A stretch of 64,000 nucleotides of DNA, taken from the NCBI GenBank assembly GCA_947624325.1, contig CANQJT010000002.1:1-64000 (forward strand), written 5' to 3'. The translations under genes were made by a program, and so were the position numbers. Shown piece by piece: positions 1 through 64,000 of this stretch (the first letter of the stretch is position 1; each line of letters starts with the position of its first letter). This DNA is from Candidatus Gastranaerophilales bacterium. GTDB lineage: Bacteria; Cyanobacteriota; Vampirovibrionia; Gastranaerophilales; Gastranaerophilaceae. The notes beneath the pieces are model-generated. The model saw nothing but the letters and a program-made list of their open reading frames with translations, did not search any database and was not told where the DNA came from.

Positions 1-305
1 ATCTGAGGATTTGTTTTAAGTGCATTAACGCACTGCCTGAAAATATCCGAAGTATAAAATCTTGGAATTTCATCAAGTTCCTTTGCTATTTCTTCTAATA
101 ACCACTTTGGACTCATAGAATTTGTTGCTCTGACATAAATTGCATCATATTGAATAGATAAGTACAAAGCCGTTTTAGTTTTCCCGAGACCCGCATTACC
201 ATAAACCAATCCGATTTTTGTAATATTTTCAGGTTTATTTTTTAAGTTGTGAATTAGGCTGATAAAACCTTTGACATTCTTCGTTTTAACAAATATCGGT
301 TTCAT
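1..305 (-). CDS. MuB/TniB-like transposition ATPase, 5' part only
   Basis: The ATG is at 305 and the gene runs leftward off the window, so only about 101 residues are visible. A P-loop (GNAGLGKTK) lies near residues 37-45, after a short N-terminal segment. This is the layout of the AAA ATPases that act with Mu/Tn7-type transposases (MuB, TniB, TnsC), which bind DNA and choose or activate the target. Its first 20 bases overlap the 3' end of the transposase gene, so the two genes are probably translationally coupled. I infer the role mainly from this A-B gene order; the Walker B and arginine-finger regions are outside the window. Confidence 0.8.
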   Translation of the reverse strand, partial: MKPIFVKTKNVKGFISLIHNLKNKPENITKIGLVYGNAGLGKTKTALYLSIQYDAIYVRATNSMSPKWLLEEIAKELDEIPRFYTSDIFRQCVNALKTNPQ

Positions 306-2283
306 ATTGCTTATACTCCTTTGATTCTTTATATTCTGTAAGCCAAACTCTGTCATCATTACAAGTACAACCGTGCACCATTAAGTATTCATATCTTTCT
401 CTGCTCGTTTTGAATAAAGGTTTAACCGCAGGGTTATATTTTTTAGGCTTTTCTTTTTTGTTTTCTATCTTTGGAACAATCGGCGGAGGTAAAAATGTAT
501 CTTCGTCTTTTTCTGGCTCGCACTCTAAAATTTCCAAATCATCAATATTCAAAAACTCTTTACAGGCTTTTATTGTCTTATTTTTAAGCTGTTTTTGTTT
601 TTGAATTTTCTGCTTGTAATCCTCAATATCCTTTATTTCGCCCGTGTAATGAGCAAGCGGATGAGTCAGGGTAATTCTTTCTGCTCGGCATAAAAATTTA
701 CCGGTAATTGTGTAAACATTGATGTAACTTAAATCAAACAGGCTGTATTTTATTATTACTTTCTGTCTTAAGCCATAAAGTGCATCGTTATAGTAATCAG
801 ATTTTAAAAACCTTATTCCTTGACTTGTTATAGTTTTAATCTCCTGTGCCAGCATTAAATCATCTAATTCACTCTGATTTATTTCTTGTTTTTCAATGTT
901 ATCAAGCATTTCTTTGATGCTTTTTGTTTTATTATTAGGACACGGCAAAGAATTTTTATACTTAAGCCAACTGTTTATCATCTGAATTGTATGCTGAATC
1001 GTGGGAATAAATTCCTGATGTATTTCACTATGAAATTTTTCATTCCTTCTTAGCCTTGCCGGTTTATTTTCTATATTTGTTCCGATATAACTTGGCAGCA
1101 GTTTTTCAAAACTTTCCTGCATTTCTAAAAAGAACCTTTCAATAACTTTGGCTCTTGCGTTATACGGATTTGCAAAAACTGTTGTTATACCAAGTTTTTC
1201 GTAAATCCCTTTTATGCCAATCTTATTGAAATTAGCAATTCCTACAAAATATTTACCCCTAAATGCTCTGCCGTTATCTAAATATACAAATTTTGGAATT
1301 TTTCCTAAATTTAGTATTGCATTGCGAAGTGCTGAAGCAATATTCTGTGTATTTTCTTCTATCATTATTTCATAACCAACTAATGCGGATGATTTCCAAT
1401 CTATGAAACCGATTAAGGTTGCTCGGCAAGGTTTTCCCGTAAACGGGTTTATTACCTGAAAATTTAATCTTTTTCCGTCAGCGACTAAAACTTCTCCGAC
1501 TCCGATTTTGGAAATATCTCTTTTTATGTGAGGAATAACTTCTTCTTTCAGTGCTTTTTCTCCGTCACGCAATAGCGTCCATTTGTCAAAATAATTTGCT
1601 TTATACCAGTTAGCAAATCTCCTGAACGTCGGCGCAGCTGGAATATATTCAGAATCTTGAGTTCTCAGAACATACTGTGTTAGAGATATTGCTTTTCCTA
1701 TGCTGAATTTATTCGGGTGCAATAAAAGTTTTAAAAATATTTGTTTTTCATAATCCGTAAGACAAGTTCTTGAATAATCTTCATAATGATAATTCGGGAC
1801 TAATAGTTCATAATTATTGCTATTCCCTAAAATCCTTTTCCATCTTTGAAGTGTCCCTATTGAAACATTTCCGAGTTTTGCATAAATCTCCGGATACAAA
1901 ACTTGTGCGTTGTATGCACCTAAAAAATCATTATCAAATTGAGTTTTATTCTGCTGAGTTTTGCGTTCTTGTTTCCAAAGATTCAATAAATTCAATCGAG
2001 CAAGTGCAATAACTTTTGCTTTGTCAGGTTTGTGAAAATCAGTTGGTGTGAGAAGCTGTTTTTTAGTATAAGTCGGAACAATTTTGGAATAATACTTTTC
2101 CTGAAGCTCCGGTTCAATACTTGATAGCAAAATCTCAAAACTTTTTCCGCCTTTGACAGTTATTTTTCTGGTTACATATTTATTCAAAGATAACCTGATT
2201 GCTCGGGTGCTAACACCTTTAAGCTCTGCTAATTCTTTGATTGCAATGTATTTTTCTTCGTTCATTGTATTAACATCTATCAC
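286..2283 (-). CDS. Mu/Tn7-superfamily DDE transposase
   Basis: This 665-residue protein catalyses strand transfer in a Mu-like or TniA/TnsB-like element. An N-terminal helix-turn-helix of the MuA type covers about residues 10-60. The rve/DDE core has three acidic sites: VADGK, YLDNG, and the glutamate in KVIERF about 35 residues after the second Asp. The C-terminal 150 residues are basic and probably contact the ATPase. Translation may start at GTG 2283, or at ATG 2265 (MNEEKY); neither has a clear Shine-Dalgarno site. The ATPase gene follows with a 20-bp overlap, and an HTH protein is divergent across a 188-bp gap. The order matches the Mu c / A-B arrangement, so the element extends to the left of the window. 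The exact family (Mu phage or Tn7-like transposon) cannot be settled here. Confidence 0.9.
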   Translation of the reverse strand: MIDVNTMNEEKYIAIKELAELKGVSTRAIRLSLNKYVTRKITVKGGKSFEILLSSIEPELQEKYYSKIVPTYTKKQLLTPTDFHKPDKAKVIALARLNLLNLWKQERKTQQNKTQFDNDFLGAYNAQVLYPEIYAKLGNVSIGTLQRWKRILGNSNNYELLVPNYHYEDYSRTCLTDYEKQIFLKLLLHPNKFSIGKAISLTQYVLRTQDSEYIPAAPTFRRFANWYKANYFDKWTLLRDGEKALKEEVIPHIKRDISKIGVGEVLVADGKRLNFQVINPFTGKPCRATLIGFIDWKSSALVGYEIMIEENTQNIASALRNAILNLGKIPKFVYLDNGRAFRGKYFVGIANFNKIGIKGIYEKLGITTVFANPYNARAKVIERFFLEMQESFEKLLPSYIGTNIENKPARLRRNEKFHSEIHQEFIPTIQHTIQMINSWLKYKNSLPCPNNKTKSIKEMLDNIEKQEINQSELDDLMLAQEIKTITSQGIRFLKSDYYNDALYGLRQKVIIKYSLFDLSYINVYTITGKFLCRAERITLTHPLAHYTGEIKDIEDYKQKIQKQKQLKNKTIKACKEFLNIDDLEILECEPEKDEDTFLPPPIVPKIENKKEKPKKYNPAVKPLFKTSRERYEYLMVHGCTCNDDRVWLTEYKESKEYKQYETDIC

Positions 2284-2307
2284 TCTGAACTCGGAAGATT
2301 GGAACTG

Positions 2308-2346
2308 TTTCCGACTAACTTTGTATCATTTCGACACGGTTTGTAT
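2308..2346. promoter_or_regulatory. Putative transposase-binding end/operator (TTTCCGACTAA plus TTTGTAT pair)
   Basis: An 11-mer TTTCCGACTAA (2308-2318) is followed by two TTTGTAT copies starting at 2320 and 2340, 20 bp apart. The site lies in the control region between the transposase and the HTH gene. The same 11-mer, followed by two TATGTC copies 21 bp apart, occurs at 24906-24944. Short repeats spaced by two helical turns are typical of transposase-binding ends in Mu/Tn7-type elements. That reading is inference. Confidence 0.4.
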
Positions 2347-2471
2347 TGGATTATTGCTCTACACTCTGCAGTCGTTCACTTCAGCCTACGCAAAATCCAA
2401 CTTGCTTTATTGTGAAACAGAGTTAAAATGTGTGTACCCCAATAATTATCTGTTTATTTTAAGGAGTTTTT

Positions 2472-2807
2472 ATGCGTAAAGCGAATTGCGAGCATAGTGC
2501 GGAGCGAAGCGCAGGCACGTTTAACGCGAGCAATCAAGCAGAATTGAGAAAACAAATTGAATTACTTGAGCAAAAAATGTCAAAAAGCCCAAATAATATG
2601 AATGACGGTGGGAGTCATTTTCTGTATCGCAGAGAAAGAATGATACGTTTCAAAATGCTTCAGAAAAATATGCCGCAAAAAATGCTTGCAAAAAGATTAA
2701 ACCTAACCGAAAGTTATATTTCAAAACTCATCATCGGCGAACGCTATAACAAAGATTTTGAGAAATATATTATCCATATTTTAGATGTTAATTATTGTTG
2801 TATCTGA
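2472..2807 (+). CDS. Small HTH (Cro/CI-type) protein, probable element regulator
   Basis: This 111-residue protein starts at ATG 2472 with a good Shine-Dalgarno site (AAGGAG). The C-terminal half holds a helix-turn-helix (MPQKMLAKRLNLTESYISKLI). The first 20 residues are encoded by a GC-richer stretch with GCGAGC...GCGAAGC character, like the interspersed hairpin repeats elsewhere in the window, so the 5' end of the gene may have captured a repeat. It is divergent from the transposase, the position of the Mu repressor. It could instead be an unrelated host XRE-like gene. The 140 bp that follow, up to the dGTPase gene, are very AT-rich; I see no clear element terminus there. Confidence 0.6.
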   Translation: MRKANCEHSAERSAGTFNASNQAELRKQIELLEQKMSKSPNNMNDGGSHFLYRRERMIRFKMLQKNMPQKMLAKRLNLTESYISKLIIGERYNKDFEKYIIHILDVNYCCI

Positions 2808-2947
2808 ACAGCAGGAAGTATTCTATTCTCAATAACAGTAAATATTTGATCATATTTAATGATAAAATAACTATTGTATTTAACGTTATAATTCTTTTCT
2901 TTTAATTTTTTATTATTATTTTTATTATTATTAAAAAAGAGGTTAAA

Positions 2948-4189
2948 ATGAGTAAGAAAGATTGTAAATTTGCTGATTTTTCAAGTGTAAAGACGGATGA
3001 AATAAATCCGAAATGGGAGAATGCAATATCCCGCCAAGTCGAAATTTACAAAAAGGATTATGATTTAAGAACTCCGTTTGAACGGGATATGCATAGGATA
3101 CTGCATTCAAACGGATATAGAAGATTAAAAAATAAGACACAAGTATTTTTTGCCCCTCATAATGACCATATTTGCACCCGCATAGAACATGTTACTCATG
3201 TTAGTGCAGTAGCTGAAATTATAGCTAAATTTCTTAATCTTAATCTGGATTTAGTTCGTTCTATAGGAATGGGGCACGACATAGGACATGCACCTTTCGG
3301 ACATCAGGGCGAAAATATTTTAAAAGATATTGCAAAAGAAAACAAATTGAATGATTTTTGGCATGAAAGAAACAGTCTGCATTTTATTGATAAAATAGAA
3401 ACTATGCCTGATTATAACGGAATACATAAAAACTTAGATTTAACTTATGCGGTTCGTGACGGTATTGTCTGCCATTGCGGTGAAATAGATGAACGGGTTA
3501 TTAAACCCAGAGATGAATTTATCGATTTATATATAATTCCAAAAGGCGGTAAAACAGCCTCATATACTTATGAGGGATGTGTTGTCAAGATTGCGGATAA
3601 AATCGGTTATATAGGCAGAGATATTGAAGATGCTATGTTATACGGGCTTATAACAGAAGATGATTTAAAGGTGCTTGAAAAGGAAATAAAAATTACATTC
3701 CCTGAAATAGAATTAAATTGGGTAAATACAACCGTATTAATGCACAAATTCATTATAGATTTATGCCAAAATTCTTCACCCGAAAAAGGCTTTTGCTTTT
3801 CGGAAGATTGCTTTAATCTGATGAAAGCCATAAAAGAATTTAATAGAGATAGAATTTATTATAATAAAAGGCTTGAGCCTTTTAAAAAATACTCTAAACT
3901 CGTTCTAAATACTATTTTTAATAAGCTTAATGAATACTTTGAAGCAGGAATTAAAACATCTATGGAAAAAGAAAGAAAATTCTTTCCTAAAATACTTGAC
4001 ACATTTGAAGAATGGCTGATTAAATATTCCTCATATAATCTTGAAAAGCGAAAAGAATTGAGATTTGAAAATTCTTTAATATATGATATTACAAAACAGT
4101 CAGACTACCAAAATGCAATAATAGATTTTATTTCTGGCATGAGTGATAATTTCGCCATTGATGTATTTAATGAAATAATAAGTTTTTAA
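2948..4189 (+). CDS. dgt: dGTPase-like HD-domain dNTP triphosphohydrolase
   Basis: This 413-residue member of the deoxyguanosinetriphosphate triphosphohydrolase family hydrolyses dNTPs to deoxynucleosides and triphosphate. The N-terminal RTPFERD and YRRLKNKTQVF motifs, the metal-site motifs TRIEHVTH and GHDIGHAPFGHQGE (about residues 78-125), and a further conserved block at DGIVCHCGE are all visible. The ATG follows GAGGTTAAA. Some members are housekeeping enzymes and others protect against phage by depleting dNTPs. Its place at the edge of a defence-like island, between a transposase region and an AAA+ gene, favours a defence role, but the sequence does not prove it. I found no island-type operator in front of this gene. 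Confidence 0.9.
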   Translation: MSKKDCKFADFSSVKTDEINPKWENAISRQVEIYKKDYDLRTPFERDMHRILHSNGYRRLKNKTQVFFAPHNDHICTRIEHVTHVSAVAEIIAKFLNLNLDLVRSIGMGHDIGHAPFGHQGENILKDIAKENKLNDFWHERNSLHFIDKIETMPDYNGIHKNLDLTYAVRDGIVCHCGEIDERVIKPRDEFIDLYIIPKGGKTASYTYEGCVVKIADKIGYIGRDIEDAMLYGLITEDDLKVLEKEIKITFPEIELNWVNTTVLMHKFIIDLCQNSSPEKGFCFSEDCFNLMKAIKEFNRDRIYYNKRLEPFKKYSKLVLNTIFNKLNEYFEAGIKTSMEKERKFFPKILDTFEEWLIKYSSYNLEKRKELRFENSLIYDITKQSDYQNAIIDFISGMSDNFAIDVFNEIISF

Positions 4190-4200
4190 ATTAAATTTTT

Positions 4201-4234
4201 TGCGTCCTATTTTGACATATTTCCTGCTTAAAAT
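4201..4234 (+). promoter_or_regulatory. Island operator/promoter, AAA+ gene
   Basis: TGCGTC at 4201-4206 and GACATA at 4214-4219 form an imperfect inverted repeat with a 7-bp spacer. A -10 box TAAAAT lies at 4229-4234, ten bases after GACAT. This is one copy of the spacing-conserved architecture found at seven other places in the window. Here a TTGACA/TAAAAA sigma-70 reading with a 16-bp spacer is also possible. Confidence 0.55.
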
Positions 4235-4268
4235 AAAAATGTAGGAAATAGAAAAAGGGATGAAAATT

Positions 4269-6260
4269 ATGAACAATTTTGAAAAAAGACTTTTTTTAGA
4301 TTATTTGTATGTATTAATTAATGAATTTGATTTAAAAAATTATTCATTTGGTGAAGTTTTTGATTTTTTCTGTGACGAATTCAGAGTATCTAAAAAAGAA
4401 TTTAAAATAGACGAATACGGAGAATTATTACTTGATAATGTTGTTCTTAGAAATGAGTTTAAAAGAACATTAAAGACAATAATAAAGCAGTTACAAGAAA
4501 GAATACCGAAAAAAAATACAATATTAGAACATCAACTGCTTCTTTTAAAGGATATCTTTAAATTAGATGAAGATGAATATGGGGTATTTACTTATTGTGT
4601 TATTCAAGAGGTAAATAATATTTTTAAAGAATTATTTGAGAGTATAAACCGTGATCCATTTGCCAAATTTGCTCAAGTTTACTTAAAAATTAGATATAAC
4701 AGACGCAGAAGGATAACAGAGAGTCTTTATTTAAAAAACCTGACAGATAGCACAAGAGGAAGTGATATTAATATTAATCCCGAAATTTTAACAATTTTTG
4801 ACAATCCTAAATGTAAAACATCCAATCAAATAATAAATATTCTGCTTGGCAAAAGTGAAAAATCAAACTTAACCTTGAATGATTACAAACATATTGAGAA
4901 TGAAAGAATAAAAGTTGTAAATATATTAAAATCAGCAGTTGAGCAAAAAAAGAAGGGCGTAAATATACTTCTTTACGGGCATGTGGGAACAGGAAAGACG
5001 GAATTTGCAAAACTTATAGCAAATACTGCAAAAATTCCAATGTATGCCGTTAAAACGGAAAAAGAAAATTTTAAAGAGGCGGATAGAGAATACAGGCTTG
5101 TGGATTTATATTCCAAACAGGATATTTTATCAAGAGCAGATAAGTCCTGCATATTATTTGATGAGGCTGAAGATGTTATGAATAGGGGCTTTTCTTGCTT
5201 CGGAAGTGCTTCAAAAGGATATCTTAATAAAATATTGGAAGAAACTCCCGTACCCGTTATTTGGACTACAAACAATATTTATGATGTTGACCCTGCTTTT
5301 TTAAGAAGAATGAGTTATGCAATAGAGTTTGAAAAATTATCGGACAGCGTAAGACTCCATATCTGGAACAGGGTTTTGAAAAAAAACAAGTTTAAAGTTA
5401 AAAAATCAAAAATTGAAGAACTTAATAAGGCTTATGATATTTCGCCTTCAATTATCTCAAATGCGGTGCAGATGACAAAACTAACCTCGGGAGATGAAAA
5501 AGATTTTGAAGGCTATATTGAAAATATAACAAAGGTTGTGTATAAAAAGAAAAATATTAAAAATACAAAAACTTTCGATGTAAAAAACTATAACATAAGC
5601 TTAGTTAATAGTGATTTAGATGTTGATGATTTAGAAAAGAAAATAAAATCTTGCGGAAAATTAAATTTTTCAATTTGTATGTACGGAGAACCCGGTACGG
5701 GTAAAAGTGAATATTCAAAATATTTAGCCGATAAGCTCGGAATAGAAGTAATACAAAAGCGGGCAAGCGATTTAATATCAAAATGGGTCGGAGAAACAGA
5801 ACAAAATATAGCTTCGGCATTTAAGGAAGCAAAAGATAAAAAAGCTATGCTTATATTTGATGAGGCAGACAGTTTCTTGCAAAATAGAGCAAATGCTCAG
5901 CATAGCTGGGAGGTAAGTCAGGTTAATGAAATGCTTACTTGGATGGAATCACATGAATATCCTTTTATATGCACTACTAACTTATTAGATACATTAGATG
6001 AAGCAAGCCTTAGAAGATTTACTTTTAAAATCAAATTTGATTTTATGAATAATGAGCAGGTAAATCTTGCAATAAAGCACTTCTTTAATATTTCAAATGC
6101 TAATTTAAATATAAAAGGTTTAACAACGGGTGATTTTGCAACGGTTAAAAAGAAAGCTGATTTCTTAAATATTACCGATTTAGCGGAATTATCCAAAATG
6201 CTCCAAGCCGAAGTTAAACTAAAACAATCAAAAGAACTTAAAAATGCAGTAGGATTTTAA
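4269..6260 (+). CDS. Tandem AAA+ ATPase of unknown role
   Basis: This protein of about 663 residues has two AAA+ modules after a helical N-terminal region of about 230 residues. Module one has Walker A GHVGTGKTE (near residue 237) and Walker B ILFDEAED. Module two has Walker A GEPGTGKSE (near 473) and Walker B LIFDEADSF, and each has a TTN-type sensor 1. Both modules look catalytically competent. An upstream in-frame ATG exists at 4260, but GGG at 4257-4259 suits ATG 4269 better. It follows the dGTPase by about 80 bp and has its own promoter with the island operator. A remodelling or unfoldase role is likely for the fold; the substrate is unknown. It converges with the helicase-nuclease gene across a shared terminator. 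Confidence 0.75.
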   Translation: MNNFEKRLFLDYLYVLINEFDLKNYSFGEVFDFFCDEFRVSKKEFKIDEYGELLLDNVVLRNEFKRTLKTIIKQLQERIPKKNTILEHQLLLLKDIFKLDEDEYGVFTYCVIQEVNNIFKELFESINRDPFAKFAQVYLKIRYNRRRRITESLYLKNLTDSTRGSDININPEILTIFDNPKCKTSNQIINILLGKSEKSNLTLNDYKHIENERIKVVNILKSAVEQKKKGVNILLYGHVGTGKTEFAKLIANTAKIPMYAVKTEKENFKEADREYRLVDLYSKQDILSRADKSCILFDEAEDVMNRGFSCFGSASKGYLNKILEETPVPVIWTTNNIYDVDPAFLRRMSYAIEFEKLSDSVRLHIWNRVLKKNKFKVKKSKIEELNKAYDISPSIISNAVQMTKLTSGDEKDFEGYIENITKVVYKKKNIKNTKTFDVKNYNISLVNSDLDVDDLEKKIKSCGKLNFSICMYGEPGTGKSEYSKYLADKLGIEVIQKRASDLISKWVGETEQNIASAFKEAKDKKAMLIFDEADSFLQNRANAQHSWEVSQVNEMLTWMESHEYPFICTTNLLDTLDEASLRRFTFKIKFDFMNNEQVNLAIKHFFNISNANLNIKGLTTGDFATVKKKADFLNITDLAELSKMLQAEVKLKQSKELKNAVGF

Positions 6261-6266
6261 GAAGTA

Positions 6267-6297
6267 AAGGCAGGGAATAAAATTACCCTGCCTTTTT
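6267..6297. terminator. Bidirectional terminator
   Basis: AAAGGCAGGG and CCCTGCCTTT form a strong stem around a ten-base AT loop, followed by a T tract. It lies between the convergent AAA+ and helicase-nuclease genes and can serve both. Confidence 0.8.
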
Positions 6298-6299
6298 CT

Positions 6300-9200
6300 T
6301 TAAATTATGTTCAAACTGCAATAAGAATTTCTATAAGGACAAAACGTACTGCACTCATTTTTGTTTGTCATTGGTTCAAACTTATTTGCTTTAATATCAG
6401 CTATTGCATTTCTAAATTTATCAACAACTCTCTTACAATTTTCTTGAGATAATTTTAGTTCAAAGGGGGTTTTAAAGTCTCTTGGAAATAAAAATAAAGT
6501 TGTTATATCTTCATATCCGCAATTCAGCTCTTTGCAGAGGAAATGTTTATAAAGTGCCATTTGATTATAATAATTTTCGTGCACTCCTCCTTCACAAATT
6601 TCTTTTTCGTCTTTTTTATCTCCGGTTTTATAATCATAAATAATATATTTACCGTCAGGCAGTTTATCAATTCTGTCTAGTTTTCCGGTGAATTTTGTAC
6701 CGTCTATATCAAAAGTAAATTCGTGTTCTGCTTTATATAATTGTTCAACAGGTGTCATTCTTAAACGGTCATAAGCACATTCTCCGTCTTTTTCTTTAGT
6801 AAGAACAACTGCACCGTCAACAAGCATTCTTTTTAATTCTAATTTACTTGAGACAGGCAATTCTTTTAATGTATTTTCAAATTTATGTATAAATTCTGCT
6901 TTTGAAGGGAATACTTTATTTTCAATAGCATAATTAACGGCAAATTCATAAGCAGCATGTACTGCCGTTCCAAAGTGTGCCTTATCCGCATTATCTGTTT
7001 TAGGTGATAAGCCTAATAAATGAGTATATAGATATTCTCTATGACAATCTAAATAGCAATTAACACTTGATGCCGAAAACACTTTTTCGGATATTATATT
7101 GTTTAAATATTCCTTAAATTCTTTATAATAGTCTCTATCGCATATAGTTAAAGATTTTATAACTTCATTTTCAAAACTTGAATGAGCATCTTTATCTTTT
7201 TCAAATTCTTCAATACTGAGGCGGTCTTTAACGGTTTGCGGAGTCAAAAGTTCAAGAGGTTCAGCATCTTTTCCGTCAATTCTTATTTTTGTATAAGATA
7301 GATTTAAAGAGTGCTTTGCTCTTGTCATTGCCACATATATACGTTTTACAAGATTAGATTTTGTTATTTTTTTCTTTTCTTCCTTGGAAATTGTTTTACC
7401 CGTTATATTGTCTTTTGAAATATCATCTTTAATACTTAACGGAATTTTAGGATTTTCAAAATCATTCTTTTTGTTTATAAGATATGGCATATAAACATAT
7501 TCAAATTCCATTCCTTTAGAAGCATGATAAGTTATAAGTTTTACGGAATTTTGTTTAATCGGAGGTTTATCAGCAAAAATCTTTATTCCCTCCAACATAG
7601 CTTTTTCAAGATATGATACAAAAAATTCAAAAGTGACCGGTTTTTCTAGTTCCAAATAACTTTCAGCTTCGTCAACCAGTTTTTTTAATCCTGCAATATT
7701 TTCGCTTCTGTTTACGGGGTTATTAAAATAATATTCAAATATACCGGTTTTATTGCCAATCGTAAGAATTGCATCTTTTAAATTAGTACATTGTTTTATA
7801 TCTTTTAATTCATCGTAAATTTTTAAAAATCTATCTATTTTCTCAGGTTCTGCAAATGAAAGATTGATTTTTTCTCCGTTTTTATTTGTTACTTTATAGG
7901 TATAGCTGTTATCTTTAAATTTACGCATATTTTGAATAAAAGAAGAAAAAGAATTCCTTGTTCTGTATAACACTTCATAATCTTTTTCATTTATATCAAA
8001 AGGCTTTGAAAGTATCATTTTAAAGAATGATTCACTATATAGTGTTGAATTACAAAGAAATTGCATATACAAAAACATTACAACAAAAGATTGAATATCA
8101 AAAACATTTTTGCCGTTTGCTCTTTCATAAGGGATATTTGCAGCTTGAAGAAGTTTTGCATATCCGTCGAGTTCTTCATGTTTATTAGCCAGTATTGCGA
8201 TTTCGGATAGATTTTTTTCTTTTGTATTTTTATCAATAGGGCAATCAGGCGAATTAATAAGTGATTTTATTTTATCGACTATATCAATTTGCTCTTCTAA
8301 AGAATCTCTATATATCGTACATTTCACATCTTTATTTTTCGGAACAAGCTCCATATTAACTGATGACAGTTCTTTTGATATATTAAACCGTTTAAAATAA
8401 CTGTCTTTTTCTAAACTTATATCATCTTGTAAAACTATCTGTCGGACAAGTTCAAGGATTTTTGCCGTTGAACGCCTGTTCTCTTTAAAACAGATAACGT
8501 CTTCATCTTTAACATTTAATCTTGTAATAAAGTTTTTAATGCTATCTAATCTTGCCCCTTGAAAGGTGTAAATAATTTGGTCATCATCACCTACAACTAA
8601 AACATTTTTCTTTTGCATATTTTCGGCGAGATAGAATAATACTTCATTTTGAGAAATATTTGTGTCTTGATATTCATCAGTTATTATATAATCATAATTT
8701 GAAGCTATTTCTTTAACTAAACTTTCGTTTCTTTCAAACTCATCTAAAAGCATAGTAATCATATCACCGAAATCAAGAAAATTTTTTCTTTGCATTTTGA
8801 GCTTATACAGGCTGTATAATTCCCATAGTTCTTGTGCCTTTGCAATTTTCTTTTCAGCATCAATTAAAACTTTTGTTTTTGGTTTATCCGGGTTTTTTAA
8901 CAGTGTTTTTTGCCAATTTTCATATTTTTCATTTACAAGAGGAATCCAATCCGGATTGTTATTAAGATTATCAAAATATTTCTTTTTATCTAACCTGTAT
9001 TTTTTTATTTCTTCAATTCTATCAAGAATTTCATCTATAAAAAAGTATGGCCCGTTTTTTTCTGTTTGAAAACTTGTAGGTTCCTTCCTTTTTTCAAGAT
9101 TTTCGTCAATACATTCTTTCATAAATGCTTTTTTTACGGAATCTGTTATAATTTTTATATTTTCGCCAATTCCGAATATATCAGGGTGATTTTTTATTAT

Positions 9201-9494
9201 GTCAAGACAAAAGCTGTGATAAGTATAGATATTAACATTAGAACTTGTGACATCAAGAGCTTTTTCAACACCTTTTTTCATTTCTTTTGCCGCAGTATCG
9301 GAAAATGTAAGACATAATATTCTCTCTTCTGGAGTTCCTGTTTCAATTATTGTTTTAATTCTTTGAGAAACAGTAAAAGTCTTACCGGTTCCGGGGCCTG
9401 CTAAAACCAGAAAAATCCCGTCTCTTTTATATGTATCTATAGCCTTTTGCTGCTCAGCATTTGGTTTTGGTGTTAGTTTTAATTCCGTTGTCAT
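6300..9494 (-). CDS. UvrD/PcrA-type helicase fused to RecB-like Fe-S nuclease
   Basis: This 1064-residue protein has SF1A helicase motifs: Walker A AGPGTGKT (residues 32-39), DEYQDTN, VGDDDQIIY, ITYHASKGMEF and YVAMTRAKH. From about residue 815 it continues into a RecB-family PD-(D/E)XK domain: GTAVHAAYE, an Asp in the KLDRID strand, then YDYKTGDKK. One cysteine before the nuclease (YLDCHREY) and three at the C-terminus (CSTFCPYRNSYC) fit the Fe-S cluster of AddB/Cas4-type nucleases. It probably unwinds and degrades DNA. It is the last gene of the WYL-nuclease-helicase operon, overlaps the upstream nuclease gene by 41 bp, and its start has AGAGGA as Shine-Dalgarno site. A general repair enzyme is possible, but context favours defence. 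Confidence 0.85.
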   Translation of the reverse strand: MTTELKLTPKPNAEQQKAIDTYKRDGIFLVLAGPGTGKTFTVSQRIKTIIETGTPEERILCLTFSDTAAKEMKKGVEKALDVTSSNVNIYTYHSFCLDIIKNHPDIFGIGENIKIITDSVKKAFMKECIDENLEKRKEPTSFQTEKNGPYFFIDEILDRIEEIKKYRLDKKKYFDNLNNNPDWIPLVNEKYENWQKTLLKNPDKPKTKVLIDAEKKIAKAQELWELYSLYKLKMQRKNFLDFGDMITMLLDEFERNESLVKEIASNYDYIITDEYQDTNISQNEVLFYLAENMQKKNVLVVGDDDQIIYTFQGARLDSIKNFITRLNVKDEDVICFKENRRSTAKILELVRQIVLQDDISLEKDSYFKRFNISKELSSVNMELVPKNKDVKCTIYRDSLEEQIDIVDKIKSLINSPDCPIDKNTKEKNLSEIAILANKHEELDGYAKLLQAANIPYERANGKNVFDIQSFVVMFLYMQFLCNSTLYSESFFKMILSKPFDINEKDYEVLYRTRNSFSSFIQNMRKFKDNSYTYKVTNKNGEKINLSFAEPEKIDRFLKIYDELKDIKQCTNLKDAILTIGNKTGIFEYYFNNPVNRSENIAGLKKLVDEAESYLELEKPVTFEFFVSYLEKAMLEGIKIFADKPPIKQNSVKLITYHASKGMEFEYVYMPYLINKKNDFENPKIPLSIKDDISKDNITGKTISKEEKKKITKSNLVKRIYVAMTRAKHSLNLSYTKIRIDGKDAEPLELLTPQTVKDRLSIEEFEKDKDAHSSFENEVIKSLTICDRDYYKEFKEYLNNIISEKVFSASSVNCYLDCHREYLYTHLLGLSPKTDNADKAHFGTAVHAAYEFAVNYAIENKVFPSKAEFIHKFENTLKELPVSSKLELKRMLVDGAVVLTKEKDGECAYDRLRMTPVEQLYKAEHEFTFDIDGTKFTGKLDRIDKLPDGKYIIYDYKTGDKKDEKEICEGGVHENYYNQMALYKHFLCKELNCGYEDITTLFLFPRDFKTPFELKLSQENCKRVVDKFRNAIADIKANKFEPMTNKNECSTFCPYRNSYCSLNII

Positions 9495-11157
9495 TATTTC
9501 TTATCCTCTTTTTTTTGGGGGGGGGTAGTTCTTCTATTCTTTGCGCAAATCGTTCGTACATTTGTCTTTCTTGGATATTATCCGTATCATTAGAATGACG
9601 ATCTATGGCATATAAAAATTCGTCATAATATTCTATTTTACTTTGATATTTTTCTTTTCTCTCTTTTTTATTGAAGAAATCAAATATTTTTTTATAGTCT
9701 ATTATTTTGTAATTTAATTCATCAATATTAACACCCTCAATGTCTTTTAATTTTGTGTCAGTGCCTTCTTTGTATTCTGACTTTTTTATTAAAAATTTAT
9801 GTACATTGCTATTTATGTCATTTACTTTAAAATTTTTATATTTTGGAGCAAAGATGAAAAAGTGCCTGTCTTTATAATTTTCATATCCGTTTGATTCTCT
9901 TTCTTCATCATTATCATCTATTTCGCTTTTTAGGCGTTTATAAGTGTATCCGTTTTTATCACTTCCTTTGTCTACTACATATCCAAAAGTATAATGAATA
10001 TATTTGCTTAATTGATTTCCGACTTCTTCTCCTGCTTCATCGTGCCTTACCCCGTTTATTCCCGATTTTATTTTATTTTCAATTACAATAAGAGTCTTGT
10101 TTTCCATATCATCTATCAATAAATCAATGTTGCCTTCTTCTCTTACAAATCTTAGGTTATCCGAGGATGATAAAGTTTTAATTTTCAAAACCTCATTCGC
10201 AAATTCGCAAAATAATTCAGGACTTGATTTAAAAATATGGAAAAATAAATTGGTATAAGTTAATTCATCGTACTCTTGTCTTATAATCCCGATAAAATTG
10301 TTTTTATTGACACCTGAAACAATCAGATTAGCATCTTTCAGTTCTTTATATGTTCTTACTGGATTTTCATTACCTTTAGCCCAAAAATCACCCTTTATGA
10401 TCTTGTTTTTAATATTGTTATAAACTTGTTCAAGATTTTTATTATTGTGCATTCCGTTTACTACGTATTGTTTTAAACTTCTGGATGAGAAGTTAAGTTT
10501 ATTATGAGGTTCTACATCTTCATTAATGTATATAAATTCTTCTTTTGGGTTTTGGATTTCTTTTTTTTCACTATTTTCTTCTTCATTATTGTTATTTATT
10601 TCTCTGCATTTCTCCCAAGTTTCTTTATCGTCAACAATAAATACTCTATACTCAGGCTTTACTTTTATTATTTTATCAACTTCAAATGTTGCATATAATA
10701 TAGGTTGAGTAACATGCTTATTTTTTGAAAATATTTCTTCTAATCCCTTCCCATCATATGTATATTTTTCTAAACTTTTTAAATGTATTTTCGTATATTC
10801 TTTATTTTTCTTATTATTTTTATAGTCATCAATCAGATTAACTAATTTCCCCTCAGTTTTTGCAAGAATTTCCTGCATTGATAATGTTTTTGTTTGATTA
10901 TTGTCATCTTTATATTCTCTTTTACACCAACGAGTATAAAGTACACAGCTTGCTTTCCATTCTTCCTTATGAAATTTATCTTTTATTTTACCGTCATTTG
11001 TAATATATACTAAATAACTATTACACTCCTCACTTTCATCGGGTTTTATTAAATTAATTACTTCATGTCCGAGATTTTCACCTAAATACTCGCCTGCGTA
11101 CATTCTGTTTAAAATTATTACATCTGTTGGGTTTTTAGCTTCTTTTTCTTTTTCCAT
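9454..11157 (-). CDS. PD-(D/E)XK nuclease-family protein (PDDEXK_4-like)
   Basis: This 567-residue protein is recognised by a central-to-C-terminal nuclease core: an Asp in GNIDLLI followed by the ENK triad in LIVIENKI, then a conserved Q-L-x-K-Y motif, as in the PDDEXK_4 group often seen in defence loci. The N-terminal 200 residues (CVLYTRWCKREY and after) are not recognised. It sits between the WYL regulator (31-bp gap) and the helicase-nuclease gene (41-bp overlap), so the three are one leftward operon. Its 3' end contains a C9-A8 run (minus strand) that encodes PPPKKK. Slippage there would change the C-terminal tail and its overlap with the next gene. Target and mechanism are unknown. Confidence 0.7.
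   Translation of the reverse strand: MEKEKEAKNPTDVIILNRMYAGEYLGENLGHEVINLIKPDESEECNSYLVYITNDGKIKDKFHKEEWKASCVLYTRWCKREYKDDNNQTKTLSMQEILAKTEGKLVNLIDDYKNNKKNKEYTKIHLKSLEKYTYDGKGLEEIFSKNKHVTQPILYATFEVDKIIKVKPEYRVFIVDDKETWEKCREINNNNEEENSEKKEIQNPKEEFIYINEDVEPHNKLNFSSRSLKQYVVNGMHNNKNLEQVYNNIKNKIIKGDFWAKGNENPVRTYKELKDANLIVSGVNKNNFIGIIRQEYDELTYTNLFFHIFKSSPELFCEFANEVLKIKTLSSSDNLRFVREEGNIDLLIDDMENKTLIVIENKIKSGINGVRHDEAGEEVGNQLSKYIHYTFGYVVDKGSDKNGYTYKRLKSEIDDNDEERESNGYENYKDRHFFIFAPKYKNFKVNDINSNVHKFLIKKSEYKEGTDTKLKDIEGVNIDELNYKIIDYKKIFDFFNKKERKEKYQSKIEYYDEFLYAIDRHSNDTDNIQERQMYERFAQRIEELPPPKKKRIRNNDNGIKTNTKTKC
9509..9525. repeat. T8-G9 homopolymer tract (slippage-prone)
   Basis: Eight T (9509-9516) followed by nine G (9517-9525) lie inside the 3' end of the nuclease gene, 15 bp before the helicase start. 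On the coding strand this reads C9-A8. Adding one base would end the nuclease at a TAATG that directly abuts the helicase start; losing one would end it at a TAA 9 bp before it. Both are seen by reading the frames. Confidence 0.7.
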
Positions 11158-11188
11158 AATTATATTCTCTTTCTATTATAAATCCCTT

Positions 11189-12178
11189 TTACTTCTCTTT
11201 TTGATTTAAAAGAGTATTTTCAAGCATTTCAATGTATTCTTTTTTTAAAGTGTTAGGTGAGAGGATTTTGACATCTTCTCCCCATTTGAATAAGTGCCAT
11301 AATATCTCTTTGTCGCCCGAAGCCTTAAATTTTACTGTTACAGTGCCGTCATCATTCTTCTTTATCTTTTGTGTAGAGTGAAAATGATAATTTAATACAT
11401 CATCCGCTACGTTTTTTGAAAATAGCAACTTTACATCAAAACACTCACCCTGATACACTCCAAACGATTTTTTTGAAAATTCCTCAAGGTTAAAATTACC
11501 TTTATCAAATGTTTCATTTGTTATTTTAACCTCCGAAAATTTATGAAGTAAATAACAATAAGGGTTTGTTCCTTTATCTTCTTCCACCCCTATAAGGTAT
11601 ACTTTAGCACCGTATATTAACCCGTAAGGGGCAAGAACTTTATTTTTATTGTTATACTTTGCACTTATTTTTTTATTTGAAGTCATAGCTTCTCTTATTG
11701 TTTCAAGCATATTAAGGTCAAATTTATGTCTTGGGGTCTGCTGAATTACAAAACCTTCCGTCTGCATTAAAATTTCTATGGCATTATCAAATTGAGGTAA
11801 TTTTTTTCTGCTCAAAGCTCTTATTTTATTTATGGTCTGCTCTATAATTTTGGCTTTATCTTCTGTTCCTTGCTCTTGTTGATATTTTTTTAAGTTTTCT
11901 AGATTTGCAATTTCTTCAGGGGTAAAACTTATAATCTCTCTCATATAAGCGGTAGGAAATCCCCAATATTTTTCTCTTGATTTAAAATTTTCAATTTCTT
12001 CCACTTGCGGAACTGCAAGCATAAGGCTATCTCTCATCCTCTCCGCAGTTCTTCTGGATACACCAAATTCTTTCATAATATCATTTAACGAAACCCCCTG
12101 CACTCTTGACTGCATTAGTATCATTAACTCTACAATGTCCGTGGTTCTTGAATATCTCGGTTTTTCTTCCATTTCCAT
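11189..12178 (-). CDS. WYL-domain transcription regulator (wHTH-WYL-WCX)
   Basis: This 329-residue protein has an N-terminal winged helix (VSLNDIMKEFGVSRRTAERMRDSL, about residues 30-55), a WYL domain (LAPYGLIYGAKVYLIGVEED, about residues 175-225) and a C-terminal WCX domain. BrxR and CapW have the same layout; they are dimeric repressors that bind inverted repeats before BREX, CBASS and other defence genes. It is the first gene of the leftward nuclease-helicase operon. Its own promoter carries a 19-bp inverted repeat, and another sits in the divergent promoter. I therefore propose it as the regulator of the operator family found across the island. That assignment is inference. Confidence 0.9.
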   Translation of the reverse strand: MEMEEKPRYSRTTDIVELMILMQSRVQGVSLNDIMKEFGVSRRTAERMRDSLMLAVPQVEEIENFKSREKYWGFPTAYMREIISFTPEEIANLENLKKYQQEQGTEDKAKIIEQTINKIRALSRKKLPQFDNAIEILMQTEGFVIQQTPRHKFDLNMLETIREAMTSNKKISAKYNNKNKVLAPYGLIYGAKVYLIGVEEDKGTNPYCYLLHKFSEVKITNETFDKGNFNLEEFSKKSFGVYQGECFDVKLLFSKNVADDVLNYHFHSTQKIKKNDDGTVTVKFKASGDKEILWHLFKWGEDVKILSPNTLKKEYIEMLENTLLNQKEK

Positions 12179-12184
12179 AACTCC

Positions 12185-12218
12185 ATTATAAAAAATTTAT
12201 GTGTCTATATAGGACATA
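12185..12218 (-). promoter_or_regulatory. Island operator/promoter, WYL operon
   Basis: On the minus strand TATGTC (12218-12213), seven bases, then GACACA (12205-12200) form the operator. The -10 box TATAAT is at 12190-12185, ten bases after GACAC. It begins just upstream of the WYL start at 12178, so the transcript has almost no leader. Autoregulation by the WYL protein is likely. Confidence 0.6.
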
Positions 12219-12245
12219 CAAATTATATCATTTATTATGTTTTTA

Positions 12246-12279
12246 TACCACCGTTTTGGACATACCTAAAAATTATAAT
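12246..12279 (+). promoter_or_regulatory. Island operator/promoter, divergent 56-aa gene
   Basis: TACCAC (12246-12251), a 7-bp spacer, GACATA (12259-12264), and TATAAT at 12274-12279. It faces the opposite way from the WYL promoter, 28 bp to its right, and precedes the Shine-Dalgarno site AAGGAG of the 56-residue gene. Confidence 0.6.
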
Positions 12280-12300
12280 ATCTAAAAAAGGAGAAAAATT

Positions 12301-12471
12301 ATGGGTAAATTTATGGTAACAAATCATAAAGTAATTAGATTTTTAGGCTTTAAAATTATTGATATTTGGGATGACTACTTTGAAAGACAGATAATCGGAG
12401 ATGAAATCATTACCACAGGGGACATTGAAACCACCAATGACTATCCTGATAACAAAAAACAAGACATTTAA
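12301..12471 (+). CDS. Small unknown protein (56 aa)
   Basis: ATG 12301 follows a strong AAGGAG site at the right distance, downstream of an island-type promoter. The product is 56 residues and soluble, with an IIDIWDDYFERQIIGDEIITTGD core and an acidic, polar tail. I do not recognise it. Size and position beside a nuclease operon would suit an antitoxin, a modulator or a phage sensor, but nothing in the sequence decides. Confidence 0.6.
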   Translation: MGKFMVTNHKVIRFLGFKIIDIWDDYFERQIIGDEIITTGDIETTNDYPDNKKQDI

Positions 12472-12517
12472 ATTGTATAAAACTTAAGGCTAAGTTACAA
12501 TTATTGGTTAATCGATA

Positions 12518-12526
12518 TGTTATAAT
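12518..12526 (+). promoter_or_regulatory. Extended -10 promoter, 332-aa gene
   Basis: TGTTATAAT forms a TGn-extended -10 box 22 bp before the start codon, with no convincing -35. It lacks the island operator, so the 332-residue gene may be expressed both from here and by read-through from the 56-residue gene. Confidence 0.45.
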
Positions 12527-12548
12527 TTACAAAAATGGGAGTTGAAAA

Positions 12549-13547
12549 ATGAGTGAAATTCAAAAAGAAAAATTTAAAAAATTAGTTAATTTTGCAGAGT
12601 CATATATTATTGAAAATGCAGAAAAAGTGCTATTAGCAGTGCGAGATGAAAAATTATCCGAAACAAACCCCCATGAGCGCTGCCAAAAACTATTGGAAAA
12701 ATATAAGCCAATTTATGGACTGGGCGTCGATGAAATTCCCGTCGATGACTTCAAGAAAATTTTAAATGAGTTTTGCAGAGAATTACAGAATTACCAAGCA
12801 ATGCCAAAGGCAATAAATTATCTCTCTTTTTCTGTTGACAAAGATAATAATGAGATTTTAAATTGTGTATATGAATTTTTATCAGAAAAATTTAATGAAA
12901 TTGGAATAAATTCTAATCTATTAAGAGAATTAGAAGGAAAATTTCTTGATATTAAAAACAAGAATTCATCTGATGATGAGCAAAGCAAAGAATTGAATAA
13001 AGCATGGGAAAAATATTCACGTGGGTTAATGGATGTTCTTATTAAAATAAAAGGAAAATCTTCTGATATTGATAAAGCGAAAGAAAAATTTATTGAATCA
13101 ATAAATAAAGATTGCGATTATTTTAATAATGTAGATGGCATTATTGAAGAAATTGAAAAAGATGAGGCTAAAAAGAAAGATTCTGACTTTAACTCTGAAT
13201 ATAATAAATATAGAGACCGTTTAAGAGAGTTTAACAAAGACATCTTTGGAATGGGTGATACATTAACATTAGATTTCTTTAAAGAACTTAAATGTGAAAA
13301 TCTTATAAAAAATGATTCTCATATAATTGCTTGTTATAAACATGTCGGGGGTAAGTGTAAGGAGAAAAATAAAATCGTTTTTGAATTTATAAGTATGTGT
13401 AAAAAGATTGAATACACTCCTTTTTATGTGGATAAAATTCTATGGTTATGCTGTACCGGTAATTTTGATAAAGACGGAATTATAATAACCAAAATGAACA
13501 GAACAAAATTTTTTAAAGAAATAGAAAAAAGCAAGATTCTTAAATAA
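12549..13547 (+). CDS. Unknown helical protein (332 aa)
   Basis: The ATG follows GGGAG. The 332-residue product is strongly charged (Lys/Glu/Asp-rich), has no signal peptide or membrane segment, and looks mainly alpha-helical with possible coiled-coil stretches around residues 140-235. It reads as two related halves: YGLGVDEIPVDDFKKIL near residue 60 resembles FGMGDTLTLDFFKEL near residue 233, which suggests an internal duplication. I recognise no family. It lies between the small 56-residue gene and the duplicated promoter of the DnaB-like/RT pair, and may belong to either unit. Confidence 0.7.
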   Translation: MSEIQKEKFKKLVNFAESYIIENAEKVLLAVRDEKLSETNPHERCQKLLEKYKPIYGLGVDEIPVDDFKKILNEFCRELQNYQAMPKAINYLSFSVDKDNNEILNCVYEFLSEKFNEIGINSNLLRELEGKFLDIKNKNSSDDEQSKELNKAWEKYSRGLMDVLIKIKGKSSDIDKAKEKFIESINKDCDYFNNVDGIIEEIEKDEAKKKDSDFNSEYNKYRDRLREFNKDIFGMGDTLTLDFFKELKCENLIKNDSHIIACYKHVGGKCKEKNKIVFEFISMCKKIEYTPFYVDKILWLCCTGNFDKDGIIITKMNRTKFFKEIEKSKILK

Positions 13548-13641
13548 TATTATTTAATGATACCCACGCTTTTGCACTATTAACCGAATAAGTATTAGTA
13601 GTTCTTTAATATCTCGGCTTATCTTCCATTATAAAAAATAT

Positions 13642-13670
13642 ATGAATCTGTATATTCTATACAGATTCAT
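13642..13670. promoter_or_regulatory. Perfect palindrome, 13-bp arms
   Basis: ATGAATCTGTATA and TATACAGATTCAT are exact inverted repeats around TTC. They stand where the leftward operator stands in the other repeat copy. This could be the operator of a different dimeric regulator, or a hairpin in a leftward transcript. Confidence 0.55.
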
Positions 13671-13687
13671 AATTTATTTTGTTTTTA

Positions 13688-13721
13688 TACCACCGTTTTG
13701 GACATACCTAAAAATTATAAT
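13688..13721 (+). promoter_or_regulatory. Island operator/promoter, DnaB-like/RT pair
   Basis: TACCAC (13688-13693), spacer of 7, GACATA (13701-13706), TATAAT at 13716-13721. It is identical to the copy at 12246-12279 because the segment is duplicated. Confidence 0.6.
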
Positions 13722-13741
13722 ATCTAAAAAAGGAGAAAATA

Positions 13742-14548
13742 ATGAATAAAATTAACACTGAAGAATTATTAAAGAAAAACGATGAAATCAATTTTTCCAC
13801 GGGTTTTGAGGATATTGACGAATGCGTGTTGAATGTTGATAAAGGAAGTATAATAACTATTGGCGCAAGACCCGCTATGGGAAAAACTTCATTAGCATTT
13901 TCCATATTAAATCATTTATTGGAAGAAAATAAAAAAGTATTTTATTTTTCACCCTCAAACACGATTAAAATGATTGAAAAACTGCTTATTACAAATAAAT
14001 TAGGGATAGACTTTTTTCAGTTTGAAAAGGAATTAAAATCTAAAGGAAATTTATTTAAAAAAACACTTGAATATTATTCCGATAAAGAATTTTATATCAG
14101 TGATAAGACTAATTTAACGGTTGAAGATATTGAAAAAGAGATAAAAGAAAATATACCTGATGTTGTTTTTATTGATTACATTCAGCTTTTAAAAATGCCA
14201 AAAGCTCCTAATTTTACGGATTCAATTAACCTTGCGGTGCAAGAGCTTAAACGTATAGCTCAAGAAACAGGAGTTATTTTTGTGATACTGACTCAACTTT
14301 CAAGAGGGGTTGAAGAACGGGGTGATAAAAGACCTTTGCTGTATGACATAAGAAATTCAAGTCTGCTTGAAGAATTATCTGATGTTGTAATGATGATTTA
14401 CAGGGAAAGTTATTATAATTTTGACGATGAAACAAATAAAAATCTTGCTGAAATTATCTTTCGTAAAAACAATTTCGGGCCGCTTTCCGTTATAATGTTG
14501 AGATTTGAAAAAGGTAGATTTTCTAATGTAAATGACACAACATTTTAG
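13742..14548 (+). CDS. DnaB-like RecA-fold ATPase without the N-terminal helicase domain
   Basis: This 268-residue protein matches only the C-terminal RecA-type motor of replicative helicase DnaB. Visible features are STGFEDID, Walker A GARPAMGKTS (about residues 41-50), Walker B VVFIDYIQLL (about 141-150), LTQLSRGVEERGDKRPLLYDIRNS and a final arginine-finger-like FEKGRF. The N-terminal collar domain of DnaB is absent, so it is not the cellular helicase. The gene starts after AAGGAG and is followed by the reverse transcriptase only 12 bp later, with which it is surely co-transcribed. A motor or sensor partner of the RT is my inference. Confidence 0.85.
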   Translation: MNKINTEELLKKNDEINFSTGFEDIDECVLNVDKGSIITIGARPAMGKTSLAFSILNHLLEENKKVFYFSPSNTIKMIEKLLITNKLGIDFFQFEKELKSKGNLFKKTLEYYSDKEFYISDKTNLTVEDIEKEIKENIPDVVFIDYIQLLKMPKAPNFTDSINLAVQELKRIAQETGVIFVILTQLSRGVEERGDKRPLLYDIRNSSLLEELSDVVMMIYRESYYNFDDETNKNLAEIIFRKNNFGPLSVIMLRFEKGRFSNVNDTTF

Positions 14549-14560
14549 GAGAAATCTAAA

Positions 14561-15454
14561 ATGCAAAAAATATACATAGGGTTTAATATGTTTTATGAAG
14601 TTTACAAAAACGGTAAACGAACTATTTATGCTCCATCTAAAGACCTAAAAAATGTTCAAAGGCAGATTTTAAACTTTATAAAAACAAAGTATAAACTTAA
14701 ATTTAATATTAAAGAAACGGCAGAAATTCATTGCAATCAAAAGTGGATTTTAAAACTTGATATAAGAAAGTTTTATGAATCCGTTTCAAAAGAACAAATA
14801 AAATCTGTAATAGATAATATTTACGAAACTGTTACTTTCCCCAAAGAATACTATTCCAAAAAGGCTTTATATCAATTACTGACAATAGAAGATAAATTGC
14901 CGACAGGTGCGGTAACTTCCTGCCTTATTGCAAATCTCGCTTTTTCAAAAACTAAGATTGATGAGAATTTAAAAGCATTTTGCTTGCAAAATAATCTTAA
15001 ATACTCCCGTTACATGGATGATATGTTCTTATCGGGAAACAATAAAGCCAATTTAAAAAAAGCGGAAAAATTTGCAATAAAGCTTTTACAAGAAGCGGGT
15101 TTTAATTTAAACTACGAAAAAACTCAATATATTTCAAACAACAAAAGGCAGGAAATATTAGGGCTTGTAGTAAATAACCCAATGGATTGTGTTATTTCAA
15201 ATGAGAAAAAACATAACTACCGTTCAATGTTTTTTAATTATTTAAAAGCAGTTTATTTAGAAGAACGGTTGGGAATAAATTCTTTATTTAAAAAGAAAAT
15301 CGGATTTAAAGAAATAACGGGACATTTAGCCTATATAAAATCAACAGATAAGAAATTTTACACGATAATAAAGAAGTTTTTAAAGTTGAAAATAAATAAA
15401 TTCGGTATTTATAATAATGATGAAATAAAAAAATTGCGAAAGATTATTAAATAA
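14561..15454 (+). CDS. Retron-like reverse transcriptase
   Basis: This 297-residue RT shows the palm motifs in order: KLDIRKFYESV (RT3, near residue 65), LPTGAVTSCLIANL (RT4), YSRYMDDMFLS with the catalytic YxDD (near residue 150), GFNLNYEKTQYIS (RT6) and ILGLVVN (RT7, where retrons usually have VTGL). There is no maturase, protease or Cas domain, and its size is that of retron RTs. RT4 lacks the usual QG...SP, having TG...SC. Start ATG 14561 follows AGGAG; ATG 14588 is possible. A DnaB-like ATPase gene takes the place where the msr-msd RNA usually lies, and I could not identify an msr-msd RNA. It could also belong to an unclassified RT group. Confidence 0.85.
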   Translation: MQKIYIGFNMFYEVYKNGKRTIYAPSKDLKNVQRQILNFIKTKYKLKFNIKETAEIHCNQKWILKLDIRKFYESVSKEQIKSVIDNIYETVTFPKEYYSKKALYQLLTIEDKLPTGAVTSCLIANLAFSKTKIDENLKAFCLQNNLKYSRYMDDMFLSGNNKANLKKAEKFAIKLLQEAGFNLNYEKTQYISNNKRQEILGLVVNNPMDCVISNEKKHNYRSMFFNYLKAVYLEERLGINSLFKKKIGFKEITGHLAYIKSTDKKFYTIIKKFLKLKINKFGIYNNDEIKKLRKIIK

Positions 15455-15474
15455 AGACAATATATAATTCTCAT

Positions 15475-15511
15475 AACAAAAAGCAGCTCTTTAAAAAGAA
15501 CTGCTTTTGTT
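15475..15511. terminator. Terminator after RT gene
   Basis: AACAAAAAGCAGCTCTTT pairs with AAAGAACTGCTTTTGTT (one mismatch), with T-rich ends on both strands. It ends the DnaB-like/RT transcript and could also end a leftward transcript starting near 15590. Confidence 0.8.
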
Positions 15512-15592
15512 AAAAAAGACGATTGCGAGCTTGCGAAGCAATCAACTTACCTTATTAAATTTACGTGGTTTAAAGCGAAACGCTCACCATAA
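15475..15592 (-). ncRNA. Possible small leftward transcript
   Basis: On the minus strand the operator at 15612-15630 has a TATTAT box at 15602-15597. A transcript from there would run about 110 bases to the terminator at 15511-15475, with no long ORF. It would contain the hairpins AGCG-TTT-CGCT and GATTGC-N11-GCAATC. It could be an sRNA or RT-related RNA, or simply a repeat hairpin. Confidence 0.25.
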
Positions 15593-15611
15593 ATATATAA
15601 TAATTTCCTTA

Positions 15612-15645
15612 TATGTCTGATTAGGTCGTACTTAATTTTTATATA
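15612..15645. promoter_or_regulatory. Island operator facing both ways
   Basis: TATGTC (15612-15617), 7 bp, GTCGTA (15625-15630). Rightward, TATATA at 15640-15645 is ten bases after GTCGT and precedes the 472-residue gene. Leftward, TACGAC-N7-GACATA is followed by TATTAT at 15602-15597 with the same spacing. Confidence 0.5.
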
Positions 15646-15671
15646 TCATATTTTATATATTATTCGCCACT

Positions 15672-17090
15672 ATGCCCTATATGGACGCAGTTAAAATTTA
15701 TAATGAAATTATGAAAAAGCTAAAAACAGTAAAATCGAATACAGGAAATAAATTTTATACGGACTTAACTTTTAAAACTATTGAGCTTATTAAATCAACG
15801 GTTAATTTAAGTTCCGATTCTCCTTTTTATTTATTATCTTGGTATAGATTAAGGCAAATATTTTTAAATAACGGTAGAATTTTTATTGCCAAAATTGATT
15901 TTGATTATGATGAAAACCATAATCCGATTTTAGAAAGTGCAAAATTAACCGAATTATCCGAAATTAAAATATACTATAGTTCAGAAATATTTACGGATAT
16001 TGATATAGATATAATCATAAAAAATGATGAAGGTTCACTATGGTTTGAGGAAATTATGAATTGGCTTGAAGAACCTTCCGAAATTAACCGAGAAGTTGAC
16101 CTAAGATACCATGAAATTATTAAGTTCTTAAAAAAGTATAAGAAAGAAACTTTTAAAACAGATAAATATTTATTTTACCCAAAAGCCGACGGGGATTCTA
16201 ATTTTACTTTCAATATCTATGCTTGTGATTTAAAAAACGAAGTTGAAATGAAATTATATATTCCTGATAAAACGGTTGAACAAGATTACGAACGGATAAA
16301 TATTACACCCCAGACATCCAATGATATATTAATTGATGATTTAGGAAATAAAATTTCCGCTTATCAAAAAAGACAGGTTAAGAAAGCTTTTTTAGAATAT
16401 GCTAATCAAATTAATGAGGAATACAATATAAAAAACTATTGGCTTATGGAGCTTGTTAAACTTACAATATCTCCCATTGATGAATTACATGAGTGGAGCT
16501 GCCACAGGGTTTTTTGCAATACAGGCAAATTTTCTAATATCTGGGTATATGATTTTCCAAGTAAAAAAGAAGAACCTTCTTTTATGATAACAGATGAAAA
16601 TATGATAAAAGTTGCGGTGCTTGATTTTAAGAACTCAAAGTATCATTTTGAAGATATTTATAAAAGAGGTAATGTAAAAAGAAAAAGCTGGAAATTGTAT
16701 GAAGATTATATGGAAGAACTTATTGAATTTTTAAACTCTCCAAGTTCAAAAGCTGAAATCATACAAAAAGGAAGCTATTATGACGCATATAAAAAATACG
16801 TTAAAACGAACTGGCAGCAGTTAATTTTTGAATACAACCATAATACGGCAGGCTGGGGCTGGGGCAAAACAGGTTTTGATGTACCGCCTCAAATCGATAT
16901 CGATAGATGTGCTGATGTTGAAGCTCTGCCTTTTAATTTACCCATTCCTAATTATATGGAGCTTGCAAAAGGTTTTAATGAGGAAAACGACCTTGGTGCG
17001 GCAGCTAAAGAACTATTAAAACCCGAAAATATTATGGGACCTTTTAACTCGGTAGAAAAAATGATGAAAAGTCTTTTAGATGAAGAATAG
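15672..17090 (+). CDS. Unknown protein, paralogue A (472 aa)
   Basis: I do not recognise this family. The product is soluble, with no signal peptide. From about residue 145 it aligns by eye with the 395-residue protein encoded at 17369-18556: IIKFLKKYKKETF versus VIKFLQNYKKDTF, then YLFYPKADGD versus YLFYAKRDND, then KISAYQKRQVKKAFL versus KLSPYQILQCKKAFL, then TNWQQLIFEYN versus TNWQRLIMAYN, and LPIPNYMELA versus LPMSDYTKLA. The C-terminus adds about 45 residues. ATG 15681 is an alternative start; neither has a good Shine-Dalgarno site, so translation may be nearly leaderless. It is the first gene of the 15.7-18.6 kb unit. Confidence 0.75.
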   Translation: MPYMDAVKIYNEIMKKLKTVKSNTGNKFYTDLTFKTIELIKSTVNLSSDSPFYLLSWYRLRQIFLNNGRIFIAKIDFDYDENHNPILESAKLTELSEIKIYYSSEIFTDIDIDIIIKNDEGSLWFEEIMNWLEEPSEINREVDLRYHEIIKFLKKYKKETFKTDKYLFYPKADGDSNFTFNIYACDLKNEVEMKLYIPDKTVEQDYERINITPQTSNDILIDDLGNKISAYQKRQVKKAFLEYANQINEEYNIKNYWLMELVKLTISPIDELHEWSCHRVFCNTGKFSNIWVYDFPSKKEEPSFMITDENMIKVAVLDFKNSKYHFEDIYKRGNVKRKSWKLYEDYMEELIEFLNSPSSKAEIIQKGSYYDAYKKYVKTNWQQLIFEYNHNTAGWGWGKTGFDVPPQIDIDRCADVEALPFNLPIPNYMELAKGFNEENDLGAAAKELLKPENIMGPFNSVEKMMKSLLDEE

Positions 17091-17113
17091 TAACAAATAT
17101 AAAGGTGAGAATT

Positions 17114-17365
17114 ATGCAAGAATTTATTGTTAAAGGACAAGTTGAAGAAAAAATCGAAGAATTAAAAAATTTTATTGAAAATGCACCGAAAGAAAATGAA
17201 GTTCAAATGATAGTTAATACCGGTGCAGATATAAAATTAAGCGAAGTCAGTACTGAAATTACTAAAATTTCTCAATTATTTGATAAAAATAGACTGGTGA
17301 ACTTTAATGTTAACGCAGATAAGGATTTAGGCAAAAAAGAAATAATAATAACAATAAGAATATAG
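17114..17365 (+). CDS. Small unknown protein (83 aa)
   Basis: ATG 17114 follows AAAGGTGAG at a good distance; a GTG nine bases upstream is less likely. The product is soluble and mixed alpha/beta (QEFIVKGQVEEKIEELKNFI, then a hydrophobic strand, ending in KEIIITIRI). No family is recognised. It lies between the two paralogous genes (23-bp and 3-bp gaps), so it is part of the same transcript and perhaps a partner of that family. Confidence 0.65.
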   Translation: MQEFIVKGQVEEKIEELKNFIENAPKENEVQMIVNTGADIKLSEVSTEITKISQLFDKNRLVNFNVNADKDLGKKEIIITIRI

Positions 17366-17368
17366 ATT

Positions 17369-18556
17369 ATGAGCGTAAAATCACAATTAAAATATAAAGA
17401 TGAATACTGTACGGAATTTGTTTTAAAACAAATTGAGACCGTAAAAAAATACTTCGGCATTAACGGTTCAAAAAGGGTATATGCCTTAGACCGCTGGTGT
17501 CGAAGGGAATATTTTTTATGCGAGGATAAAATTTATGTTATTTGTTTTGACTATACGGGAGAAAAATACCCTTATATACCGATAATAGAATCTGCTTATG
17601 TAATCACATTTAATGATAAAGAGATTATTAATTTTAACACCGTTATCCCTGATGATACGACACCAAAAATCAGAACAGAAAAAAGCAGGATATATGGGAC
17701 ATATAAAATTGATGAAACAAAAACAATATATACTAAAGAAGATTTTCTGATTTGGTTAAATTCACCCTGTGAAACTACGGATATTGTAAGTGTTACATAT
17801 AGAAAAGTAATAAAATTTTTGCAAAATTATAAAAAAGATACATTTAATCAAGGCAGATATTTATTTTATGCCAAAAGAGATAACGATTTAACTTGGCTTT
17901 ATTTTGTCTATGCTTATGATACAAAAACTAAAACAGAACTCAAAATATACGTTGATAGCTGTTTTGATACAAAACTCCCTGAAAAATTAAACCAAATTTA
18001 TGTAAAAGATTTATCGGGTAAATTATCACCTTATCAAATATTACAGTGCAAAAAAGCATTTTTAAAATATTGTACTCAAGAGTGCAGAGAACTAAAAGCA
18101 CCTAATTTCTATGCTATGGAATTTGTTAAACAATGTATTCAGCCTATTGAAATGCATAAAGGCTGGGCTGTAAATATTCCTTTTAGTAATCCTAATTGCG
18201 AGTTTACCAGAAACATTTGGATAGATGATGATTTAAAATATGACGGCAAACCTTATTTTGTTATGACAGAGGGGAAAAACGAATGGCTTAGTACAAAAGC
18301 CTGTGCAATAGACTTTTTTAAACCGCAATACAAATCAAAAAAACCTTATATATCAGGCTGTTTCAAGAGAAATCATTGGAACTTGGATAAAGAAACACTG
18401 GAAAAATTAATTAACTTTTTAAAAAGCCCTTACGATAATCAAAAAAATGCTCATACAAACTGGCAAAGGTTAATTATGGCGTACAATGAAAATTTTTACG
18501 GCAGAGATGAATTGCCGATGGATTTACCAATGTCTGATTATACGAAACTTGCATAA
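17369..18556 (+). CDS. Unknown protein, paralogue B (395 aa)
   Basis: This is the paralogue of the 472-residue protein upstream, with the same conserved C-terminal two thirds and a different N-terminus containing LDRWCRREYFL. A tyrosine/tryptophan-rich stretch and several cysteines are conserved in position. The RWCRREY motif resembles TRWCKREY in the N-terminal part of the PD-(D/E)XK protein at 9454-11157, which may hint at a shared small module. No catalytic motif is evident and I assign no function. The gene begins 3 bp after the small gene and ends just before the next island operator. Confidence 0.75.
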   Translation: MSVKSQLKYKDEYCTEFVLKQIETVKKYFGINGSKRVYALDRWCRREYFLCEDKIYVICFDYTGEKYPYIPIIESAYVITFNDKEIINFNTVIPDDTTPKIRTEKSRIYGTYKIDETKTIYTKEDFLIWLNSPCETTDIVSVTYRKVIKFLQNYKKDTFNQGRYLFYAKRDNDLTWLYFVYAYDTKTKTELKIYVDSCFDTKLPEKLNQIYVKDLSGKLSPYQILQCKKAFLKYCTQECRELKAPNFYAMEFVKQCIQPIEMHKGWAVNIPFSNPNCEFTRNIWIDDDLKYDGKPYFVMTEGKNEWLSTKACAIDFFKPQYKSKKPYISGCFKRNHWNLDKETLEKLINFLKSPYDNQKNAHTNWQRLIMAYNENFYGRDELPMDLPMSDYTKLA

Positions 18557-18558
18557 AA

Positions 18559-18592
18559 TATGACCGAAACTGGCGTGTATTACTGTTATAAT
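18559..18592 (+). promoter_or_regulatory. Island operator/promoter, WG operon
   Basis: TATGAC (18559-18564), 7 bp, GGCGTG (18572-18577), TATAAT at 18587-18592. It precedes the 717-residue gene by 53 bp. The right arm is the least conserved of the set. Confidence 0.5.
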
Positions 18593-18645
18593 AAAGAACA
18601 TATTACATAAGTCCGAAGCGGACTTAAAATGCTCTCAGGTGAATT

Positions 18646-20799
18646 ATGGTTAAAGAAAAAGAATACAGTTTTATGTCAATCGAACACGTAGAGTTTAATT
18701 TTGACCTGTGTGAAGAAAGAGAGGGATTTTTATCCGAATTAGAAAAATCTGTCCCAAAACATGTGGAAGAATTTAATTCAAAAGGCAGTTATTGGGATAT
18801 AAAACAAGATAATATCGTATCTTGTTTTAATCTTTGTATTAACGGCGGAAAATTACATACAGCAGATTATTGCGGAGCATTTATCTCTGATTTTTTAGAC
18901 TTTCTTCCTCAAGCAGCTTACAACAATGACAAAAATTTAATCTGCGGTTTTGATTGTGAATCGCAATTTGATTGTTTAACTATAAGACCTGTTGATAATG
19001 AGTTGATTAGAGTAAGCACTTTTACAAATTGCTCCCGCCGTCCTAAAATTCAATCCGACATTATTATAAAAAAAGATACTTTTCTTAAACAAATATTAGA
19101 TATACTTTTAAAAATTAAAAAAGATACCGAAAAAAAAGATAAGGGAAAACCCAATAGACGCTTGAATTGGATAAATAAAGCAATAGATAATCTTCAATTA
19201 TATTTTGAAAATCCGAATGCTTTTAGAGAACAATATACCCCTGTACATTATGCAAGAGTTTTTGATATAGCATACAAAGATTTAGACGGCATATGGAAAT
19301 TTTATTTATGTTCCGATAATGATGAAAAGTGTGAGCCTGAATATTGGGAAAAACAAAAACAAGAAGGTAAGATTTTCGATTATGACTGGGAAGAGCAGGA
19401 TAGCGAGTATTTAGCTAAAATGGATTACGAAAAACAAATATCCGTACCGATTACAAAAGAAGAGCTCAAAGACATAATGGAAACAGATATGTCAAACAGG
19501 CTCGAAAAAAATTGGGTATATTCAACATTAACGAAAAACTGGTATTCTACAAATGAAATTATGCCCGAACCTAAAGAACAACTTAACATAATTCATACAA
19601 GACTCAGCTATAATGTTGAAATTGATTTAGAATCATATCCTCGTAATGAAGATGAAAAGTTAAGGTCTTATATAAATGATACTTATGATGAAAACGGTAA
19701 TTTGTATGAAGATGAGGATGATTGGGGATATTTAAGATGTTGGCTTGTTGTTAAAGATGTTAATTCAACTGTTTGCAGATTTCAATTTGATTACAGAAAT
19801 AATTCAAAAATCCGCACTGCTTTAAATAAAGCTAAAAAAGGCGAATATGTAAGATTTGATTTAGGCGGTTATCAATATGATAAAATGCACATCTGGAATA
19901 AGAAATGGGATAATCCTAATAGTAAAGACGAAGATGATATTGCTGTTGCTTGCTATAATGAAACAGAAAAAGATTGCGAGGATATACAACAATTTTATAT
20001 TCTGGCGGGCAAATGCTTCATAGACTGTTTTCTTAATGCCTTAGATGAAATTGAACACAAAATCAATGTAGTTAAAAATGCTATGAAATCTGCCAAAAAA
20101 TTGAAATTAGAAAGTAAATTTAAAACAGGCAAAAAATATAACAATAAAATAGAGTATTTAGAAAATTTTATAGGCGGTTATGCCTGCGTTCATAAAGATT
20201 CTCTTGACGGTTGGGGTATTATAAACAAGAATTTTGAATGGGTGATAAAACCCGAATCGGTAACAATATATGGTGAAGAACATCCGAGATACGGAAAAGA
20301 AATAAAAGGCTGGATTGTAAAATACACCTATCTGCACAATATCGACGGTAAACTCTTTATCGCTCAAAAACAAGATAAAAAGCAATTTGTAATTGATATT
20401 AAGGGGGATATTCAAATCCCTCACATCAGCGATAAGGTTTATTATAAATACTTAAATAACGAATTATATTTCGCCTTTGTCGATAGCGATAAAACATATA
20501 TTACAAATTCCAAAGGAAAAGATATATTAACTTTAGATTTTGAAATCGGGGAAGAGTTTTATTTGTTTGATGAAATCATTATAGCCTCTAAAGATAATAA
20601 ATTCGGTATTATCAATTGGAAAGGAAAAATCTTAATTGATTTTATATTCTCTGATATTAAGCCTTTAAGTGATAATTTAGATTTTATTCCCGTAAAATAT
20701 ATGGAAATTTGGGGTTTTGTCAATAAAAAAGGCAAAATCGTTGATATGAAAATAAAAGAACAGTCTGAAGCAGACTTAAAACACAATCAGGTAAAATAA
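18646..20799 (+). CDS. Large unknown protein with C-terminal WG repeats (717 aa)
   Basis: The first 480 residues are unrecognised: an acidic, Trp/Cys/Tyr-rich region with DDWGYLRCWLVVKD near residue 360 and a helical segment ending in KKLKLESKFK. From about residue 500 there are WG (KWG-type) repeats: GWGIINKNFEWVIKP, KFGIINWKGKILIDFIF and IWGFVNKKGKIVD. WG repeats form beta-propeller-like binding scaffolds in many bacteria, often fused to effector domains, but their ligand is unknown here. The next gene starts 2 bp after the stop and is itself nearly all WG repeats, so the two act together. The start has AGGTGAA as a modest Shine-Dalgarno site. Confidence 0.75.
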   Translation: MVKEKEYSFMSIEHVEFNFDLCEEREGFLSELEKSVPKHVEEFNSKGSYWDIKQDNIVSCFNLCINGGKLHTADYCGAFISDFLDFLPQAAYNNDKNLICGFDCESQFDCLTIRPVDNELIRVSTFTNCSRRPKIQSDIIIKKDTFLKQILDILLKIKKDTEKKDKGKPNRRLNWINKAIDNLQLYFENPNAFREQYTPVHYARVFDIAYKDLDGIWKFYLCSDNDEKCEPEYWEKQKQEGKIFDYDWEEQDSEYLAKMDYEKQISVPITKEELKDIMETDMSNRLEKNWVYSTLTKNWYSTNEIMPEPKEQLNIIHTRLSYNVEIDLESYPRNEDEKLRSYINDTYDENGNLYEDEDDWGYLRCWLVVKDVNSTVCRFQFDYRNNSKIRTALNKAKKGEYVRFDLGGYQYDKMHIWNKKWDNPNSKDEDDIAVACYNETEKDCEDIQQFYILAGKCFIDCFLNALDEIEHKINVVKNAMKSAKKLKLESKFKTGKKYNNKIEYLENFIGGYACVHKDSLDGWGIINKNFEWVIKPESVTIYGEEHPRYGKEIKGWIVKYTYLHNIDGKLFIAQKQDKKQFVIDIKGDIQIPHISDKVYYKYLNNELYFAFVDSDKTYITNSKGKDILTLDFEIGEEFYLFDEIIIASKDNKFGIINWKGKILIDFIFSDIKPLSDNLDFIPVKYMEIWGFVNKKGKIVDMKIKEQSEADLKHNQVK

Positions 20800-20801
20800 T
20801 T

Positions 20802-22013
20802 ATGAATAAATACCAGTTAAGTAATTTTAAAAATAATAAAGCATTTATACACAAAGATGATGCAACAGGATACGGCCCGAGAATTTGTATCAATACAAAA
20901 GGTGAAAAGCTCTTTGAACTTCCCGATAAAGATATGATTGTCGATGAATTTGAAGATGAAGATGTTGCTTTTGTTGCAAACGACAAGGGTTTATATGCTC
21001 TTATGGATAATAAAGGTAAATTTTTAACGGATTTTATATATAGCCGTATCCTTAGCGGAAGCGAAGATGGATTATTTGAAGTAAAAAGAAACGGAAAACA
21101 TGGACATATTGATACACAAGGCAGAGAAATAATACCTTGTATGTATGGAGATGGATGTTATTTTTCGGAAGGTGTAGCAGCCGAATGCTTGAATAACAAA
21201 TGGGGAATGATTGATTACTTTAATAAAACCGTTATTCCTTTTGAATATGATGATATTAATATATGCAAAAGTAATATTATTCCTGTGTGCAAGAACGGGA
21301 AATGGGGGTTAATAAATAAAAAAAATGAAATTTTGGTTGATTTTTTATACGATGATATATACAGTTGGGGTACAAGAAAATGCAGGAGTGTTACCGCCCG
21401 TAAAGGCTCAAAATACGGTCTTATAGACAGATACGGGAATGTTATTGAAGATTTTATTTATGACAATATTGAATTGGCTTGTGATTCTGACGATAATATC
21501 GGAGAATATTTAGTCATCTCAAAAGAAAACAAAAAAGCCTTATATTCAGCGGTTAATAATAATTTTTTAACAGATTTTATATATGATGAAATAGGTTATT
21601 TCTCCGAAAACAGAATTCTTGCAAATAAAAATAAAAAAACAGGCTATCTTGATATACAAGGGGAAGAAGTTATCCCGTTTATTTATGATATAGACTCTAA
21701 AAATGACTTTAATGAAGGAATAACGGTATTGAAAAAAGACGGGGAATATGGTGCTGTGGACATATTTGGAAATAATGTTATACCTTTTGGTCAATACGAG
21801 AAACTGGGAGAATGCCGAGAAGGTCTGATATATGCAGCTGATTTTGACGGACAAAACGGATATATTGATAATAAAGGGGAAGTTGTAATACCTTTTGGCA
21901 AATATCAAAATAGCTTTATAGGTTTCAATGAAGGCTTTTCAATTTCTTATGATGAAAAATTTGGCAGTGTATATATTAATAAAAAATGTGAAATTTTAAA
22001 ATTAAAGGTATGA
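20802..22013 (+). CDS. WG-repeat protein (403 aa)
   Basis: About ten degenerate WG repeats fill the whole chain, for example KHGHIDTQGREIIP, KWGMIDYFNKTVIPFEYDDI, KWGLINKKNEILVDFLYDDI and KYGLIDRYGNVIEDFIYDNI, with a period of 40-50 residues. There is no signal peptide, so it should be cytoplasmic. It follows the 717-residue gene by 2 bp and precedes the 249-residue gene by 4 bp. A binding or scaffold role is typical of the fold; the partner is not known. Confidence 0.85.
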   Translation: MNKYQLSNFKNNKAFIHKDDATGYGPRICINTKGEKLFELPDKDMIVDEFEDEDVAFVANDKGLYALMDNKGKFLTDFIYSRILSGSEDGLFEVKRNGKHGHIDTQGREIIPCMYGDGCYFSEGVAAECLNNKWGMIDYFNKTVIPFEYDDINICKSNIIPVCKNGKWGLINKKNEILVDFLYDDIYSWGTRKCRSVTARKGSKYGLIDRYGNVIEDFIYDNIELACDSDDNIGEYLVISKENKKALYSAVNNNFLTDFIYDEIGYFSENRILANKNKKTGYLDIQGEEVIPFIYDIDSKNDFNEGITVLKKDGEYGAVDIFGNNVIPFGQYEKLGECREGLIYAADFDGQNGYIDNKGEVVIPFGKYQNSFIGFNEGFSISYDEKFGSVYINKKCEILKLKV

Positions 22014-22017
22014 AATT

Positions 22018-22767
22018 ATGACGGTTAAGCAATATAGAATAGTTACAAAAAGCAAGCATTTCATTTATTTTGTCACGGAAGTTGATGACAATAAAAACTG
22101 GTGCTTAAAAGTTGCAGTTAAAAAAAGGTTTAAAAGCAAATTTAAAAAAGCCTCTGTTGATGAAATAACAGGATATAACGTGATATTAAAGATTATACTG
22201 TCTTTGCCGCATACCCCTCATTATATGAGATTTAATTCATATAAAGACAGCCCCTATAAATATATGGAACTGGACATACCCTATAGAAATGAGATTAATA
22301 AGGCGATTAAAAAAACTTATACAACCTATGAAAATGAATCTATACCGTTTTATGATTATGCTCTTGTTCAATGGGAAGATTTAAACGATAAAGAAAGATT
22401 TTTCCTATATGAAACACCAAATCAAGAGATGAGGTGGTTTACCGAACCCATCAGTAAAAAAACATCGGGATTATGCATGAATGTTGAATTGGCACTGCAG
22501 CCTATGGGTAAAATTGTCAATCAACCGCCATATCTCATAGTTCAAAATGATTACGAGGATAAACAAAATCTGAATTGGGTAAAAGTCAGACTGGATGGAA
22601 GTGTCGTTGACGATAAAAAACTTATATTTAAAGAAGATGAAATAAATGAGCTTAAAACTTGGATTGAAATTAATAAATTGACTATTCTTCTTTATTGGAC
22701 ACAGGAAGAAATAGATTATAGAAATAGCATTAAAAAAATAAAATCTATATCCGATACTCAAAACTAA
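22018..22767 (+). CDS. Unknown protein (249 aa)
   Basis: Third gene of the WG operon, 4 bp after the WG-repeat gene. The product is soluble and basic in its first third (WCLKVAVKKRFKSKFKK), with aromatic-rich motifs (ELDIPYRNEI, QEMRWFTEPISKK). I recognise no family or catalytic motif. Its position suggests that it works with the two WG proteins. Confidence 0.7.
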   Translation: MTVKQYRIVTKSKHFIYFVTEVDDNKNWCLKVAVKKRFKSKFKKASVDEITGYNVILKIILSLPHTPHYMRFNSYKDSPYKYMELDIPYRNEINKAIKKTYTTYENESIPFYDYALVQWEDLNDKERFFLYETPNQEMRWFTEPISKKTSGLCMNVELALQPMGKIVNQPPYLIVQNDYEDKQNLNWVKVRLDGSVVDDKKLIFKEDEINELKTWIEINKLTILLYWTQEEIDYRNSIKKIKSISDTQN

Positions 22768-22788
22768 GATTTACTTTATGTGACTAAA

Positions 22789-22822
22789 TACGACCAAAAT
22801 AGACATAACAATAAATTATAAT
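22789..22822 (+). promoter_or_regulatory. Island operator/promoter, rtcB unit
   Basis: TACGAC (22789-22794), 7 bp, GACATA (22802-22807), TATAAT at 22817-22822. With the 15.6-kb site it is the best match to the consensus. It lies 16 bp before the rtcB start. Confidence 0.6.
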
Positions 22823-22838
22823 AAGAAAAAGGCAGAAT

Positions 22839-23957
22839 ATGAAAGAAATACAAGGTAAATATACCAAAGCAAAAATATTCACTGATAACATTGAAGAAAG
22901 TGCAATAAAGCAAGTTGAAGATATATGCAATCATCCTATTTTTGAAGATTGCAAAATTAGAATTATGCCTGACGGTCATACGGGAAAAGGCTGTACAATA
23001 GGGTTTACTTCAACTCTGCCTAAAAACGGAGAAATCATACCAAATATAATAGGGGTTGACCAATCTTGCGGTATGCTCACGATTAAACTTAAAGAATGTA
23101 AGACACTTAGAGATTATCTGAAATTAGATAAAGTAATAAGGCAGTATATTCCGACAGGTTTAAGAGGAAGAAAAACAATATCAGCTTTAGTTCCCGAAGA
23201 ATTAAAAGAAGAAGTAATCAGATATAATAAAGATTATTTAAAACGAGGTGCTAATGATGACCTGTTAAAAATCGGCTCACTCGGGGCGGGTAATCATTTT
23301 ATTTCAATAGAAAAAGGGCAGACAGGCACTTACTTAATTATTCATAGCGGAAGCAGAGATTTTGGAAATAAAATGGCTGTTTATTTTCAACAAAAAGCTA
23401 TTGAAACTAATTTATATAATGAGGGAGAACTAAAACAGCTTTCATATTTAAAAGGTGATGATACTCTTGACTATTTGAATTGTGCGAAAGTGTGCAGAGA
23501 ATATAGCCATTATAGCCGTTATATTATGGCAAAAGAGATTTTGGATAATATGGGCTGGAGCGAAATTGAAGCCTTTGAAACAATCCATAACTATATTGGA
23601 GAAGATAACATAATAAGAAAAGGGGCAATATCAGCGAAAAAGGGAGAAAAGGCTTTAATTCCGATTAATATGGCATACGGAAGTTTTATTGTAATAGGCA
23701 AAGGCAACGAAGATTGGAATAATTCAGCTCCACATGGGGCAGGAAGATTATTTTCAAGAACAAAAGCAAAAGAAGTATTAACAATGAAAGAATATAAAGA
23801 AAGTATGAAAGGTATTCACAGCACTTGTATAACGACGGGAACAATAGATGAAAGTCCTATGGCATATAAAAACGGGGATGAAATAAAAGAACTGATAACA
23901 CCCACTGCCAATATAATCGACCATTTAATCCCCGTATATAATTACAAGGCAAGTTAA
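22839..23957 (+). CDS. rtcB: RtcB-family RNA ligase
   Basis: RtcB joins RNA 2',3'-cyclic phosphate or 3'-phosphate ends to 5'-OH ends using GTP and Mn2+, and repairs cleaved tRNAs. This 372-residue protein has the metal-site motifs PDGHTGKGCTIGF, GVDQSCGM (the Cys and Asp ligands), GSLGAGNHF, IHSGSRDFG and the active-site HGAGRLFSR, with the guanylylation region near TTGTIDESPMAYKN. It is of the short class; the second motif reads DQSCGM where DIGCGM is usual. No rtcA or archease gene is near. It is followed by an HTH protein and preceded by an island operator. Repair of tRNA cut by an anticodon nuclease of a phage or toxin would fit the setting. Confidence 0.92.
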   Translation: MKEIQGKYTKAKIFTDNIEESAIKQVEDICNHPIFEDCKIRIMPDGHTGKGCTIGFTSTLPKNGEIIPNIIGVDQSCGMLTIKLKECKTLRDYLKLDKVIRQYIPTGLRGRKTISALVPEELKEEVIRYNKDYLKRGANDDLLKIGSLGAGNHFISIEKGQTGTYLIIHSGSRDFGNKMAVYFQQKAIETNLYNEGELKQLSYLKGDDTLDYLNCAKVCREYSHYSRYIMAKEILDNMGWSEIEAFETIHNYIGEDNIIRKGAISAKKGEKALIPINMAYGSFIVIGKGNEDWNNSAPHGAGRLFSRTKAKEVLTMKEYKESMKGIHSTCITTGTIDESPMAYKNGDEIKELITPTANIIDHLIPVYNYKAS

Positions 23958-23971
23958 AAAAGGAAATAAAA

Positions 23972-24316
23972 ATGAAATATTTAATAAGAGCAAATAAACT
24001 GGTATTTTCAGGCAATAAAGAAATAATAGTCAAATACATGTCTGATTTTTATAAGTCAGAATCAAAAGAGTGGCTTGATAAAGACGGCAACTGTAATGAC
24101 TTCGGTAAATTTAAATTATTTATAGGTTCTATGGGTTATGAAATAAAAGATAAAATTCCTGCCAGTTGCAGATGTGAAGGAACTGCGGTAAGTATAAGTG
24201 ATTTTAAAAGAGTATTTCAAGAAGAACATTTCTCTATTAAGAACACTGCGGAAAGATTACATATAACAGAAAGAATGGCAGCACAATTAGCAAGAAAATT
24301 AAAGCTAAGGAAATAA
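23972..24316 (+). CDS. Small protein with C-terminal HTH (114 aa)
   Basis: Starts 14 bp after rtcB, with AAGGAAA as Shine-Dalgarno site. The C-terminal 45 residues (FKRVFQEEHFSIKNTAERLHITERMAAQLARKLKL) form a likely helix-turn-helix. The N-terminal region is unrecognised. It is co-transcribed with rtcB and may regulate it. The reading continues in another frame just after the stop, so the protein may be truncated by a frameshift. Confidence 0.7.
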   Translation: MKYLIRANKLVFSGNKEIIVKYMSDFYKSESKEWLDKDGNCNDFGKFKLFIGSMGYEIKDKIPASCRCEGTAVSISDFKRVFQEEHFSIKNTAERLHITERMAAQLARKLKLRK

Positions 24317-24420
24317 AAATAAAATTAAATAAATGTATAGAATGGCATTTCTTAAAAAAAAATGAAACAAAAGAAGAAAGCATAAGATACTATTTAATAG
24401 ATATAAAAAAAGATGTATGA
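24309..24420 (+). pseudogene. Start-less coding remnant after the HTH gene
   Basis: Directly after the HTH stop, the +1 frame reads about 35 residues of plausible protein (CIEWHFLKKNETKEES, then YYLIDIKKDV) with no start codon. It could be the lost C-terminus of the HTH protein after a one-base indel, or part of a decayed gene. Confidence 0.3.
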
Positions 24421-24450
24421 TAAATCTTTTGATTTATTAGCGTACGTGTC

Positions 24451-24477
24451 GGACAGGCTATTTATAGTAGCCTGTCC
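24451..24477. terminator. Hairpin, possible terminator of the rtcB unit
   Basis: GGACAGGCTA and TAGCCTGTCC are perfect 10-bp arms around a 7-base loop. No immediate T run follows (the first is about 16 bases later), so it may be a weak terminator or a regulatory hairpin. Confidence 0.5.
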
Positions 24478-24586
24478 CTCTGTATAATATAATTTTTTAG
24501 AAACAGCATATCGTAGATTGTCATTGTACATCTTGCTCGTTGCTCCAAGTATATCAAGATATGCGATAGCTTGAAAGGAGCATATT

Positions 24587-24754
24587 ATGATTGAAAAAGA
24601 TTACAAGCTATATGGAACGAAATTTTTAAACTCAAAAACGCAAGAAATCGGACTATTAATTTGTTTATGGGAAAACAAATTCGCTGATAAAACAGTAGAT
24701 TGTCTTGGATTTCTTCCACGCTCGCAGTGTTTCGTTTTATGTCTTACGGCATAG
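24587..24754 (+). CDS. Short unknown ORF (55 aa), possibly truncated
   Basis: ATG 24587 has AAAGGAG in a good position. About 43 residues (MIEKDYKLYGTKFLNSKT and on) look like genuine protein. The last dozen are encoded by a GC-richer CGCTCGCAGTG stretch like the interspersed repeats, so the gene may have been cut by a repeat insertion. No family recognised. The rest of 24421-25030 holds only hairpins and the transposon-end-like site. Confidence 0.35.
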   Translation: MIEKDYKLYGTKFLNSKTQEIGLLICLWENKFADKTVDCLGFLPRSQCFVLCLTA

Positions 24755-24857
24755 TCAGCTCAATCTGCTCGCTATCCGGTCATTTCCGTACAGAAATCCG
24801 CTTTGCAACTTGCGTTGATAAAATAGACAAGCGATACAACATTGATATAAAACACCT

Positions 24858-24885
24858 TTTAAACGGCTTTTAAATACCGTTTAAA
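24858..24885. repeat. 9-bp-arm inverted repeat
   Basis: TTTAAACGG and CCGTTTAAA are exact inverted repeats around a 10-base loop, 20 bp before the TTTCCGACTAA site. There is no T tract. It may be a part of the same element end. Confidence 0.5.
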
Positions 24886-24905
24886 TTTTGCCAAATCTTT
24901 TAAAA

Positions 24906-24944
24906 TTTCCGACTAAATATGTCAAACTCGCGATATATTATGTC
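24906..24944. promoter_or_regulatory. Putative transposon end (TTTCCGACTAA plus TATGTC pair)
   Basis: TTTCCGACTAA (24906-24916) is followed by TATGTC at 24918 and 24939, 21 bp apart and in the same orientation. The 2308-2346 site next to the transposase has the same 11-mer and spacing, on the same strand. It lies about 150 bp from the 3' end of tRNA-Gly, at the right edge of the accessory island. Confidence 0.4.
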
Positions 24945-25030
24945 AAAATCCCAGATATAATGTAGCAGAAACGCAAAACAAAAACAACAAATTTTAAAAA
25001 TGATAGGATCGAACTTTACCTACAAAGACA

Positions 25031-25054
25031 AAAAACTAAGCGTAGAGCTTAGTT
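25031..25054 (-). terminator. tRNA-Gly terminator
   Basis: On the minus strand AACTAAGC, a 5-base loop, then GCTTAGTT runs into a T tract, with outer GACA/TGTC pairing. It is a standard intrinsic terminator 40 bp beyond the tRNA 3' end and is intact. Confidence 0.75.
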
Positions 25055-25093
25055 CTGTCTTTGACTTATTGATAAATTCATCATCTGTTCTGA

Positions 25094-25169
25094 ATGGAGC
25101 GAGAGACGAGGCTCGAACTCGCGACATCTTCCTTGGCAAGGAAGCATTCTACCACTGAATTACTCTCGC
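25094..25169 (-). tRNA. tRNA-Gly (GCC)
   Basis: The cloverleaf is readable on the minus strand: acceptor GCGAGAG/CTCTCGC, anticodon loop CTTGCCAAG-type with anticodon GCC, T-loop GTTCGAGCC, and an encoded CCA. Its 3' end faces the accessory island, which makes it a candidate insertion landmark. Confidence 0.95.
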
Positions 25170-25219
25170 ATTTGCATGTGTTCTTATTATACATGCACAA
25201 TTTTTAATTTCAAGTTTTT

Positions 25220-25417
25220 TTATTTGCCGGATAACATATCAAAAATATTTCTGTATCTTACAGTGGTTACTGTACCATCTGAGCTTTCAATAACTTGTTC
25301 TTGTCTTGATTTATCATATGCATCAGTAAAATAATTTACTATACTTGTAAACCAACCTGCTTGATATCCGAAATATAAAAGTCCCAATACAACTATCCAG
25401 CCTAAAATTTTGCCCAT
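25220..25417 (-). CDS. Small membrane protein (65 aa)
   Basis: ATG 25417 follows a strong GGAGG site. One membrane segment (ILGWIVVLGLLYFGYQAGWF, residues 4-23) is followed by a polar tail ending in IFDMLSGK. Unknown family; probably a single-pass inner-membrane protein with its C-terminus in the cytoplasm or periplasm. Downstream of the 140-residue gene on the same strand. Confidence 0.65.
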   Translation of the reverse strand: MGKILGWIVVLGLLYFGYQAGWFTSIVNYFTDAYDKSRQEQVIESSDGTVTTVRYRNIFDMLSGK

Positions 25418-25450
25418 AATTAACTGCCTCCGTTTATTTATTAAGATAAA

Positions 25451-25837
25451 TTATTTTTCGGTTTTAGTCAATTGATTATTTCTTATTAAATATGGTTTTA
25501 CAAAATTAAATGTTCCGTATATTGATGCCAAAGAACCTAAAATTGTCATTATTTTACGGGCTCTTTCATTTTTTATTAGTGATGCAATTGCGTTTACTGC
25601 TGTTCCGACCGTGAAACATAAATAACCTTTAAATATATTTCTCGGGATTGTTACCATATCATTTAAATCTTTTTTATTAACTACTTTTTTGCTTAGTACT
25701 TCAAATACATCAGGTTTATAATCTGCTGTTTGAGTTTGTTCTTCTTTCTGCGGATTACTGTTATTGCATTCGCATTTTATACAACAGCATCCGTTTGAAT
25801 TATTATACTCGCCTCTATAATTAGTTAATATATTCAT
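25451..25837 (-). CDS. Unknown Cys-rich/membrane protein (128 aa)
   Basis: The start at 25837 (MNILTNYRGEYN) has AAAGAG before it; an in-frame ATG at 25873 would add 12 residues and has no Shine-Dalgarno site. Near residue 15-23 there is a CCCIKCEC cluster, which could bind metal or form disulphides. Two hydrophobic segments (FKGYLCFTVGTAVNAIASLI and IMTILGSLASIYGTF) suggest membrane association. Probably lineage-specific; function unknown. Confidence 0.65.
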   Translation of the reverse strand: MNILTNYRGEYNNSNGCCCIKCECNNSNPQKEEQTQTADYKPDVFEVLSKKVVNKKDLNDMVTIPRNIFKGYLCFTVGTAVNAIASLIKNERARKIMTILGSLASIYGTFNFVKPYLIRNNQLTKTEK

Positions 25838-25931
25838 TGTTTTCTCTTTCTTAAACATATAAAATTTGAACATAAAATTTTTTGTTAAACGAAATCTTTA
25901 TTATAAAATTATATAAAAAGGGAACGAGATT

Positions 25932-26837
25932 TTGAAAATTATTGAAAATGAATTAAAAAATTTTGATAAAATTTTATTGAAACTTCTTTCTGAGTCAGAT
26001 AACCAAATAAATTCAGATATTCTTGATTTTATATTTTCAAAATCCAAAAAATTAAGACCGAAACTTATTTTTTTATTTTCAAGAGCTTTTAACCGTAATA
26101 TTACTTCTGAAATATATTATCTCGCCTGCGCAGTTGAACTTTTACATAACTCAACTTTAATTCACGATGATATTATAGATGAAGCACAAACCAGAAGAGG
26201 AAAAATTTCTTTAAATAAAAAACTGGGGAATAATTTAAGTGTACTTGCAGGTGATTATATTCTTTCTGCGGCTTTAAACTGCTTATTTAAATGCAATGAT
26301 TTAAATATAATTGATATATTTTCACAGTCTTTAAAAAATATGTGTATCGGAGAAATAAATCAGTATTATACAAAAGGCAAAATAGTTTCTTTAGATGAAT
26401 ATATAAATAAGTCGAAAAATAAAACGGCAGAACTTTTTAAAGCTTCTTTACTTTCTTTAATGCATATTATTAATTTAAAAAATTATATAAAAGAAATTGA
26501 AAGTTTTGCAGTTAATTTTGGAACAGCATTTCAGATAAAAGATGATTATCTTAATATATATTGCTCAGATAATACAAAACCCGAATTAATTGATATTAAT
26601 AGCGGAGTTTATACTGCTCCCGTGATTTTTTTAAATCAAAAATTTGCGAATACAGTTAATTTATCTAAAGATAAGCTTATTGAAAAAATAAGAAGCGATA
26701 GTGAAATACAACATCAAACATTAAATCTTATAAAAAAATATTGTGATAAATCTATTGCAACAATAGAATTTATAAAGGATAATCAATATAAGAAAGAAAT
26801 TATACAAATAGTAGAAAACCTATATAAGGCAGAATAA
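25932..26837 (+). CDS. Trans-polyprenyl diphosphate synthase family
   Basis: This 301-residue all-alpha prenyltransferase builds isoprenoid diphosphates from IPP and an allylic primer. The first Asp-rich motif is HDDIIDEA (about residue 80) and KKLRPKLI is the upstream basic motif. The second Asp-rich motif reads KDDYLN where DDxxD is usual, so its last Asp is replaced by Asn; activity may still remain, since this position tolerates change in some relatives. The start is TTG 25932 with GGGAACGAG before it. lepB starts directly at the stop (TAAATG), so they are co-transcribed. Confidence 0.9.
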   Translation: MKIIENELKNFDKILLKLLSESDNQINSDILDFIFSKSKKLRPKLIFLFSRAFNRNITSEIYYLACAVELLHNSTLIHDDIIDEAQTRRGKISLNKKLGNNLSVLAGDYILSAALNCLFKCNDLNIIDIFSQSLKNMCIGEINQYYTKGKIVSLDEYINKSKNKTAELFKASLLSLMHIINLKNYIKEIESFAVNFGTAFQIKDDYLNIYCSDNTKPELIDINSGVYTAPVIFLNQKFANTVNLSKDKLIEKIRSDSEIQHQTLNLIKKYCDKSIATIEFIKDNQYKKEIIQIVENLYKAE

Positions 26838-27452
26838 ATGAATAAAGAATTTATAAAAGAAACAATAGATACAATAGTTTTTGTATTGGTTGCATTGATA
26901 ATAATAAGATTTTTTGTATGTGAAGTAAGGTGGATACCGTCTGCATCTATGAAGCCGACATTAATAGAAGGTGACAGAGTATTTGTAGAAAGATTTTCAA
27001 GATTTTATCAAACTCCGCAAAGAGGTGATATAATGGTATTTTATCCTCCGGAAACTAAATTAAAGAAAAATCCGTTTGCCGTATTAGCTCGTTTAACGGG
27101 ATTATTTTGCAAAGATACTGCTTTTATTAAAAGAGTTATAGGACTGCCAGGTGAAAAAATTGAGATTAAACAAAATCCTGACGGTGCTTTTGATGTTTTA
27201 ATTAATGATAAAGCTATACAGGAACCTTATATTATGAATAGATTTGAATATCCGATGTGCAGTGAAACAATGTTCTGCGGACCTATGGTACTAGGTGAAG
27301 ATGAATACTTTATGATGGGTGATAACAGGGGTCATTCTGCCGATTCAAGATATTGGGGTGTTTTAAATAAAAAAAGATTTATAGGCAGAGCAAAAATCCT
27401 GTTTTGGCCCTTCACAAGAATTCATTATTTTGAAAAAAAAGAATATAATTAA
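26838..27452 (+). CDS. lepB: Signal peptidase I
   Basis: This 204-residue membrane peptidase cleaves Sec signal peptides. An N-terminal membrane anchor (IVFVLVALIIIRFFV) is followed by the catalytic SASMKPTL (Ser nucleophile, about residue 37) and KRVIGLPGE (Lys general base, about residue 98), then GDNRGHSADSRYWG. The start codon abuts the stop of the prenyl synthase gene. The 3' end overlaps the convergent pncC gene by 4 bp. Confidence 0.97.
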   Translation: MNKEFIKETIDTIVFVLVALIIIRFFVCEVRWIPSASMKPTLIEGDRVFVERFSRFYQTPQRGDIMVFYPPETKLKKNPFAVLARLTGLFCKDTAFIKRVIGLPGEKIEIKQNPDGAFDVLINDKAIQEPYIMNRFEYPMCSETMFCGPMVLGEDEYFMMGDNRGHSADSRYWGVLNKKRFIGRAKILFWPFTRIHYFEKKEYN

Positions 27453-27997
27453 TAACTTTCTTTCAAAAATATAAGTAATTGTTTTAAGATTTCACAGGTA
27501 AATACATATTTCATAAGCCTTCTTGAAATATTAGAATCAGCATAAAATTTATATGTTTTTTTAGATTTGTTATCAACTATTGCAAAACATATTAAACCGA
27601 CCGGTTTATTTTCGGTTGCACCTAAAGGGCCTGCTATTCCTGTTGTGGAAACTGCCAAGTCGCAATCATATTTGTTTAATAACCCTTGTGCCATTTCAAG
27701 TGCTACCTGTTCGCTTACAACTCCATACTTATCTATTGTTTCCTGCTTTACTCCCAGTAATTTTACTTTTGCTTCGTTAGCATAAGTAACAAAATTCTGA
27801 AAGGTATATGCACTTGAACCTGAAATATCGGTAAGTCTTGAACTTAAAAGACCTCCCGTGCAAGATTCCGCCGTTGATAATTTAATAGCATTTTTTATCA
27901 ATATTTTTGCTATTTGTTTTTCTTTTGTCAAAAAAAGAATCGGAATAATATTTTTTATAATAAAAATCAAATTAACAAAAAATATTCTGATACACAT
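27449..27997 (-). CDS. pncC: CinA C-terminal domain protein, NMN deamidase
   Basis: PncC converts nicotinamide mononucleotide to nicotinate mononucleotide in NAD recycling. The family signature is clear: STAESCTGGLLSSRLTDISGSSAYTFQNFVTYANEAK and VSTTGIAGPLGATENKPVG. The N-terminal CinA ADP-ribose pyrophosphatase domain is absent, as is common. The first 24 residues from ATG 27997 are hydrophobic and outside the family, so the true start may be the TTG that encodes LTKEKQIAK (near 27928). It starts 1 bp after the upstream gene. Confidence 0.9.
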   Translation of the reverse strand: MCIRIFFVNLIFIIKNIIPILFLTKEKQIAKILIKNAIKLSTAESCTGGLLSSRLTDISGSSAYTFQNFVTYANEAKVKLLGVKQETIDKYGVVSEQVALEMAQGLLNKYDCDLAVSTTGIAGPLGATENKPVGLICFAIVDNKSKKTYKFYADSNISRRLMKYVFTCEILKQLLIFLKESY

Positions 27998-27998
27998 A

Positions 27999-28706
27999 CT
28001 AATATACCGGCATGTCCAAAGGTTTTAACAACTGGACTTGAATAGTATCCCCTTGATTTAAGTTTATATCTTTACCTTTTTTAAATACATCAACTATTGC
28101 ATCACCGACAAAATAAATACCTGCAACAGGAGCACTGACTACTGCAGTTAAGGGGGCAAATACATATTTAGGATATCCGTTGAGTACATCTCCGCCTTTA
28201 TCCCAAGCCCAGCTTGTTGATTTTACAACAATATTTTTTGTTGTTTCACCGGTCTGCGTAAGTGCATCCATATAATTTGTTTTAGAACTTAATGCCCCGT
28301 CATACGTAATGTTGGGGTTATTGCATAACCCTGCATAAAAAGGGACTTGTTTCCCGGTTGAACTAACTATATGATCAAAATATAATCTTACTAGTCCGCC
28401 TTTATACAGCATTTTAGGAGTTTGTACTTCTTCAATAGAACCTCTTATAACACTGCCTTTTGGAATGACAACAGCATTATTTACAACAATATTATCCGCA
28501 ACCATTAAATCAAATTGGTCGCCTAATGTTTTAATGGAAGAACCTACAGGATCTAAAAGCTTTAAAGTTATTACAGTTCCTGCCGGAACTCTTTTTGTTT
28601 TTATATTTGCATTTATCTGTTTATTTATTTCCGCACTGTCTGCATTTAAACCGTTTAGAATAAGCATTGTTAAAATCATTAAAATAAAAGACGATATTTT
28701 TTTCAT
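27999..28706 (-). CDS. Exported protein of unknown function (235 aa)
   Basis: A signal peptide (MKKISSFILMILTMLILNGLNADSA) is followed by a domain with VPAGTVITLKLLDPVGSSIKTLGDQFDLMV. This resembles the beta-barrel segment in envelope proteins related to conjugation/pilus factors, where such a repeated pattern forms beta strands. A second strand set occurs at NQGDTIQVQLLKPLDMPVY. Likely periplasmic or outer-membrane-associated. It sits between the HD exoribonuclease-like gene and pncC on the same strand. Confidence 0.7.
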   Translation of the reverse strand: MKKISSFILMILTMLILNGLNADSAEINKQINANIKTKRVPAGTVITLKLLDPVGSSIKTLGDQFDLMVADNIVVNNAVVIPKGSVIRGSIEEVQTPKMLYKGGLVRLYFDHIVSSTGKQVPFYAGLCNNPNITYDGALSSKTNYMDALTQTGETTKNIVVKSTSWAWDKGGDVLNGYPKYVFAPLTAVVSAPVAGIYFVGDAIVDVFKKGKDINLNQGDTIQVQLLKPLDMPVY

Positions 28707-28717
28707 AAATTTTTTCC

Positions 28718-29548
28718 CTAATTTAAATCTGCAATAGATATTTTACCAAATTTTGCCGATAAATCATCAATATGATGAATAATATACATATAAGGTTCGG
28801 CATCCTTATCATCCAAATCAATTAATGCGCCCCAATCACTTCTTCCGTGGTGAGATGCTATCATTTTGGCAATTTCTTTAAATCCGTTATTCATACATAA
28901 CGAATACCCCCACTGTGAATGCGTAAGCCAGTCTTTTCTAAACTCTTCATTATATTCAATTAACCCTGTTTCTAAATCAATTTTATATTCAAAAATTTTT
29001 CCAAAATCGTGTAAGATGCATGCAGCATATACAATATCAGGATTTATTTTATTATTGCACTTGGTAAGTACGATATCTGCAAATTCCAAACATTCAAATG
29101 TGTGTTCTACTAGCCCTCCTACATAATTATGATGCATTAATTTTGCAGCAGGAGTAATTTTAAACGCATTCTCATGTTCAAAAAGTAATGCCGTAACAAA
29201 TTCCGCAAGTTTTTTATCACTTATTTTATTAGTATATTCTACTATTTTATTGAACAATTCATTACGTTCATTTTCGTCCAAGCCTGTTTTTGCTTCTTTT
29301 ACAAGCGCAACATCGGAAATCAAGCAGTTATTATACTTTTCATTATATGTTCCTGAGATTATTTTTATTTGATTATTTGTTCTAAATACTTTTAAATCAG
29401 TTCTGTTTAATGTTTCTTCCCATAAAATGCAGTTTAAAACAGTTTCATCTTCAAGATTTTTAACTTGAAGTTTCCCCATCTTAGAGCCTGCTTTTGTATC
29501 GCCAATTGCAAAAGTTATAACTTCATATACCGCATTCAAATCAAGCAT
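28718..29548 (-). CDS. yhaM: YhaM-type OB-fold/HD 3'-5' exoribonuclease
   Basis: This 276-residue protein has an N-terminal OB-fold (GSKMGKLQVKNLED...LNCILW) and an HD domain with HHNYVGGLVEHTFE, ACILHDFGKIFEY and MIASHHGRSDWG. This is the order of YhaM, a metal-dependent 3'-5' exonuclease acting on RNA and DNA. The family fit is good; its substrate in this organism is not known. Upstream of the exported 235-residue protein, 11 bp apart. Confidence 0.85.
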   Translation of the reverse strand: MLDLNAVYEVITFAIGDTKAGSKMGKLQVKNLEDETVLNCILWEETLNRTDLKVFRTNNQIKIISGTYNEKYNNCLISDVALVKEAKTGLDENERNELFNKIVEYTNKISDKKLAEFVTALLFEHENAFKITPAAKLMHHNYVGGLVEHTFECLEFADIVLTKCNNKINPDIVYAACILHDFGKIFEYKIDLETGLIEYNEEFRKDWLTHSQWGYSLCMNNGFKEIAKMIASHHGRSDWGALIDLDDKDAEPYMYIIHHIDDLSAKFGKISIADLN

Positions 29549-29591
29549 ATTTATTTCCTGTTTTAATGTACAATTTTATTATACAATAAAT

Positions 29592-30542
29592 TTATTCGGC
29601 AATTGAATTAATTTTAACAAATTTCTTTAAATATAATCTCGTTATAAATTTTGAAAACGGTATAACCATTTTTAAATCTGTAAATCTTATAATCTTATTA
29701 TCAGCGCAAACTATTGAAATAGATTTTTTCCCTTTTGAAATAATATGACCTGACGGTTTATTATTTTGTTTGTCTATAATTTTATACTTTTCAAATGAAA
29801 AAAACTGGTTTCGATAAGGAATAAAACATTTTAACCAAGGATAAAAGGCTCTTATTTTTCTTGTTATTTGTTCGGAAGTATCATTTTTAAAATCCAAAAT
29901 ACAATCTTTAAGTTCAATTTTATGCTGGTAAGAAGATATTGTTTCATTTTGTGAAACGGAATTTTTTAATTTTCCCTTAAGATTTTTAAGCAGAATCGGA
30001 ACTTCTTCTTGTGCAGCCGTACAGCATTTTAATTTAAGTGACTGTCCGTTTTCGGAAGGCAGAATTTTTACTTCTTTTTGATAAAGAATAGCACCTGTGT
30101 CATAGTTAACATCCATTAGGTGAAAAGTAATACCTGTTTGTTTTTCATTATTCAAGATAACTTGAATATAAGGATTTGGACCTCTGTATTTTGGCAATAA
30201 TGAAGGATGAACATTAATACAAGCCATTTTCGGAGTATTAATCGTTTGAACGGAAAATTTTTCACTCCAGGAACCTACAATAATTATATCTGTTTTAAGT
30301 TTTTTTATTTCTTTCCTGAAATTCTCGCTGTTAACACTTTTGGCTTTAATTTCATATAGCTTGTGAGCTTTTATAAAATGATAATCGGCAGAAGGTGAAA
30401 ATATATCGTAAAAGAATTTTTTAAAAGGCGAAAAAAGCACATTTTCATGCCGAAATACTCCGACAATGTTATTTTCTGTTGTCAGAATTCCTGTTATTAA
30501 TGCTTTAAGCATTTCTCCATAACCAACGATTACAATATTCAT
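29592..30542 (-). CDS. Formyltransferase (Fmt-like)
   Basis: This 316-residue enzyme of the 10-formyl-THF-dependent formyltransferase family has the conserved NVHPSLLPKYRGPNP, GITFHLMDVNYDTGAIL and a C-terminal domain as in methionyl-tRNA formyltransferase. The N-terminus (MNIVIVGYGEMLKALI) is atypical, lacking the FxGTP motif of Fmt, so sugar-amine formylation is an alternative. No def or other translation gene is beside it. Confidence 0.8.
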   Translation of the reverse strand: MNIVIVGYGEMLKALITGILTTENNIVGVFRHENVLFSPFKKFFYDIFSPSADYHFIKAHKLYEIKAKSVNSENFRKEIKKLKTDIIIVGSWSEKFSVQTINTPKMACINVHPSLLPKYRGPNPYIQVILNNEKQTGITFHLMDVNYDTGAILYQKEVKILPSENGQSLKLKCCTAAQEEVPILLKNLKGKLKNSVSQNETISSYQHKIELKDCILDFKNDTSEQITRKIRAFYPWLKCFIPYRNQFFSFEKYKIIDKQNNKPSGHIISKGKKSISIVCADNKIIRFTDLKMVIPFSKFITRLYLKKFVKINSIAE

Positions 30543-30683
30543 ATTTTAATAATATTTCAACTTTTAATAAAAATCAAAAAAAATTAATGTAAATTAAGTA
30601 TTCGTTTTTGTAATAAAAAATTATAAAATACTTACAAAATGATTTATTTTCTAATAAAATAAAATCAGAAAGAGGATATATTT

Positions 30684-31313
30684 TTGAACGGGAACTTTGA
30701 AGATTTAGAAACATCAGCAAGAAAATCAGCTGTAATACAAGAGAGGATGAGTCTTGTATCAAGCCATATGTATAAACAGTTTCTGGAGTATCAGCAATCT
30801 AATGCTAATACTGCCGAATTATTTGATAAAATGGTTGAAAATATGGCGCTTACAGTGGAGTATTTAAAGCAATCCTTTACAACCAGAGGAATACCTGCCG
30901 AAAATATATATTATCAATATGATAAGCAAAGACATTTGGCACTTTTAAATATTTTATGGCATTCAATAAGTTTCTTTTCAAATATGAAAGACAGCCCAAA
31001 AGCATTACATAGAGAAAAAGACAGCCCGTTATTTACAGGCAGAATAATTGCAATAAAAGGAACATGTTCTGAACTTGCACATAATTATAATGATGAAATT
31101 GAGCAAAAGTTATTGGATATGGAAGTTGCATCATTGTACGTTCCTGCCGATAAAGGTGCTAAAGCGATAATTAAAATAAGGCATTTAGGTAATCAAGAGT
31201 TTTATATAAATCAAATGGAAGCACCGAGAGAGTTTTTATTAAAGGTAGTAGAAACAATCTGCGGGGGCGGAAATTATCATAAAGAAGGTTCAAGAGTAAC
31301 CATCAGCATTTAA
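30684..31313 (+). CDS. Conserved-looking unknown protein (209 aa)
   Basis: The start is TTG 30684 after AGAGGA. Soluble, no signal peptide. The middle has a helical region (HLALLNILWHSISFF) and a C-terminal alpha/beta part (VASLYVPADKGAKAIIKIRHLG...QMEAPREFLLKVVETICGGG). I do not recognise the family. It stands alone, between the divergent formyltransferase gene and a convergent XRE gene. Confidence 0.7.
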   Translation: MNGNFEDLETSARKSAVIQERMSLVSSHMYKQFLEYQQSNANTAELFDKMVENMALTVEYLKQSFTTRGIPAENIYYQYDKQRHLALLNILWHSISFFSNMKDSPKALHREKDSPLFTGRIIAIKGTCSELAHNYNDEIEQKLLDMEVASLYVPADKGAKAIIKIRHLGNQEFYINQMEAPREFLLKVVETICGGGNYHKEGSRVTISI

Positions 31314-31406
31314 CGATATAGTATTTAATTTTCAGCTTCAATTAATATGTCTTTAATTTTACAATATAAATAACTATATACATAGTTGAAATACTTATTT
31401 TTAGTA

Positions 31407-31652
31407 TTATAACAAATTAACAAAGTTATCAATTTCTTTAAAATCAAAAAATTCTTTCATTGTAATCCCAAGTCCTGCACATATTTTTAAAATAGTATAT
31501 GCTCTTGGTTCTTTTTTACTTCGTTCAATCTCACTCAATCCGCCTTTTGATATACCACTTTGGTATGCAAGTTGCTCAATTGTCAGATTATTTTTAGTTC
31601 TTAGTTCTTTTATTCTTTCTGCTATTATTTCATCAAATGTTTTATTGGACAT
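31407..31652 (-). CDS. XRE-family regulator (81 aa)
   Basis: Nearly the whole protein is a Cro/CI helix-turn-helix domain (RIKELRTKNNLTIEQLAYQSGISKGGLSEIERSKKEP, residues 12-48). It is divergent from a small exported protein, and two copies of the 15-bp palindrome GTTCATATGTATGAA lie in the intervening region and over the partner's start. Autoregulation and control of the neighbour are likely. Confidence 0.9.
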   Translation of the reverse strand: MSNKTFDEIIAERIKELRTKNNLTIEQLAYQSGISKGGLSEIERSKKEPRAYTILKICAGLGITMKEFFDFKEIDNFVNLL

Positions 31653-31663
31653 TTTAATATTTC

Positions 31664-31677
31664 TTCATACATATGAA
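31664..31677. promoter_or_regulatory. Operator copy 1 (TTCATACATATGAA)
   Basis: A palindrome with 6-bp arms and a CA centre, 12 bp before the XRE start. On the minus strand it shares the 15-mer GTTCATATGTATGAA with operator copy 2. Confidence 0.7.
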
Positions 31678-31710
31678 CTTTTTATAATTTTATTTCGTAT
31701 TTACAATAAA

Positions 31711-32142
31711 ATGGTTCATATGTATGAACCTATAGCAAAATTTATTATTTTTATTTTATTAATTATTTTTTGCGTAAATCCTGCTTATGCAAAACATTTG
31801 TATAAAGAAGCAGACTACCAAAATGTTTGGTGCGTTTTGCATAACGGTGTGACGGAATACGAAAATAAAGACTTTACACGGGTTGATTGCTTAACAGCTA
31901 CGCACGCAGTTGAATTTGATTTCGCAAATAAATGGGCAGAATCTATAGGTCAGGCACTTCATTACAGCTTAATGACAGGCAAAAAAGGTATGGTTGTTTT
32001 AATACTTGAAAATCCGAAACTGGAAATGGTATATTACTATAGGGTTAAGAAGTTATCTGAACTTTATAACTTCGATGTTGAGTACGTAACTCCCGAAATA
32101 TTTAATAATTCTGCCTGCAAAAAATCTAAAAACAGTAAATAA
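31711..32142 (+). CDS. Small exported protein (143 aa)
   Basis: The start is ATG 31711 or, nine bases on, 31720 (MYEPIAK). A signal peptide (IAKFIIFILLIIFCVNPAYA) is followed by a mature part with paired cysteines (NVWCVLHNG...VDCLTATHAVEFDFANKWAESIGQALHYSLMTGKKG), similar to a small nuclease-like fold seen in exported hypothetical proteins. Probably periplasmic. It is divergent from the XRE gene and overlies one operator copy. A longer ORF from 31645 is open but would destroy the signal peptide position. Confidence 0.75.
   Translation: MVHMYEPIAKFIIFILLIIFCVNPAYAKHLYKEADYQNVWCVLHNGVTEYENKDFTRVDCLTATHAVEFDFANKWAESIGQALHYSLMTGKKGMVVLILENPKLEMVYYYRVKKLSELYNFDVEYVTPEIFNNSACKKSKNSK
31715..31728. 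promoter_or_regulatory. Operator copy 2 (TTCATATGTATGAA)
   Basis: The palindrome (extended arms GGTTCATA/TATGAACC, 31713-31730) lies over the start codon of the exported protein, 51 bp from copy 1 centre to centre. Confidence 0.7.
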
Positions 32143-33408
32143 TTATAACTCGGAAGGTGATACAATTCTGCCTGCAACTGCACTTGCTGCAGCGACATAA
32201 GGCGAAGCAAGATATACTTCACTTTCTGTATGTCCCATTCTGCCTACAAAATTTCTGTTAGTAGTTGATATGGCTCTTTCACCTGCCGCAAGTATTCCTG
32301 CATGTCCCCCCAGACAAGGTCCGCATGTGGGTGTTGAAACAGCTCCGCCTGCTTCTATTATTGTTTCAATATATCCTGCTCTTAGTGCTTCCAAATATAT
32401 TTGCTGCGTAGCCGGAAAAACTATCAGACGAACATCCTTATGAACTTTTCTTCCCTTTAGAATTTCTGCAGCTGCTTTAATGTCTGATAATCTGCCGTTT
32501 GTACAGCTTCCTATCACGGCTTGGTCAATTTTTACATTTCCTGCTTGAGATATGGGCTTTGTATTCCCGGGAAGATGTGGAAATGCAACAACAGGCTCTA
32601 TATCTTCAACATTATATGTAAGAATTTTTTCATATAATGCATCTTTATCGCTTGTATAAAATTTAGGAGGTCTGATACTTCTGTTTTCAAGATATTGTTT
32701 TGTTATTTCATCGGGTTCTATTATGCCGTTTTTTGCACCTGCTTCAATCGCCATATTGCAGATGGTAAATCTTCCGTCCATAGGAAGTTCCCTGATTGCA
32801 CTTCCTCCGATTTCAAGAGTTTTATATAATGCGCCGTCTACTCCTATATCGCCTATTAAAAATAAAATTAAGTCTTTTGCGGTGACATATTTATTTAATT
32901 TGCCGTTAAATTCAACTTTAATTGCAGAAGGTACTTTAAGCCAGGTTTCACCTGATGCCATTGCACAAGCAATATCTGTTGACCCCATGCCTGTAGAAAA
33001 AGCGCCCAAAGCACCATATGTACATGTGTGAGAGTCTGCGCCTATAACTAAATCACCTGCCGTAACAATTCCGTTATCAGGTAAAAGTGCATGTTCTATT
33101 CCCATTCTGCCCACTTCAAAAAAGTGGGTAAGATTTTGCGCATGAGCAAATTCACGAATTTGTTTTACCATTTGAGCCGATTTAATATCTCGGTTAGGTA
33201 CAAAATGGTCGGGAACAAAAACAACCCTGTCTTTATCAAAAACTTTTTCCGCTCCGATTTTATTAAACTCATTCACGGCAACAGGGCCTGTTATATCGTT
33301 AGCAAGAGTAATATCAACTTTTGCCGTAATTAATTGACCTGCGGTTACCTCATTTAATCCTGCATGGTCAGCTAAAATTTTTTCTGTTATATTCATTGGT
33401 TTTGTCAT
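32143..33408 (-). CDS. leuC: 3-isopropylmalate dehydratase large subunit
   Basis: This aconitase-fold 4Fe-4S enzyme (about 421 residues) isomerises 2-isopropylmalate in leucine synthesis, with LeuD as small subunit. It is the short LeuC type. Cluster cysteines are at GSCTNG (about residue 300) and in TCGPCLGG (about residues 360-366), and [23 protein letters not shown] is the substrate motif. The start at 33408 (MTKPMNI) has GAGGAAAT before it; an upstream in-frame ATG lacks one. No leuD or other leu gene lies next to it. Homoaconitase-type relatives are hard to exclude. Confidence 0.93.
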
Positions 33409-33485
33409 AAATATTTCCTCACACAAAAACTATTTAAATGATATTATAAAATTAGCGAAAAGCCAAAAAGATTAAGGAAGTAAAA

Positions 33486-34538
33486 ATGCCCGTCAAAGAA
33501 TTTAAAACTCCGATAAGCGGAAAACCTGTATTAATAGGTCCTGACAGCGGAAATGACATTATAATATTTGCAATAGAATCAAGTTGTGATGAAACGGCAG
33601 CGGCTGTTGTGAAAAACGGACGGGAAGTTTTGGCAAATGTAGTGGCATCCCAGATAAAGACGCATATAGAGTTTGGCGGTGTTGTGCCTGAAGTTGCGGC
33701 TCGAGAGCATTTAGAGGCTATAAATCTTGTAATATCTCAGGCATTTGAACAATCAGGATTAAAGGGGGAAGATATAACTGCATTTGCGGCAACAGTCGGG
33801 CCGGGGTTAGTCGGTTCGTTATTGGTCGGGATGAATGCGGGGAAATCGCTTGCACTTGCTTATGATAAGCCTTTTATAGGAGTAAATCACTTAAATGCTC
33901 ATGTTTGTGCAAATTTTTTAAATACAGACCTTGAACCGCCTTTTATTGCTCTATTAATTAGCGGTGGACACACTCAAATTATAGAAGTAAAAAGTTATTT
34001 AGAGCAGAGAATAGTCGGTGAAACAATTGATGATGCAATAGGTGAAGCTTATGATAAAGTTGCAAGACTTATAGGTCTGCCATACCCCGGGGGTGTAAAT
34101 CTTGATAAACTGGCGCAAACAGGTAATCCTTTTGCATATAAACTACCCGAAGCAAAATTGCATAATGAATATGATTTTAGCTTTTCAGGGTTAAAAACCG
34201 CATCTTTACAGTTAATTCAAAGGCTGAAAAAAGAAACCGCAGACCTTCCAAAAGCTGATATATCAGCAAGCTTTCAGGAAAATGTTTCGTCAACTCTTTT
34301 GAAAAAAACCAAGAAAGCGGCAGATAACATAAATGCAAAAACGATTGTCTTAGCCGGCGGAGTCGCTGCAAACTCCGAAATTCGCAAAAAGTTTTTTGCA
34401 CTTCGTGAAGAAGGCTATAAAATTTATGCACCCGAGATGAAATACTGTACGGACAATGCTTCAATGATAGCATCAAGTGCATATTTTCTGGCAGGCACTA
34501 TGGATTCTCTTGATGTAGAAGTTTTTTCAAGAATGTAA
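33486..34538 (+). CDS. tsaD: tRNA N6-threonylcarbamoyladenosine transferase
   Basis: This 350-residue ASKHA-fold protein makes t6A37 in ANN-decoding tRNAs with TsaB, TsaE and TsaC. Motifs: FAIESSCDETAAAVV, FGGVVPEVAAREHLE, the metal-binding HLNAH, ALLISGGHTQII, the GEAYDKVARLIGLPYPGG block, and LAGGVAANSEIR. About 25 residues precede the usual N-terminus (MPVKEFKTPISGKPVL). AAGGAAG precedes the ATG. tsaB/tsaE are not adjacent. Confidence 0.97.
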   Translation: MPVKEFKTPISGKPVLIGPDSGNDIIIFAIESSCDETAAAVVKNGREVLANVVASQIKTHIEFGGVVPEVAAREHLEAINLVISQAFEQSGLKGEDITAFAATVGPGLVGSLLVGMNAGKSLALAYDKPFIGVNHLNAHVCANFLNTDLEPPFIALLISGGHTQIIEVKSYLEQRIVGETIDDAIGEAYDKVARLIGLPYPGGVNLDKLAQTGNPFAYKLPEAKLHNEYDFSFSGLKTASLQLIQRLKKETADLPKADISASFQENVSSTLLKKTKKAADNINAKTIVLAGGVAANSEIRKKFFALREEGYKIYAPEMKYCTDNASMIASSAYFLAGTMDSLDVEVFSRM

Positions 34539-34544
34539 GCAATA

Positions 34545-34570
34545 AAAAAGGCCGCTTGAGTGCGGCTCCG
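34545..34570. terminator. Hairpin after tsaD
   Basis: GCCGC-N6-GCGGC, flanked by an A6 run on the left, so a T tract exists only on the minus strand. The rest of the 296-bp gap to the GH57 gene (34571-34834) holds no ORF or clear signal that I can support beyond AT-rich promoter-like sequence. Confidence 0.5.
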
Positions 34571-34834
34571 TTTGGAATTACTCCAAATCTCTCTCCCTAA
34601 TATTTTCACTTAACACAATATTGTTCTATTAAATCACTTTTAAATTAACTTGTACAATTTTTTATTTTTTAATGTAAATATTACACTCAAAATCAATAAT
34701 AGTAATGTATTTGTTGCATAACCAAATATGTCATAAAACTTAATATTTTAAGTTTAGTAATGCTAAAATTTAATTGGGTTGTATATTTGAGCGAAAAATG
34801 ATATTATTAATTTTAGCGGTCGTGAAGGGTTAAT

Positions 34835-37084
34835 ATGCAGAAAGAATTATCAGTAGCATTTGTATGGCATTTTCATCAGCCTAATTATCAAACTCAACAA
34901 GGCGGAATAAGGCTTATGCCTTGGGCAAGACTGCATGCCGTTAAAGACTACCTTGATATGGTTTTAATTTTGGATAAATTTCCCAAAATAAAACTTAATT
35001 TCAGCATAGTTCCGGCGCTTTTAGATGCAATTAAAGATTATGCCGAAAATGATGCACATGATATTCATTCAAAACTTACCGTTACTCCCGTTGAAGAATT
35101 ATCTGACGACGATAAATTGTATATTTTGAATTATTTCTTTGATGCTAATTATGAAAATTTAATTGCAAAAAATGAGCGCTACAATGAACTTTATATGAAA
35201 AGATACTCCGGAGAAGAAGTAAGTATTGATGATTTTACTCTTCAGGAATATTCCGATTTAATGATGTTGTTCAATTTAATATGGTTTGACCCGATTTGGA
35301 AAAATGTATATCCGGAATTAAAATCCTTTGAAGAAAAAGGAAGAAATTATACACTTGAAGACAGAAAAAAATTAATTGATTTAAACAGAACAATCATAAA
35401 ACAAATTATTCCGACATTTAAAAAATATCAGGATGATGGAAGAATAGAAATTATAACAAGTCCTTATAACCATCCGATTATACCTATATTAATCAACCCG
35501 AATGATTTAAAAACAGATACATTAAAAAATCCCATGCCTGACTGTAAAATAGCTTTAATGGTGGATGCAAAAGAACAGATTAAATTGGCAACAGATAAAA
35601 TAACTGAAGTGTTCGGCAGACCTCCAAAAGGTATGTGGCCAAGTGAACATTGTATAAGCCAAAAAACTCTTGATGTACTTGCAAACTTAGGCTTTGAATG
35701 GGTTATTACCGATGAAAGTGTTTTATCAAATTCACTAAAGAAAGAGTTTATTAGGGATTTTAGAGGCTGTTATGAAGATCCTTATGATGTCTGCTCTTTA
35801 TATTTATATAAAACAAAACGAGAAAAAGAAATAAATATTGTATTCCGTGATTCAGTAATACCAAACCTTATAAGCTTTGAATATGCACACCACGACAGCA
35901 TATTAAGTGCAAACGACTTATTTGACAGAATAAAAACCGTATATGATAAATTAAGGAACTCTCCTGATAAAAAACATTTGTTTACTATAGCTATGGACGG
36001 GGAAAACAGCTGGGACTCCTATCCTATGGACGGAGCGATTTTCCTTGAAAGACTTTATTCTTTAATTAATGAAGATAAGGTAATAAAAACTGTTCTTATA
36101 AGTGACTATATTAAAGAAAATAAAAAAACCGAAAAACTGCTTAAAAAAGTAGCTCCGGGGTCTTGGGTTAATCAGGAATTCCAGCTTTGGATTGCTGAGC
36201 CAACAAAAAATTTGGCTTGGAAATATCTGGTACAAGCAAGAAATGACTTACAAGATGCCGAGAAATCGGGCAGATTGACAAAAGAACAAATAAAATCAGC
36301 TAAACAGGAAATATATGTGGCTGAAGGCTCTGACTGGTTCTGGTGGTACGGGGAACCTAACAATTCGGGGCAAGATCATATTTTTGATTTTCTTTTCAGA
36401 GAACATTTAAAAAATGTCTATAATTCATTAGAAATACCTGTTCCAAGATACCTTGAAATGCCTTTAATATCTTACATAGGCAAGCCCTTAAAAAATCCAA
36501 GACGTGAAATTACTCCTAATATAAACGGATACGTAAAAGATAACGATGAATGGCTTTCGGCAGGATGTATTGACATACCTGACGGACCTATAATTCAAGG
36601 AAATAAATTATTTGACAGAATTTATTTCGGTACTGATAAAGATAATTTATATTTAAGGTTTGATATTAATAAATATCTTTTAGACAGCAAAGACAGTTTT
36701 AAAGAATATTTTTCAATTTATGTATATATAAAAGCATATAATGCCGCATTGGAATTAACTTCACCGCCAAGAACAACAAATAAAAAAGATTCACTCCTTC
36801 CTATACTTTTAGATGGTTATACTCACGAAGTTAAATTTGCACTGACAAACAACAGAAAATATCCTTTGCAGTTTTCAACCGCAGTCAAAGACGGATTATG
36901 GGAGTTAAGATGGAATTATAATATTAAATATGTCCACAAAGAAATATTTGAAATAAGCATTCCGTTTGAAGATATAGGTATAGACCACGGGGAAAGTTTT
37001 GATTTCTTCTTTATAACAGGCTGCAGCGGAGTAACGGAAGAAATCTACCCGAAAGATATTCCGTTAACATTAACAAGACCGTAA
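34835..37084 (+). CDS. GH57 glycoside hydrolase
   Basis: This 749-residue GH57 enzyme (alpha-amylase/amylopullulanase-type) acts on alpha-glucans, probably intracellular glycogen, as no signal peptide is visible. The family start WHFHQPNYQ, the nucleophile region GMWPSEHCIS (Glu, about residue 270) and the acid/base region AMDGENSWDSYPMDG (Asp, about residue 387) are present. A C-terminal beta-sandwich of about 200 residues follows. It has its own promoter region and no carbohydrate-operon neighbours. Confidence 0.92.
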   Translation: MQKELSVAFVWHFHQPNYQTQQGGIRLMPWARLHAVKDYLDMVLILDKFPKIKLNFSIVPALLDAIKDYAENDAHDIHSKLTVTPVEELSDDDKLYILNYFFDANYENLIAKNERYNELYMKRYSGEEVSIDDFTLQEYSDLMMLFNLIWFDPIWKNVYPELKSFEEKGRNYTLEDRKKLIDLNRTIIKQIIPTFKKYQDDGRIEIITSPYNHPIIPILINPNDLKTDTLKNPMPDCKIALMVDAKEQIKLATDKITEVFGRPPKGMWPSEHCISQKTLDVLANLGFEWVITDESVLSNSLKKEFIRDFRGCYEDPYDVCSLYLYKTKREKEINIVFRDSVIPNLISFEYAHHDSILSANDLFDRIKTVYDKLRNSPDKKHLFTIAMDGENSWDSYPMDGAIFLERLYSLINEDKVIKTVLISDYIKENKKTEKLLKKVAPGSWVNQEFQLWIAEPTKNLAWKYLVQARNDLQDAEKSGRLTKEQIKSAKQEIYVAEGSDWFWWYGEPNNSGQDHIFDFLFREHLKNVYNSLEIPVPRYLEMPLISYIGKPLKNPRREITPNINGYVKDNDEWLSAGCIDIPDGPIIQGNKLFDRIYFGTDKDNLYLRFDINKYLLDSKDSFKEYFSIYVYIKAYNAALELTSPPRTTNKKDSLLPILLDGYTHEVKFALTNNRKYPLQFSTAVKDGLWELRWNYNIKYVHKEIFEISIPFEDIGIDHGESFDFFFITGCSGVTEEIYPKDIPLTLTRP

Positions 37085-37120
37085 TGGATTAGTTTTACCT
37101 TTTATAAAAAGTATTTTAAT

Positions 37121-37154
37121 TATGACCGTTTTTGGCATAAATGTGTTGTATAAT
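37121..37154 (+). promoter_or_regulatory. Island-type operator/promoter outside the island
   Basis: TATGAC (37121-37126), 7 bp, GGCATA (37134-37139), TATAAT at 37149-37154. It is the same architecture as in the 4-23 kb island, 7 bp before the frameshifted small gene. Confidence 0.55.
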
Positions 37155-37160
37155 TAGAAT

Positions 37161-37351
37161 ATGGATGACAAACCGGAAGATTTTTTGAATAATAAGGATT
37201 ATTACTTAATTCACTATGCAAGTGAGGGTTTTATAACGGCTCAAGCCCTGCTCCTAAAATTTCGTGCATTGTAATTTATAATGATAGCGAGTTGAATAAG
37301 GATAAAAAACGATTCTTTCCTATGGATTATCTATGCTTATTTATGAAATAA
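37161..37351 (+). pseudogene. Small unknown gene broken by a frameshift
   Basis: ATG 37161 opens 37 residues (MDDKPEDFLNNKDYYLIHY, then ASEGFITAQA) that end at TAA 37272-37274. The -1 frame then reads on plausibly (APKISCIVIYND, then KRFFPMDYLCLFMK) to 37351. A one-base indel around 37240-37250 would join both into about 62 residues. It overlaps the next ORF by 19 bp. A sequencing error would give the same picture. Confidence 0.5.
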
Positions 37352-37620
37352 AGGACAATACTTTAAAAACCGAAAATCCCTTCCCTGAACCTAATGACGG
37401 TCTGACAAAAGAAGAACGTAGAGCTCTTGCTCAAAAAGTAGCCGAGTCAAGAGAACGAATGTATAAGGAAATAGAAGAACACAACAAAAAAGTTTTAGAA
37501 CATAATAAAAAAGTAATGGGACAACCAGTATATCAAGAAGTTGATGAAGGCTTTTTGTTCTTTGACTCCGCAATCCGTTATTATCCTTGTTTGCTAATTG
37601 GGTGGGTAATAGGTAGATAA
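37333..37620 (+). CDS. Unknown protein (95 aa)
   Basis: The product is charged and helical (KEERRALAQKVAESRERMYKEIEEHNKK, a likely coiled coil at residues 25-60), with a short hydrophobic C-terminus (YYPCLLIGWVIGR). It overlaps the frameshifted gene upstream, so both share the island-type promoter. No family recognised. Confidence 0.55.
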   Translation: MLIYEIKDNTLKTENPFPEPNDGLTKEERRALAQKVAESRERMYKEIEEHNKKVLEHNKKVMGQPVYQEVDEGFLFFDSAIRYYPCLLIGWVIGR

Positions 37621-37650
37621 ATTCGACATTATAGATAATTTTAAAATATT

Positions 37651-37682
37651 TATGCGTAGGTAATTTGCCATATATACGCATA
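37651..37682. promoter_or_regulatory. Fic operator 1
   Basis: TATGCGTA and TACGCATA are perfect 8-bp arms with a 16-bp spacer. The core GCGTA is repeated in operator 2 and again at 37742. Confidence 0.6.
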
Positions 37683-37699
37683 AATTGCGTTAATACTAC

Positions 37700-37738
37700 T
37701 TGATTTTGCGTAGATAATATTGTATAATATACGCAAAA
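37700..37738 (+). promoter_or_regulatory. fic promoter with operator 2
   Basis: TTGATT (37700-37705), 17 bp, TATAAT (37723-37728). It is embraced by TTTTGCGTA (37704-37712) and TACGCAAAA (37730-37738), perfect 9-bp arms. A dimer bound there would block the promoter. Confidence 0.65.
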
Positions 37739-37751
37739 GGTGCGTAGATTT

Positions 37752-38849
37752 ATGAATAAATACATTTGGCAAAACTCGCAATTTCCTAATTTTACTTATA
37801 ATCAAGATGTTATTATGTCATTATTGTCATCTGTTAGGTTAAAACAAGGTATATTATTAGGTAAAATGCAATCTTTAGGTTTTGAAAACTGTCAAAATGC
37901 AAAGCTAAATGTTCTAACAGAAGATGTTATAAAATCAAGTGAAATAGAGGGGTTAACATTAAATGTAGAACAAGTTCGTTCATCTATCGCTAAAAGGTTA
38001 GGATTGTCTGCCGGAGCTGATATTTATATTGAACGTGATGTTCAAGGTATTGTTGATATGATGTTAGATGCAACAATTAATTATGATAAAACTCTTGATG
38101 AAGATAGATTATTTGGTTGGCACTCAGCGATGTTTCCAAGCGGTAGAAGCGGGCTGTATAAAATTAAAGTTGGCGGATACAGGGATGACAAAAACGGCAA
38201 AATGCAAGTTGTATCAGGAGCGCTGGGTCATGAGAAAGTACATTATGAAGCACCAAGCGCTGATGTTATACCGCAAGAGATGGATAAATTATATGATTAT
38301 ATTAATAATAATACCGATACGGATTTAGTTATTAAAGCCGGAATTATTCATTTATGGTTTGTTATCATACACCCGTTTGAAGACGGTAACGGAAGAATAG
38401 CAAGAGCACTGACTGATATGTTGCTTGCAAGAAGTGAAAATACATCTGACAGATTTTATTCAATGTCATCGCAAATAAAAAAAGTAAGAAAATCTTACTA
38501 TGAAATTTTAGAAATCACACAAAAAGATTCAGTTGATATAACCATATGGTTAAAATGGTTCTTGGAAAATCTAATTATGGCAATAGATAATTCTGAAGAA
38601 TTGCTAAATGATGTCATAAAACGAGTTGAATTTTGGGACAAAAATAAATCACAAACATTAAATGAACGTCAAGTTAAAATTTTAACAAAATTATTAGATG
38701 ATTTTGAAGGAAATTTAACTGCAAAAAAATGGGCAAAGATTTGTAATTGTTCGCACGATACAGCAAATAGAGATTTAGCAGATTTAGTAAACAAAAATAT
38801 CCTCCAAAAACAAGGTGAGGCAAGAGCAACACATTATATATTAGTATGA
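37752..38849 (+). CDS. Fic-family protein with DUF4172 and C-terminal winged helix
   Basis: Fic enzymes transfer AMP (or similar) to target proteins. This 365-residue protein has an N-terminal DUF4172 domain (IWQNSQFPNFTYN), the class II inhibitory motif SSEIEG (about residue 60), the catalytic loop HPFEDGNGRIAR (His, about residue 205), and a C-terminal winged-helix domain (LTAKKWAKICNCSHDTANRDLADL). The inhibitory Glu and all catalytic residues are intact, so it should be autoinhibited. ATG 37752 fits the domain start; a GTG at 37740 is possible. GCGTA palindromes before it suggest autoregulation by its own winged helix. Confidence 0.9.
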   Translation: MNKYIWQNSQFPNFTYNQDVIMSLLSSVRLKQGILLGKMQSLGFENCQNAKLNVLTEDVIKSSEIEGLTLNVEQVRSSIAKRLGLSAGADIYIERDVQGIVDMMLDATINYDKTLDEDRLFGWHSAMFPSGRSGLYKIKVGGYRDDKNGKMQVVSGALGHEKVHYEAPSADVIPQEMDKLYDYINNNTDTDLVIKAGIIHLWFVIIHPFEDGNGRIARALTDMLLARSENTSDRFYSMSSQIKKVRKSYYEILEITQKDSVDITIWLKWFLENLIMAIDNSEELLNDVIKRVEFWDKNKSQTLNERQVKILTKLLDDFEGNLTAKKWAKICNCSHDTANRDLADLVNKNILQKQGEARATHYILV

Positions 38850-38925
38850 GACAATGCTGCCTGTTTTAAAAATTAATACCAATCCACAACAGACAAGACC
38901 CCTCAATGAACAAGCAAACTCAATA

Positions 38926-38950
38926 AAAAAGAGGTCTTAAACCTCTTTTA
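38926..38950. terminator. Terminator after fic / tRNA-Val
   Basis: AAAAGAGGT-N5-ACCTCTTTT stem with A/T tracts on both sides, between the fic gene and the convergent tRNA-Val. Confidence 0.75.
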
Positions 38951-38954
38951 TAAA

Positions 38955-39030
38955 TGGTGGGCGTTAAGAGACTTGAACTCCTGACATCCTCCTTGTAAGG
39001 GAGGCGCTCTACCAACTGAGCTAAACGCCC
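38955..39030 (-). tRNA. tRNA-Val (TAC)
   Basis: On the minus strand: acceptor GGGCGTT/AACGCCC, D-arm TAGCTCAGTTGGTAGAGC, anticodon loop CTTACAA (anticodon TAC), T-arm GTTCAAGTC, encoded CCA. Confidence 0.96.
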
Positions 39031-39076
39031 TTAGCATTTATTATATTACTTGCTAAATTTTTTTAGTCAAGTAGAA

Positions 39077-39104
39077 AAAACGGGAAGATTTATCTTCCCG
39101 TTTT
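39077..39104. terminator. Terminator of rubrerythrin gene
   Basis: AACGGGAAGA-TTTA-TCTTCCCGTT with T runs on both strands, 13 bp beyond the rubrerythrin stop. Confidence 0.8.
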
Positions 39105-39116
39105 ATAAAAAATCAA

Positions 39117-39662
39117 TTAGAATAATCTTTTTAAAAGACCTTGGAAACCTTGACCGTGGCGAGCTTCATCTTTTGCCATTTCGTGAACTGTATCGTGGAT
39201 TGCATCATAGCCTAATTCTTTAGCTCTTTTAGCAATTTCCATTTTAGCAGCGCAAGCGCCTGCTTCTGCTTCAGCTCTCATTTCAAGATTTTTCTTTGTA
39301 GAAGGTGTTACAACTTCGCCTAAAAGTTCAGCGAATTTTGCAGCATGTTCTGCTTCTTCAAACGCATATCTTTTGTATGCTTCAGCTACTTCAGGATATC
39401 CTTCTCTTTCAGCTTGTCTGCTCATTGCAAGGTACATGCCGACTTCCGTACATTCGCCTGCAAAGTGGTCTTTTAAGCCTTGGAGTACTTGAGCATCTAC
39501 ACCTTTTGCAACTCCGATAACATGTTCTGTTACCCAGCTTAAGCCTTTTGTATCATCTATTTTATTAAATTTATCACTGCTTACTCCGCACATAGGACAT
39601 TTTTCAGGTGCTTTATCACCTTCTACGGTATAACCACAAACACTGCATACAAATTTTGCCAT
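39117..39662 (-). CDS. Reverse rubrerythrin
   Basis: This 181-residue non-haem iron peroxidase protects anaerobes from H2O2. The rubredoxin-like domain ([10 protein letters not shown]...CPMCGVSS, four Cys) is at the N-terminus and the ferritin-like diiron domain ([38 protein letters not shown]) at the C-terminus, the reverse of classical rubrerythrin. It stands alone with its own terminator and points to an anaerobic lifestyle. Confidence 0.95.
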
Positions 39663-39728
39663 ATTCTACCTCTTTCTTTTTCATAAACTAACAAGATAAT
39701 TATACAATAATAATTTAAAAGTCAAAAA

Positions 39729-40562
39729 TTATTTTTTAGCTGAAATGACTCTTTCTATTGAGTTATAATCTTTAATTATCTCAATTTTTTTATATTCAAG
39801 TTTTTTCATTAATTCTTTTACAAGTTCCGCTTGATTTATCCCGATTTCAAATACGATATATCCGCAGTCAAACAGGTAATTTTTCGCTTTATTTAAGATT
39901 TTTTCATAAAATTCTATGCCATGTTCATCTTTTGTAAAAAGAGCAATCTTTGGATCATAATCTTTTACTTCAATCTGAAGGTTTTCTTTATCCTTTAACG
40001 GGATATACGGAGGATTTGAAGTGATTATATTATATTTTTTCTCAACTTGTTCAAATAAATCAGACTTATAAAAGTGAACTCGGTCGTAAACATTATGGAA
40101 AAGAGCATTTTTTTTAGCAATTTCTATTGCTTCTGCGGATATATCAACGGATTCGGCAATTATATTTTTATTTTCCATTGCAAGAGTAATCGGAATACAT
40201 CCTGTTCCTGTTCCTATGTCTAAAACAGAAACATTTTCGCTATCTTTACATAAATCTAAAACTTTTTTAACAAGAAGTTCTGTTTCGGGTCGTGGAATTA
40301 AAGTATTTTCATTTACAAAAAATTTTCTGCCGTAAAAATAAGCCTGTCCAATAATTTGTTGAATGGGCTTACGGGTTAATATTCGTTCTTTTACAACCCT
40401 TTCAACTTTTGCTGATTGCCAATCTTCAAGTTTTTTCCCAAAGACAAAATCTTTATATCCGTAATTAAAAAGTACATCCAATACGAAATCAACTTCGGAT
40501 TTTGCTTCATCAAACGAAAAATTATTTTTTGTATATAAATCTATAAAAAATTTTCTGTACAT
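39729..40562 (-). CDS. prmC: Peptide chain release factor N5-glutamine methyltransferase
   Basis: PrmC methylates the GGQ glutamine of RF1/RF2. This 277-residue protein has the SAM-binding VLDIGTGTGCIPI, the catalytic NPPYIPL (about residue 185) and the N-terminal helical domain with PIQQIIGQAYFYG. prfA, its usual neighbour, is not here. Confidence 0.95.
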   Translation of the reverse strand: MYRKFFIDLYTKNNFSFDEAKSEVDFVLDVLFNYGYKDFVFGKKLEDWQSAKVERVVKERILTRKPIQQIIGQAYFYGRKFFVNENTLIPRPETELLVKKVLDLCKDSENVSVLDIGTGTGCIPITLAMENKNIIAESVDISAEAIEIAKKNALFHNVYDRVHFYKSDLFEQVEKKYNIITSNPPYIPLKDKENLQIEVKDYDPKIALFTKDEHGIEFYEKILNKAKNYLFDCGYIVFEIGINQAELVKELMKKLEYKKIEIIKDYNSIERVISAKK

Positions 40563-40594
40563 AAGTTAATTTTACTATATACAGAAAATTTTTT

Positions 40595-40765
40595 TTACCT
40601 AAACAAATCTTTTAAACTAAATTTATTTTTTTTATTATTCAAATTTTCAAAAAACATTTGCCTTAAAATCGGATTAGTATGCAAAAGTCCTTTTTTGTTA
40701 ATTTTTTCGGGACTTTCCGATTTATTTTGTTTTATATCTAAATGCAATAAATTTTTTTCATCCAT
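40595..40765 (-). CDS. Possible small protein (56 aa)
   Basis: A 56-codon ORF (MDEKNLLHLDIKQNKSESPE..., ending FSLKDLFR) fills the gap between mscL and prmC on the same strand. Charged, soluble, no family. No Shine-Dalgarno site; a TATATTAG box lies directly before the ATG, so it would be nearly leaderless. Amino-acid use looks like protein, but support is weak. Confidence 0.35.
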   Translation of the reverse strand: MDEKNLLHLDIKQNKSESPEKINKKGLLHTNPILRQMFFENLNNKKNKFSLKDLFR

Positions 40766-40810
40766 ACTAATATAAAAACAGATTTTTAAAAAATTTGCTA
40801 CCTGAAAAAG

Positions 40811-41275
40811 TTATTGAAGCTCAGAACCGCAATATGGACATTTTTTAGCTTTTATATTAATTGTAGAACAGCAGAACGGACATTCTTTAGTTGTTTCTTC
40901 AACAGCTTCACAAGCTTCTTCTTTCTTTTCAGCCTTTAATTTGTTAATAAATTTAACTAAAAGGAAAACAGCAAATGCTACAATTAAAAAGCTTATTAAA
41001 GTGTTAATAAAAACACCGTAGTTTATGGTAACTATGCCTGCAGCTTTAGCTTCTTCAAGTGTTGAAAAATGTTCCTGTGCCGGAGTAATTGCAAGATACA
41101 GATTTGAAAAATCAACATTTCCTAATAAATATCCGATAGGCGGCATAATAATATCATTAACCAATGATGCAACAATAGGCGAGAAAGCTCCTCCGATAAT
41201 TATACCGACTGCCATATCAATAACGTTACCTTTAACGGCAAATTCTTTAAATTCTTTCAATACTTCCTTAATCAT
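40811..41275 (-). CDS. mscL: Large-conductance mechanosensitive channel with zinc-ribbon tail
   Basis: MscL opens under membrane tension to release solutes in osmotic shock. The first 115 residues are canonical: [25 protein letters not shown]1, periplasmic loop, TM2 ([24 protein letters not shown]). The C-terminus adds a [17 protein letters not shown] zinc ribbon (residues 135-151), unusual for the family. The start overlaps the stop of the upstream 120-residue gene by 4 bp (ATGA). Confidence 0.95.
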
Positions 41276-41634
41276 AAAATTATCTCCTGACTTTTATATA
41301 ACTTTTCCATAATAGTATTTTTGGATACTTTATTTATATCATGATATTCGCTTAAATGCGATAAAGCCCTATCCAAAGTTTCCCAGCCCGGAACTTTATT
41401 TTTATATCTTCTGACATCTTTTCCGCTGATAACTGCTTGAATAATTTCACCTTTTTGAGCTGCTTTTGCCATTTTCCCATCTGATGAAGCATTAATATAA
41501 TTATCTGTTATATCTATTACTCTTACTCTTTCTCTGTCAATATAAGGCTTTAAACAAGCATTTAAATTTCTTATTTTTGATGCTTTGCCGGAAACAGCTA
41601 CTATTTTTCCAAAAGAAACTGCAGATATTCTCAA
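41272..41634 (-). CDS. Unknown protein coupled to mscL (120 aa)
   Basis: The start is TTG 41634 with AAGGA at 7 bp. Soluble alpha/beta protein ([24 protein letters not shown]...[21 protein letters not shown]) ending in a helical, charged tail. It overlaps mscL by 4 bp. I do not recognise a family; probably lineage-specific. Confidence 0.65.
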
Positions 41635-41810
41635 TTCTCAATCCTTAAATTTATTGTGAACCCATTTATAGTATCACATAAAGATAAATGATTTTGCTCT
41701 TATGTTAAGAAAAATGTGTTTTTATTTTTTTATTTATTAGCCACTTGGCTTATAGAATCTATGTTTATATTGTATTATTTTTAATTTTAATCGGAGAGTT
41801 TAATTAAAAT

Positions 41811-42692
41811 ATGAAAAATAAAATTATATTTATTTTTTTAACTTTATTAATTATATTTATTTTAACTTATCAAAAAAATTTTTTAATTAATATTGCGGTT
41901 TCTACCGTTTATTTAACTTGTCTTTATTATTTTTATGAAAAAGTAAAATATAATTCCGAAAATATTAATCATAAAATAATTGCATCAATAACTCATGATT
42001 TAAAAAATCCTGCAATTGCGCATATAAAAGCAATTGAACTGTTATTAAAAGGAAATTTCGGTAAACTTACCGAATTACAAGCTTCTTTTTTAAATGATTT
42101 ATTAAATTCCTGTCACAACATGCTTGATATGCTGGTTAATTTACTTTGGCTGTATAAATTTGATAATAAAATGACAGCAATTAATATTTCGGAATTCAGT
42201 ATTCAATTACTTCTGCAAGAAATTTTTAATGAAAATAAACTTTTGTTCAGCACAAAACATCATAAATTCAATATTATTGATAACAAATGTGAAATAATTA
42301 TAAAAGCAGACCGGATGCACATAAAACGAATTATTTCTAATATATTAATAAATGCGGTAAATCATGGGTTAGAAAATTCCTTAATTGAAGTCAGTATTAA
42401 TTTAGAAGAAAATAAATTAATTTTTTTGGTTAAAAATCAAGGTCGTTATATATCTGATGCGCTTTTAAAATGTATTGTTGATAAAAATGAAGTCTTTAAC
42501 CAAACTTCTGACAGTTTATCTACAGGGCTTGGATTATATTTATCAAATTCACTGTTAAGGCTTAACGGCGGAAAATTTATATATAATTCCGCTCCTGATG
42601 GTATAAATACTTTCGGTTTTTCAATAAGTGTGCTTAAAGTTAACGACAATTATGCTGAAAAAGAACTTTTAAATAAAAATATTATAATTTGA
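41811..42692 (+). CDS. Orphan membrane sensor histidine kinase
   Basis: This 293-residue protein has two closely spaced N-terminal membrane segments (IIFIFLTLLIIFILTYQ and FLINIAVSTVYLTCLYYF) with almost no periplasmic sensor loop. The H-box is ASITHDLKNPAIAH (His, about residue 62), the N-box SNILINAVNHG and the G-box STGLGLYLSNSLL. No D/F-box DPF motif is clear. No response regulator is adjacent, so the partner is elsewhere. It may sense the membrane itself. Confidence 0.9.
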   Translation: MKNKIIFIFLTLLIIFILTYQKNFLINIAVSTVYLTCLYYFYEKVKYNSENINHKIIASITHDLKNPAIAHIKAIELLLKGNFGKLTELQASFLNDLLNSCHNMLDMLVNLLWLYKFDNKMTAINISEFSIQLLLQEIFNENKLLFSTKHHKFNIIDNKCEIIIKADRMHIKRIISNILINAVNHGLENSLIEVSINLEENKLIFLVKNQGRYISDALLKCIVDKNEVFNQTSDSLSTGLGLYLSNSLLRLNGGKFIYNSAPDGINTFGFSISVLKVNDNYAEKELLNKNIII

Positions 42693-42700
42693 TAATAAAA

Positions 42701-42725
42701 AATCCGCCTTTTTTAAAGGCGGATT
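42701..42725. terminator. Terminator between kinase and hsp20
   Basis: AATCCGCCTTT-N3-AAAGGCGGATT; the T run is on the minus strand, so it mainly ends hsp20. Confidence 0.75.
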
Positions 42726-42737
42726 GCTTAGAATTAA

Positions 42738-43193
42738 TTATTTAACCTGCAATTTTCTGGTTTGTTCTTTTTCTTTGTGCATTTTTGGTGCATTAATCGT
42801 TAAAACACCATGTTCAAGTTTTGCTTCGGTTTTATCAATATCAATTTCCTCCGGAAGTTGAATATATCTTGAAAACTCACCGTAGCTGAATTCCGAATGC
42901 TTGTAGTTTTTATCTTCTTCACTTGTTTCATCAACTTTTTTAGCTTTGATATTCAAATAATCTTTTTCAATATCAATATCTAAATCTTCTTTTTTAATCC
43001 CGGGGAGTTCAGCTTTAATTTCAAAACCGTTTCCTTTGTCCGCAACTTCTATAGGCATTGAAAGTTTTTCCGAATCTTCAAAATACATATTTTGCGGAAA
43101 ATACGTGTCAAAATGTCTGTTTAATAAAGAGCTGATTTCGTCATTTACTGTTCTGATGAAATTATCGGGTGTTCTTCTGACTAAAAATTTCAT
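42738..43193 (-). CDS. Small heat-shock protein, Hsp20/alpha-crystallin
   Basis: This 151-residue ATP-independent holdase has the alpha-crystallin domain from about residue 48 (GFEIKAELPGIKKEDLDIDIEKDYLNIKAKK ... GEFSRYIQLPEEIDID ... LEHGVLTINAPK). Monocistronic, with GGAG before the start. Confidence 0.95.
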   Translation of the reverse strand: MKFLVRRTPDNFIRTVNDEISSLLNRHFDTYFPQNMYFEDSEKLSMPIEVADKGNGFEIKAELPGIKKEDLDIDIEKDYLNIKAKKVDETSEEDKNYKHSEFSYGEFSRYIQLPEEIDIDKTEAKLEHGVLTINAPKMHKEKEQTRKLQVK

Positions 43194-43322
43194 AATTTGC
43201 TCCTTTCAATTTGTTTTTTACTTCCAACACTTATGTTATAAATCTTTTTTGCATAAATATTGATTTTTTTAACATTTAATTAACAATTTGAAAGGAAAAA
43301 TATAAAATTTTTCGAGAATTAA

Positions 43323-43622
43323 TCAGCTTGTAGCTTTAATCGGACGAATTTTGTTAATATCTTCAGCTATTTCATGTCTTGCTATTCTTAGTTCATAATC
43401 CTCTTGATATCTTAAAAAATAACCTTGTGAAAGCCCAAAATATGTAGTAAGTCTAAGGTCGGTATCAGCAGTAATCCGCCTTTGACCTTTTATAATTTGA
43501 TGAATTCTGTTTGGCGGAACAAATATTGCATTCGCTAAAGCATTCTGTGATAAATTAAAAGGTTCAATAAATTCCGTTTTAAGCATTTCACCAACAGTTG
43601 TAAGTTCTATACAATTAGTCAT
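43323..43622 (-). CDS. higA: HigA-family antitoxin
   Basis: This 99-residue protein of the HigA/VapI type has TTVGEMLKTEFIEPFNLSQNALANAIFVPPNRIHQIIKGQRRITADTDLRL, an XRE helix-turn-helix with the family's GRRxI-like signature. It lies after the toxin gene with a 98-bp gap, longer than usual. The gap contains ATACG-GTA-CGTAT (near 43659-43671), a possible operator, so higA may have its own promoter. Confidence 0.92.
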   Translation of the reverse strand: MTNCIELTTVGEMLKTEFIEPFNLSQNALANAIFVPPNRIHQIIKGQRRITADTDLRLTTYFGLSQGYFLRYQEDYELRIARHEIAEDINKIRPIKATS

Positions 43623-43720
43623 ATTGGTTCTCCAAACTTAATAACATATATTAATATTATACGGTACGTATCACATAATTTCAATCCTATAAAAATATTT
43701 TATTAAGATTAATTACTAAT

Positions 43721-44002
43721 TTAATGATAATCTGTTATTTCAACATCAAAAGAATGATTATCAAGCCATCTAAAACAAATGCGATATTGGTCATTTATAC
43801 GGATGGAGTATTGACCTTGTCTATTACCAATTAGCACTTCCAAATGATTACTTGGGGGCACTTTTAAATCTTCAAGAGAAGATGAGATATGTAACATTCT
43901 GAGTTTTTGTAATGCTTTTTTTTGAATATCATGAGGAAGTTTCTTTGAAAATTCCTCATTCCATATTTTCTCGGTTTCTTTGCACTTAAAAGTTTTTATC
44001 AT
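43721..44002 (-). CDS. higB: HigB-family mRNA interferase toxin
   Basis: This 93-residue RelE/ParE-superfamily toxin cuts mRNA on the ribosome. Signature: HDIQKKALQKLRMLH, the PPSNHLEVLIGNRQGQYSIRINDQYRICFRW core and a C-terminal VEITDYH. It is the first gene of the pair (toxin before antitoxin, as in other hig loci). Confidence 0.93.
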   Translation of the reverse strand: MIKTFKCKETEKIWNEEFSKKLPHDIQKKALQKLRMLHISSSLEDLKVPPSNHLEVLIGNRQGQYSIRINDQYRICFRWLDNHSFDVEITDYH

Positions 44003-44033
44003 TATTTAATTCTAACATATTTTTTAGTAAATG

Positions 44034-44189
44034 TTAAAATAATGGAGGTAGTCCAAAAATATCAATACCAATAATAGAATATAAAAAACCACAAACTCCA
44101 AATAAAACACCTAAACCAATGACTAGAATAACAATCAGCCATACGGTACGAACAATATTAAATAGAATTTTTTGAAATTTTTCAAACAT
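44034..44189 (-). CDS. Small membrane protein (51 aa)
   Basis: ATG 44189 lies 4 bp after the stop of the upstream exported-protein gene. One or two membrane segments (TVWLIVILVIGLGVLFGVCGFLYSIIGI). Unknown function; co-transcribed with its neighbour and just upstream of higB. Confidence 0.55.
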   Translation of the reverse strand: MFEKFQKILFNIVRTVWLIVILVIGLGVLFGVCGFLYSIIGIDIFGLPPLF

Positions 44190-44193
44190 ATAA

Positions 44194-44460
44194 TTATTTC
44201 GGGTTAACAAATCTTCCTGAATATGTTTTATCATCATTGTAGCAGTCATATAAACGTTGTTCCCAAACAGTTATACCTTCTTTTGTCTGTACTAACTGCC
44301 ATGTTTTACCAGTTTTTGTATCTAATATATATTGTTCCCCTCTAAAAGTTGGATGTTGGTACATTACGTATCTGCCATTAACGATTTGAGTAGGCTGGTC
44401 TGCAAAACATATATTACAAGAAATAAAAAGTAGTCCAAAAAAAATAATAAACTTTTTCAT
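44194..44460 (-). CDS. Small exported protein (88 aa)
   Basis: A signal peptide (MKKFIIFFGLLFISCNICFA) precedes a short mature domain with NGRYVMYQHPTFRGEQYILDTKTGKTWQLVQTKEG, a pattern seen in small exported proteins with a beta-sheet core. Function unknown. TAAAGGAAT precedes the start. Confidence 0.7.
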   Translation of the reverse strand: MKKFIIFFGLLFISCNICFADQPTQIVNGRYVMYQHPTFRGEQYILDTKTGKTWQLVQTKEGITVWEQRLYDCYNDDKTYSGRFVNPK

Positions 44461-44785
44461 AATTAATTCCTTTAGTAATTATGTCCGAGTAAATTTTTAC
44501 GATAAGCCGAAGGTGTGAGTAAAAATTTGCGAGTGGCTTATTGAAAAGGTGAGCAACTTTACGGTTGCGAGGAGCAAGCGTAATGTTGCGACACTAGATT
44601 AAATTAATTTATGTTAATAAAAAGAACTGTCGATGGCGAGACTTTGCTTAGACCGTAGGCGAGTATATGAAATACGAGCCGTACGGAAAAAGTATGCGTA
44701 GCTGAACCCTATTGTTTGCGAATATTTTTGAGCAAACAATACGGTGAAAGTCCCTTCAAATATATTAATCTATAGAAAAAGAAAC
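44461..44785. repeat. Non-coding repeat region with hairpins and tRNA-Leu end copy
   Basis: No gene. It holds hairpins of the GCGAG-type interspersed repeats, including TATTGTTTGC/GCAAACAATA (10-bp arms, near 44721-44752). At 44620-44645 there is a near copy of the 3' end of tRNA-Leu (ACTGTCGATGGCG plus GACTT), 158 bp from the real one. Confidence 0.6.
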
Positions 44786-44866
44786 TGTCGATGGCGGGAC
44801 TTGAACCCGCAAGGATAAACCACACGCCCCTCAAACGTGCGCGTATACCAATTCCGCCACATCGAC
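44786..44866 (-). tRNA. tRNA-Leu (GAG)
   Basis: On the minus strand: acceptor GTCGATG/CATCGAC, anticodon arm CACGT-TTGAGGG-GCGTG (anticodon GAG), long variable arm, T-arm GGGTTCAAGTCCC. No CCA is encoded. Confidence 0.93.
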
Positions 44867-44899
44867 ATAGTTTTAAAGTATTTAGTTGTCAAATTTAAT

Positions 44900-44993
44900 T
44901 AGTCATTTGTGGCGGAAGGTTCTCGCAATTCTCGAACCCCTCTCCTCAAACGATTATTAATCGTTTTCGTCGGCAGAGTGCCACATCGACATA
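44900..44993 (-). pseudogene. tRNA-Leu-like remnant
   Basis: The minus strand begins GTCGATGTGGC exactly like tRNA-Leu and then diverges; it keeps CGTTTGAGG and a GGGTTCGAG piece but cannot fold into a cloverleaf. A 9-bp-arm hairpin (AAACGATTA/TAATCGTTT) lies inside. It looks like a decayed or recombined tRNA copy. Confidence 0.45.
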
Positions 44994-45072
44994 CTACTTA
45001 TTATCTTATCATAAAAATTTTTCGTCAACTTTATATTTTGATTTTTTTTAACTAATCAAATAAAATAAAGCT

Positions 45073-45681
45073 ATGAATTATATTTGGTATTTCTTAATAG
45101 TTGTTTCAATAATCTTCGGAGCTTTAAACGGCAGACTGCCTAATGTTACAGGCGCAATATTTTCAGGAACGGAACTCGCCGTTAAAATTATTCTTACACT
45201 TTTAGGTATTATGACCTTTTGGCTAGGCATAATGAAAATTGCCGAAAAATCAGGTATTGTTGAATTTTTATCAAAATTACTAAAACCAATAGCAAAAGTT
45301 ATTTTCCCTGAACTTCCCAAAGACAGTCCTGTTATTGGCGATATTGCAATGAATTTTTCCGCTAATGCTCTTGGGCTGGCTAATGCTGCGACCCCGATAG
45401 GAATCAAAGCTATGGAAGGCATGCAGGAACTGAATAAAGATAAAGAAAGCGCCACTAATTCCATGTGTACTTTGCTGGCTATGAATACCGCCGGATTTCA
45501 ATTAATACCTGCAACCGTTATTGCAATTCTGGCGGCGGCAGGATGTAAAAATCCTACCGAAATAATTGTCCCTACTTTATTAGTTACTTCAACAGCCTTT
45601 GTTTGTGCAATATTATTTGCAAGAATTTTTCAAAAAATTTTCCCTCCGCAAAAAATAAAAGAGGTATCCTCCGATGGTTAA
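45073..45681 (+). CDS. spmA: Nucleoside-recognition membrane protein SpmA-like
   Basis: This 202-residue membrane protein has the Gate/nucleoside-recognition domain (MNFSANALGLANAATPIGIKAMEGMQELN, STAFVCAILF). Together with SpmB it forms the split two-gene version of a domain found in transporters. In Bacillus the pair affects spore dehydration; in non-sporulating bacteria its substrate is unknown. It overlaps spmB by 8 bp. Confidence 0.9.
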   Translation: MNYIWYFLIVVSIIFGALNGRLPNVTGAIFSGTELAVKIILTLLGIMTFWLGIMKIAEKSGIVEFLSKLLKPIAKVIFPELPKDSPVIGDIAMNFSANALGLANAATPIGIKAMEGMQELNKDKESATNSMCTLLAMNTAGFQLIPATVIAILAAAGCKNPTEIIVPTLLVTSTAFVCAILFARIFQKIFPPQKIKEVSSDG

Positions 45682-46210
45682 AGAAATTATTAATTTGATA
45701 TCTTTATGGGCTTTACCTGCAATAATCTTAATTATTCTAACCGTTGCTTTACTTCGCAAAGTTCCTATTTATGAGGCTTTTATTGAAGGCGCTAAAGACG
45801 GGGTCAAGGTAAGCTTTAATATTATTCCATATCTTGTCGCAATTGTTGTTGCAATATCCATGCTTCGGGCATCAGGCATGGTAGAAGCATTAGCCGGTTA
45901 CTTTGGCGGATTTTTGTCAAAAGTGCACATTCCGGCTGATATTCTTCCGCTCGCAATAGTTCGTTCACTTTCAGGAAGTGCTGCTTTAGGTGTTTTTTCC
46001 GATATTATTTCCAATAATGATATTAATTCATATACTTCTAAGCTCGCTGCAATCATGCTTGGCAGCAGTGAAACAACTTTTTATGTATTAACCGTTTATT
46101 TTGGTGCGGTTGGGATAAAAAAATATCGTTTTGCGCTTTTAACAGGTTTAAGTGCCGATTTAATCGGAATAATTATGGCAGTAATTGTTGCTCATTTCTT
46201 CTTCGCTTAA
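45674..46210 (+). CDS. spmB: Nucleoside-recognition membrane protein SpmB-like
   Basis: This 178-residue second half of the pair has the Gate-domain motif (VSFNIIPYLVAIVVAISMLRASG, PLAIVRSLSGSAALGVFSDII, IMLGSSETTFYVLTVYFGAVGI). It overlaps spmA. The 255 bp that follow to the next gene (46211-46465) hold a CCAC-N6-GTGG hairpin near 46282-46297 and no supported gene. Confidence 0.9.
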   Translation: MVKEIINLISLWALPAIILIILTVALLRKVPIYEAFIEGAKDGVKVSFNIIPYLVAIVVAISMLRASGMVEALAGYFGGFLSKVHIPADILPLAIVRSLSGSAALGVFSDIISNNDINSYTSKLAAIMLGSSETTFYVLTVYFGAVGIKKYRFALLTGLSADLIGIIMAVIVAHFFFA

Positions 46211-46465
46211 ATTTTAAATTGTAGTTATAACACTTATAATAATGTTTTATTGTATAAAATCTGTTTTTGCGTAAAAAAAAGCCACCTTTCAGTGGTCTAT
46301 TTCTGCATCCTAATGGTCTCTTTTGTGTTTATTATTTAGGAGTTTATATGTGTTCGGGGTTGTAATGTTTCATTTAGTGTTTTGCTTACACTTAAATCTT
46401 ACATTATTATTATGACACATATAATTTTCTTGTCAAGTGTCCGAAAATTTATTTGTTAAGTTTTT

Positions 46466-47518
46466 TTAATTGCATTCATCCTGCGGTTTTTCCCGTTTGC
46501 AGGTATTTATTGTCTTTAAATATAATTCATCAAACAATGTAATTAATAATGCTGCTATCGCCGGGGATAATATTACTCCCCAAACTCCTAAAAATTGTGC
46601 CGCAATTAAAAATGCAAAGATTATTATTATCGGATGTAAATTTAAAAACTTGCCGAATACAAGCGGTCTTACAAAATTATTTGATATCCATTGTGCAGCA
46701 AGATATACAACTACCGTTAAAATTACAACCAGCCAGCCTTGCTGTGCTGCGCATAATACCCCTAATACAAATGCTATTATCGGACCTACTATCGGAACTA
46801 TATCTAAAAGTCCTGCAATTAATCCTAATAATACTGCATATTGTACCTTTAAAAGCATTAAACCTGCCGCCGTAAATATTGCCACCGTAGACATTGATAA
46901 AACCTGCGCTATAACATATCCGCCGACTTTATGTTCTATATTCTCATATACTTCTTTAGCTTTTGTTTTCATTTTGGGCGGAAACAATGTTATTATTGCA
47001 TCTCTGATTAAGTTTTTTTCATTTATCATATAAAATACTATAACACCCATTGTTACTATTACCGTTATAGCTTCGACAAATGCCATTGTAAAATTAATTG
47101 ATTTATTTACTATGCCTGAAGCGACTTGCGAGTATGAACTTGTTATTGTATCAGTATTTATAAATTCAATTAACTTTTTACCCATTATCGTTTTATTGCT
47201 TAAAAATTCTGTTATGTTTCTGATAATTTCAGGAATATTATTAATTATTTGATGTATTTCTTGTATTGATATTGTTATTATCGGGATTAAGAACAGAATA
47301 ACTACTAATAATGTTCCTAAAATAATAATTGTAGATGCAACAGAACGGCTCATCTTCTTTTCTAATTTATCAACCGCAGGACTTAATGAGCATGCCAGAA
47401 CAAACGAGCCGAAAGCTAATAAAGCTATTGTTTTTATCTGAATTATAAACCATATTAAAAATATTATTACTATGCCAAACAGAATATTTTTAAGATTAAC
47501 ATTTTTGTTCCAAAACAT
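46466..47518 (-). CDS. AI-2E transporter (PerM/TqsA) family permease
   Basis: This 350-residue protein has about eight membrane segments, with the family pattern IWFIIQIKTIALLAFGSFVLACSLSPAVDKL at the start and LMLLKVQYAVLLGLIAGLLDIVPIVGPIIAF plus HPIIIIFAFLIAAQFLGVWGVILSPAIAALL in the C-terminal half. Members export AI-2 or exchange ions; the substrate cannot be read from sequence. Single gene with its own start signal. Confidence 0.92.
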   Translation of the reverse strand: MFWNKNVNLKNILFGIVIIFLIWFIIQIKTIALLAFGSFVLACSLSPAVDKLEKKMSRSVASTIIILGTLLVVILFLIPIITISIQEIHQIINNIPEIIRNITEFLSNKTIMGKKLIEFINTDTITSSYSQVASGIVNKSINFTMAFVEAITVIVTMGVIVFYMINEKNLIRDAIITLFPPKMKTKAKEVYENIEHKVGGYVIAQVLSMSTVAIFTAAGLMLLKVQYAVLLGLIAGLLDIVPIVGPIIAFVLGVLCAAQQGWLVVILTVVVYLAAQWISNNFVRPLVFGKFLNLHPIIIIFAFLIAAQFLGVWGVILSPAIAALLITLFDELYLKTINTCKREKPQDECN

Positions 47519-47572
47519 TTGTTACTCCTTTATGTGAGTTAATTATAACATATAGTAATAAATAAAAAAAAT

Positions 47573-47606
47573 AGCACATTGGATTTAACATAATGTGCTT
47601 TTTTTA
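47573..47606 (-). terminator. prs terminator
   Basis: AGCACATT and AATGTGCT arms with an 11-base loop and a T run on the minus strand, 17-50 bp beyond the prs stop. Confidence 0.75.
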
Positions 47607-47622
47607 TATTGTTGAAAAACTT

Positions 47623-48636
47623 TTATTGATCGTATTCTTTTTCAAATCCGAATAATGAACTTACTGATTCTCCTTCATGAATTCTTGAAATAGCTTCGCC
47701 TAATAAGTGGGCTACACTTAATTGTGTTATTTTTTCAGGTAAAAAGTTTTTATTTAACGGGATTGTATTTGTTACAACAACTTCTTTAATAGGTGCTTTT
47801 TCAAGTCTTTCTAATGCAGGGCCTGAAAAAACGGGGTGAGTTGCACATACATATACATCTTTAGCTCCTTTATCCTTTAATAATTGAGCTGCTCCGCATA
47901 TTGTTCCTGCAGTATCAATGATATCATCAAACATTATGCAGGTTTTACCCATAATATCACCTATTATATTTACTGCTATTGCTTCATTATGACGGTTTCT
48001 TCTTTTATCTATGATTGCCATCGGGCAGTTCATTTGTTTTGCAAAGTATCTGGAACGGCTTACTCCGCCCATATCAGGACTTACTACAACCAAGTCTTCC
48101 TGCGGAATATTTAATTTTTTTACATAGTCAACCAGTACTGATGTAGCATATATATGGTCTACAAGAATATTAAAAAATCCTTGTATTTGCCCTGTATGTA
48201 AGTCCATTGCTAATATTCTGTCAGCTCCTGCCGTTGTTAATAAATCAGCTACAAGTTTGGCTGTAATTGCTTCTCTGCCTGATGTTTTTCTGTCTTGTCT
48301 TGCGTATCCGTAATATGGGATTACCGCAGTTATTGATTTTGCACTTGCTCTTTTAAAAGCATCTATTATTATTAAAAGTTCCATCAGGTTTTCGTTAACG
48401 GGGTTGCATACAGGCTGAATTATAAATACATCATCGCCTCTTATGCTTTCTTGAACTTGAACATATATTTCGCCGTCGGCAAAATTTTTAACAATCATAG
48501 GACCTACCGTTGTACCAAGATATTCTGCAATTTCTTGTGCAAGCTGCATGTTTGACCTGCCTGCAAACAGTTTTATGTCGTGAGTCGGGTTGATTGTCTT
48601 TTCCCCTTGCGGAAATGCCAGTTCTAATTCCATCAT
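47623..48636 (-). CDS. prs: Ribose-phosphate pyrophosphokinase
   Basis: It makes PRPP from ribose 5-phosphate and ATP, for purine, pyrimidine, NAD, His and Trp synthesis. This 337-residue protein has FADGEIYVQVQESIRGDDVFIIQP, PYYGYARQDRKTSGREAITAK, MDLHTGQIQGFF and the PRPP loop CIMFDDIIDTAGTI. Its start overlaps the glmU stop (ATGATG after GGAGG). A glmU-prs pair is widespread. Confidence 0.97.
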   Translation of the reverse strand: MMELELAFPQGEKTINPTHDIKLFAGRSNMQLAQEIAEYLGTTVGPMIVKNFADGEIYVQVQESIRGDDVFIIQPVCNPVNENLMELLIIIDAFKRASAKSITAVIPYYGYARQDRKTSGREAITAKLVADLLTTAGADRILAMDLHTGQIQGFFNILVDHIYATSVLVDYVKKLNIPQEDLVVVSPDMGGVSRSRYFAKQMNCPMAIIDKRRNRHNEAIAVNIIGDIMGKTCIMFDDIIDTAGTICGAAQLLKDKGAKDVYVCATHPVFSGPALERLEKAPIKEVVVTNTIPLNKNFLPEKITQLSVAHLLGEAISRIHEGESVSSLFGFEKEYDQ

Positions 48637-49946
48637 TTATTGCCTCCTGATAGCTCTTCAATTTTTTTCTTTACCCAATCCGAAAAAATTTTCATTGGTG
48701 GACGGGTTATTGCCAGTGAATATGCTTCTACATCTTTTGTTATTATACTTCCTGCCCCTATTGATGCCATTTCGTTTACTGTTACGGGCGCTACAAGTAC
48801 AGAGTTTGAACCCGTATTTGCTCCGTCTTTAATTATTGTTTTGCTTTTTATTTTTGAAATAGGGTTATAATTTGCCGTTATTGTTCCTGCACCTATATTT
48901 ACCTTTGACCCAAGCTCGGCATCTCCTATGTAGCTTAAATGCGATACATTTGTATTATCTTTAATTACTGATTTTTTAATCTCTACAAAGTTACCTATTC
49001 TTACATTATTACCGATTGTTGCGCCATCTCTGATGTGTGAAAACGGACCTATTTTACATTTTGAACCTATTGTATTTTTCCCTGTTATATATACATTGGG
49101 AAGTATTAAAGTATCTGCTCCGATTGTTGTTTCAGGCGAAATATATGTAGTATCGGGGTCTGTTATTTGAACTCCTTCATCCGTTAATCTGATTAAAGAT
49201 TTTCTGTTTATGATTTTTGTTGCTTGAGCAAGTTGTAATTTTGAATTAATTCCGAATATTTCTTCATTATCGTCTAATATGTACGATTGAACATTTAAAT
49301 TATTTTCTACTGCCCATTTTACGATATCGGTTAAATAGTATTCACATTGTGCATTATTATTTTTTAAAGAGTTAAAAGCATTTGATACGGTTTTCCAGTT
49401 GATACAGTATATTCCTGCATTAACTTCATTCACTGCTTTTTGCTCGGGAGTTGCATCTTTTTCTTCTACTATTGCCGTAAACTTTTTATTTTTATCTCTT
49501 ATAATTCTGCCGTAATTTTTAGGGTTTTCAAATATTGCTGACATTACGGTTAAATCAGCATCATTATTATCGTGAAAATCTATAAAGCTTTTTAGTGTTT
49601 CCGATGTTATTACAGGGGTATCACCGCATACTACTATTACATAACCGTCAAAATCTTTTAAATAAGGAGCTGCTTTATTTACGGCATCACCCGTCCCCAG
49701 CTGGGGTGACTGAAGTACACATTTTGTACCTTCATAATTTTCATTTACAAATTTTTCAACGAGTTCTGCTTCATGCCCTACTATAACAATGTTTTCATTA
49801 ATATATCCCGTATTATTAACGGCATCTATTACATAACCAAGCAAAGGTTTATTAAATATGCAATGAAGAACTTTCGGAAGTTCAGACTTCATCCTTGTGC
49901 CTTTCCCGGCCGCAAGAATTATTGACTTTACTTTTTTGTTCAACAT
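48633..49946 (-). CDS. glmU: Bifunctional UDP-GlcNAc pyrophosphorylase / GlcN-1-P acetyltransferase
   Basis: GlmU makes UDP-GlcNAc for peptidoglycan and LPS. The uridylyltransferase domain starts IILAAGKGTRMKSELPKVLH. The left-handed beta-helix acetyltransferase follows from about residue 250 (IGADTLILPNVYI, GPFSHIRDGATIGNNVRIGNFVEIKKS, and the catalytic His in THIGDAEL-like VSHLSYIGDAELG). At 437 residues it is slightly short at the C-terminus. Confidence 0.96.
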   Translation of the reverse strand: MLNKKVKSIILAAGKGTRMKSELPKVLHCIFNKPLLGYVIDAVNNTGYINENIVIVGHEAELVEKFVNENYEGTKCVLQSPQLGTGDAVNKAAPYLKDFDGYVIVVCGDTPVITSETLKSFIDFHDNNDADLTVMSAIFENPKNYGRIIRDKNKKFTAIVEEKDATPEQKAVNEVNAGIYCINWKTVSNAFNSLKNNNAQCEYYLTDIVKWAVENNLNVQSYILDDNEEIFGINSKLQLAQATKIINRKSLIRLTDEGVQITDPDTTYISPETTIGADTLILPNVYITGKNTIGSKCKIGPFSHIRDGATIGNNVRIGNFVEIKKSVIKDNTNVSHLSYIGDAELGSKVNIGAGTITANYNPISKIKSKTIIKDGANTGSNSVLVAPVTVNEMASIGAGSIITKDVEAYSLAITRPPMKIFSDWVKKKIEELSGGNK

Positions 49947-50093
49947 AATTCCATCCCTTGCATATACTAATAATACTATTGTTAAAGAAAAAATAAAATA
50001 TAATTGTAAAGAATTAATAATTTTAATTTATTTATAGCAAAAAAAATTATGTTTTATTTTATTATTCATAGTAGAAAAAGGATACAAAGAGAT

Positions 50094-50519
50094 ATGAAAA
50101 TAGAATCATCAAATACAAAAATTCAACCTAATTTAATGGGCAGTGTTGTACGAAGCGGTATTCTTACAGCAGTAACATCAAGTTTTGTTTTATCTGAAAT
50201 GACAAAAGCTAATATTCGTAATTCACTTAAAGGAGCAGATTTATTTGAAAAGTCTACTCGAAAATCAGCTGAAAAAACTGCGGAATTTTTAGCTTCCGCA
50301 AAAAAATCTCCAAATCTTGATTTATCTAAGGTTGCTGATAAACTTGGAAAAATTGATATTGATGCGGTTGTGGCAAAAGCAAAAGAAAATTATCCTTCTA
50401 TAAGAAAACAAGGACTTAAAGCACTGGGTATTCTTACTGCGGTTACTGCCGTTAATGCTATTGTAATGTATACATTTGATAAAATTGCAGCAAAAAAAGC
50501 CGAGTCAAAAGCAGAATAA
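50094..50519 (+). CDS. Unknown membrane-associated protein (141 aa)
   Basis: Start ATG 50094 (MKIESSNTKIQPN); an in-frame ATG at 50049 would add 15 basic residues. An N-terminal hydrophobic helix (VVRSGILTAVTSSFVL) and a C-terminal one (ALGILTAVTAVNAIVMYTF) flank a charged, helical middle. The two hydrophobic helices share GILTAVT, as in a duplicated hairpin. Function unknown. Possibly lineage-specific. Confidence 0.65.
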   Translation: MKIESSNTKIQPNLMGSVVRSGILTAVTSSFVLSEMTKANIRNSLKGADLFEKSTRKSAEKTAEFLASAKKSPNLDLSKVADKLGKIDIDAVVAKAKENYPSIRKQGLKALGILTAVTAVNAIVMYTFDKIAAKKAESKAE

Positions 50520-50540
50520 TTTTATATATTATAATAAATT

Positions 50541-50577
50541 AAAAGAAGAACAATTAATTTGGTTGTTCTTCTTTTTT
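50541..50577. terminator. Bidirectional terminator
   Basis: AAGAAGAACAA and TTGTTCTTCTT arms around a 9-base loop, with T/A tracts, between the 141-residue gene and the convergent emrB-like gene, whose stop lies inside. Confidence 0.75.
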
Positions 50578-52128
50578 ATAATCAATATTTTTCAATAAGA
50601 AAACTGTAGGTATAATAATCATTGCGGCTATTGAAAACATTCTGAATGTATCTACAAATCCTAATAAAGTTGATTGCTGTATTAACTGTTTATACATCAT
50701 ATTTTGCGCCATATAGTTTGCGGTGACGGGATGTGTATATTGCGCTAATCCTGCCGCCATTGAACTTAACCGTTCCTGATATATAGGGTTTAAATCGTTT
50801 AAATTTTTAACCATTTCATATTGATGCATTTGCGAACATCTTGCAATCATAGTACCTGAAAGGGAAGTACCTATAGCTCCGCCTATATTTTTTAATAAGT
50901 TTTGAAGTCCTGCCGCATTTGTCATTTGGCTGTTATTTAATGTTACGGCAGATAAAGCAATACTTGGCACCATTGAAAAGCCCATGCCCAGACCCAGTAT
51001 AAAATTAGGTACTGATATTGAAGTCATTGAAATATCAAGATTTAACTCGCTCAATTGAAAGCCTGCAATACCTATACAAATTAAACCGACACAAAGTAAA
51101 AGCCTGTTATCAATTTTATTTGCCAATGCTCCCGATAACAGTACCGAAGTTAAACTGCCTGCACCTCGGGGCATCATGGTTAATCCGCTTAAATAAGCAT
51201 TATAACCCATAAGAGTTTGTAAAAATTGCGGAAGTATTGCCATTGAGGCAAGTAAAACAAGGTTTACAACAACTTGTACAAGTGTTCCGACCGAATAATT
51301 TTTATCTTTAAAAACCGATAAATCTACCAGGGTATTTTTTCTTTTTAACTGCGAAATAAAGAAAAAGATTGCAGCTAAAACACTTACTATTGCCATTCTT
51401 CTAACCCAAACGGCATTAAACCAATCCGCATTATTGCCTTTATCCAAAATAATTTGCAATGTTACAAGCCATATTGTTAAAAGGAAAAACCCTATTGTAT
51501 CTATTCTTATATTTTTTTGTTTTCTTGCATAAGGCGGATCTTCCAGCAGATATTTTATTAATATTATTGTTGTTACACCGATTGGTATATTAATAAAGAA
51601 TATCCAAGACCAGTTTAAGTTGTCCGTTATCCATCCGCCCAGTACAGGCCCTATAATCGGGGCAATGACTACTACCATTCCGAATAATGCCATTGCTTTC
51701 CCTCTCTCGCTTATGGAAAAGTTTTCAAGCAAAATTGCCTGTGCCAGAGGAAGTAAAGCCCCTCCGCCTATTCCCTGCAATATTCTTGCAAATATCATCA
51801 TTCCTAAAGAATTTGAAATTCCGCATAAAAATGACGAACATACAAACAATATTACGCTGAATGTAAAAAATGCTTTTCTTCCCATTAATTTACAAAACCA
51901 GTCAACGGCAGGAATAATAATGCCCGAGGCTATTAAATAACTGGTTAAAATCCATAGTGCTTCTTCTCTTGAAGCACTAAAACTTCCTGCCATGTGTAAC
52001 AGCGCAACATTTGCAATAGTTTCATCCAGTACAAACATAAATGCCGCACCGATAATAGGAACTGATACTATCCACGGGTTATATTTTGGTTTCCATTCCT
52101 CTTGCGTTAGTGCTTGTTCTTCCGCCAT
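50554..52128 (-). CDS. emrB: EmrB/DHA2-family MFS drug exporter
   Basis: This 524-residue inner-membrane protein has 14 predicted membrane segments and the DHA2 motifs: ETIANVALLHMAGSF (first TM), GRKAFFTFSVILF, and GGGALLPLAQAILLENF, the family's QG-x-G-G-G-x-L-P-L region. It uses the proton gradient to export hydrophobic compounds through EmrA and the outer-membrane protein. It starts at the emrA stop (TAAATG). Confidence 0.95.
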   Translation of the reverse strand: MAEEQALTQEEWKPKYNPWIVSVPIIGAAFMFVLDETIANVALLHMAGSFSASREEALWILTSYLIASGIIIPAVDWFCKLMGRKAFFTFSVILFVCSSFLCGISNSLGMMIFARILQGIGGGALLPLAQAILLENFSISERGKAMALFGMVVVIAPIIGPVLGGWITDNLNWSWIFFINIPIGVTTIILIKYLLEDPPYARKQKNIRIDTIGFFLLTIWLVTLQIILDKGNNADWFNAVWVRRMAIVSVLAAIFFFISQLKRKNTLVDLSVFKDKNYSVGTLVQVVVNLVLLASMAILPQFLQTLMGYNAYLSGLTMMPRGAGSLTSVLLSGALANKIDNRLLLCVGLICIGIAGFQLSELNLDISMTSISVPNFILGLGMGFSMVPSIALSAVTLNNSQMTNAAGLQNLLKNIGGAIGTSLSGTMIARCSQMHQYEMVKNLNDLNPIYQERLSSMAAGLAQYTHPVTANYMAQNMMYKQLIQQSTLLGFVDTFRMFSIAAMIIIPTVFLLKNIDYKKEEQPN

Positions 52129-53109
52129 TTATTTAACTCTTACTTTAGGTTCAACACTCATGCCTGCTGAGATATTGTACTCTTCAGGATTTATTTCTTC
52201 CGTAAATACTATTTTAACGGGGATTCTTTGAACGATTTTAACGAACGAACCGACGGCATTCTCAGGTGGGAATAAGCTTGATTTTGCACCGGAGGCTTTT
52301 TGTATGCTGTCTATTTTCCCTTTAAATTTTTTATTCGGGTATGCATCAATTCTGATATCAACTTCTTGTCCGGGTTTCATTTTACCGACTTGATTTTCTT
52401 TAAAGTTAGCTTCTATCCAGATATTATCACTGACGAGCATAAATAACGGCTGACCTGCCTGAACGTATTTACCTTTATCTACATTTTTATTTGTAACCGT
52501 ACCTGAATTGGGGGCTGTTATATCAGTATATTTTAAATATAATTGAGCTTGATCTCTTTGAGCTTTTAATACTCTTAAATTGGCATCCGCTACTTTATTA
52601 TTTGATTCAGACAATATATTTTCTTCGGCAGATAGCAATTTTGCCTGTGCATCGTCATATCTTGTTTGAGCACTGTCGAGTGTCTGCTGAGATACTGCTC
52701 CTGCTTTATAGAGGTTCTTATATCTTTCCAAATCTTTTTTTGCAAGAGATACTTCAGAGTTTACTGCGCTTAAATTAGCTTTTGCTACCTTTTGAGAATA
52801 AAGTGCTTTTTCATAAGCAGCCTGTGCCTGCTCATATTTCACTTCATAATCCGCTTTATCTATTTTAGCGATTAAGTCGCCTTCTTTAATTTTTTGGTTG
52901 TCCTGTATGTAAATTTCTTCTATCTGACCTGAAACTCTCGGAGCAATTTGTACTATATCGCTTTCAACATATGCATCATCGGTTGATTCAAACCTCAATG
53001 AATTTAAATAATAACCGATTGCACCCAATAAAGCGATTACACATATAATAATTATAAGCGTACGTTTTTTAGGATTTTTTTCCTGCTCTTTATTTTGTGT
53101 TTCTTCCAT
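52129..53109 (-). CDS. emrA: EmrA/HlyD-family membrane fusion protein
   Basis: This 326-residue periplasmic adaptor has one N-terminal membrane anchor (TLIIIICVIALLGAIGYYL), biotinyl-lipoyl-like motifs (VAPRVSGQIEEIYIQDNQKIKEGDLIAKID), a coiled-coil hairpin, and YTDITAPNSGTVTNKNVDKGKYVQAGQPLF. First gene of the leftward emrA-emrB pair, divergent from the TolC-like gene 84 bp away, so all three parts of the pump lie together. Confidence 0.95.
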   Translation of the reverse strand: MEETQNKEQEKNPKKRTLIIIICVIALLGAIGYYLNSLRFESTDDAYVESDIVQIAPRVSGQIEEIYIQDNQKIKEGDLIAKIDKADYEVKYEQAQAAYEKALYSQKVAKANLSAVNSEVSLAKKDLERYKNLYKAGAVSQQTLDSAQTRYDDAQAKLLSAEENILSESNNKVADANLRVLKAQRDQAQLYLKYTDITAPNSGTVTNKNVDKGKYVQAGQPLFMLVSDNIWIEANFKENQVGKMKPGQEVDIRIDAYPNKKFKGKIDSIQKASGAKSSLFPPENAVGSFVKIVQRIPVKIVFTEEINPEEYNISAGMSVEPKVRVK

Positions 53110-53196
53110 AATTAATTTGCTTTTCCTCTAAAAATATATTAGTATGTAACTAAATTAAAGGCAATACCCTTAGTATTATATTTGGAATAAAAGTTG

Positions 53197-54549
53197 ATGA
53201 AGATAAAAAAAATAATTACCTTAATATTAATATTTACAATGTTTATAGGTTATGCACCGTTAGAGTCATATGCTGCTAAAAAGCCGACTGTTGATATAAA
53301 TAATACAATTTCTTATGTAAATATTAACTGGTGGAAAGGGTTAGATGATGCAATTTTAATTGATTACATTTTAAAGGCAATAGAATGTAACCATGACTTA
53401 AAAATTTCCTCCTTAAAAGTAGAAGAAACAAGACAGAATAAGAATATTCAAAGGTCAAAAGAAATGCCCTCTATCGGGGTAGGAGCAGTGCCTGCTTTAT
53501 ATAAACTCCCTGCATCAACAAGTTCGGACGGGCTTATTTCACTTCCTATTTATGCAAGTTATGAGCTTGATTTGTTCGGTAAAAATCGTGATAAAACGAA
53601 ATCTTTTGATAAATTAATTGAAATTTCTTCTCAAAATGAAAGAGCAGCTTATATTTCCGTTGTAAGCGCCGTCGGAAGCACTTATTATAATATTGTTAAA
53701 CTTGATAAATTGATAAATCTTCAGGAAGAAATAATTAAAGACAGAAAACAAATTTACGATTTAATGAAATTGAGCAACGAAGAAGGTTTAATATCAACTG
53801 CGGATACCGTAAATGCAAATAAAGCCTATATAAGAGCGAATGCGGATATTATTGAACTTAAAAAATCCCGTGAACGGCTTTTAAACATGCTTGCGGTTCT
53901 AATTGGTGAAAATCCCGAAAATAAAAACAATTATGCTCGTATTGCGTATGATGACCTCGTAATTAATAAATCTGTTCCGGATTCTGTAAGCTCTGATGTT
54001 ATAGAAAACCGCCCCGACTATCTTTCAAGCGAAATAATGCTTGAAAAAACAGGTATTGATATAAGAGCGGCAAAAAAAGATTTCCTTCCGAGTTTTAATA
54101 TTCTGGGGTTGATTTCTTTCAGTTCAACGGAATTTTTAAGCAAAATGAACTGGACAAATGCAGTCGCAGTTTTAGGAGGCGGGGCTTTACTTCCTTTATT
54201 TACGGGCGGTGCTAAGATTGCAAATTTAAAACTTCAGAAAAATAAGTATAATCAGGCTGTTGAAAATTATAAAAAAACATATATTGTTTCAGTTCAGGAA
54301 ATTAATGATGCACTCTGCGACTTAAAGCTGGATAATGAAAAATATTTAAAAACTTTAGAAAATTATAACGTTGAAAAGTCTGATTTCGGTTATACTCAAA
54401 TGAAATACAAAGAAGGAATAATTTCCAATTTAGATTTACTTCAGAAGAAAGAAAATCTTCTTGTGACCGAAAAACAGCTTACAAATGATAAAATAGAGTA
54501 TTTTATAAATCAAATCAGCTTATATAAAGCATCAGGGGCAAAAATTTAA
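53197..54549 (+). CDS. TolC-like outer-membrane efflux protein
   Basis: This 450-residue outer-membrane factor (OMF/NodT) has a signal peptide (IKKIITLILIFTMFIGYAPLESYA) and the two TolC repeats with ASYELDLFGKNRDKTKS, ISTADTVNANKAYIRANADI, RPDYLSSEIMLEKTGIDIRAAKKDFLPSFNI and GALLPLFTGGAKIANLKLQKNKYNQAVENYKKT. The start is ATG 53197; a TTG three bases upstream is also open. It confirms a two-membrane envelope. Confidence 0.93.
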   Translation: MKIKKIITLILIFTMFIGYAPLESYAAKKPTVDINNTISYVNINWWKGLDDAILIDYILKAIECNHDLKISSLKVEETRQNKNIQRSKEMPSIGVGAVPALYKLPASTSSDGLISLPIYASYELDLFGKNRDKTKSFDKLIEISSQNERAAYISVVSAVGSTYYNIVKLDKLINLQEEIIKDRKQIYDLMKLSNEEGLISTADTVNANKAYIRANADIIELKKSRERLLNMLAVLIGENPENKNNYARIAYDDLVINKSVPDSVSSDVIENRPDYLSSEIMLEKTGIDIRAAKKDFLPSFNILGLISFSSTEFLSKMNWTNAVAVLGGGALLPLFTGGAKIANLKLQKNKYNQAVENYKKTYIVSVQEINDALCDLKLDNEKYLKTLENYNVEKSDFGYTQMKYKEGIISNLDLLQKKENLLVTEKQLTNDKIEYFINQISLYKASGAKI

Positions 54550-54615
54550 ATTTATTTATATTACACTTAATTTGTTTTATACTTAATCATGGATGACATG
54601 GTTTGAGAGGTTAAT

Positions 54616-55917
54616 ATGAATAATACGGTAGTAGTGGGCGCACAATGGGGAGATGAAGGTAAAGCTAAAATTACCGATTTACTTGCACAGTATGCGGATG
54701 TGATAATCAGATATCAGGGCGGATGCAATGCAGGGCATACGGTTGTGGTAAATAACGAAACATATAAATTTCATCTTATTCCATCAGGTGTTTTATACGG
54801 TAATAAATTTTGTTTTATCGGTGCAGGTACGGTAATTCATCCTGAAACCTTCTTAAAAGAAACTCAAGAACTTATTGAAAGAGGAGTAAACCTTTCATCA
54901 CTAAAAATAAGCCCCCTTGCTACAATTACACTGCCTTATCATATTGATATAGACGGAATAAGCGAAAGTTCATCAAAGCAGGTTAAAATCGGGACTACAA
55001 AAAAAGGAATAGGCCCTACGTATTCCGACAAAATCGGCAGATACGGGCTTAAAATTCAGGATTTATATGATGAAGAACTTTTAAATTCAAGATTAGATGC
55101 TATTTTACCTTTAAAAAATAAAATTTTAAAAGAAGTATACAATTCTAAAACATATTCAAAAGAAGAAATGCTGGATTATTGCAAGAAATATGCAGAAATA
55201 TTCAGACCTTATGTATGCTTAAACTGGGTAGAAAAGCTTTCAACGGCATTAAAAGAGGATAAAAAAATCTTGTTTGAAGGCGCACAAGGTATAATGCTTG
55301 ATATAGATTACGGCACATATCCTTTTGTGACGAGTTCAAACCCTATAGGCGGCGGAGCTGCAACAGGGAGCGGTGTTGGTCCTACTCATATTGATAATGT
55401 TATAGGAGTTACAAAAGCTTATGTCACAAGGGTTGGAGAAGGTCCTTTTATTACGGAATTAACCGATGAAACGGGTGAAAAAATAAGAAACATCGGGGGC
55501 GAGTTTGGTACTACAACAGGCAGACCAAGGCGCTGCGGATGGTTTGATGCTGTTTTATCAAGATATTGTGTATTGGTTGGCGGACTTACGCAAATGGCGA
55601 TTACTAAAATAGATGTATTTAATGACTTTGATGAGTTAAAAGTCTGCGTTGCTTATAAAGACACTCGTGACGGGAAAATATATAAAGATTATCCGACAAA
55701 TATTAACATGCATAAATATTTAGAACCGGTATATGAAACATTTAAGGGTTGGAAATCAGACATATCGGGTGCAAAATCTTTAAAAGAACTTCCCGAGAAT
55801 GCCCGTATTTATTTAAATAAGTTAGAAGAACTTGTAGGAATTCCGATTAAAATAATAAGTGTGGGTCCGGATAGAGAGCAGACAATTATTTTAGATAATC
55901 CTTTTAAGAAGAAATAA
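54616..55917 (+). CDS. purA: Adenylosuccinate synthetase
   Basis: It joins IMP and aspartate using GTP in AMP synthesis. This 433-residue protein has VVGAQWGDEGKAKITDLLA (GDEGKGK is usual, here Ala for Gly), GGCNAGHTVV, GTTKKGIGPTYSDK, FEGAQGIMLDIDYGTYPFVTSSN, and GRPRRCGWFDAV. The start follows GAGAGG. The substitution is next to the P-loop and may be harmless. Confidence 0.97.
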   Translation: MNNTVVVGAQWGDEGKAKITDLLAQYADVIIRYQGGCNAGHTVVVNNETYKFHLIPSGVLYGNKFCFIGAGTVIHPETFLKETQELIERGVNLSSLKISPLATITLPYHIDIDGISESSSKQVKIGTTKKGIGPTYSDKIGRYGLKIQDLYDEELLNSRLDAILPLKNKILKEVYNSKTYSKEEMLDYCKKYAEIFRPYVCLNWVEKLSTALKEDKKILFEGAQGIMLDIDYGTYPFVTSSNPIGGGAATGSGVGPTHIDNVIGVTKAYVTRVGEGPFITELTDETGEKIRNIGGEFGTTTGRPRRCGWFDAVLSRYCVLVGGLTQMAITKIDVFNDFDELKVCVAYKDTRDGKIYKDYPTNINMHKYLEPVYETFKGWKSDISGAKSLKELPENARIYLNKLEELVGIPIKIISVGPDREQTIILDNPFKKK

Positions 55918-55925
55918 AAAAATAA

Positions 55926-56091
55926 CAGAGAAATACTTTGAATATTTGTCCTTATGCACCGTATAGATAACTTCTAAGCTCAGCCTATGCCCCGTAACTC
56001 GCTTCGCTCAAACAAACGGGGCTTTGACGTTTCTTCGCTAAGAAGTTGAACTATACTTAGCAAGGGACAAATATTCAAAGTATTTCTCTGC
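55926..56091. repeat. 166-bp nested hairpin element with 26-bp inverted ends
   Basis: The 26-bp arms at 55926-55951 and 56066-56091 are perfect inverted repeats. Inside, imperfect stems (TATAG...AACTTCT/AGAAGTT...CTATA) lead to GCCCCGT/ACGGGGC with a GCTTCGCTC loop. It looks like a MITE or REP-type mobile hairpin. No clear target duplication is visible. Confidence 0.75.
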
Positions 56092-56186
56092 ATAAATTAG
56101 TAATATTAAACTGATAAATAATAAAAAGAAAAAATCGGTTGACTACAAAAAATGTTCTTGGTATGTTTATAAAGAAACGAGTAAAT

Positions 56187-56262
56187 GCGCTTGTAGCTCA
56201 GTAGGTAGAGCACTCCCCTTTTAAGGGATAGGTCGCGCGTTCGAATCGCGCCAAGCGCACCA
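56187..56262 (+). tRNA. tRNA-Lys (TTT)
   Basis: Acceptor GCGCTTG/CAAGCGC, D-arm TAGCTCAGTAGGTAGAGC, anticodon loop CTTTTAA (anticodon TTT), T-arm CGCGCGTTCGAATCGCGCC region, encoded CCA. Confidence 0.96.
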
Positions 56263-56270
56263 TTTTTAAA

Positions 56271-56293
56271 TCACCCGTAAGGGTGTTTTTTTT
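56271..56293 (+). terminator. tRNA-Lys terminator
   Basis: CACCC-GTAA-GGGTG followed by eight T, 9 bp after the tRNA. Confidence 0.85.
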
Positions 56294-56348
56294 GTAAGAT
56301 TTTATTTATATTATTGCTCGATGAGAATAAAAAAGCAGGCAAAATATA

Positions 56349-57263
56349 CTAATTCGCAGTTACGGTTTGCTTACCCAGTTTTTCTATTGTTTCTAAATCC
56401 TGCTCGGGAGTTTTTCCTGTCGTAGTTAAATAGTTCCCCGTTAAAATGCCTTCAACACATGTTTTTAAAGCGAGTTCCTGATTTTCTTCGCTTAAACGCA
56501 TTCTTCCTCCGCAAAATCTTAAGACTGATTTAGGGTTTGCGATTTTAAATATTGCAAGAGTTCTTAATATATTTTCTTCATCAATTTTATTAATGTAGTT
56601 TTCAAACGGGGTCTTTTTTATAGGCATTAAGATATTTATCGGAATAGAATCTGGCTGAATGTCAGTGAGTTCAAGCGCCATTTCAACCCTTTGTTCAACG
56701 GTTTCACCCATTCCTAAAATAACACCGCAGCATAATTCCATGCCGTATTTTTTAACCAATTTGCATGTATTATACCTATCCTGCCAGCTGTGAGTTGTAC
56801 AAATATCTTTATAATAAGATTCTGCGGTATTTATATTGTGATGAAATCTTTTTAAGCCATGCTCAGCCAGCAATTTAGCTTGTTCTTCATTTAAAATCCC
56901 TATAGATGCGCAGCTTCTGATACCGTCAATTTTATTGAGTTCGTCTATAAATTCCAAGATTTTGTCAAAATTTTCTTCGTCAGGTGATTTACCCGAGGTA
57001 ACAACCGCAAACCTTATTACTCCGTTTGATTTTGCTTCTTTTGCAGCTTTTATTACTTCTTCTTTTTTTATTAACGGATAATCTTCTATATCAGTTCTAT
57101 AGTGAGCACTTTGAGCGCAATATTTACAATCCTGCGAGCATTTTCCGTTTCTTGCATTCACAAGCGAGCATAATTCTATTTTATTTGACATAAATTTTGC
57201 TGAAATATTTAAAAGCTCTTTTAAATCCGAATTGTATAAATTTAATAATTCTTCTTTATTCAT
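56349..57263 (-). CDS. bioB: Biotin synthase
   Basis: This radical-SAM enzyme inserts sulphur into dethiobiotin. The 304-residue protein has the cluster motif CSQDCKYCAQS (about residues 38-48), LCSLVNARNGKC, HHNINTAESYY, and the C-terminal FCGGRMRLSEENQ. It overlaps the mnmA stop by one base (TAATG), a sulphur-themed pair. No other bio gene is visible here. Confidence 0.96.
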   Translation of the reverse strand: MNKEELLNLYNSDLKELLNISAKFMSNKIELCSLVNARNGKCSQDCKYCAQSAHYRTDIEDYPLIKKEEVIKAAKEAKSNGVIRFAVVTSGKSPDEENFDKILEFIDELNKIDGIRSCASIGILNEEQAKLLAEHGLKRFHHNINTAESYYKDICTTHSWQDRYNTCKLVKKYGMELCCGVILGMGETVEQRVEMALELTDIQPDSIPINILMPIKKTPFENYINKIDEENILRTLAIFKIANPKSVLRFCGGRMRLSEENQELALKTCVEGILTGNYLTTTGKTPEQDLETIEKLGKQTVTAN

Positions 57264-58378
57264 TACAATACACTTTCTATAATACCGCCGCCTAAAACCG
57301 TATCGTTTAAATAAAATACGGCTGATTGTCCTATTGCAATAGGGTTTTGTAAATCAGTAAAAGTTACTTCAACTTTATTTTCGCCAAAAGGTTTTATAAC
57401 GGCTTCTTTTGGTTCTTGTGAAGAGCGGATTTTAACAGCGCAGTTTAAAGGCTCTTTTAGTTCATCTATTGCGTTAAATACTACATCTTTTGCTATCAGA
57501 CCTTTATTTAACGAGTCAATCTTATATGCAACGACCACTTCATTTGTATCTTTTCTCAATTCCTTAACATATAAAGGCTCAGGAGCCGCAATGCCTATTC
57601 CCTTCCTTTGCCCGATTGTATAGTTCCAAAATCCGTTATGAGTTCCCAAAACTTTTCCGTTTACATCTACAATATTACCCTTTTTCGGCTTGGCATCAAT
57701 AATATCATTATAATCACCGCTATAAAAATCTTGACTATCGGGTTTATCTGCTACTTCAAGCCCGAAATTACGGGCTATTTCTCTGATTTGTTCTTTTGTA
57801 TAATTTCCCAAAGGTGTTAACGATTTAGATAATTGTTCCTGAGTTAAGCCGTATAAAAAATATGACTGGTCTTTTTTGGGATTTACTCCTCTTTTTAAGA
57901 TATAGCGCCCGTTTTCGTATTCAATTCTGGCATAATGACCTGTTGCAAATTTATCAAATTCTATTCCTGATTTTCTTGCAAGCTCGGGGAAAATTTTAAA
58001 CTTTATATTTTGATTGCACATAACACAGGGGTTTGGTGTTCTGCCGGCAAGATATTCATTTTTAAAGTAATTAATAACAATTTCTTCATATTCTTTTGCA
58101 CAATCAATAATATGAAATTCAATTCCGAGTTTATCAGCTACCGCTTTAGCTTGAGCTGTGTCATCATCTTCTTTAGGGCATAAACATGCTCCGTGGGTTT
58201 GAATTTTTTGTTCTGTAGAATTATATTTTTCTTTTAATTTATTAAAAAACTCACTTTTACCCCAGGTCAGCATTGTTGCACCGATTACTTCATAACCCTG
58301 TTCTTTAAGCAATAACGCAGCAACAGACGAATCAACACCGCCCGACATTCCGACTAATACTCGCTCTTTTTTGGTCAT
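57263..58378 (-). CDS. mnmA: tRNA-specific 2-thiouridylase
   Basis: MnmA thiolates U34 of tRNA-Lys/Glu/Gln. This 371-residue protein has the PP-loop VLVGMSGGVDSSVAALLL, the catalytic Cys in NPCVMCNQNIKF (about residue 105), GHYARIEYENG, KDQSYFLYGL, and a beta-barrel C-terminus (VKIRSSQEPKEA). The second catalytic Cys position is unusual: the SQDFYSGDY motif has no Cys where xxCF is usual, so sulphur transfer may differ. Confidence 0.95.
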   Translation of the reverse strand: MTKKERVLVGMSGGVDSSVAALLLKEQGYEVIGATMLTWGKSEFFNKLKEKYNSTEQKIQTHGACLCPKEDDDTAQAKAVADKLGIEFHIIDCAKEYEEIVINYFKNEYLAGRTPNPCVMCNQNIKFKIFPELARKSGIEFDKFATGHYARIEYENGRYILKRGVNPKKDQSYFLYGLTQEQLSKSLTPLGNYTKEQIREIARNFGLEVADKPDSQDFYSGDYNDIIDAKPKKGNIVDVNGKVLGTHNGFWNYTIGQRKGIGIAAPEPLYVKELRKDTNEVVVAYKIDSLNKGLIAKDVVFNAIDELKEPLNCAVKIRSSQEPKEAVIKPFGENKVEVTFTDLQNPIAIGQSAVFYLNDTVLGGGIIESVL

Positions 58379-58416
58379 ATTTCACCTCACCGTGAAATTA
58401 TTATACAACAAATAGT

Positions 58417-58448
58417 AAAGTGGGATGCGATTTATCGCATCCCACTTT
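58417..58448. terminator. Terminator of rhodanese gene
   Basis: AAAGTGGGATGCGA-TTTA-TCGCATCCCACTTT, a perfect 14-bp stem between the rhodanese gene and mnmA. Confidence 0.85.
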
Positions 58449-58460
58449 CGTTAAATTATT

Positions 58461-58892
58461 TTATTGATTGTAATCATCTTTATTTGATTCTTTATAATCA
58501 GTCGTATCTGATTTTATTATGTCAAACTCAAATTTTTTCCATTCTTTAAATCCGCCCCTTAATACTACCGCAGGATAATGTTTTTCAATCAGCTCCAATG
58601 CTGTTTTGTATGCCCGAGGGCATGAATCTGAATATGTATATACTATTGTTATTTTATCCTTATCAAGCATATCAAGATGTTCTTTTGCTTCTTTATAAGG
58701 GATATGTATTGCATAAGGGATATGACCTTCTATATAGTTATTATAATCTCTGACATCTACAATATTTAAAGAATTAATTCGATGTGTTATCATTTCATCA
58801 AGAGAAAAAGGCCCTATTGTATATGAAATAATATCTTCAAAAAATTTTTTCGCTCTGGATAAATCTTTTGTTACGTCTTCATGGAAAAACAT
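58461..58892 (-). CDS. Rhodanese-like domain protein (143 aa)
   Basis: A single rhodanese domain (LNIVDVRDYNNYIEGHIPYAIHIPYKE) with the active-site loop YSDSCPRAYK (Cys, about residue 90) and RGGFKEWKKF. About 35 N-terminal residues are helical. Such proteins move sulphur or act as redox/thiol switches; mnmA, which needs a sulphur donor, is next downstream, beyond a terminator. Confidence 0.9.
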   Translation of the reverse strand: MFFHEDVTKDLSRAKKFFEDIISYTIGPFSLDEMITHRINSLNIVDVRDYNNYIEGHIPYAIHIPYKEAKEHLDMLDKDKITIVYTYSDSCPRAYKTALELIEKHYPAVVLRGGFKEWKKFEFDIIKSDTTDYKESNKDDYNQ

Positions 58893-59018
58893 ATTTATTA
58901 CCTTTCAAACATTTTTATTACTTTAGTAATTTATTACAAAATACTTTAAGTAAAATTAGCCTGATGACTAATAGAACAGTGCAATATTAATTTGTTTGTA
59001 AACTTGTATTTCAATTCA

Positions 59019-59047
59019 TTGACTTTGATTTTTTTTGGTCGGATAAT
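59019..59047 (+). promoter_or_regulatory. Promoter upstream of pyr operon
   Basis: TTGACT (59019-59024), 17 bp, GATAAT (59042-59047). It precedes a 17-codon reading frame and the tandem repeats. It is the only good sigma-70 promoter that I see before pyrK. Confidence 0.5.
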
Positions 59048-59068
59048 ACTTAAAAATAGGGAAAAGTC

Positions 59069-59122
59069 ATGAAACACTGTTCAAAAAAATTGAATATAAA
59101 TAAGGAAAAAGAAAAGCAGTAA
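59069..59122 (+). CDS. Possible leader peptide (17 aa)
   Basis: ATG 59069 after AGGGAAAA opens MKHCSKKLNINKEKEKQ. It could be a regulatory leader peptide of the pyr operon or a chance ORF. The gap 58893-59018 holds nothing else that I can support. Confidence 0.3.
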   Translation: MKHCSKKLNINKEKEKQ

Positions 59123-59145
59123 TGTTTTTCTTTTTTTTAAATTTT

Positions 59146-59481
59146 GCGTAGGGTGAAATCGAGCGAAGCGAGTGAACCCGAAGTAAAGAGGGCGAAATGA
59201 GCGACAGCGAAAGCGAAGCGAATGAGAAGCCCGAATGGAGCAAAATTTAAGACGGGTGCGTAGGGTGAAATCGAACGAAGCGAGTGAACCCGAAGTAGAG
59301 AGGGCGAAATGAGCGACAGCGAAAGCGAAGCGAATGAGAAGCCCGAATGGAGCAAAATTTAAGACGGGTGCGTAGGGTGAAATCGAACGAAGCGAGTGAA
59401 CCCGAAGTAGAGAGGGCGAAATGAGCGACAGCGAAAGCGAAGCGAATGAGAAGCCCGAATGGAGCAAAATTTAAGACAAAA
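59146..59481. repeat. Three 112-bp tandem repeats
   Basis: Units start at 59146, 59258 and 59370. Units two and three are identical; unit one differs at a few bases. A partial fourth copy (ACGCAGGGCGAAATC) follows. The unit is rich in GCGAAGCG-type sequence, like hairpin repeats elsewhere in the window. Minus-strand ORFs in it are an effect of the repeat. Confidence 0.95.
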
Positions 59482-59503
59482 CGCAGGGCGAAATCAAGAG
59501 GAT

Positions 59504-60265
59504 ATGTTACAAGAAGAAACAAAAAAAATATATAAAGCAAAAGTATCAAGGATAGAAAAAGTATCCTCCTCCTCTTACTTCATAGAAATTGACTGCGGAG
59601 TAAAAGTTGAAGTTAAAGCAGGTCAATTTATCTCTATTTACTGTGAAGGCTTGACTTTCAGAAGACCGTTTAGTGTTTATTCAAATGAAAACGGAAAAAT
59701 CGGAGTTTTATTTAAAGAACGGGGAAAAGGCACTAATTATATTAAATCGCTAAAATTAGGCGATATGATTGATATAACTGGGCCTTTAGGAAACGGATTT
59801 GATATAAAAAATAAAAAATCTTTGCTTATCGGTGCAGGAATAGGCTCTGCTCCGATATCATTTTTAAAATCAAAACTTGATGAAATAGGGATTGAAAATC
59901 TTTTTGCCTGCGGATTTTTGAATAAAAATGAAATACCAACGGGCATGAAAATAGATAAAATATATACGGATGACGGTTCGTACGGGGAAATGGGCAGTGT
60001 GCTTAATTATCTCGGGGTATTAATAAATCAATTTAACCCTGAGATTATATATGTTTGCGGACCTGAAATAGTATTAAAAACAACATATGAAATAGCTCAA
60101 AAATACGAAATTGAAACTCAAGTGGCGATGGAAAAAGTTATGGCATGCGGTATAGGGGTATGCAGAGGCTGTGTAATTGATATTAAAAAAGACGGAAAAA
60201 TAATTAATGCCTCGGTTTGCAAAGACGGCCCCGTTTTTTGGGGAAGCGAGGTCGTATGGCAGTAA
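59504..60265 (+). CDS. pyrK: Dihydroorotate dehydrogenase B electron-transfer subunit
   Basis: PyrK passes electrons from PyrD to NAD with FAD and a 2Fe-2S cluster. Motifs: FRRPFSVYS (FAD), GKGTNYIKSLKLGDMIDITGPLGNGF, GAGIGSAPI (NAD), and the cluster cysteines in ACGIGVCRGCVID plus a later Cys (about residue 240). ATG 59504 suits the family; an in-frame ATG at 59459, inside the tandem repeat, would add 15 residues. It overlaps pyrD by 10 bp. Confidence 0.93.
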   Translation: MLQEETKKIYKAKVSRIEKVSSSSYFIEIDCGVKVEVKAGQFISIYCEGLTFRRPFSVYSNENGKIGVLFKERGKGTNYIKSLKLGDMIDITGPLGNGFDIKNKKSLLIGAGIGSAPISFLKSKLDEIGIENLFACGFLNKNEIPTGMKIDKIYTDDGSYGEMGSVLNYLGVLINQFNPEIIYVCGPEIVLKTTYEIAQKYEIETQVAMEKVMACGIGVCRGCVIDIKKDGKIINASVCKDGPVFWGSEVVWQ

Positions 60266-61182
60266 TGACAAATATACTTCAAACAGATCTTAAAGGTTTA
60301 ATTCTTAAAAACCCTATTATGACTGCTTCAGGAACATACGGTTATAATGATGAATACGATGAATTTATTGATGTATCTAATCTTGGGGCGATAGTTACCA
60401 AAGCAATTTCACTTAATCCCCGTCAAGGTAATAAAAATATTCGTATTACCGAAACAAAAGCAGGTATGATAAATTCTATCGGGCTTGAAAATGTAGGAAT
60501 AGAAAAGTTTTTAGAAGAAAAACTGCCTGTTCTAAAATCTAAAAATATTGAATTTATAATGAATATTGCAGGTTCAAGCTTGGATGAATATGTTAAACTG
60601 GCAAAAATATGTGCAGAAAATAAAATAAAAGCTATTGAACTAAATGTTTCATGCCCGAATGTTAAATCAGGGTGTATAGAATTCGGAGTGGATGAAAATT
60701 CGTTATATGAGCTTGTAAATTCGACAAGGCAGGAATATCAAGGATATATAATCGTAAAATTAACTCCGAATGTTACTGCAATAGAAAAATTGGCGCTAAG
60801 TGCACAAAAAGCCGGAGCGGATGCAATAAGTGCAATTAATACATTAAAGGGTACTCAAATAAAAATAAGTTGTATAAATGGAGGCATAAAAAAGAGTATA
60901 ATTTCGGGCGGTTACTCGGGTGTAGGTGTAAAACCCGTTGCTGTAGGAGCTGTTATGAGAATTTCAAAAACAGTTGGTATCCCTGTTATAGGAATAGGCG
61001 GAATTGAAACACTTGAAGATGTATTAGAATTTATGGCAGCCGGAGCTGATGCAGTGCAAATCGGTACGGCAAATTTTACTCATCCCGATACGGCTCAACG
61101 GTTAGTATTAGAACTGAATGAATATATTACAAAAAATAATTTCAAAAATTTAGATGAATTAAAAAGAAAATTGAGGGAATAA
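60256..61182 (+). CDS. pyrD: Dihydroorotate dehydrogenase B catalytic subunit
   Basis: This 308-residue FMN enzyme of class 1B oxidises dihydroorotate to orotate with PyrK. Motifs: NPIMTASGTYGYNDEY, GAIVTKAISLNPRQGN, GLENVGIEKF, ELNVSCPNVKSGC (catalytic Cys), KLTPNVT, and GIGGIETLEDVLEFMAAGADAVQIGTA. Starts at ATG 60256, or 60265 (TAATG with pyrK). Confidence 0.96.
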   Translation: MAVMTNILQTDLKGLILKNPIMTASGTYGYNDEYDEFIDVSNLGAIVTKAISLNPRQGNKNIRITETKAGMINSIGLENVGIEKFLEEKLPVLKSKNIEFIMNIAGSSLDEYVKLAKICAENKIKAIELNVSCPNVKSGCIEFGVDENSLYELVNSTRQEYQGYIIVKLTPNVTAIEKLALSAQKAGADAISAINTLKGTQIKISCINGGIKKSIISGGYSGVGVKPVAVGAVMRISKTVGIPVIGIGGIETLEDVLEFMAAGADAVQIGTANFTHPDTAQRLVLELNEYITKNNFKNLDELKRKLRE

Positions 61183-61184
61183 TT

Positions 61185-61760
61185 ATGGGAAATGAAGTAT
61201 TAAATTTATTAGAACAGGCGGAAGGTGTACTGCATGGTCATTTTTGCCTAACTTCGGGATTACATTCCGATATATATTTTCAATGTGCAAAATTATATCA
61301 ATACCCTGAAATTACAGAAAAATTAGGTAAAATGCTTGCTGAAAAGCTGTCGGGTATTGAATTTGATACAATAGTAGCACCGGCTATCGGGGCTGTTATA
61401 ATCGGTTATGAAACAGCTAAAAATGCTAAAAAGAGAAATCTTTTTGTTGAAAGAAAAGACGGAGTAATGCAGTTAAGAAGAGGTTATACTCTTAAAAAAG
61501 GCGAAAGAGTTGTTATTATTGAAGATGTTATAACAACGGCAAGAACAATCAAAGAAACAATGGAAGCTATAAAAGAATATGAGCCTGAAGTTGTTGCGGT
61601 AGGCTGTATTGTAGACAGAACAAAAGGTAAAACGGAATATAACATTAAATCATTAATGCAGATTGATCCTGTTGTATATGAGCCCGAAAACTGCCCCTTG
61701 TGTAAAGAAGGAATACCGCTTGTAAAACCCGGGAGCAGGGAAGAAAAGGTAAAAGCATAA
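61185..61760 (+). CDS. pyrE: Orotate phosphoribosyltransferase
   Basis: It joins orotate and PRPP to make OMP. This 191-residue protein has the type I PRTase loop RVVIIEDVITTARTIKETM (about residue 105), LTSGLHSDIYFQC, and VAPAIGAVIIGYETA. 2 bp after pyrD; its stop touches the pyrB start (TAATGG). Confidence 0.96.
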   Translation: MGNEVLNLLEQAEGVLHGHFCLTSGLHSDIYFQCAKLYQYPEITEKLGKMLAEKLSGIEFDTIVAPAIGAVIIGYETAKNAKKRNLFVERKDGVMQLRRGYTLKKGERVVIIEDVITTARTIKETMEAIKEYEPEVVAVGCIVDRTKGKTEYNIKSLMQIDPVVYEPENCPLCKEGIPLVKPGSREEKVKA

Positions 61761-62674
61761 TGGAACACTTAATTGATATTAAAAATATTTCAAAAGAAGA
61801 TATTTTAAATATCGTAAATCTTGCAAAAGAATTTAAATCCGGCAGGAAAAATTCCGATGTTGAGAAAAAGACACTTGCTTTAATGTTTTATGAAAACTCA
61901 ACCAGAACAAGATGCAGTTTTGAAATCGCAGGTCAAAAACTCGGAATGAATATAATAAATTTTGATTTATCGCATTCATCACTATCAAAGGGCGAGAGTT
62001 TAAAAGATACCATTGAAAACCTTTATTTCCTTGGAGTTGATGCGGTTGTAATCAGGCATTCACTTTCGGGAATAATAAATAATGTAATGAGGCTTGTAAA
62101 ATATCCGATAAAATTTGTCAATGGAGGTGACGGTACACACGCACATCCTTCGCAGGCTTTGTTGGATTTTTATACAATGCTTGAAAAAATCGGAACGGTT
62201 GAAAATAAAAAGATTGTAATAATAGGGGATGTTTCGCACAGCAGAGTTGCTAAATCAAATATAAATCTTTTATCAAAATTTAATGCGGATATTCACCTGT
62301 GTGCTCCTTCCTATTTGGAGTTTGAAAGTTTTGATGCGTTTAACGTCAAATATCATAAGGATGTTAAAGAGGCTATATCAGGCGCAAATGTCGTTATGGT
62401 GCTAAGAGTCCAAAATGAAAGACATGAAAAAGAAGGCTATCCTGATTCTTTAGAATACAAAAGACTTTATGAGATAGATACGGATTTATTAAAACGGTAT
62501 GCCTCAAACGATGTTATATTAATGCACCCGGGGCCTGCTAACCGCAATATTGAAGTATCATCAGAACTTCTTGATAACAGGGTGGGCAAAACAATTCTTG
62601 AACAGGCTCAAAACGGAGTTTTTGTAAGAATGGCAATATTAAATACCTTATTAAAACAAGGGAAAGAGGTATAA
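61760..62674 (+). CDS. pyrB: Aspartate carbamoyltransferase catalytic subunit
   Basis: Commits carbamoyl phosphate to pyrimidine synthesis. 304 residues with FYENSTRTRCSFEIAGQKLG (carbamoyl-phosphate loop), SLSKGESLKDT, GDGTHAHPSQALLDF and LMHPGPANRNIE. No pyrI regulatory subunit is visible. Confidence 0.97.
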   Translation: MEHLIDIKNISKEDILNIVNLAKEFKSGRKNSDVEKKTLALMFYENSTRTRCSFEIAGQKLGMNIINFDLSHSSLSKGESLKDTIENLYFLGVDAVVIRHSLSGIINNVMRLVKYPIKFVNGGDGTHAHPSQALLDFYTMLEKIGTVENKKIVIIGDVSHSRVAKSNINLLSKFNADIHLCAPSYLEFESFDAFNVKYHKDVKEAISGANVVMVLRVQNERHEKEGYPDSLEYKRLYEIDTDLLKRYASNDVILMHPGPANRNIEVSSELLDNRVGKTILEQAQNGVFVRMAILNTLLKQGKEV

Positions 62675-63946
62675 ATGCTTCTGAAAAATGCACGAATAAT
62701 AAATCCAAAAACAAATTTTGATAAAATATCCGATATAAGGATTGAAAACGGGATTATAAAAGAAATCGGAGCGGATTTAGCCGTCAGGGATGATGAAGTT
62801 ATCGACCTGGCAGGCAAAATTATTACTCCGGGGCTTATAGATATGCACTGCCACTTAAGAGAACCCGGGTTTACCGCAAAAGAAACAATTAAAACGGGTA
62901 TTTTATCGGCAATAGAAGGGGGCTATACAGCAATATGCCCTATGGCAAATACAAATCCGTTTGTTGATAATTTAACAACATTAACATATATAATTAACAG
63001 AGCAAAAGAAGTATCAGACATCGGATTTTACCCGATATGTGCCGTTACAAAAGGTTTAACGGATGAAAAAATTGTTAATGTATCGGAGCTTCTTGATAAC
63101 GGGGCAATCGCATTTTCTAATGACGGCAAGCCCGTTGAAAATATGCATTTATTAAAGGAAGCTCTTAAATATATAAATTCTCATAATTCAATAATAAGTT
63201 CGCATTCCGAGGATTCATCTCTGGCAAACGGCGGAGTTATTAATGAAGGCAAAGTATCCGCAAGATTAGGATTAAAAGGGATACCTTCAATAACAGAATC
63301 CTTAGCTGTTGCAAGAGAATTGGAAGTGGTAAGAGCCGTCAACGGGCGGTATCACTTTGCTCATATTTCAACAAAACGGTCAGTTGAATTAATAAGACAG
63401 GCTAAAAAAGACGGCTTAAACGTAACCGCAGAAACGGCACCGCATTACTTTTCTTTAACTGAAGATGATATTGTTGACTATGATGCAAAATATAAGGTAA
63501 ATCCGCCGTTAAGAACAAAAGAAGATTTAATTGCAGTAATTGAAGGGCTTCAAGACGGCACTATTGATTGTATAGCAACAGACCACGCACCTCATACGGT
63601 ACATGAAAAATTGCTTCCAATCCAAAATGCACCTATGGGAATTGCAGGATTTGAAACGGCACTGTCTCTTGCACTTACTAATCTTGTACATACGGGAAAA
63701 CTTCCGCTGATGGAGGTTATAAGAAAGTTTACATTAGCACCCTCAGACATATTAAACCTTAAAAATCAAGGTACAATAGAAATAGGCAGAGATGCTAATT
63801 TAACAGTAATTGATTTAAACGAAGAATGGATTGTTGAAGCATCTAAATTTAAATCAAAATGCAGGATTTCGCCGTTTGACGGAGTAAAACTCAAAGGCAG
63901 ACCTAAAATGACAATTATAAAAGGTAAAATATATAATATAGGATAG
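62675..63946 (+). CDS. pyrC: Dihydroorotase
   Basis: This 423-residue class I zinc enzyme closes carbamoyl aspartate to dihydroorotate. Metal motifs: DMHCHLREPGFTAKE (His-x-His, about residues 58-60), SHSEDSS, HFAHISTKRS, and the Asp in CIATDHAPHTVHEK. It directly follows pyrB with no gap. Confidence 0.97.
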   Translation: MLLKNARIINPKTNFDKISDIRIENGIIKEIGADLAVRDDEVIDLAGKIITPGLIDMHCHLREPGFTAKETIKTGILSAIEGGYTAICPMANTNPFVDNLTTLTYIINRAKEVSDIGFYPICAVTKGLTDEKIVNVSELLDNGAIAFSNDGKPVENMHLLKEALKYINSHNSIISSHSEDSSLANGGVINEGKVSARLGLKGIPSITESLAVARELEVVRAVNGRYHFAHISTKRSVELIRQAKKDGLNVTAETAPHYFSLTEDDIVDYDAKYKVNPPLRTKEDLIAVIEGLQDGTIDCIATDHAPHTVHEKLLPIQNAPMGIAGFETALSLALTNLVHTGKLPLMEVIRKFTLAPSDILNLKNQGTIEIGRDANLTVIDLNEEWIVEASKFKSKCRISPFDGVKLKGRPKMTIIKGKIYNIG

Positions 63947-63950
63947 AACA

Positions 63951-64000
63951 ATGGAAATAAAACCCGAAATTAAAGAAAAAATAGTACTGGCGCTTGACGT
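63951..64000 (+). CDS. pyrF: Orotidine-5'-phosphate decarboxylase, first 16 codons
   Basis: ATG 63951 opens MEIKPEIKEKIVLALDV before the window ends. The LALDV strand is the usual PyrF beginning, and the operon order supports it. Confidence 0.75.
   Translation, partial: MEIKPEIKEKIVLALD

Follow-up and report, generated by a model that had tools for sequence, protein, structure and literature searches.

A DnaB-like motor gene, a retron-like reverse transcriptase and a convergent structured RNA: a candidate three-part system in Gastranaerophilales

The locus and conservation of the DnaB-RT pair

The stretch of DNA analysed here (the window) comprises 64,000 nucleotides, positions 1-64,000 of the forward strand of contig CANQJT010000002.1 from the assembly GCA_947624325.1 of a Candidatus Gastranaerophilales bacterium, which belongs to a gut-dwelling group. 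Its forward strand encodes a DnaB-like lone motor domain of 268 aa (13742-14548), the putative effector, and, 12 bp downstream as already given in the preliminary description, a retron-like reverse transcriptase (RT) of 297 aa (14561-15454). Ahead of the two genes lies a palindromic operator (ATACCACCGTTTTGGACATAC, 13687-13707, forward strand) with TATAAT 8 bp downstream, and beyond the RT gene, on the opposite strand, a structured non-coding RNA (ncRNA) of ~125 nt is encoded convergently (15473-15598). The ncRNA promoter has an operator of its own (GTACGACCTAATCAGACATAT, 15611-15631, minus strand), which reads leftwards. A divergent neighbouring gene (11189-12178, minus strand) encodes an HTH-WYL-WCX regulator of 329 aa (WCX 1.8e-12, WYL 7.7e-5).

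Relatives of the RT were collected by scanning 84,980 species genomes and by surveying 383 genomes within the order. Using tblastn, a DnaB-like gene was found directly upstream of the RT gene at every locus checked, down to an RT identity of ~34-35%, and the pair thus forms a conserved two-gene operon at some 30 loci. The gaps between the two genes ranged from -35 to +62 bp, mostly from -14 to +24 bp, with many of the genes overlapping; a larger gap at L008 was an artefact of a wrongly chosen RT start. Values of dN/dS between 0.11 and 0.28 for both the DnaB-like and the RT genes indicate purifying selection, which argues that the pair is no chance arrangement. Two copies are decaying, one with an in-frame TAG in the RT gene (G049, L029) and one with a frameshift near the DnaB C-terminus (G125, L003).

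A score gap sets the DnaB-associated RTs apart in a survey of the phylum, their clade reaching at least 322 bits and all other matches at most 137. The nearest RT devoid of a DnaB partner, at L045 (~30% identity), belongs to the ordinary type II-A retron RTs (330.8 bits); this and a 602-aa RT fusion (L105) are other Gastranaerophilales RTs, and neither had a DnaB match within the stretch covered. Viral contigs yielded no relative. Among the matches listed from plasmid and phage records there were only distant RTs, nearly all at or below ~34% identity with the exception of one short piece, and a DnaB-like gene was present at none of 14 RT loci taken from such records.

The reverse transcriptase is retron-like

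The RT had been called retron-like with a YMDD motif, an assignment borne out by sequence models, tree and fold. Matching RVT_1 at 1e-19, it was best described by retron RT models, namely PADLOC RT_II-A (156.9 bits) and NF038233, the retron St85 RT (158.8 bits, below the cut-off of 235). The DRT-type model Drt3a gave 44.6 bits against a cut-off of 200, which speaks against an RT of a DRT/UG clade. Retron RTs (Ec86, Ec83, Kva2 and Ec78) also led a search of the sequences of solved structures. When the AF2 model of the RT (pLDDT 91.5) was used for a fold search of the PDB, the top 18 matches were all retron RT chains, ahead of G2L4, DRT and group II, the RTs of Ec86, Ec78, Ec67, Ec83 and Eco8 being the nearest; fold E-values were ~1e-18 to 1e-12 against retron RTs versus 1e-9 against DRT RTs.

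In a tree of 47 rows, the DnaB-associated RTs formed one clade (95/84) that branched beside the 17 retron-side RTs sampled, as their sister group, and was not nested among them, a position that is provisional owing to several long branches in a tree which had four distant RTs outside and did not include a DRT/UG reference set. The departures from consensus in RT4 and RT7 that had been noted in the window were confirmed (LPTGAVTSC and ILGLVVN), and LG in place of TG in motif 7 proved invariant (26/26): VTG occurs in 0/26 members of the clade, the motif always being (I/V/L)LG. Similarly, NAxxH is replaced by xAxxH, with H in 26/26, A in 25/26 and N in 0/26. Accepted retrons also vary at these positions, VTG being present in 47% and NAXXH in 59% (PMC4244168).

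The DnaB-like protein keeps Walker A and B but has an incomplete hydrolysis site

The 268-aa protein matched the DnaB C-terminal domain alone (PF03796, 2.3e-49), and the domain search matched no DnaB N-terminal domain in it. The AF2 model (pLDDT 83) gave top PDB fold matches that were all DnaB, among them 3bh0 at 30% identity and a TM of 0.88, and the protein seems to retain some of the linker helix by which one subunit packs on its neighbour. The roles of the Walker, catalytic Glu and arginine-finger residues are well established for DnaB. On comparing 28 homologues, with residues numbered on B. stearothermophilus DnaB (Bst), we found K216, D320, R365 and K418 retained in 28/28. The catalytic Glu (E241) was kept in 13/28 and is Ser in the window. 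At the site of the arginine finger (R420), where the solved DnaBs that were aligned have the equivalent Arg, only 2/28 homologues have Arg, so that the finger is lost in 26/28; Lys occupies the site in 11/28 and Asn in the window. The protein is thus a lone motor with intact Walker A and B, as first described, but its active site is incomplete. That ATP binding is retained while the hydrolysis site is incomplete points to a switch, or to a protein that poisons rings, more than to a helicase that unwinds processively.

A structured RNA convergent with the RT gene

The preliminary description had overlooked a third component, the ncRNA that lies directly 3' of the RT gene on the opposite strand. 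Side-by-side comparison of the 3' flanks revealed a common order, on the strand opposite the RT, of palindromic operator, TATAAT, hairpin A, A-rich linker, hairpin B and terminator hairpin. In the window, hairpin A (15567-15588, minus strand), which is supported by covariation and folds, is the 5' element and has a conserved GG/CC stem with a GCG-NUU-CGC apex. Hairpin B (15521-15543, minus strand) is a variable, msd-like stem, supported by its fold and by double changes at all six modelled pairs, and hairpin C (15475-15511, minus strand), supported by covariation and folds and T-rich on both sides, is probably a bidirectional terminator that separates the ncRNA from the RT gene.

Compensatory changes in hairpin A were already apparent in the first alignment of 23 ncRNA copies, for which RNAalifold returned hairpin A alone, since some rows were out by one column at hairpin B. 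Run against the locus set, a covariance model (R1) then gave 26 strong matches, each of them directly 3' of an RT gene and on the strand opposite to it; the match that followed (22.9 bits) was noise. The window copy scored 72.2 bits and is the sole strong copy in its genome, where the next match reached 26 bits. In an enlarged alignment with 11 further copies, standard pairing was maintained in 90% of cells, 18/24 pairs changed on both sides, and the covariation score was 0.453, compared with 0.19 in shuffled controls and no more than 0.15 in slid ones; these counts lean towards the model, as this alignment was fitted to it, but no structure was used in making the first. Pairing in hairpin B is maintained as its sequence and length vary (18 bp in L027 and more than that in L077), a behaviour that resembles the msd hairpins of retrons.

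The covariance search thus yielded a structured ncRNA beside the RT, but not a canonical msr-msd. No retron or other Rfam family matched the ncRNA at either gathering or relaxed thresholds. Retron RNAs by definition carry a 5' a1 repeat (PMC13158370). In 19/37 copies the -10 ends 9 nt ahead of hairpin A, which places hairpin A at ~+2 of a transcript whose start is deduced from the promoter, and a 5' a1 repeat would therefore have no room. No end-to-end pairing of the a1/a2 kind was present in the ncRNA folds and no branching G was identified in the ncRNA; with neither a place for a1/a2 nor such a G, retron-type priming may not apply.

Several other readings of the RNA and its surroundings were considered and set aside. 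A 3' UTR on the forward strand was rejected, as the operator and the -10 face leftwards; in addition, the minus strand folds better (-36.5 versus -30.2 kcal/mol) and G-U exceeds A-C by 44 to 20, and by 19 to 13 within hairpins A and B. The promoter is the main ground for the strand assignment, and the excess of G-U pairs is modest. An attC-like cassette site was likewise rejected, since the genome of the window carries just one strong copy. Weak matches in G270 and G085 (~37 bits) are attributable to chance, as they are devoid of an operator and overlap host genes. The region upstream of DnaB was also rejected as an msr-msd: no shared structure was seen there by eye, and at L004 the WYL and DnaB starts are just 147 bp apart with both promoters inside, so that the usual msr-msd site is unavailable. 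A perfect hairpin (13641-13671) was set aside as well: it falls within a decayed duplicate of the WYL promoter and 5' region, and the relatives did not show it.

Two promoters share an operator

The island-type promoter that had been ascribed to the pair is real, and consists of the 21-bp palindromic operator followed by TATAAT, ~34 bp ahead of the ATG. The operator consensus is approximately CTATGwC-N6-TGACATAG, and in most relatives it lies 33-37 bp ahead of the DnaB ATG. It also precedes the ncRNA in nearly all loci, with the same spacing to TATAAT as in the DnaB promoter, the window included. The WYL gene and additional genes of the island have such sites too (4200, 12199, 12245, 15670, 18558 and 22788), single weak ones being uncertain because 16 sites were found compared with 4-11 in shuffled sequence at the same threshold, using a matrix trained in part on the sites that it finds. 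A WYL orthologue adjoins the pair in L002-L007, and 30/31 genomes with the system have a WYL homologue at E<=1e-30. Position and shared sites suggest that the neighbouring WYL protein probably binds and regulates these operators.

Near the operon there is a 97% direct repeat (12227-12297 and 13669-13739), a duplication that took in the operon promoter and a decayed WYL 5' end. The repeat copies flank a gene of 332 aa (12549-13547), to which no family was assigned and which L002, a near-identical locus, lacks. A 56-aa ORF (12301-12471, MGKFMVTNHKVIRFLGFKIIDIWDD...) stands behind an operator, and in L002, L005 and L006 similar ORFs of 50-56 aa separate the operator from DnaB. An operator site also precedes an RtcB RNA ligase gene (22839-23957), and an RtcB-like gene is present in the related island L072. 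Elsewhere, a Mu-type transposase gene occupies the left end of the window (286-2283, minus strand), followed by genes for a UvrD helicase with a PD-(D/E)XK nuclease domain (6300-9494, minus strand) and for a 567-aa protein with no assigned family (9454-11157, minus strand), which resembles a 720-aa gene adjoining the ncRNA in L074.

RT and ncRNA occur together

Co-occurrence was counted in one set of 191 genomes of the family, with an ncRNA threshold of E<=1e-6. The RT was present in 16 genomes and the ncRNA in 16, with both in 15 and each alone in one (Fisher p=4e-20, a value that overstates the linkage as the genomes are related and not independent). With the order survey added, the ncRNA was found in 28/29 genomes carrying the pair. 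The two discordant genomes are informative: G125 has an RT and the frameshifted DnaB gene without the ncRNA, and G106 (99% complete; L072:6626-7639) has a DnaB-like gene and a convergent ncRNA with the RT missing. In three genomes (G368, G287 and G394) the ncRNA sits on a different contig, and so the ncRNA can probably act in trans. In two further cases, ncRNA copies (L074:6708-6856 and L075:6730-6876) lie beside WYL genes with no RT or DnaB gene adjacent, the pair being elsewhere in those genomes. At L073, an additional gene of 196 aa (6903-7493), its family unassigned, occupies the RT-ncRNA interval.

Relation to known systems

Among the PADLOC models and the open-access literature searched, none of the 13 described retron types had a DnaB-like partner, in keeping with what the preliminary description had stated; nor did the RT fall in a described clade with the same partner. 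A PADLOC scan of the DnaB-like protein returned mad8 (mads_8) alone, at 29 bits, and no retron partner model. The open-access literature searched contained neither a DnaB-retron pairing nor such a system in Melainabacteria or with WYL, and no retron work in this bacterial lineage.

The type II-A/St85 retrons (Ec86, St85) likewise have an effector gene followed by an RT gene, and they provide the nearest RT both by sequence models (RT_II-A and NF038233) and by fold (Ec86, 7v9x). In contrast to these, however, the putative effector here is DnaB-like and not that of St85, (I/V)LG stands for VTG, the RT falls below the NF038233 cut-off, and the ncRNA is convergent, 3' of the RT and without room for a1. 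Type I-A retrons (Ec78, PtuA-PtuB) and Eco8 (OLD) likewise combine an ATPase with a retron-type RT and an ncRNA, but their ATPases, PtuA and OLD, are not DnaB-like, and they possess a nuclease subunit or domain of which none was found here. DRT2 and DRT9 share the combination of an RT with a structured ncRNA, whereas here both sequence and fold put the RT on the retron side and an additional ATPase is present. As for the motor, it has the fold, Walker A/B, K418 and QxxR motif of the replicative DnaB C-terminal domain and differs from it in having no N-terminal domain, in the loss of the arginine finger (26/28) and, in the window, of the catalytic Glu.

The suggestion of a new retron type therefore stands in part. 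The RT is retron-like, a structured ncRNA accompanies it and a putative effector gene shares its operon, but no canonical msr-msd was found, the RNA is convergent, a1 has no room, and VTG and the N of NAxxH are absent. We place the system with the RT-ncRNA-effector kind, and not as a proven retron.

A proposed mechanism and its alternatives

The direct observations, namely the pair, the structure and covariation of the RNA, the co-occurrence, the shared promoter architecture and the residue losses, lead us to favour, by a modest degree, a three-part retron-like system in which the RT, the convergent structured RNA and a DnaB-derived motor effector are expressed from two promoters with a shared operator and work as follows. 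The RT would bind the ncRNA through the conserved hairpin A and copy part of it into DNA, most likely the variable hairpin B; we propose these roles because hairpin A is conserved and hairpin B varies in the manner of an msd. The complex of RT and RNA/DNA would keep the DnaB-like ATPase inactive. Such restraint is proposed by analogy with retrons, in which RT and msDNA hold an effector in check until phage infection (PMC13158370), and by the same analogy the system probably has a role in phage defence. Phage infection would then change or remove the nucleic acid and so free the ATPase. Processive unwinding is not its likeliest action, given that the arginine finger is lost, that the catalytic Glu is lost in the subclade of the window and that ATP binding is kept; the freed ATPase would more likely poison or decoy the replicative DnaB ring of host or phage, and replication would stop. 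Such ring poisoning is a guess, with the catalytic Glu kept in 13/28 homologues and Lys at the finger site in 11/28.

A bolder version of this proposal, which we put forward only tentatively, would make the system a distinct class of RT-RNA-effector system beside retrons. In this class a trans-acting RNA with its own convergent promoter, and without a1/a2 or retron-type priming, would control a catalytically crippled DnaB, and this protein would block replication by joining the ring of the replicative helicase or by imitating it.

The ncRNA could instead be a separate small RNA of the WYL regulon (antisense, antitoxin-like or regulatory) that is not the RT template, with the RT and the DnaB-like protein using another nucleic acid. 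We regard this as unlikely. The ncRNA adjoins WYL with no RT nearby in L074 and L075, and G106 combines it with DnaB in the absence of the RT, both as such an RNA would allow; yet all genomes with a strong ncRNA carry the RT or at least DnaB, even across contigs, and the sole RT genome without the ncRNA has a broken DnaB gene.

It is less probable again that the locus is a new type of canonical retron with its msr-msd elsewhere (for instance 5' of DnaB), the convergent RNA being an operon regulator or terminator region. In sequence and in fold the RT is nearest to those of retrons, the effector-RT order is that of St85-type loci, and VTG and NAxxH vary among accepted retrons too (PMC4244168). 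However, the DnaB-RT gap is near zero, the 147-bp WYL-DnaB interval of L004 contains both promoters, no second conserved structure was seen by eye upstream of DnaB, and VTG is missing in 26/26.

We give equally little credence to the view that the three parts serve a mobile island in replication, copy control or transfer rather than in defence, with DnaB as a mini replicative helicase. A Mu-type transposase at the left end of the window, phage-type integrases adjoining several copies of the system and the known mini-DnaB helicases of phages (phrog_243) would fit this view. Against it, the ATP hydrolysis residues of the ring are unconserved, unlike those of a working replicative helicase, viral contigs gave no match, and phage and plasmid records listed none above ~34% identity bar one short piece; moreover, WYL-controlled islands with nuclease genes look like defence islands. 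Least probable is a DRT-like system, in which DNA synthesis primed by protein or RNA would use the ncRNA as its template and the DnaB-like protein would handle the product. RT-ncRNA pairs of this kind are known (PDB entries of DRT2 and DRT9), but the RT is far nearer to retron than to DRT RTs in sequence and in fold (E ~1e-18 to 1e-12 versus 1e-9).

As a three-part retron-like system, the locus adds to the RT-based systems a replicative-helicase motor as a new class of putative effector, a new RNA family and a new layout that is convergent and at times in trans. A basal RT on the retron side paired with a different RNA could inform the origin of RNA recognition and priming in retrons, and, if a disarmed DnaB does block replication forks, this would be a defence aimed at the helicase itself.
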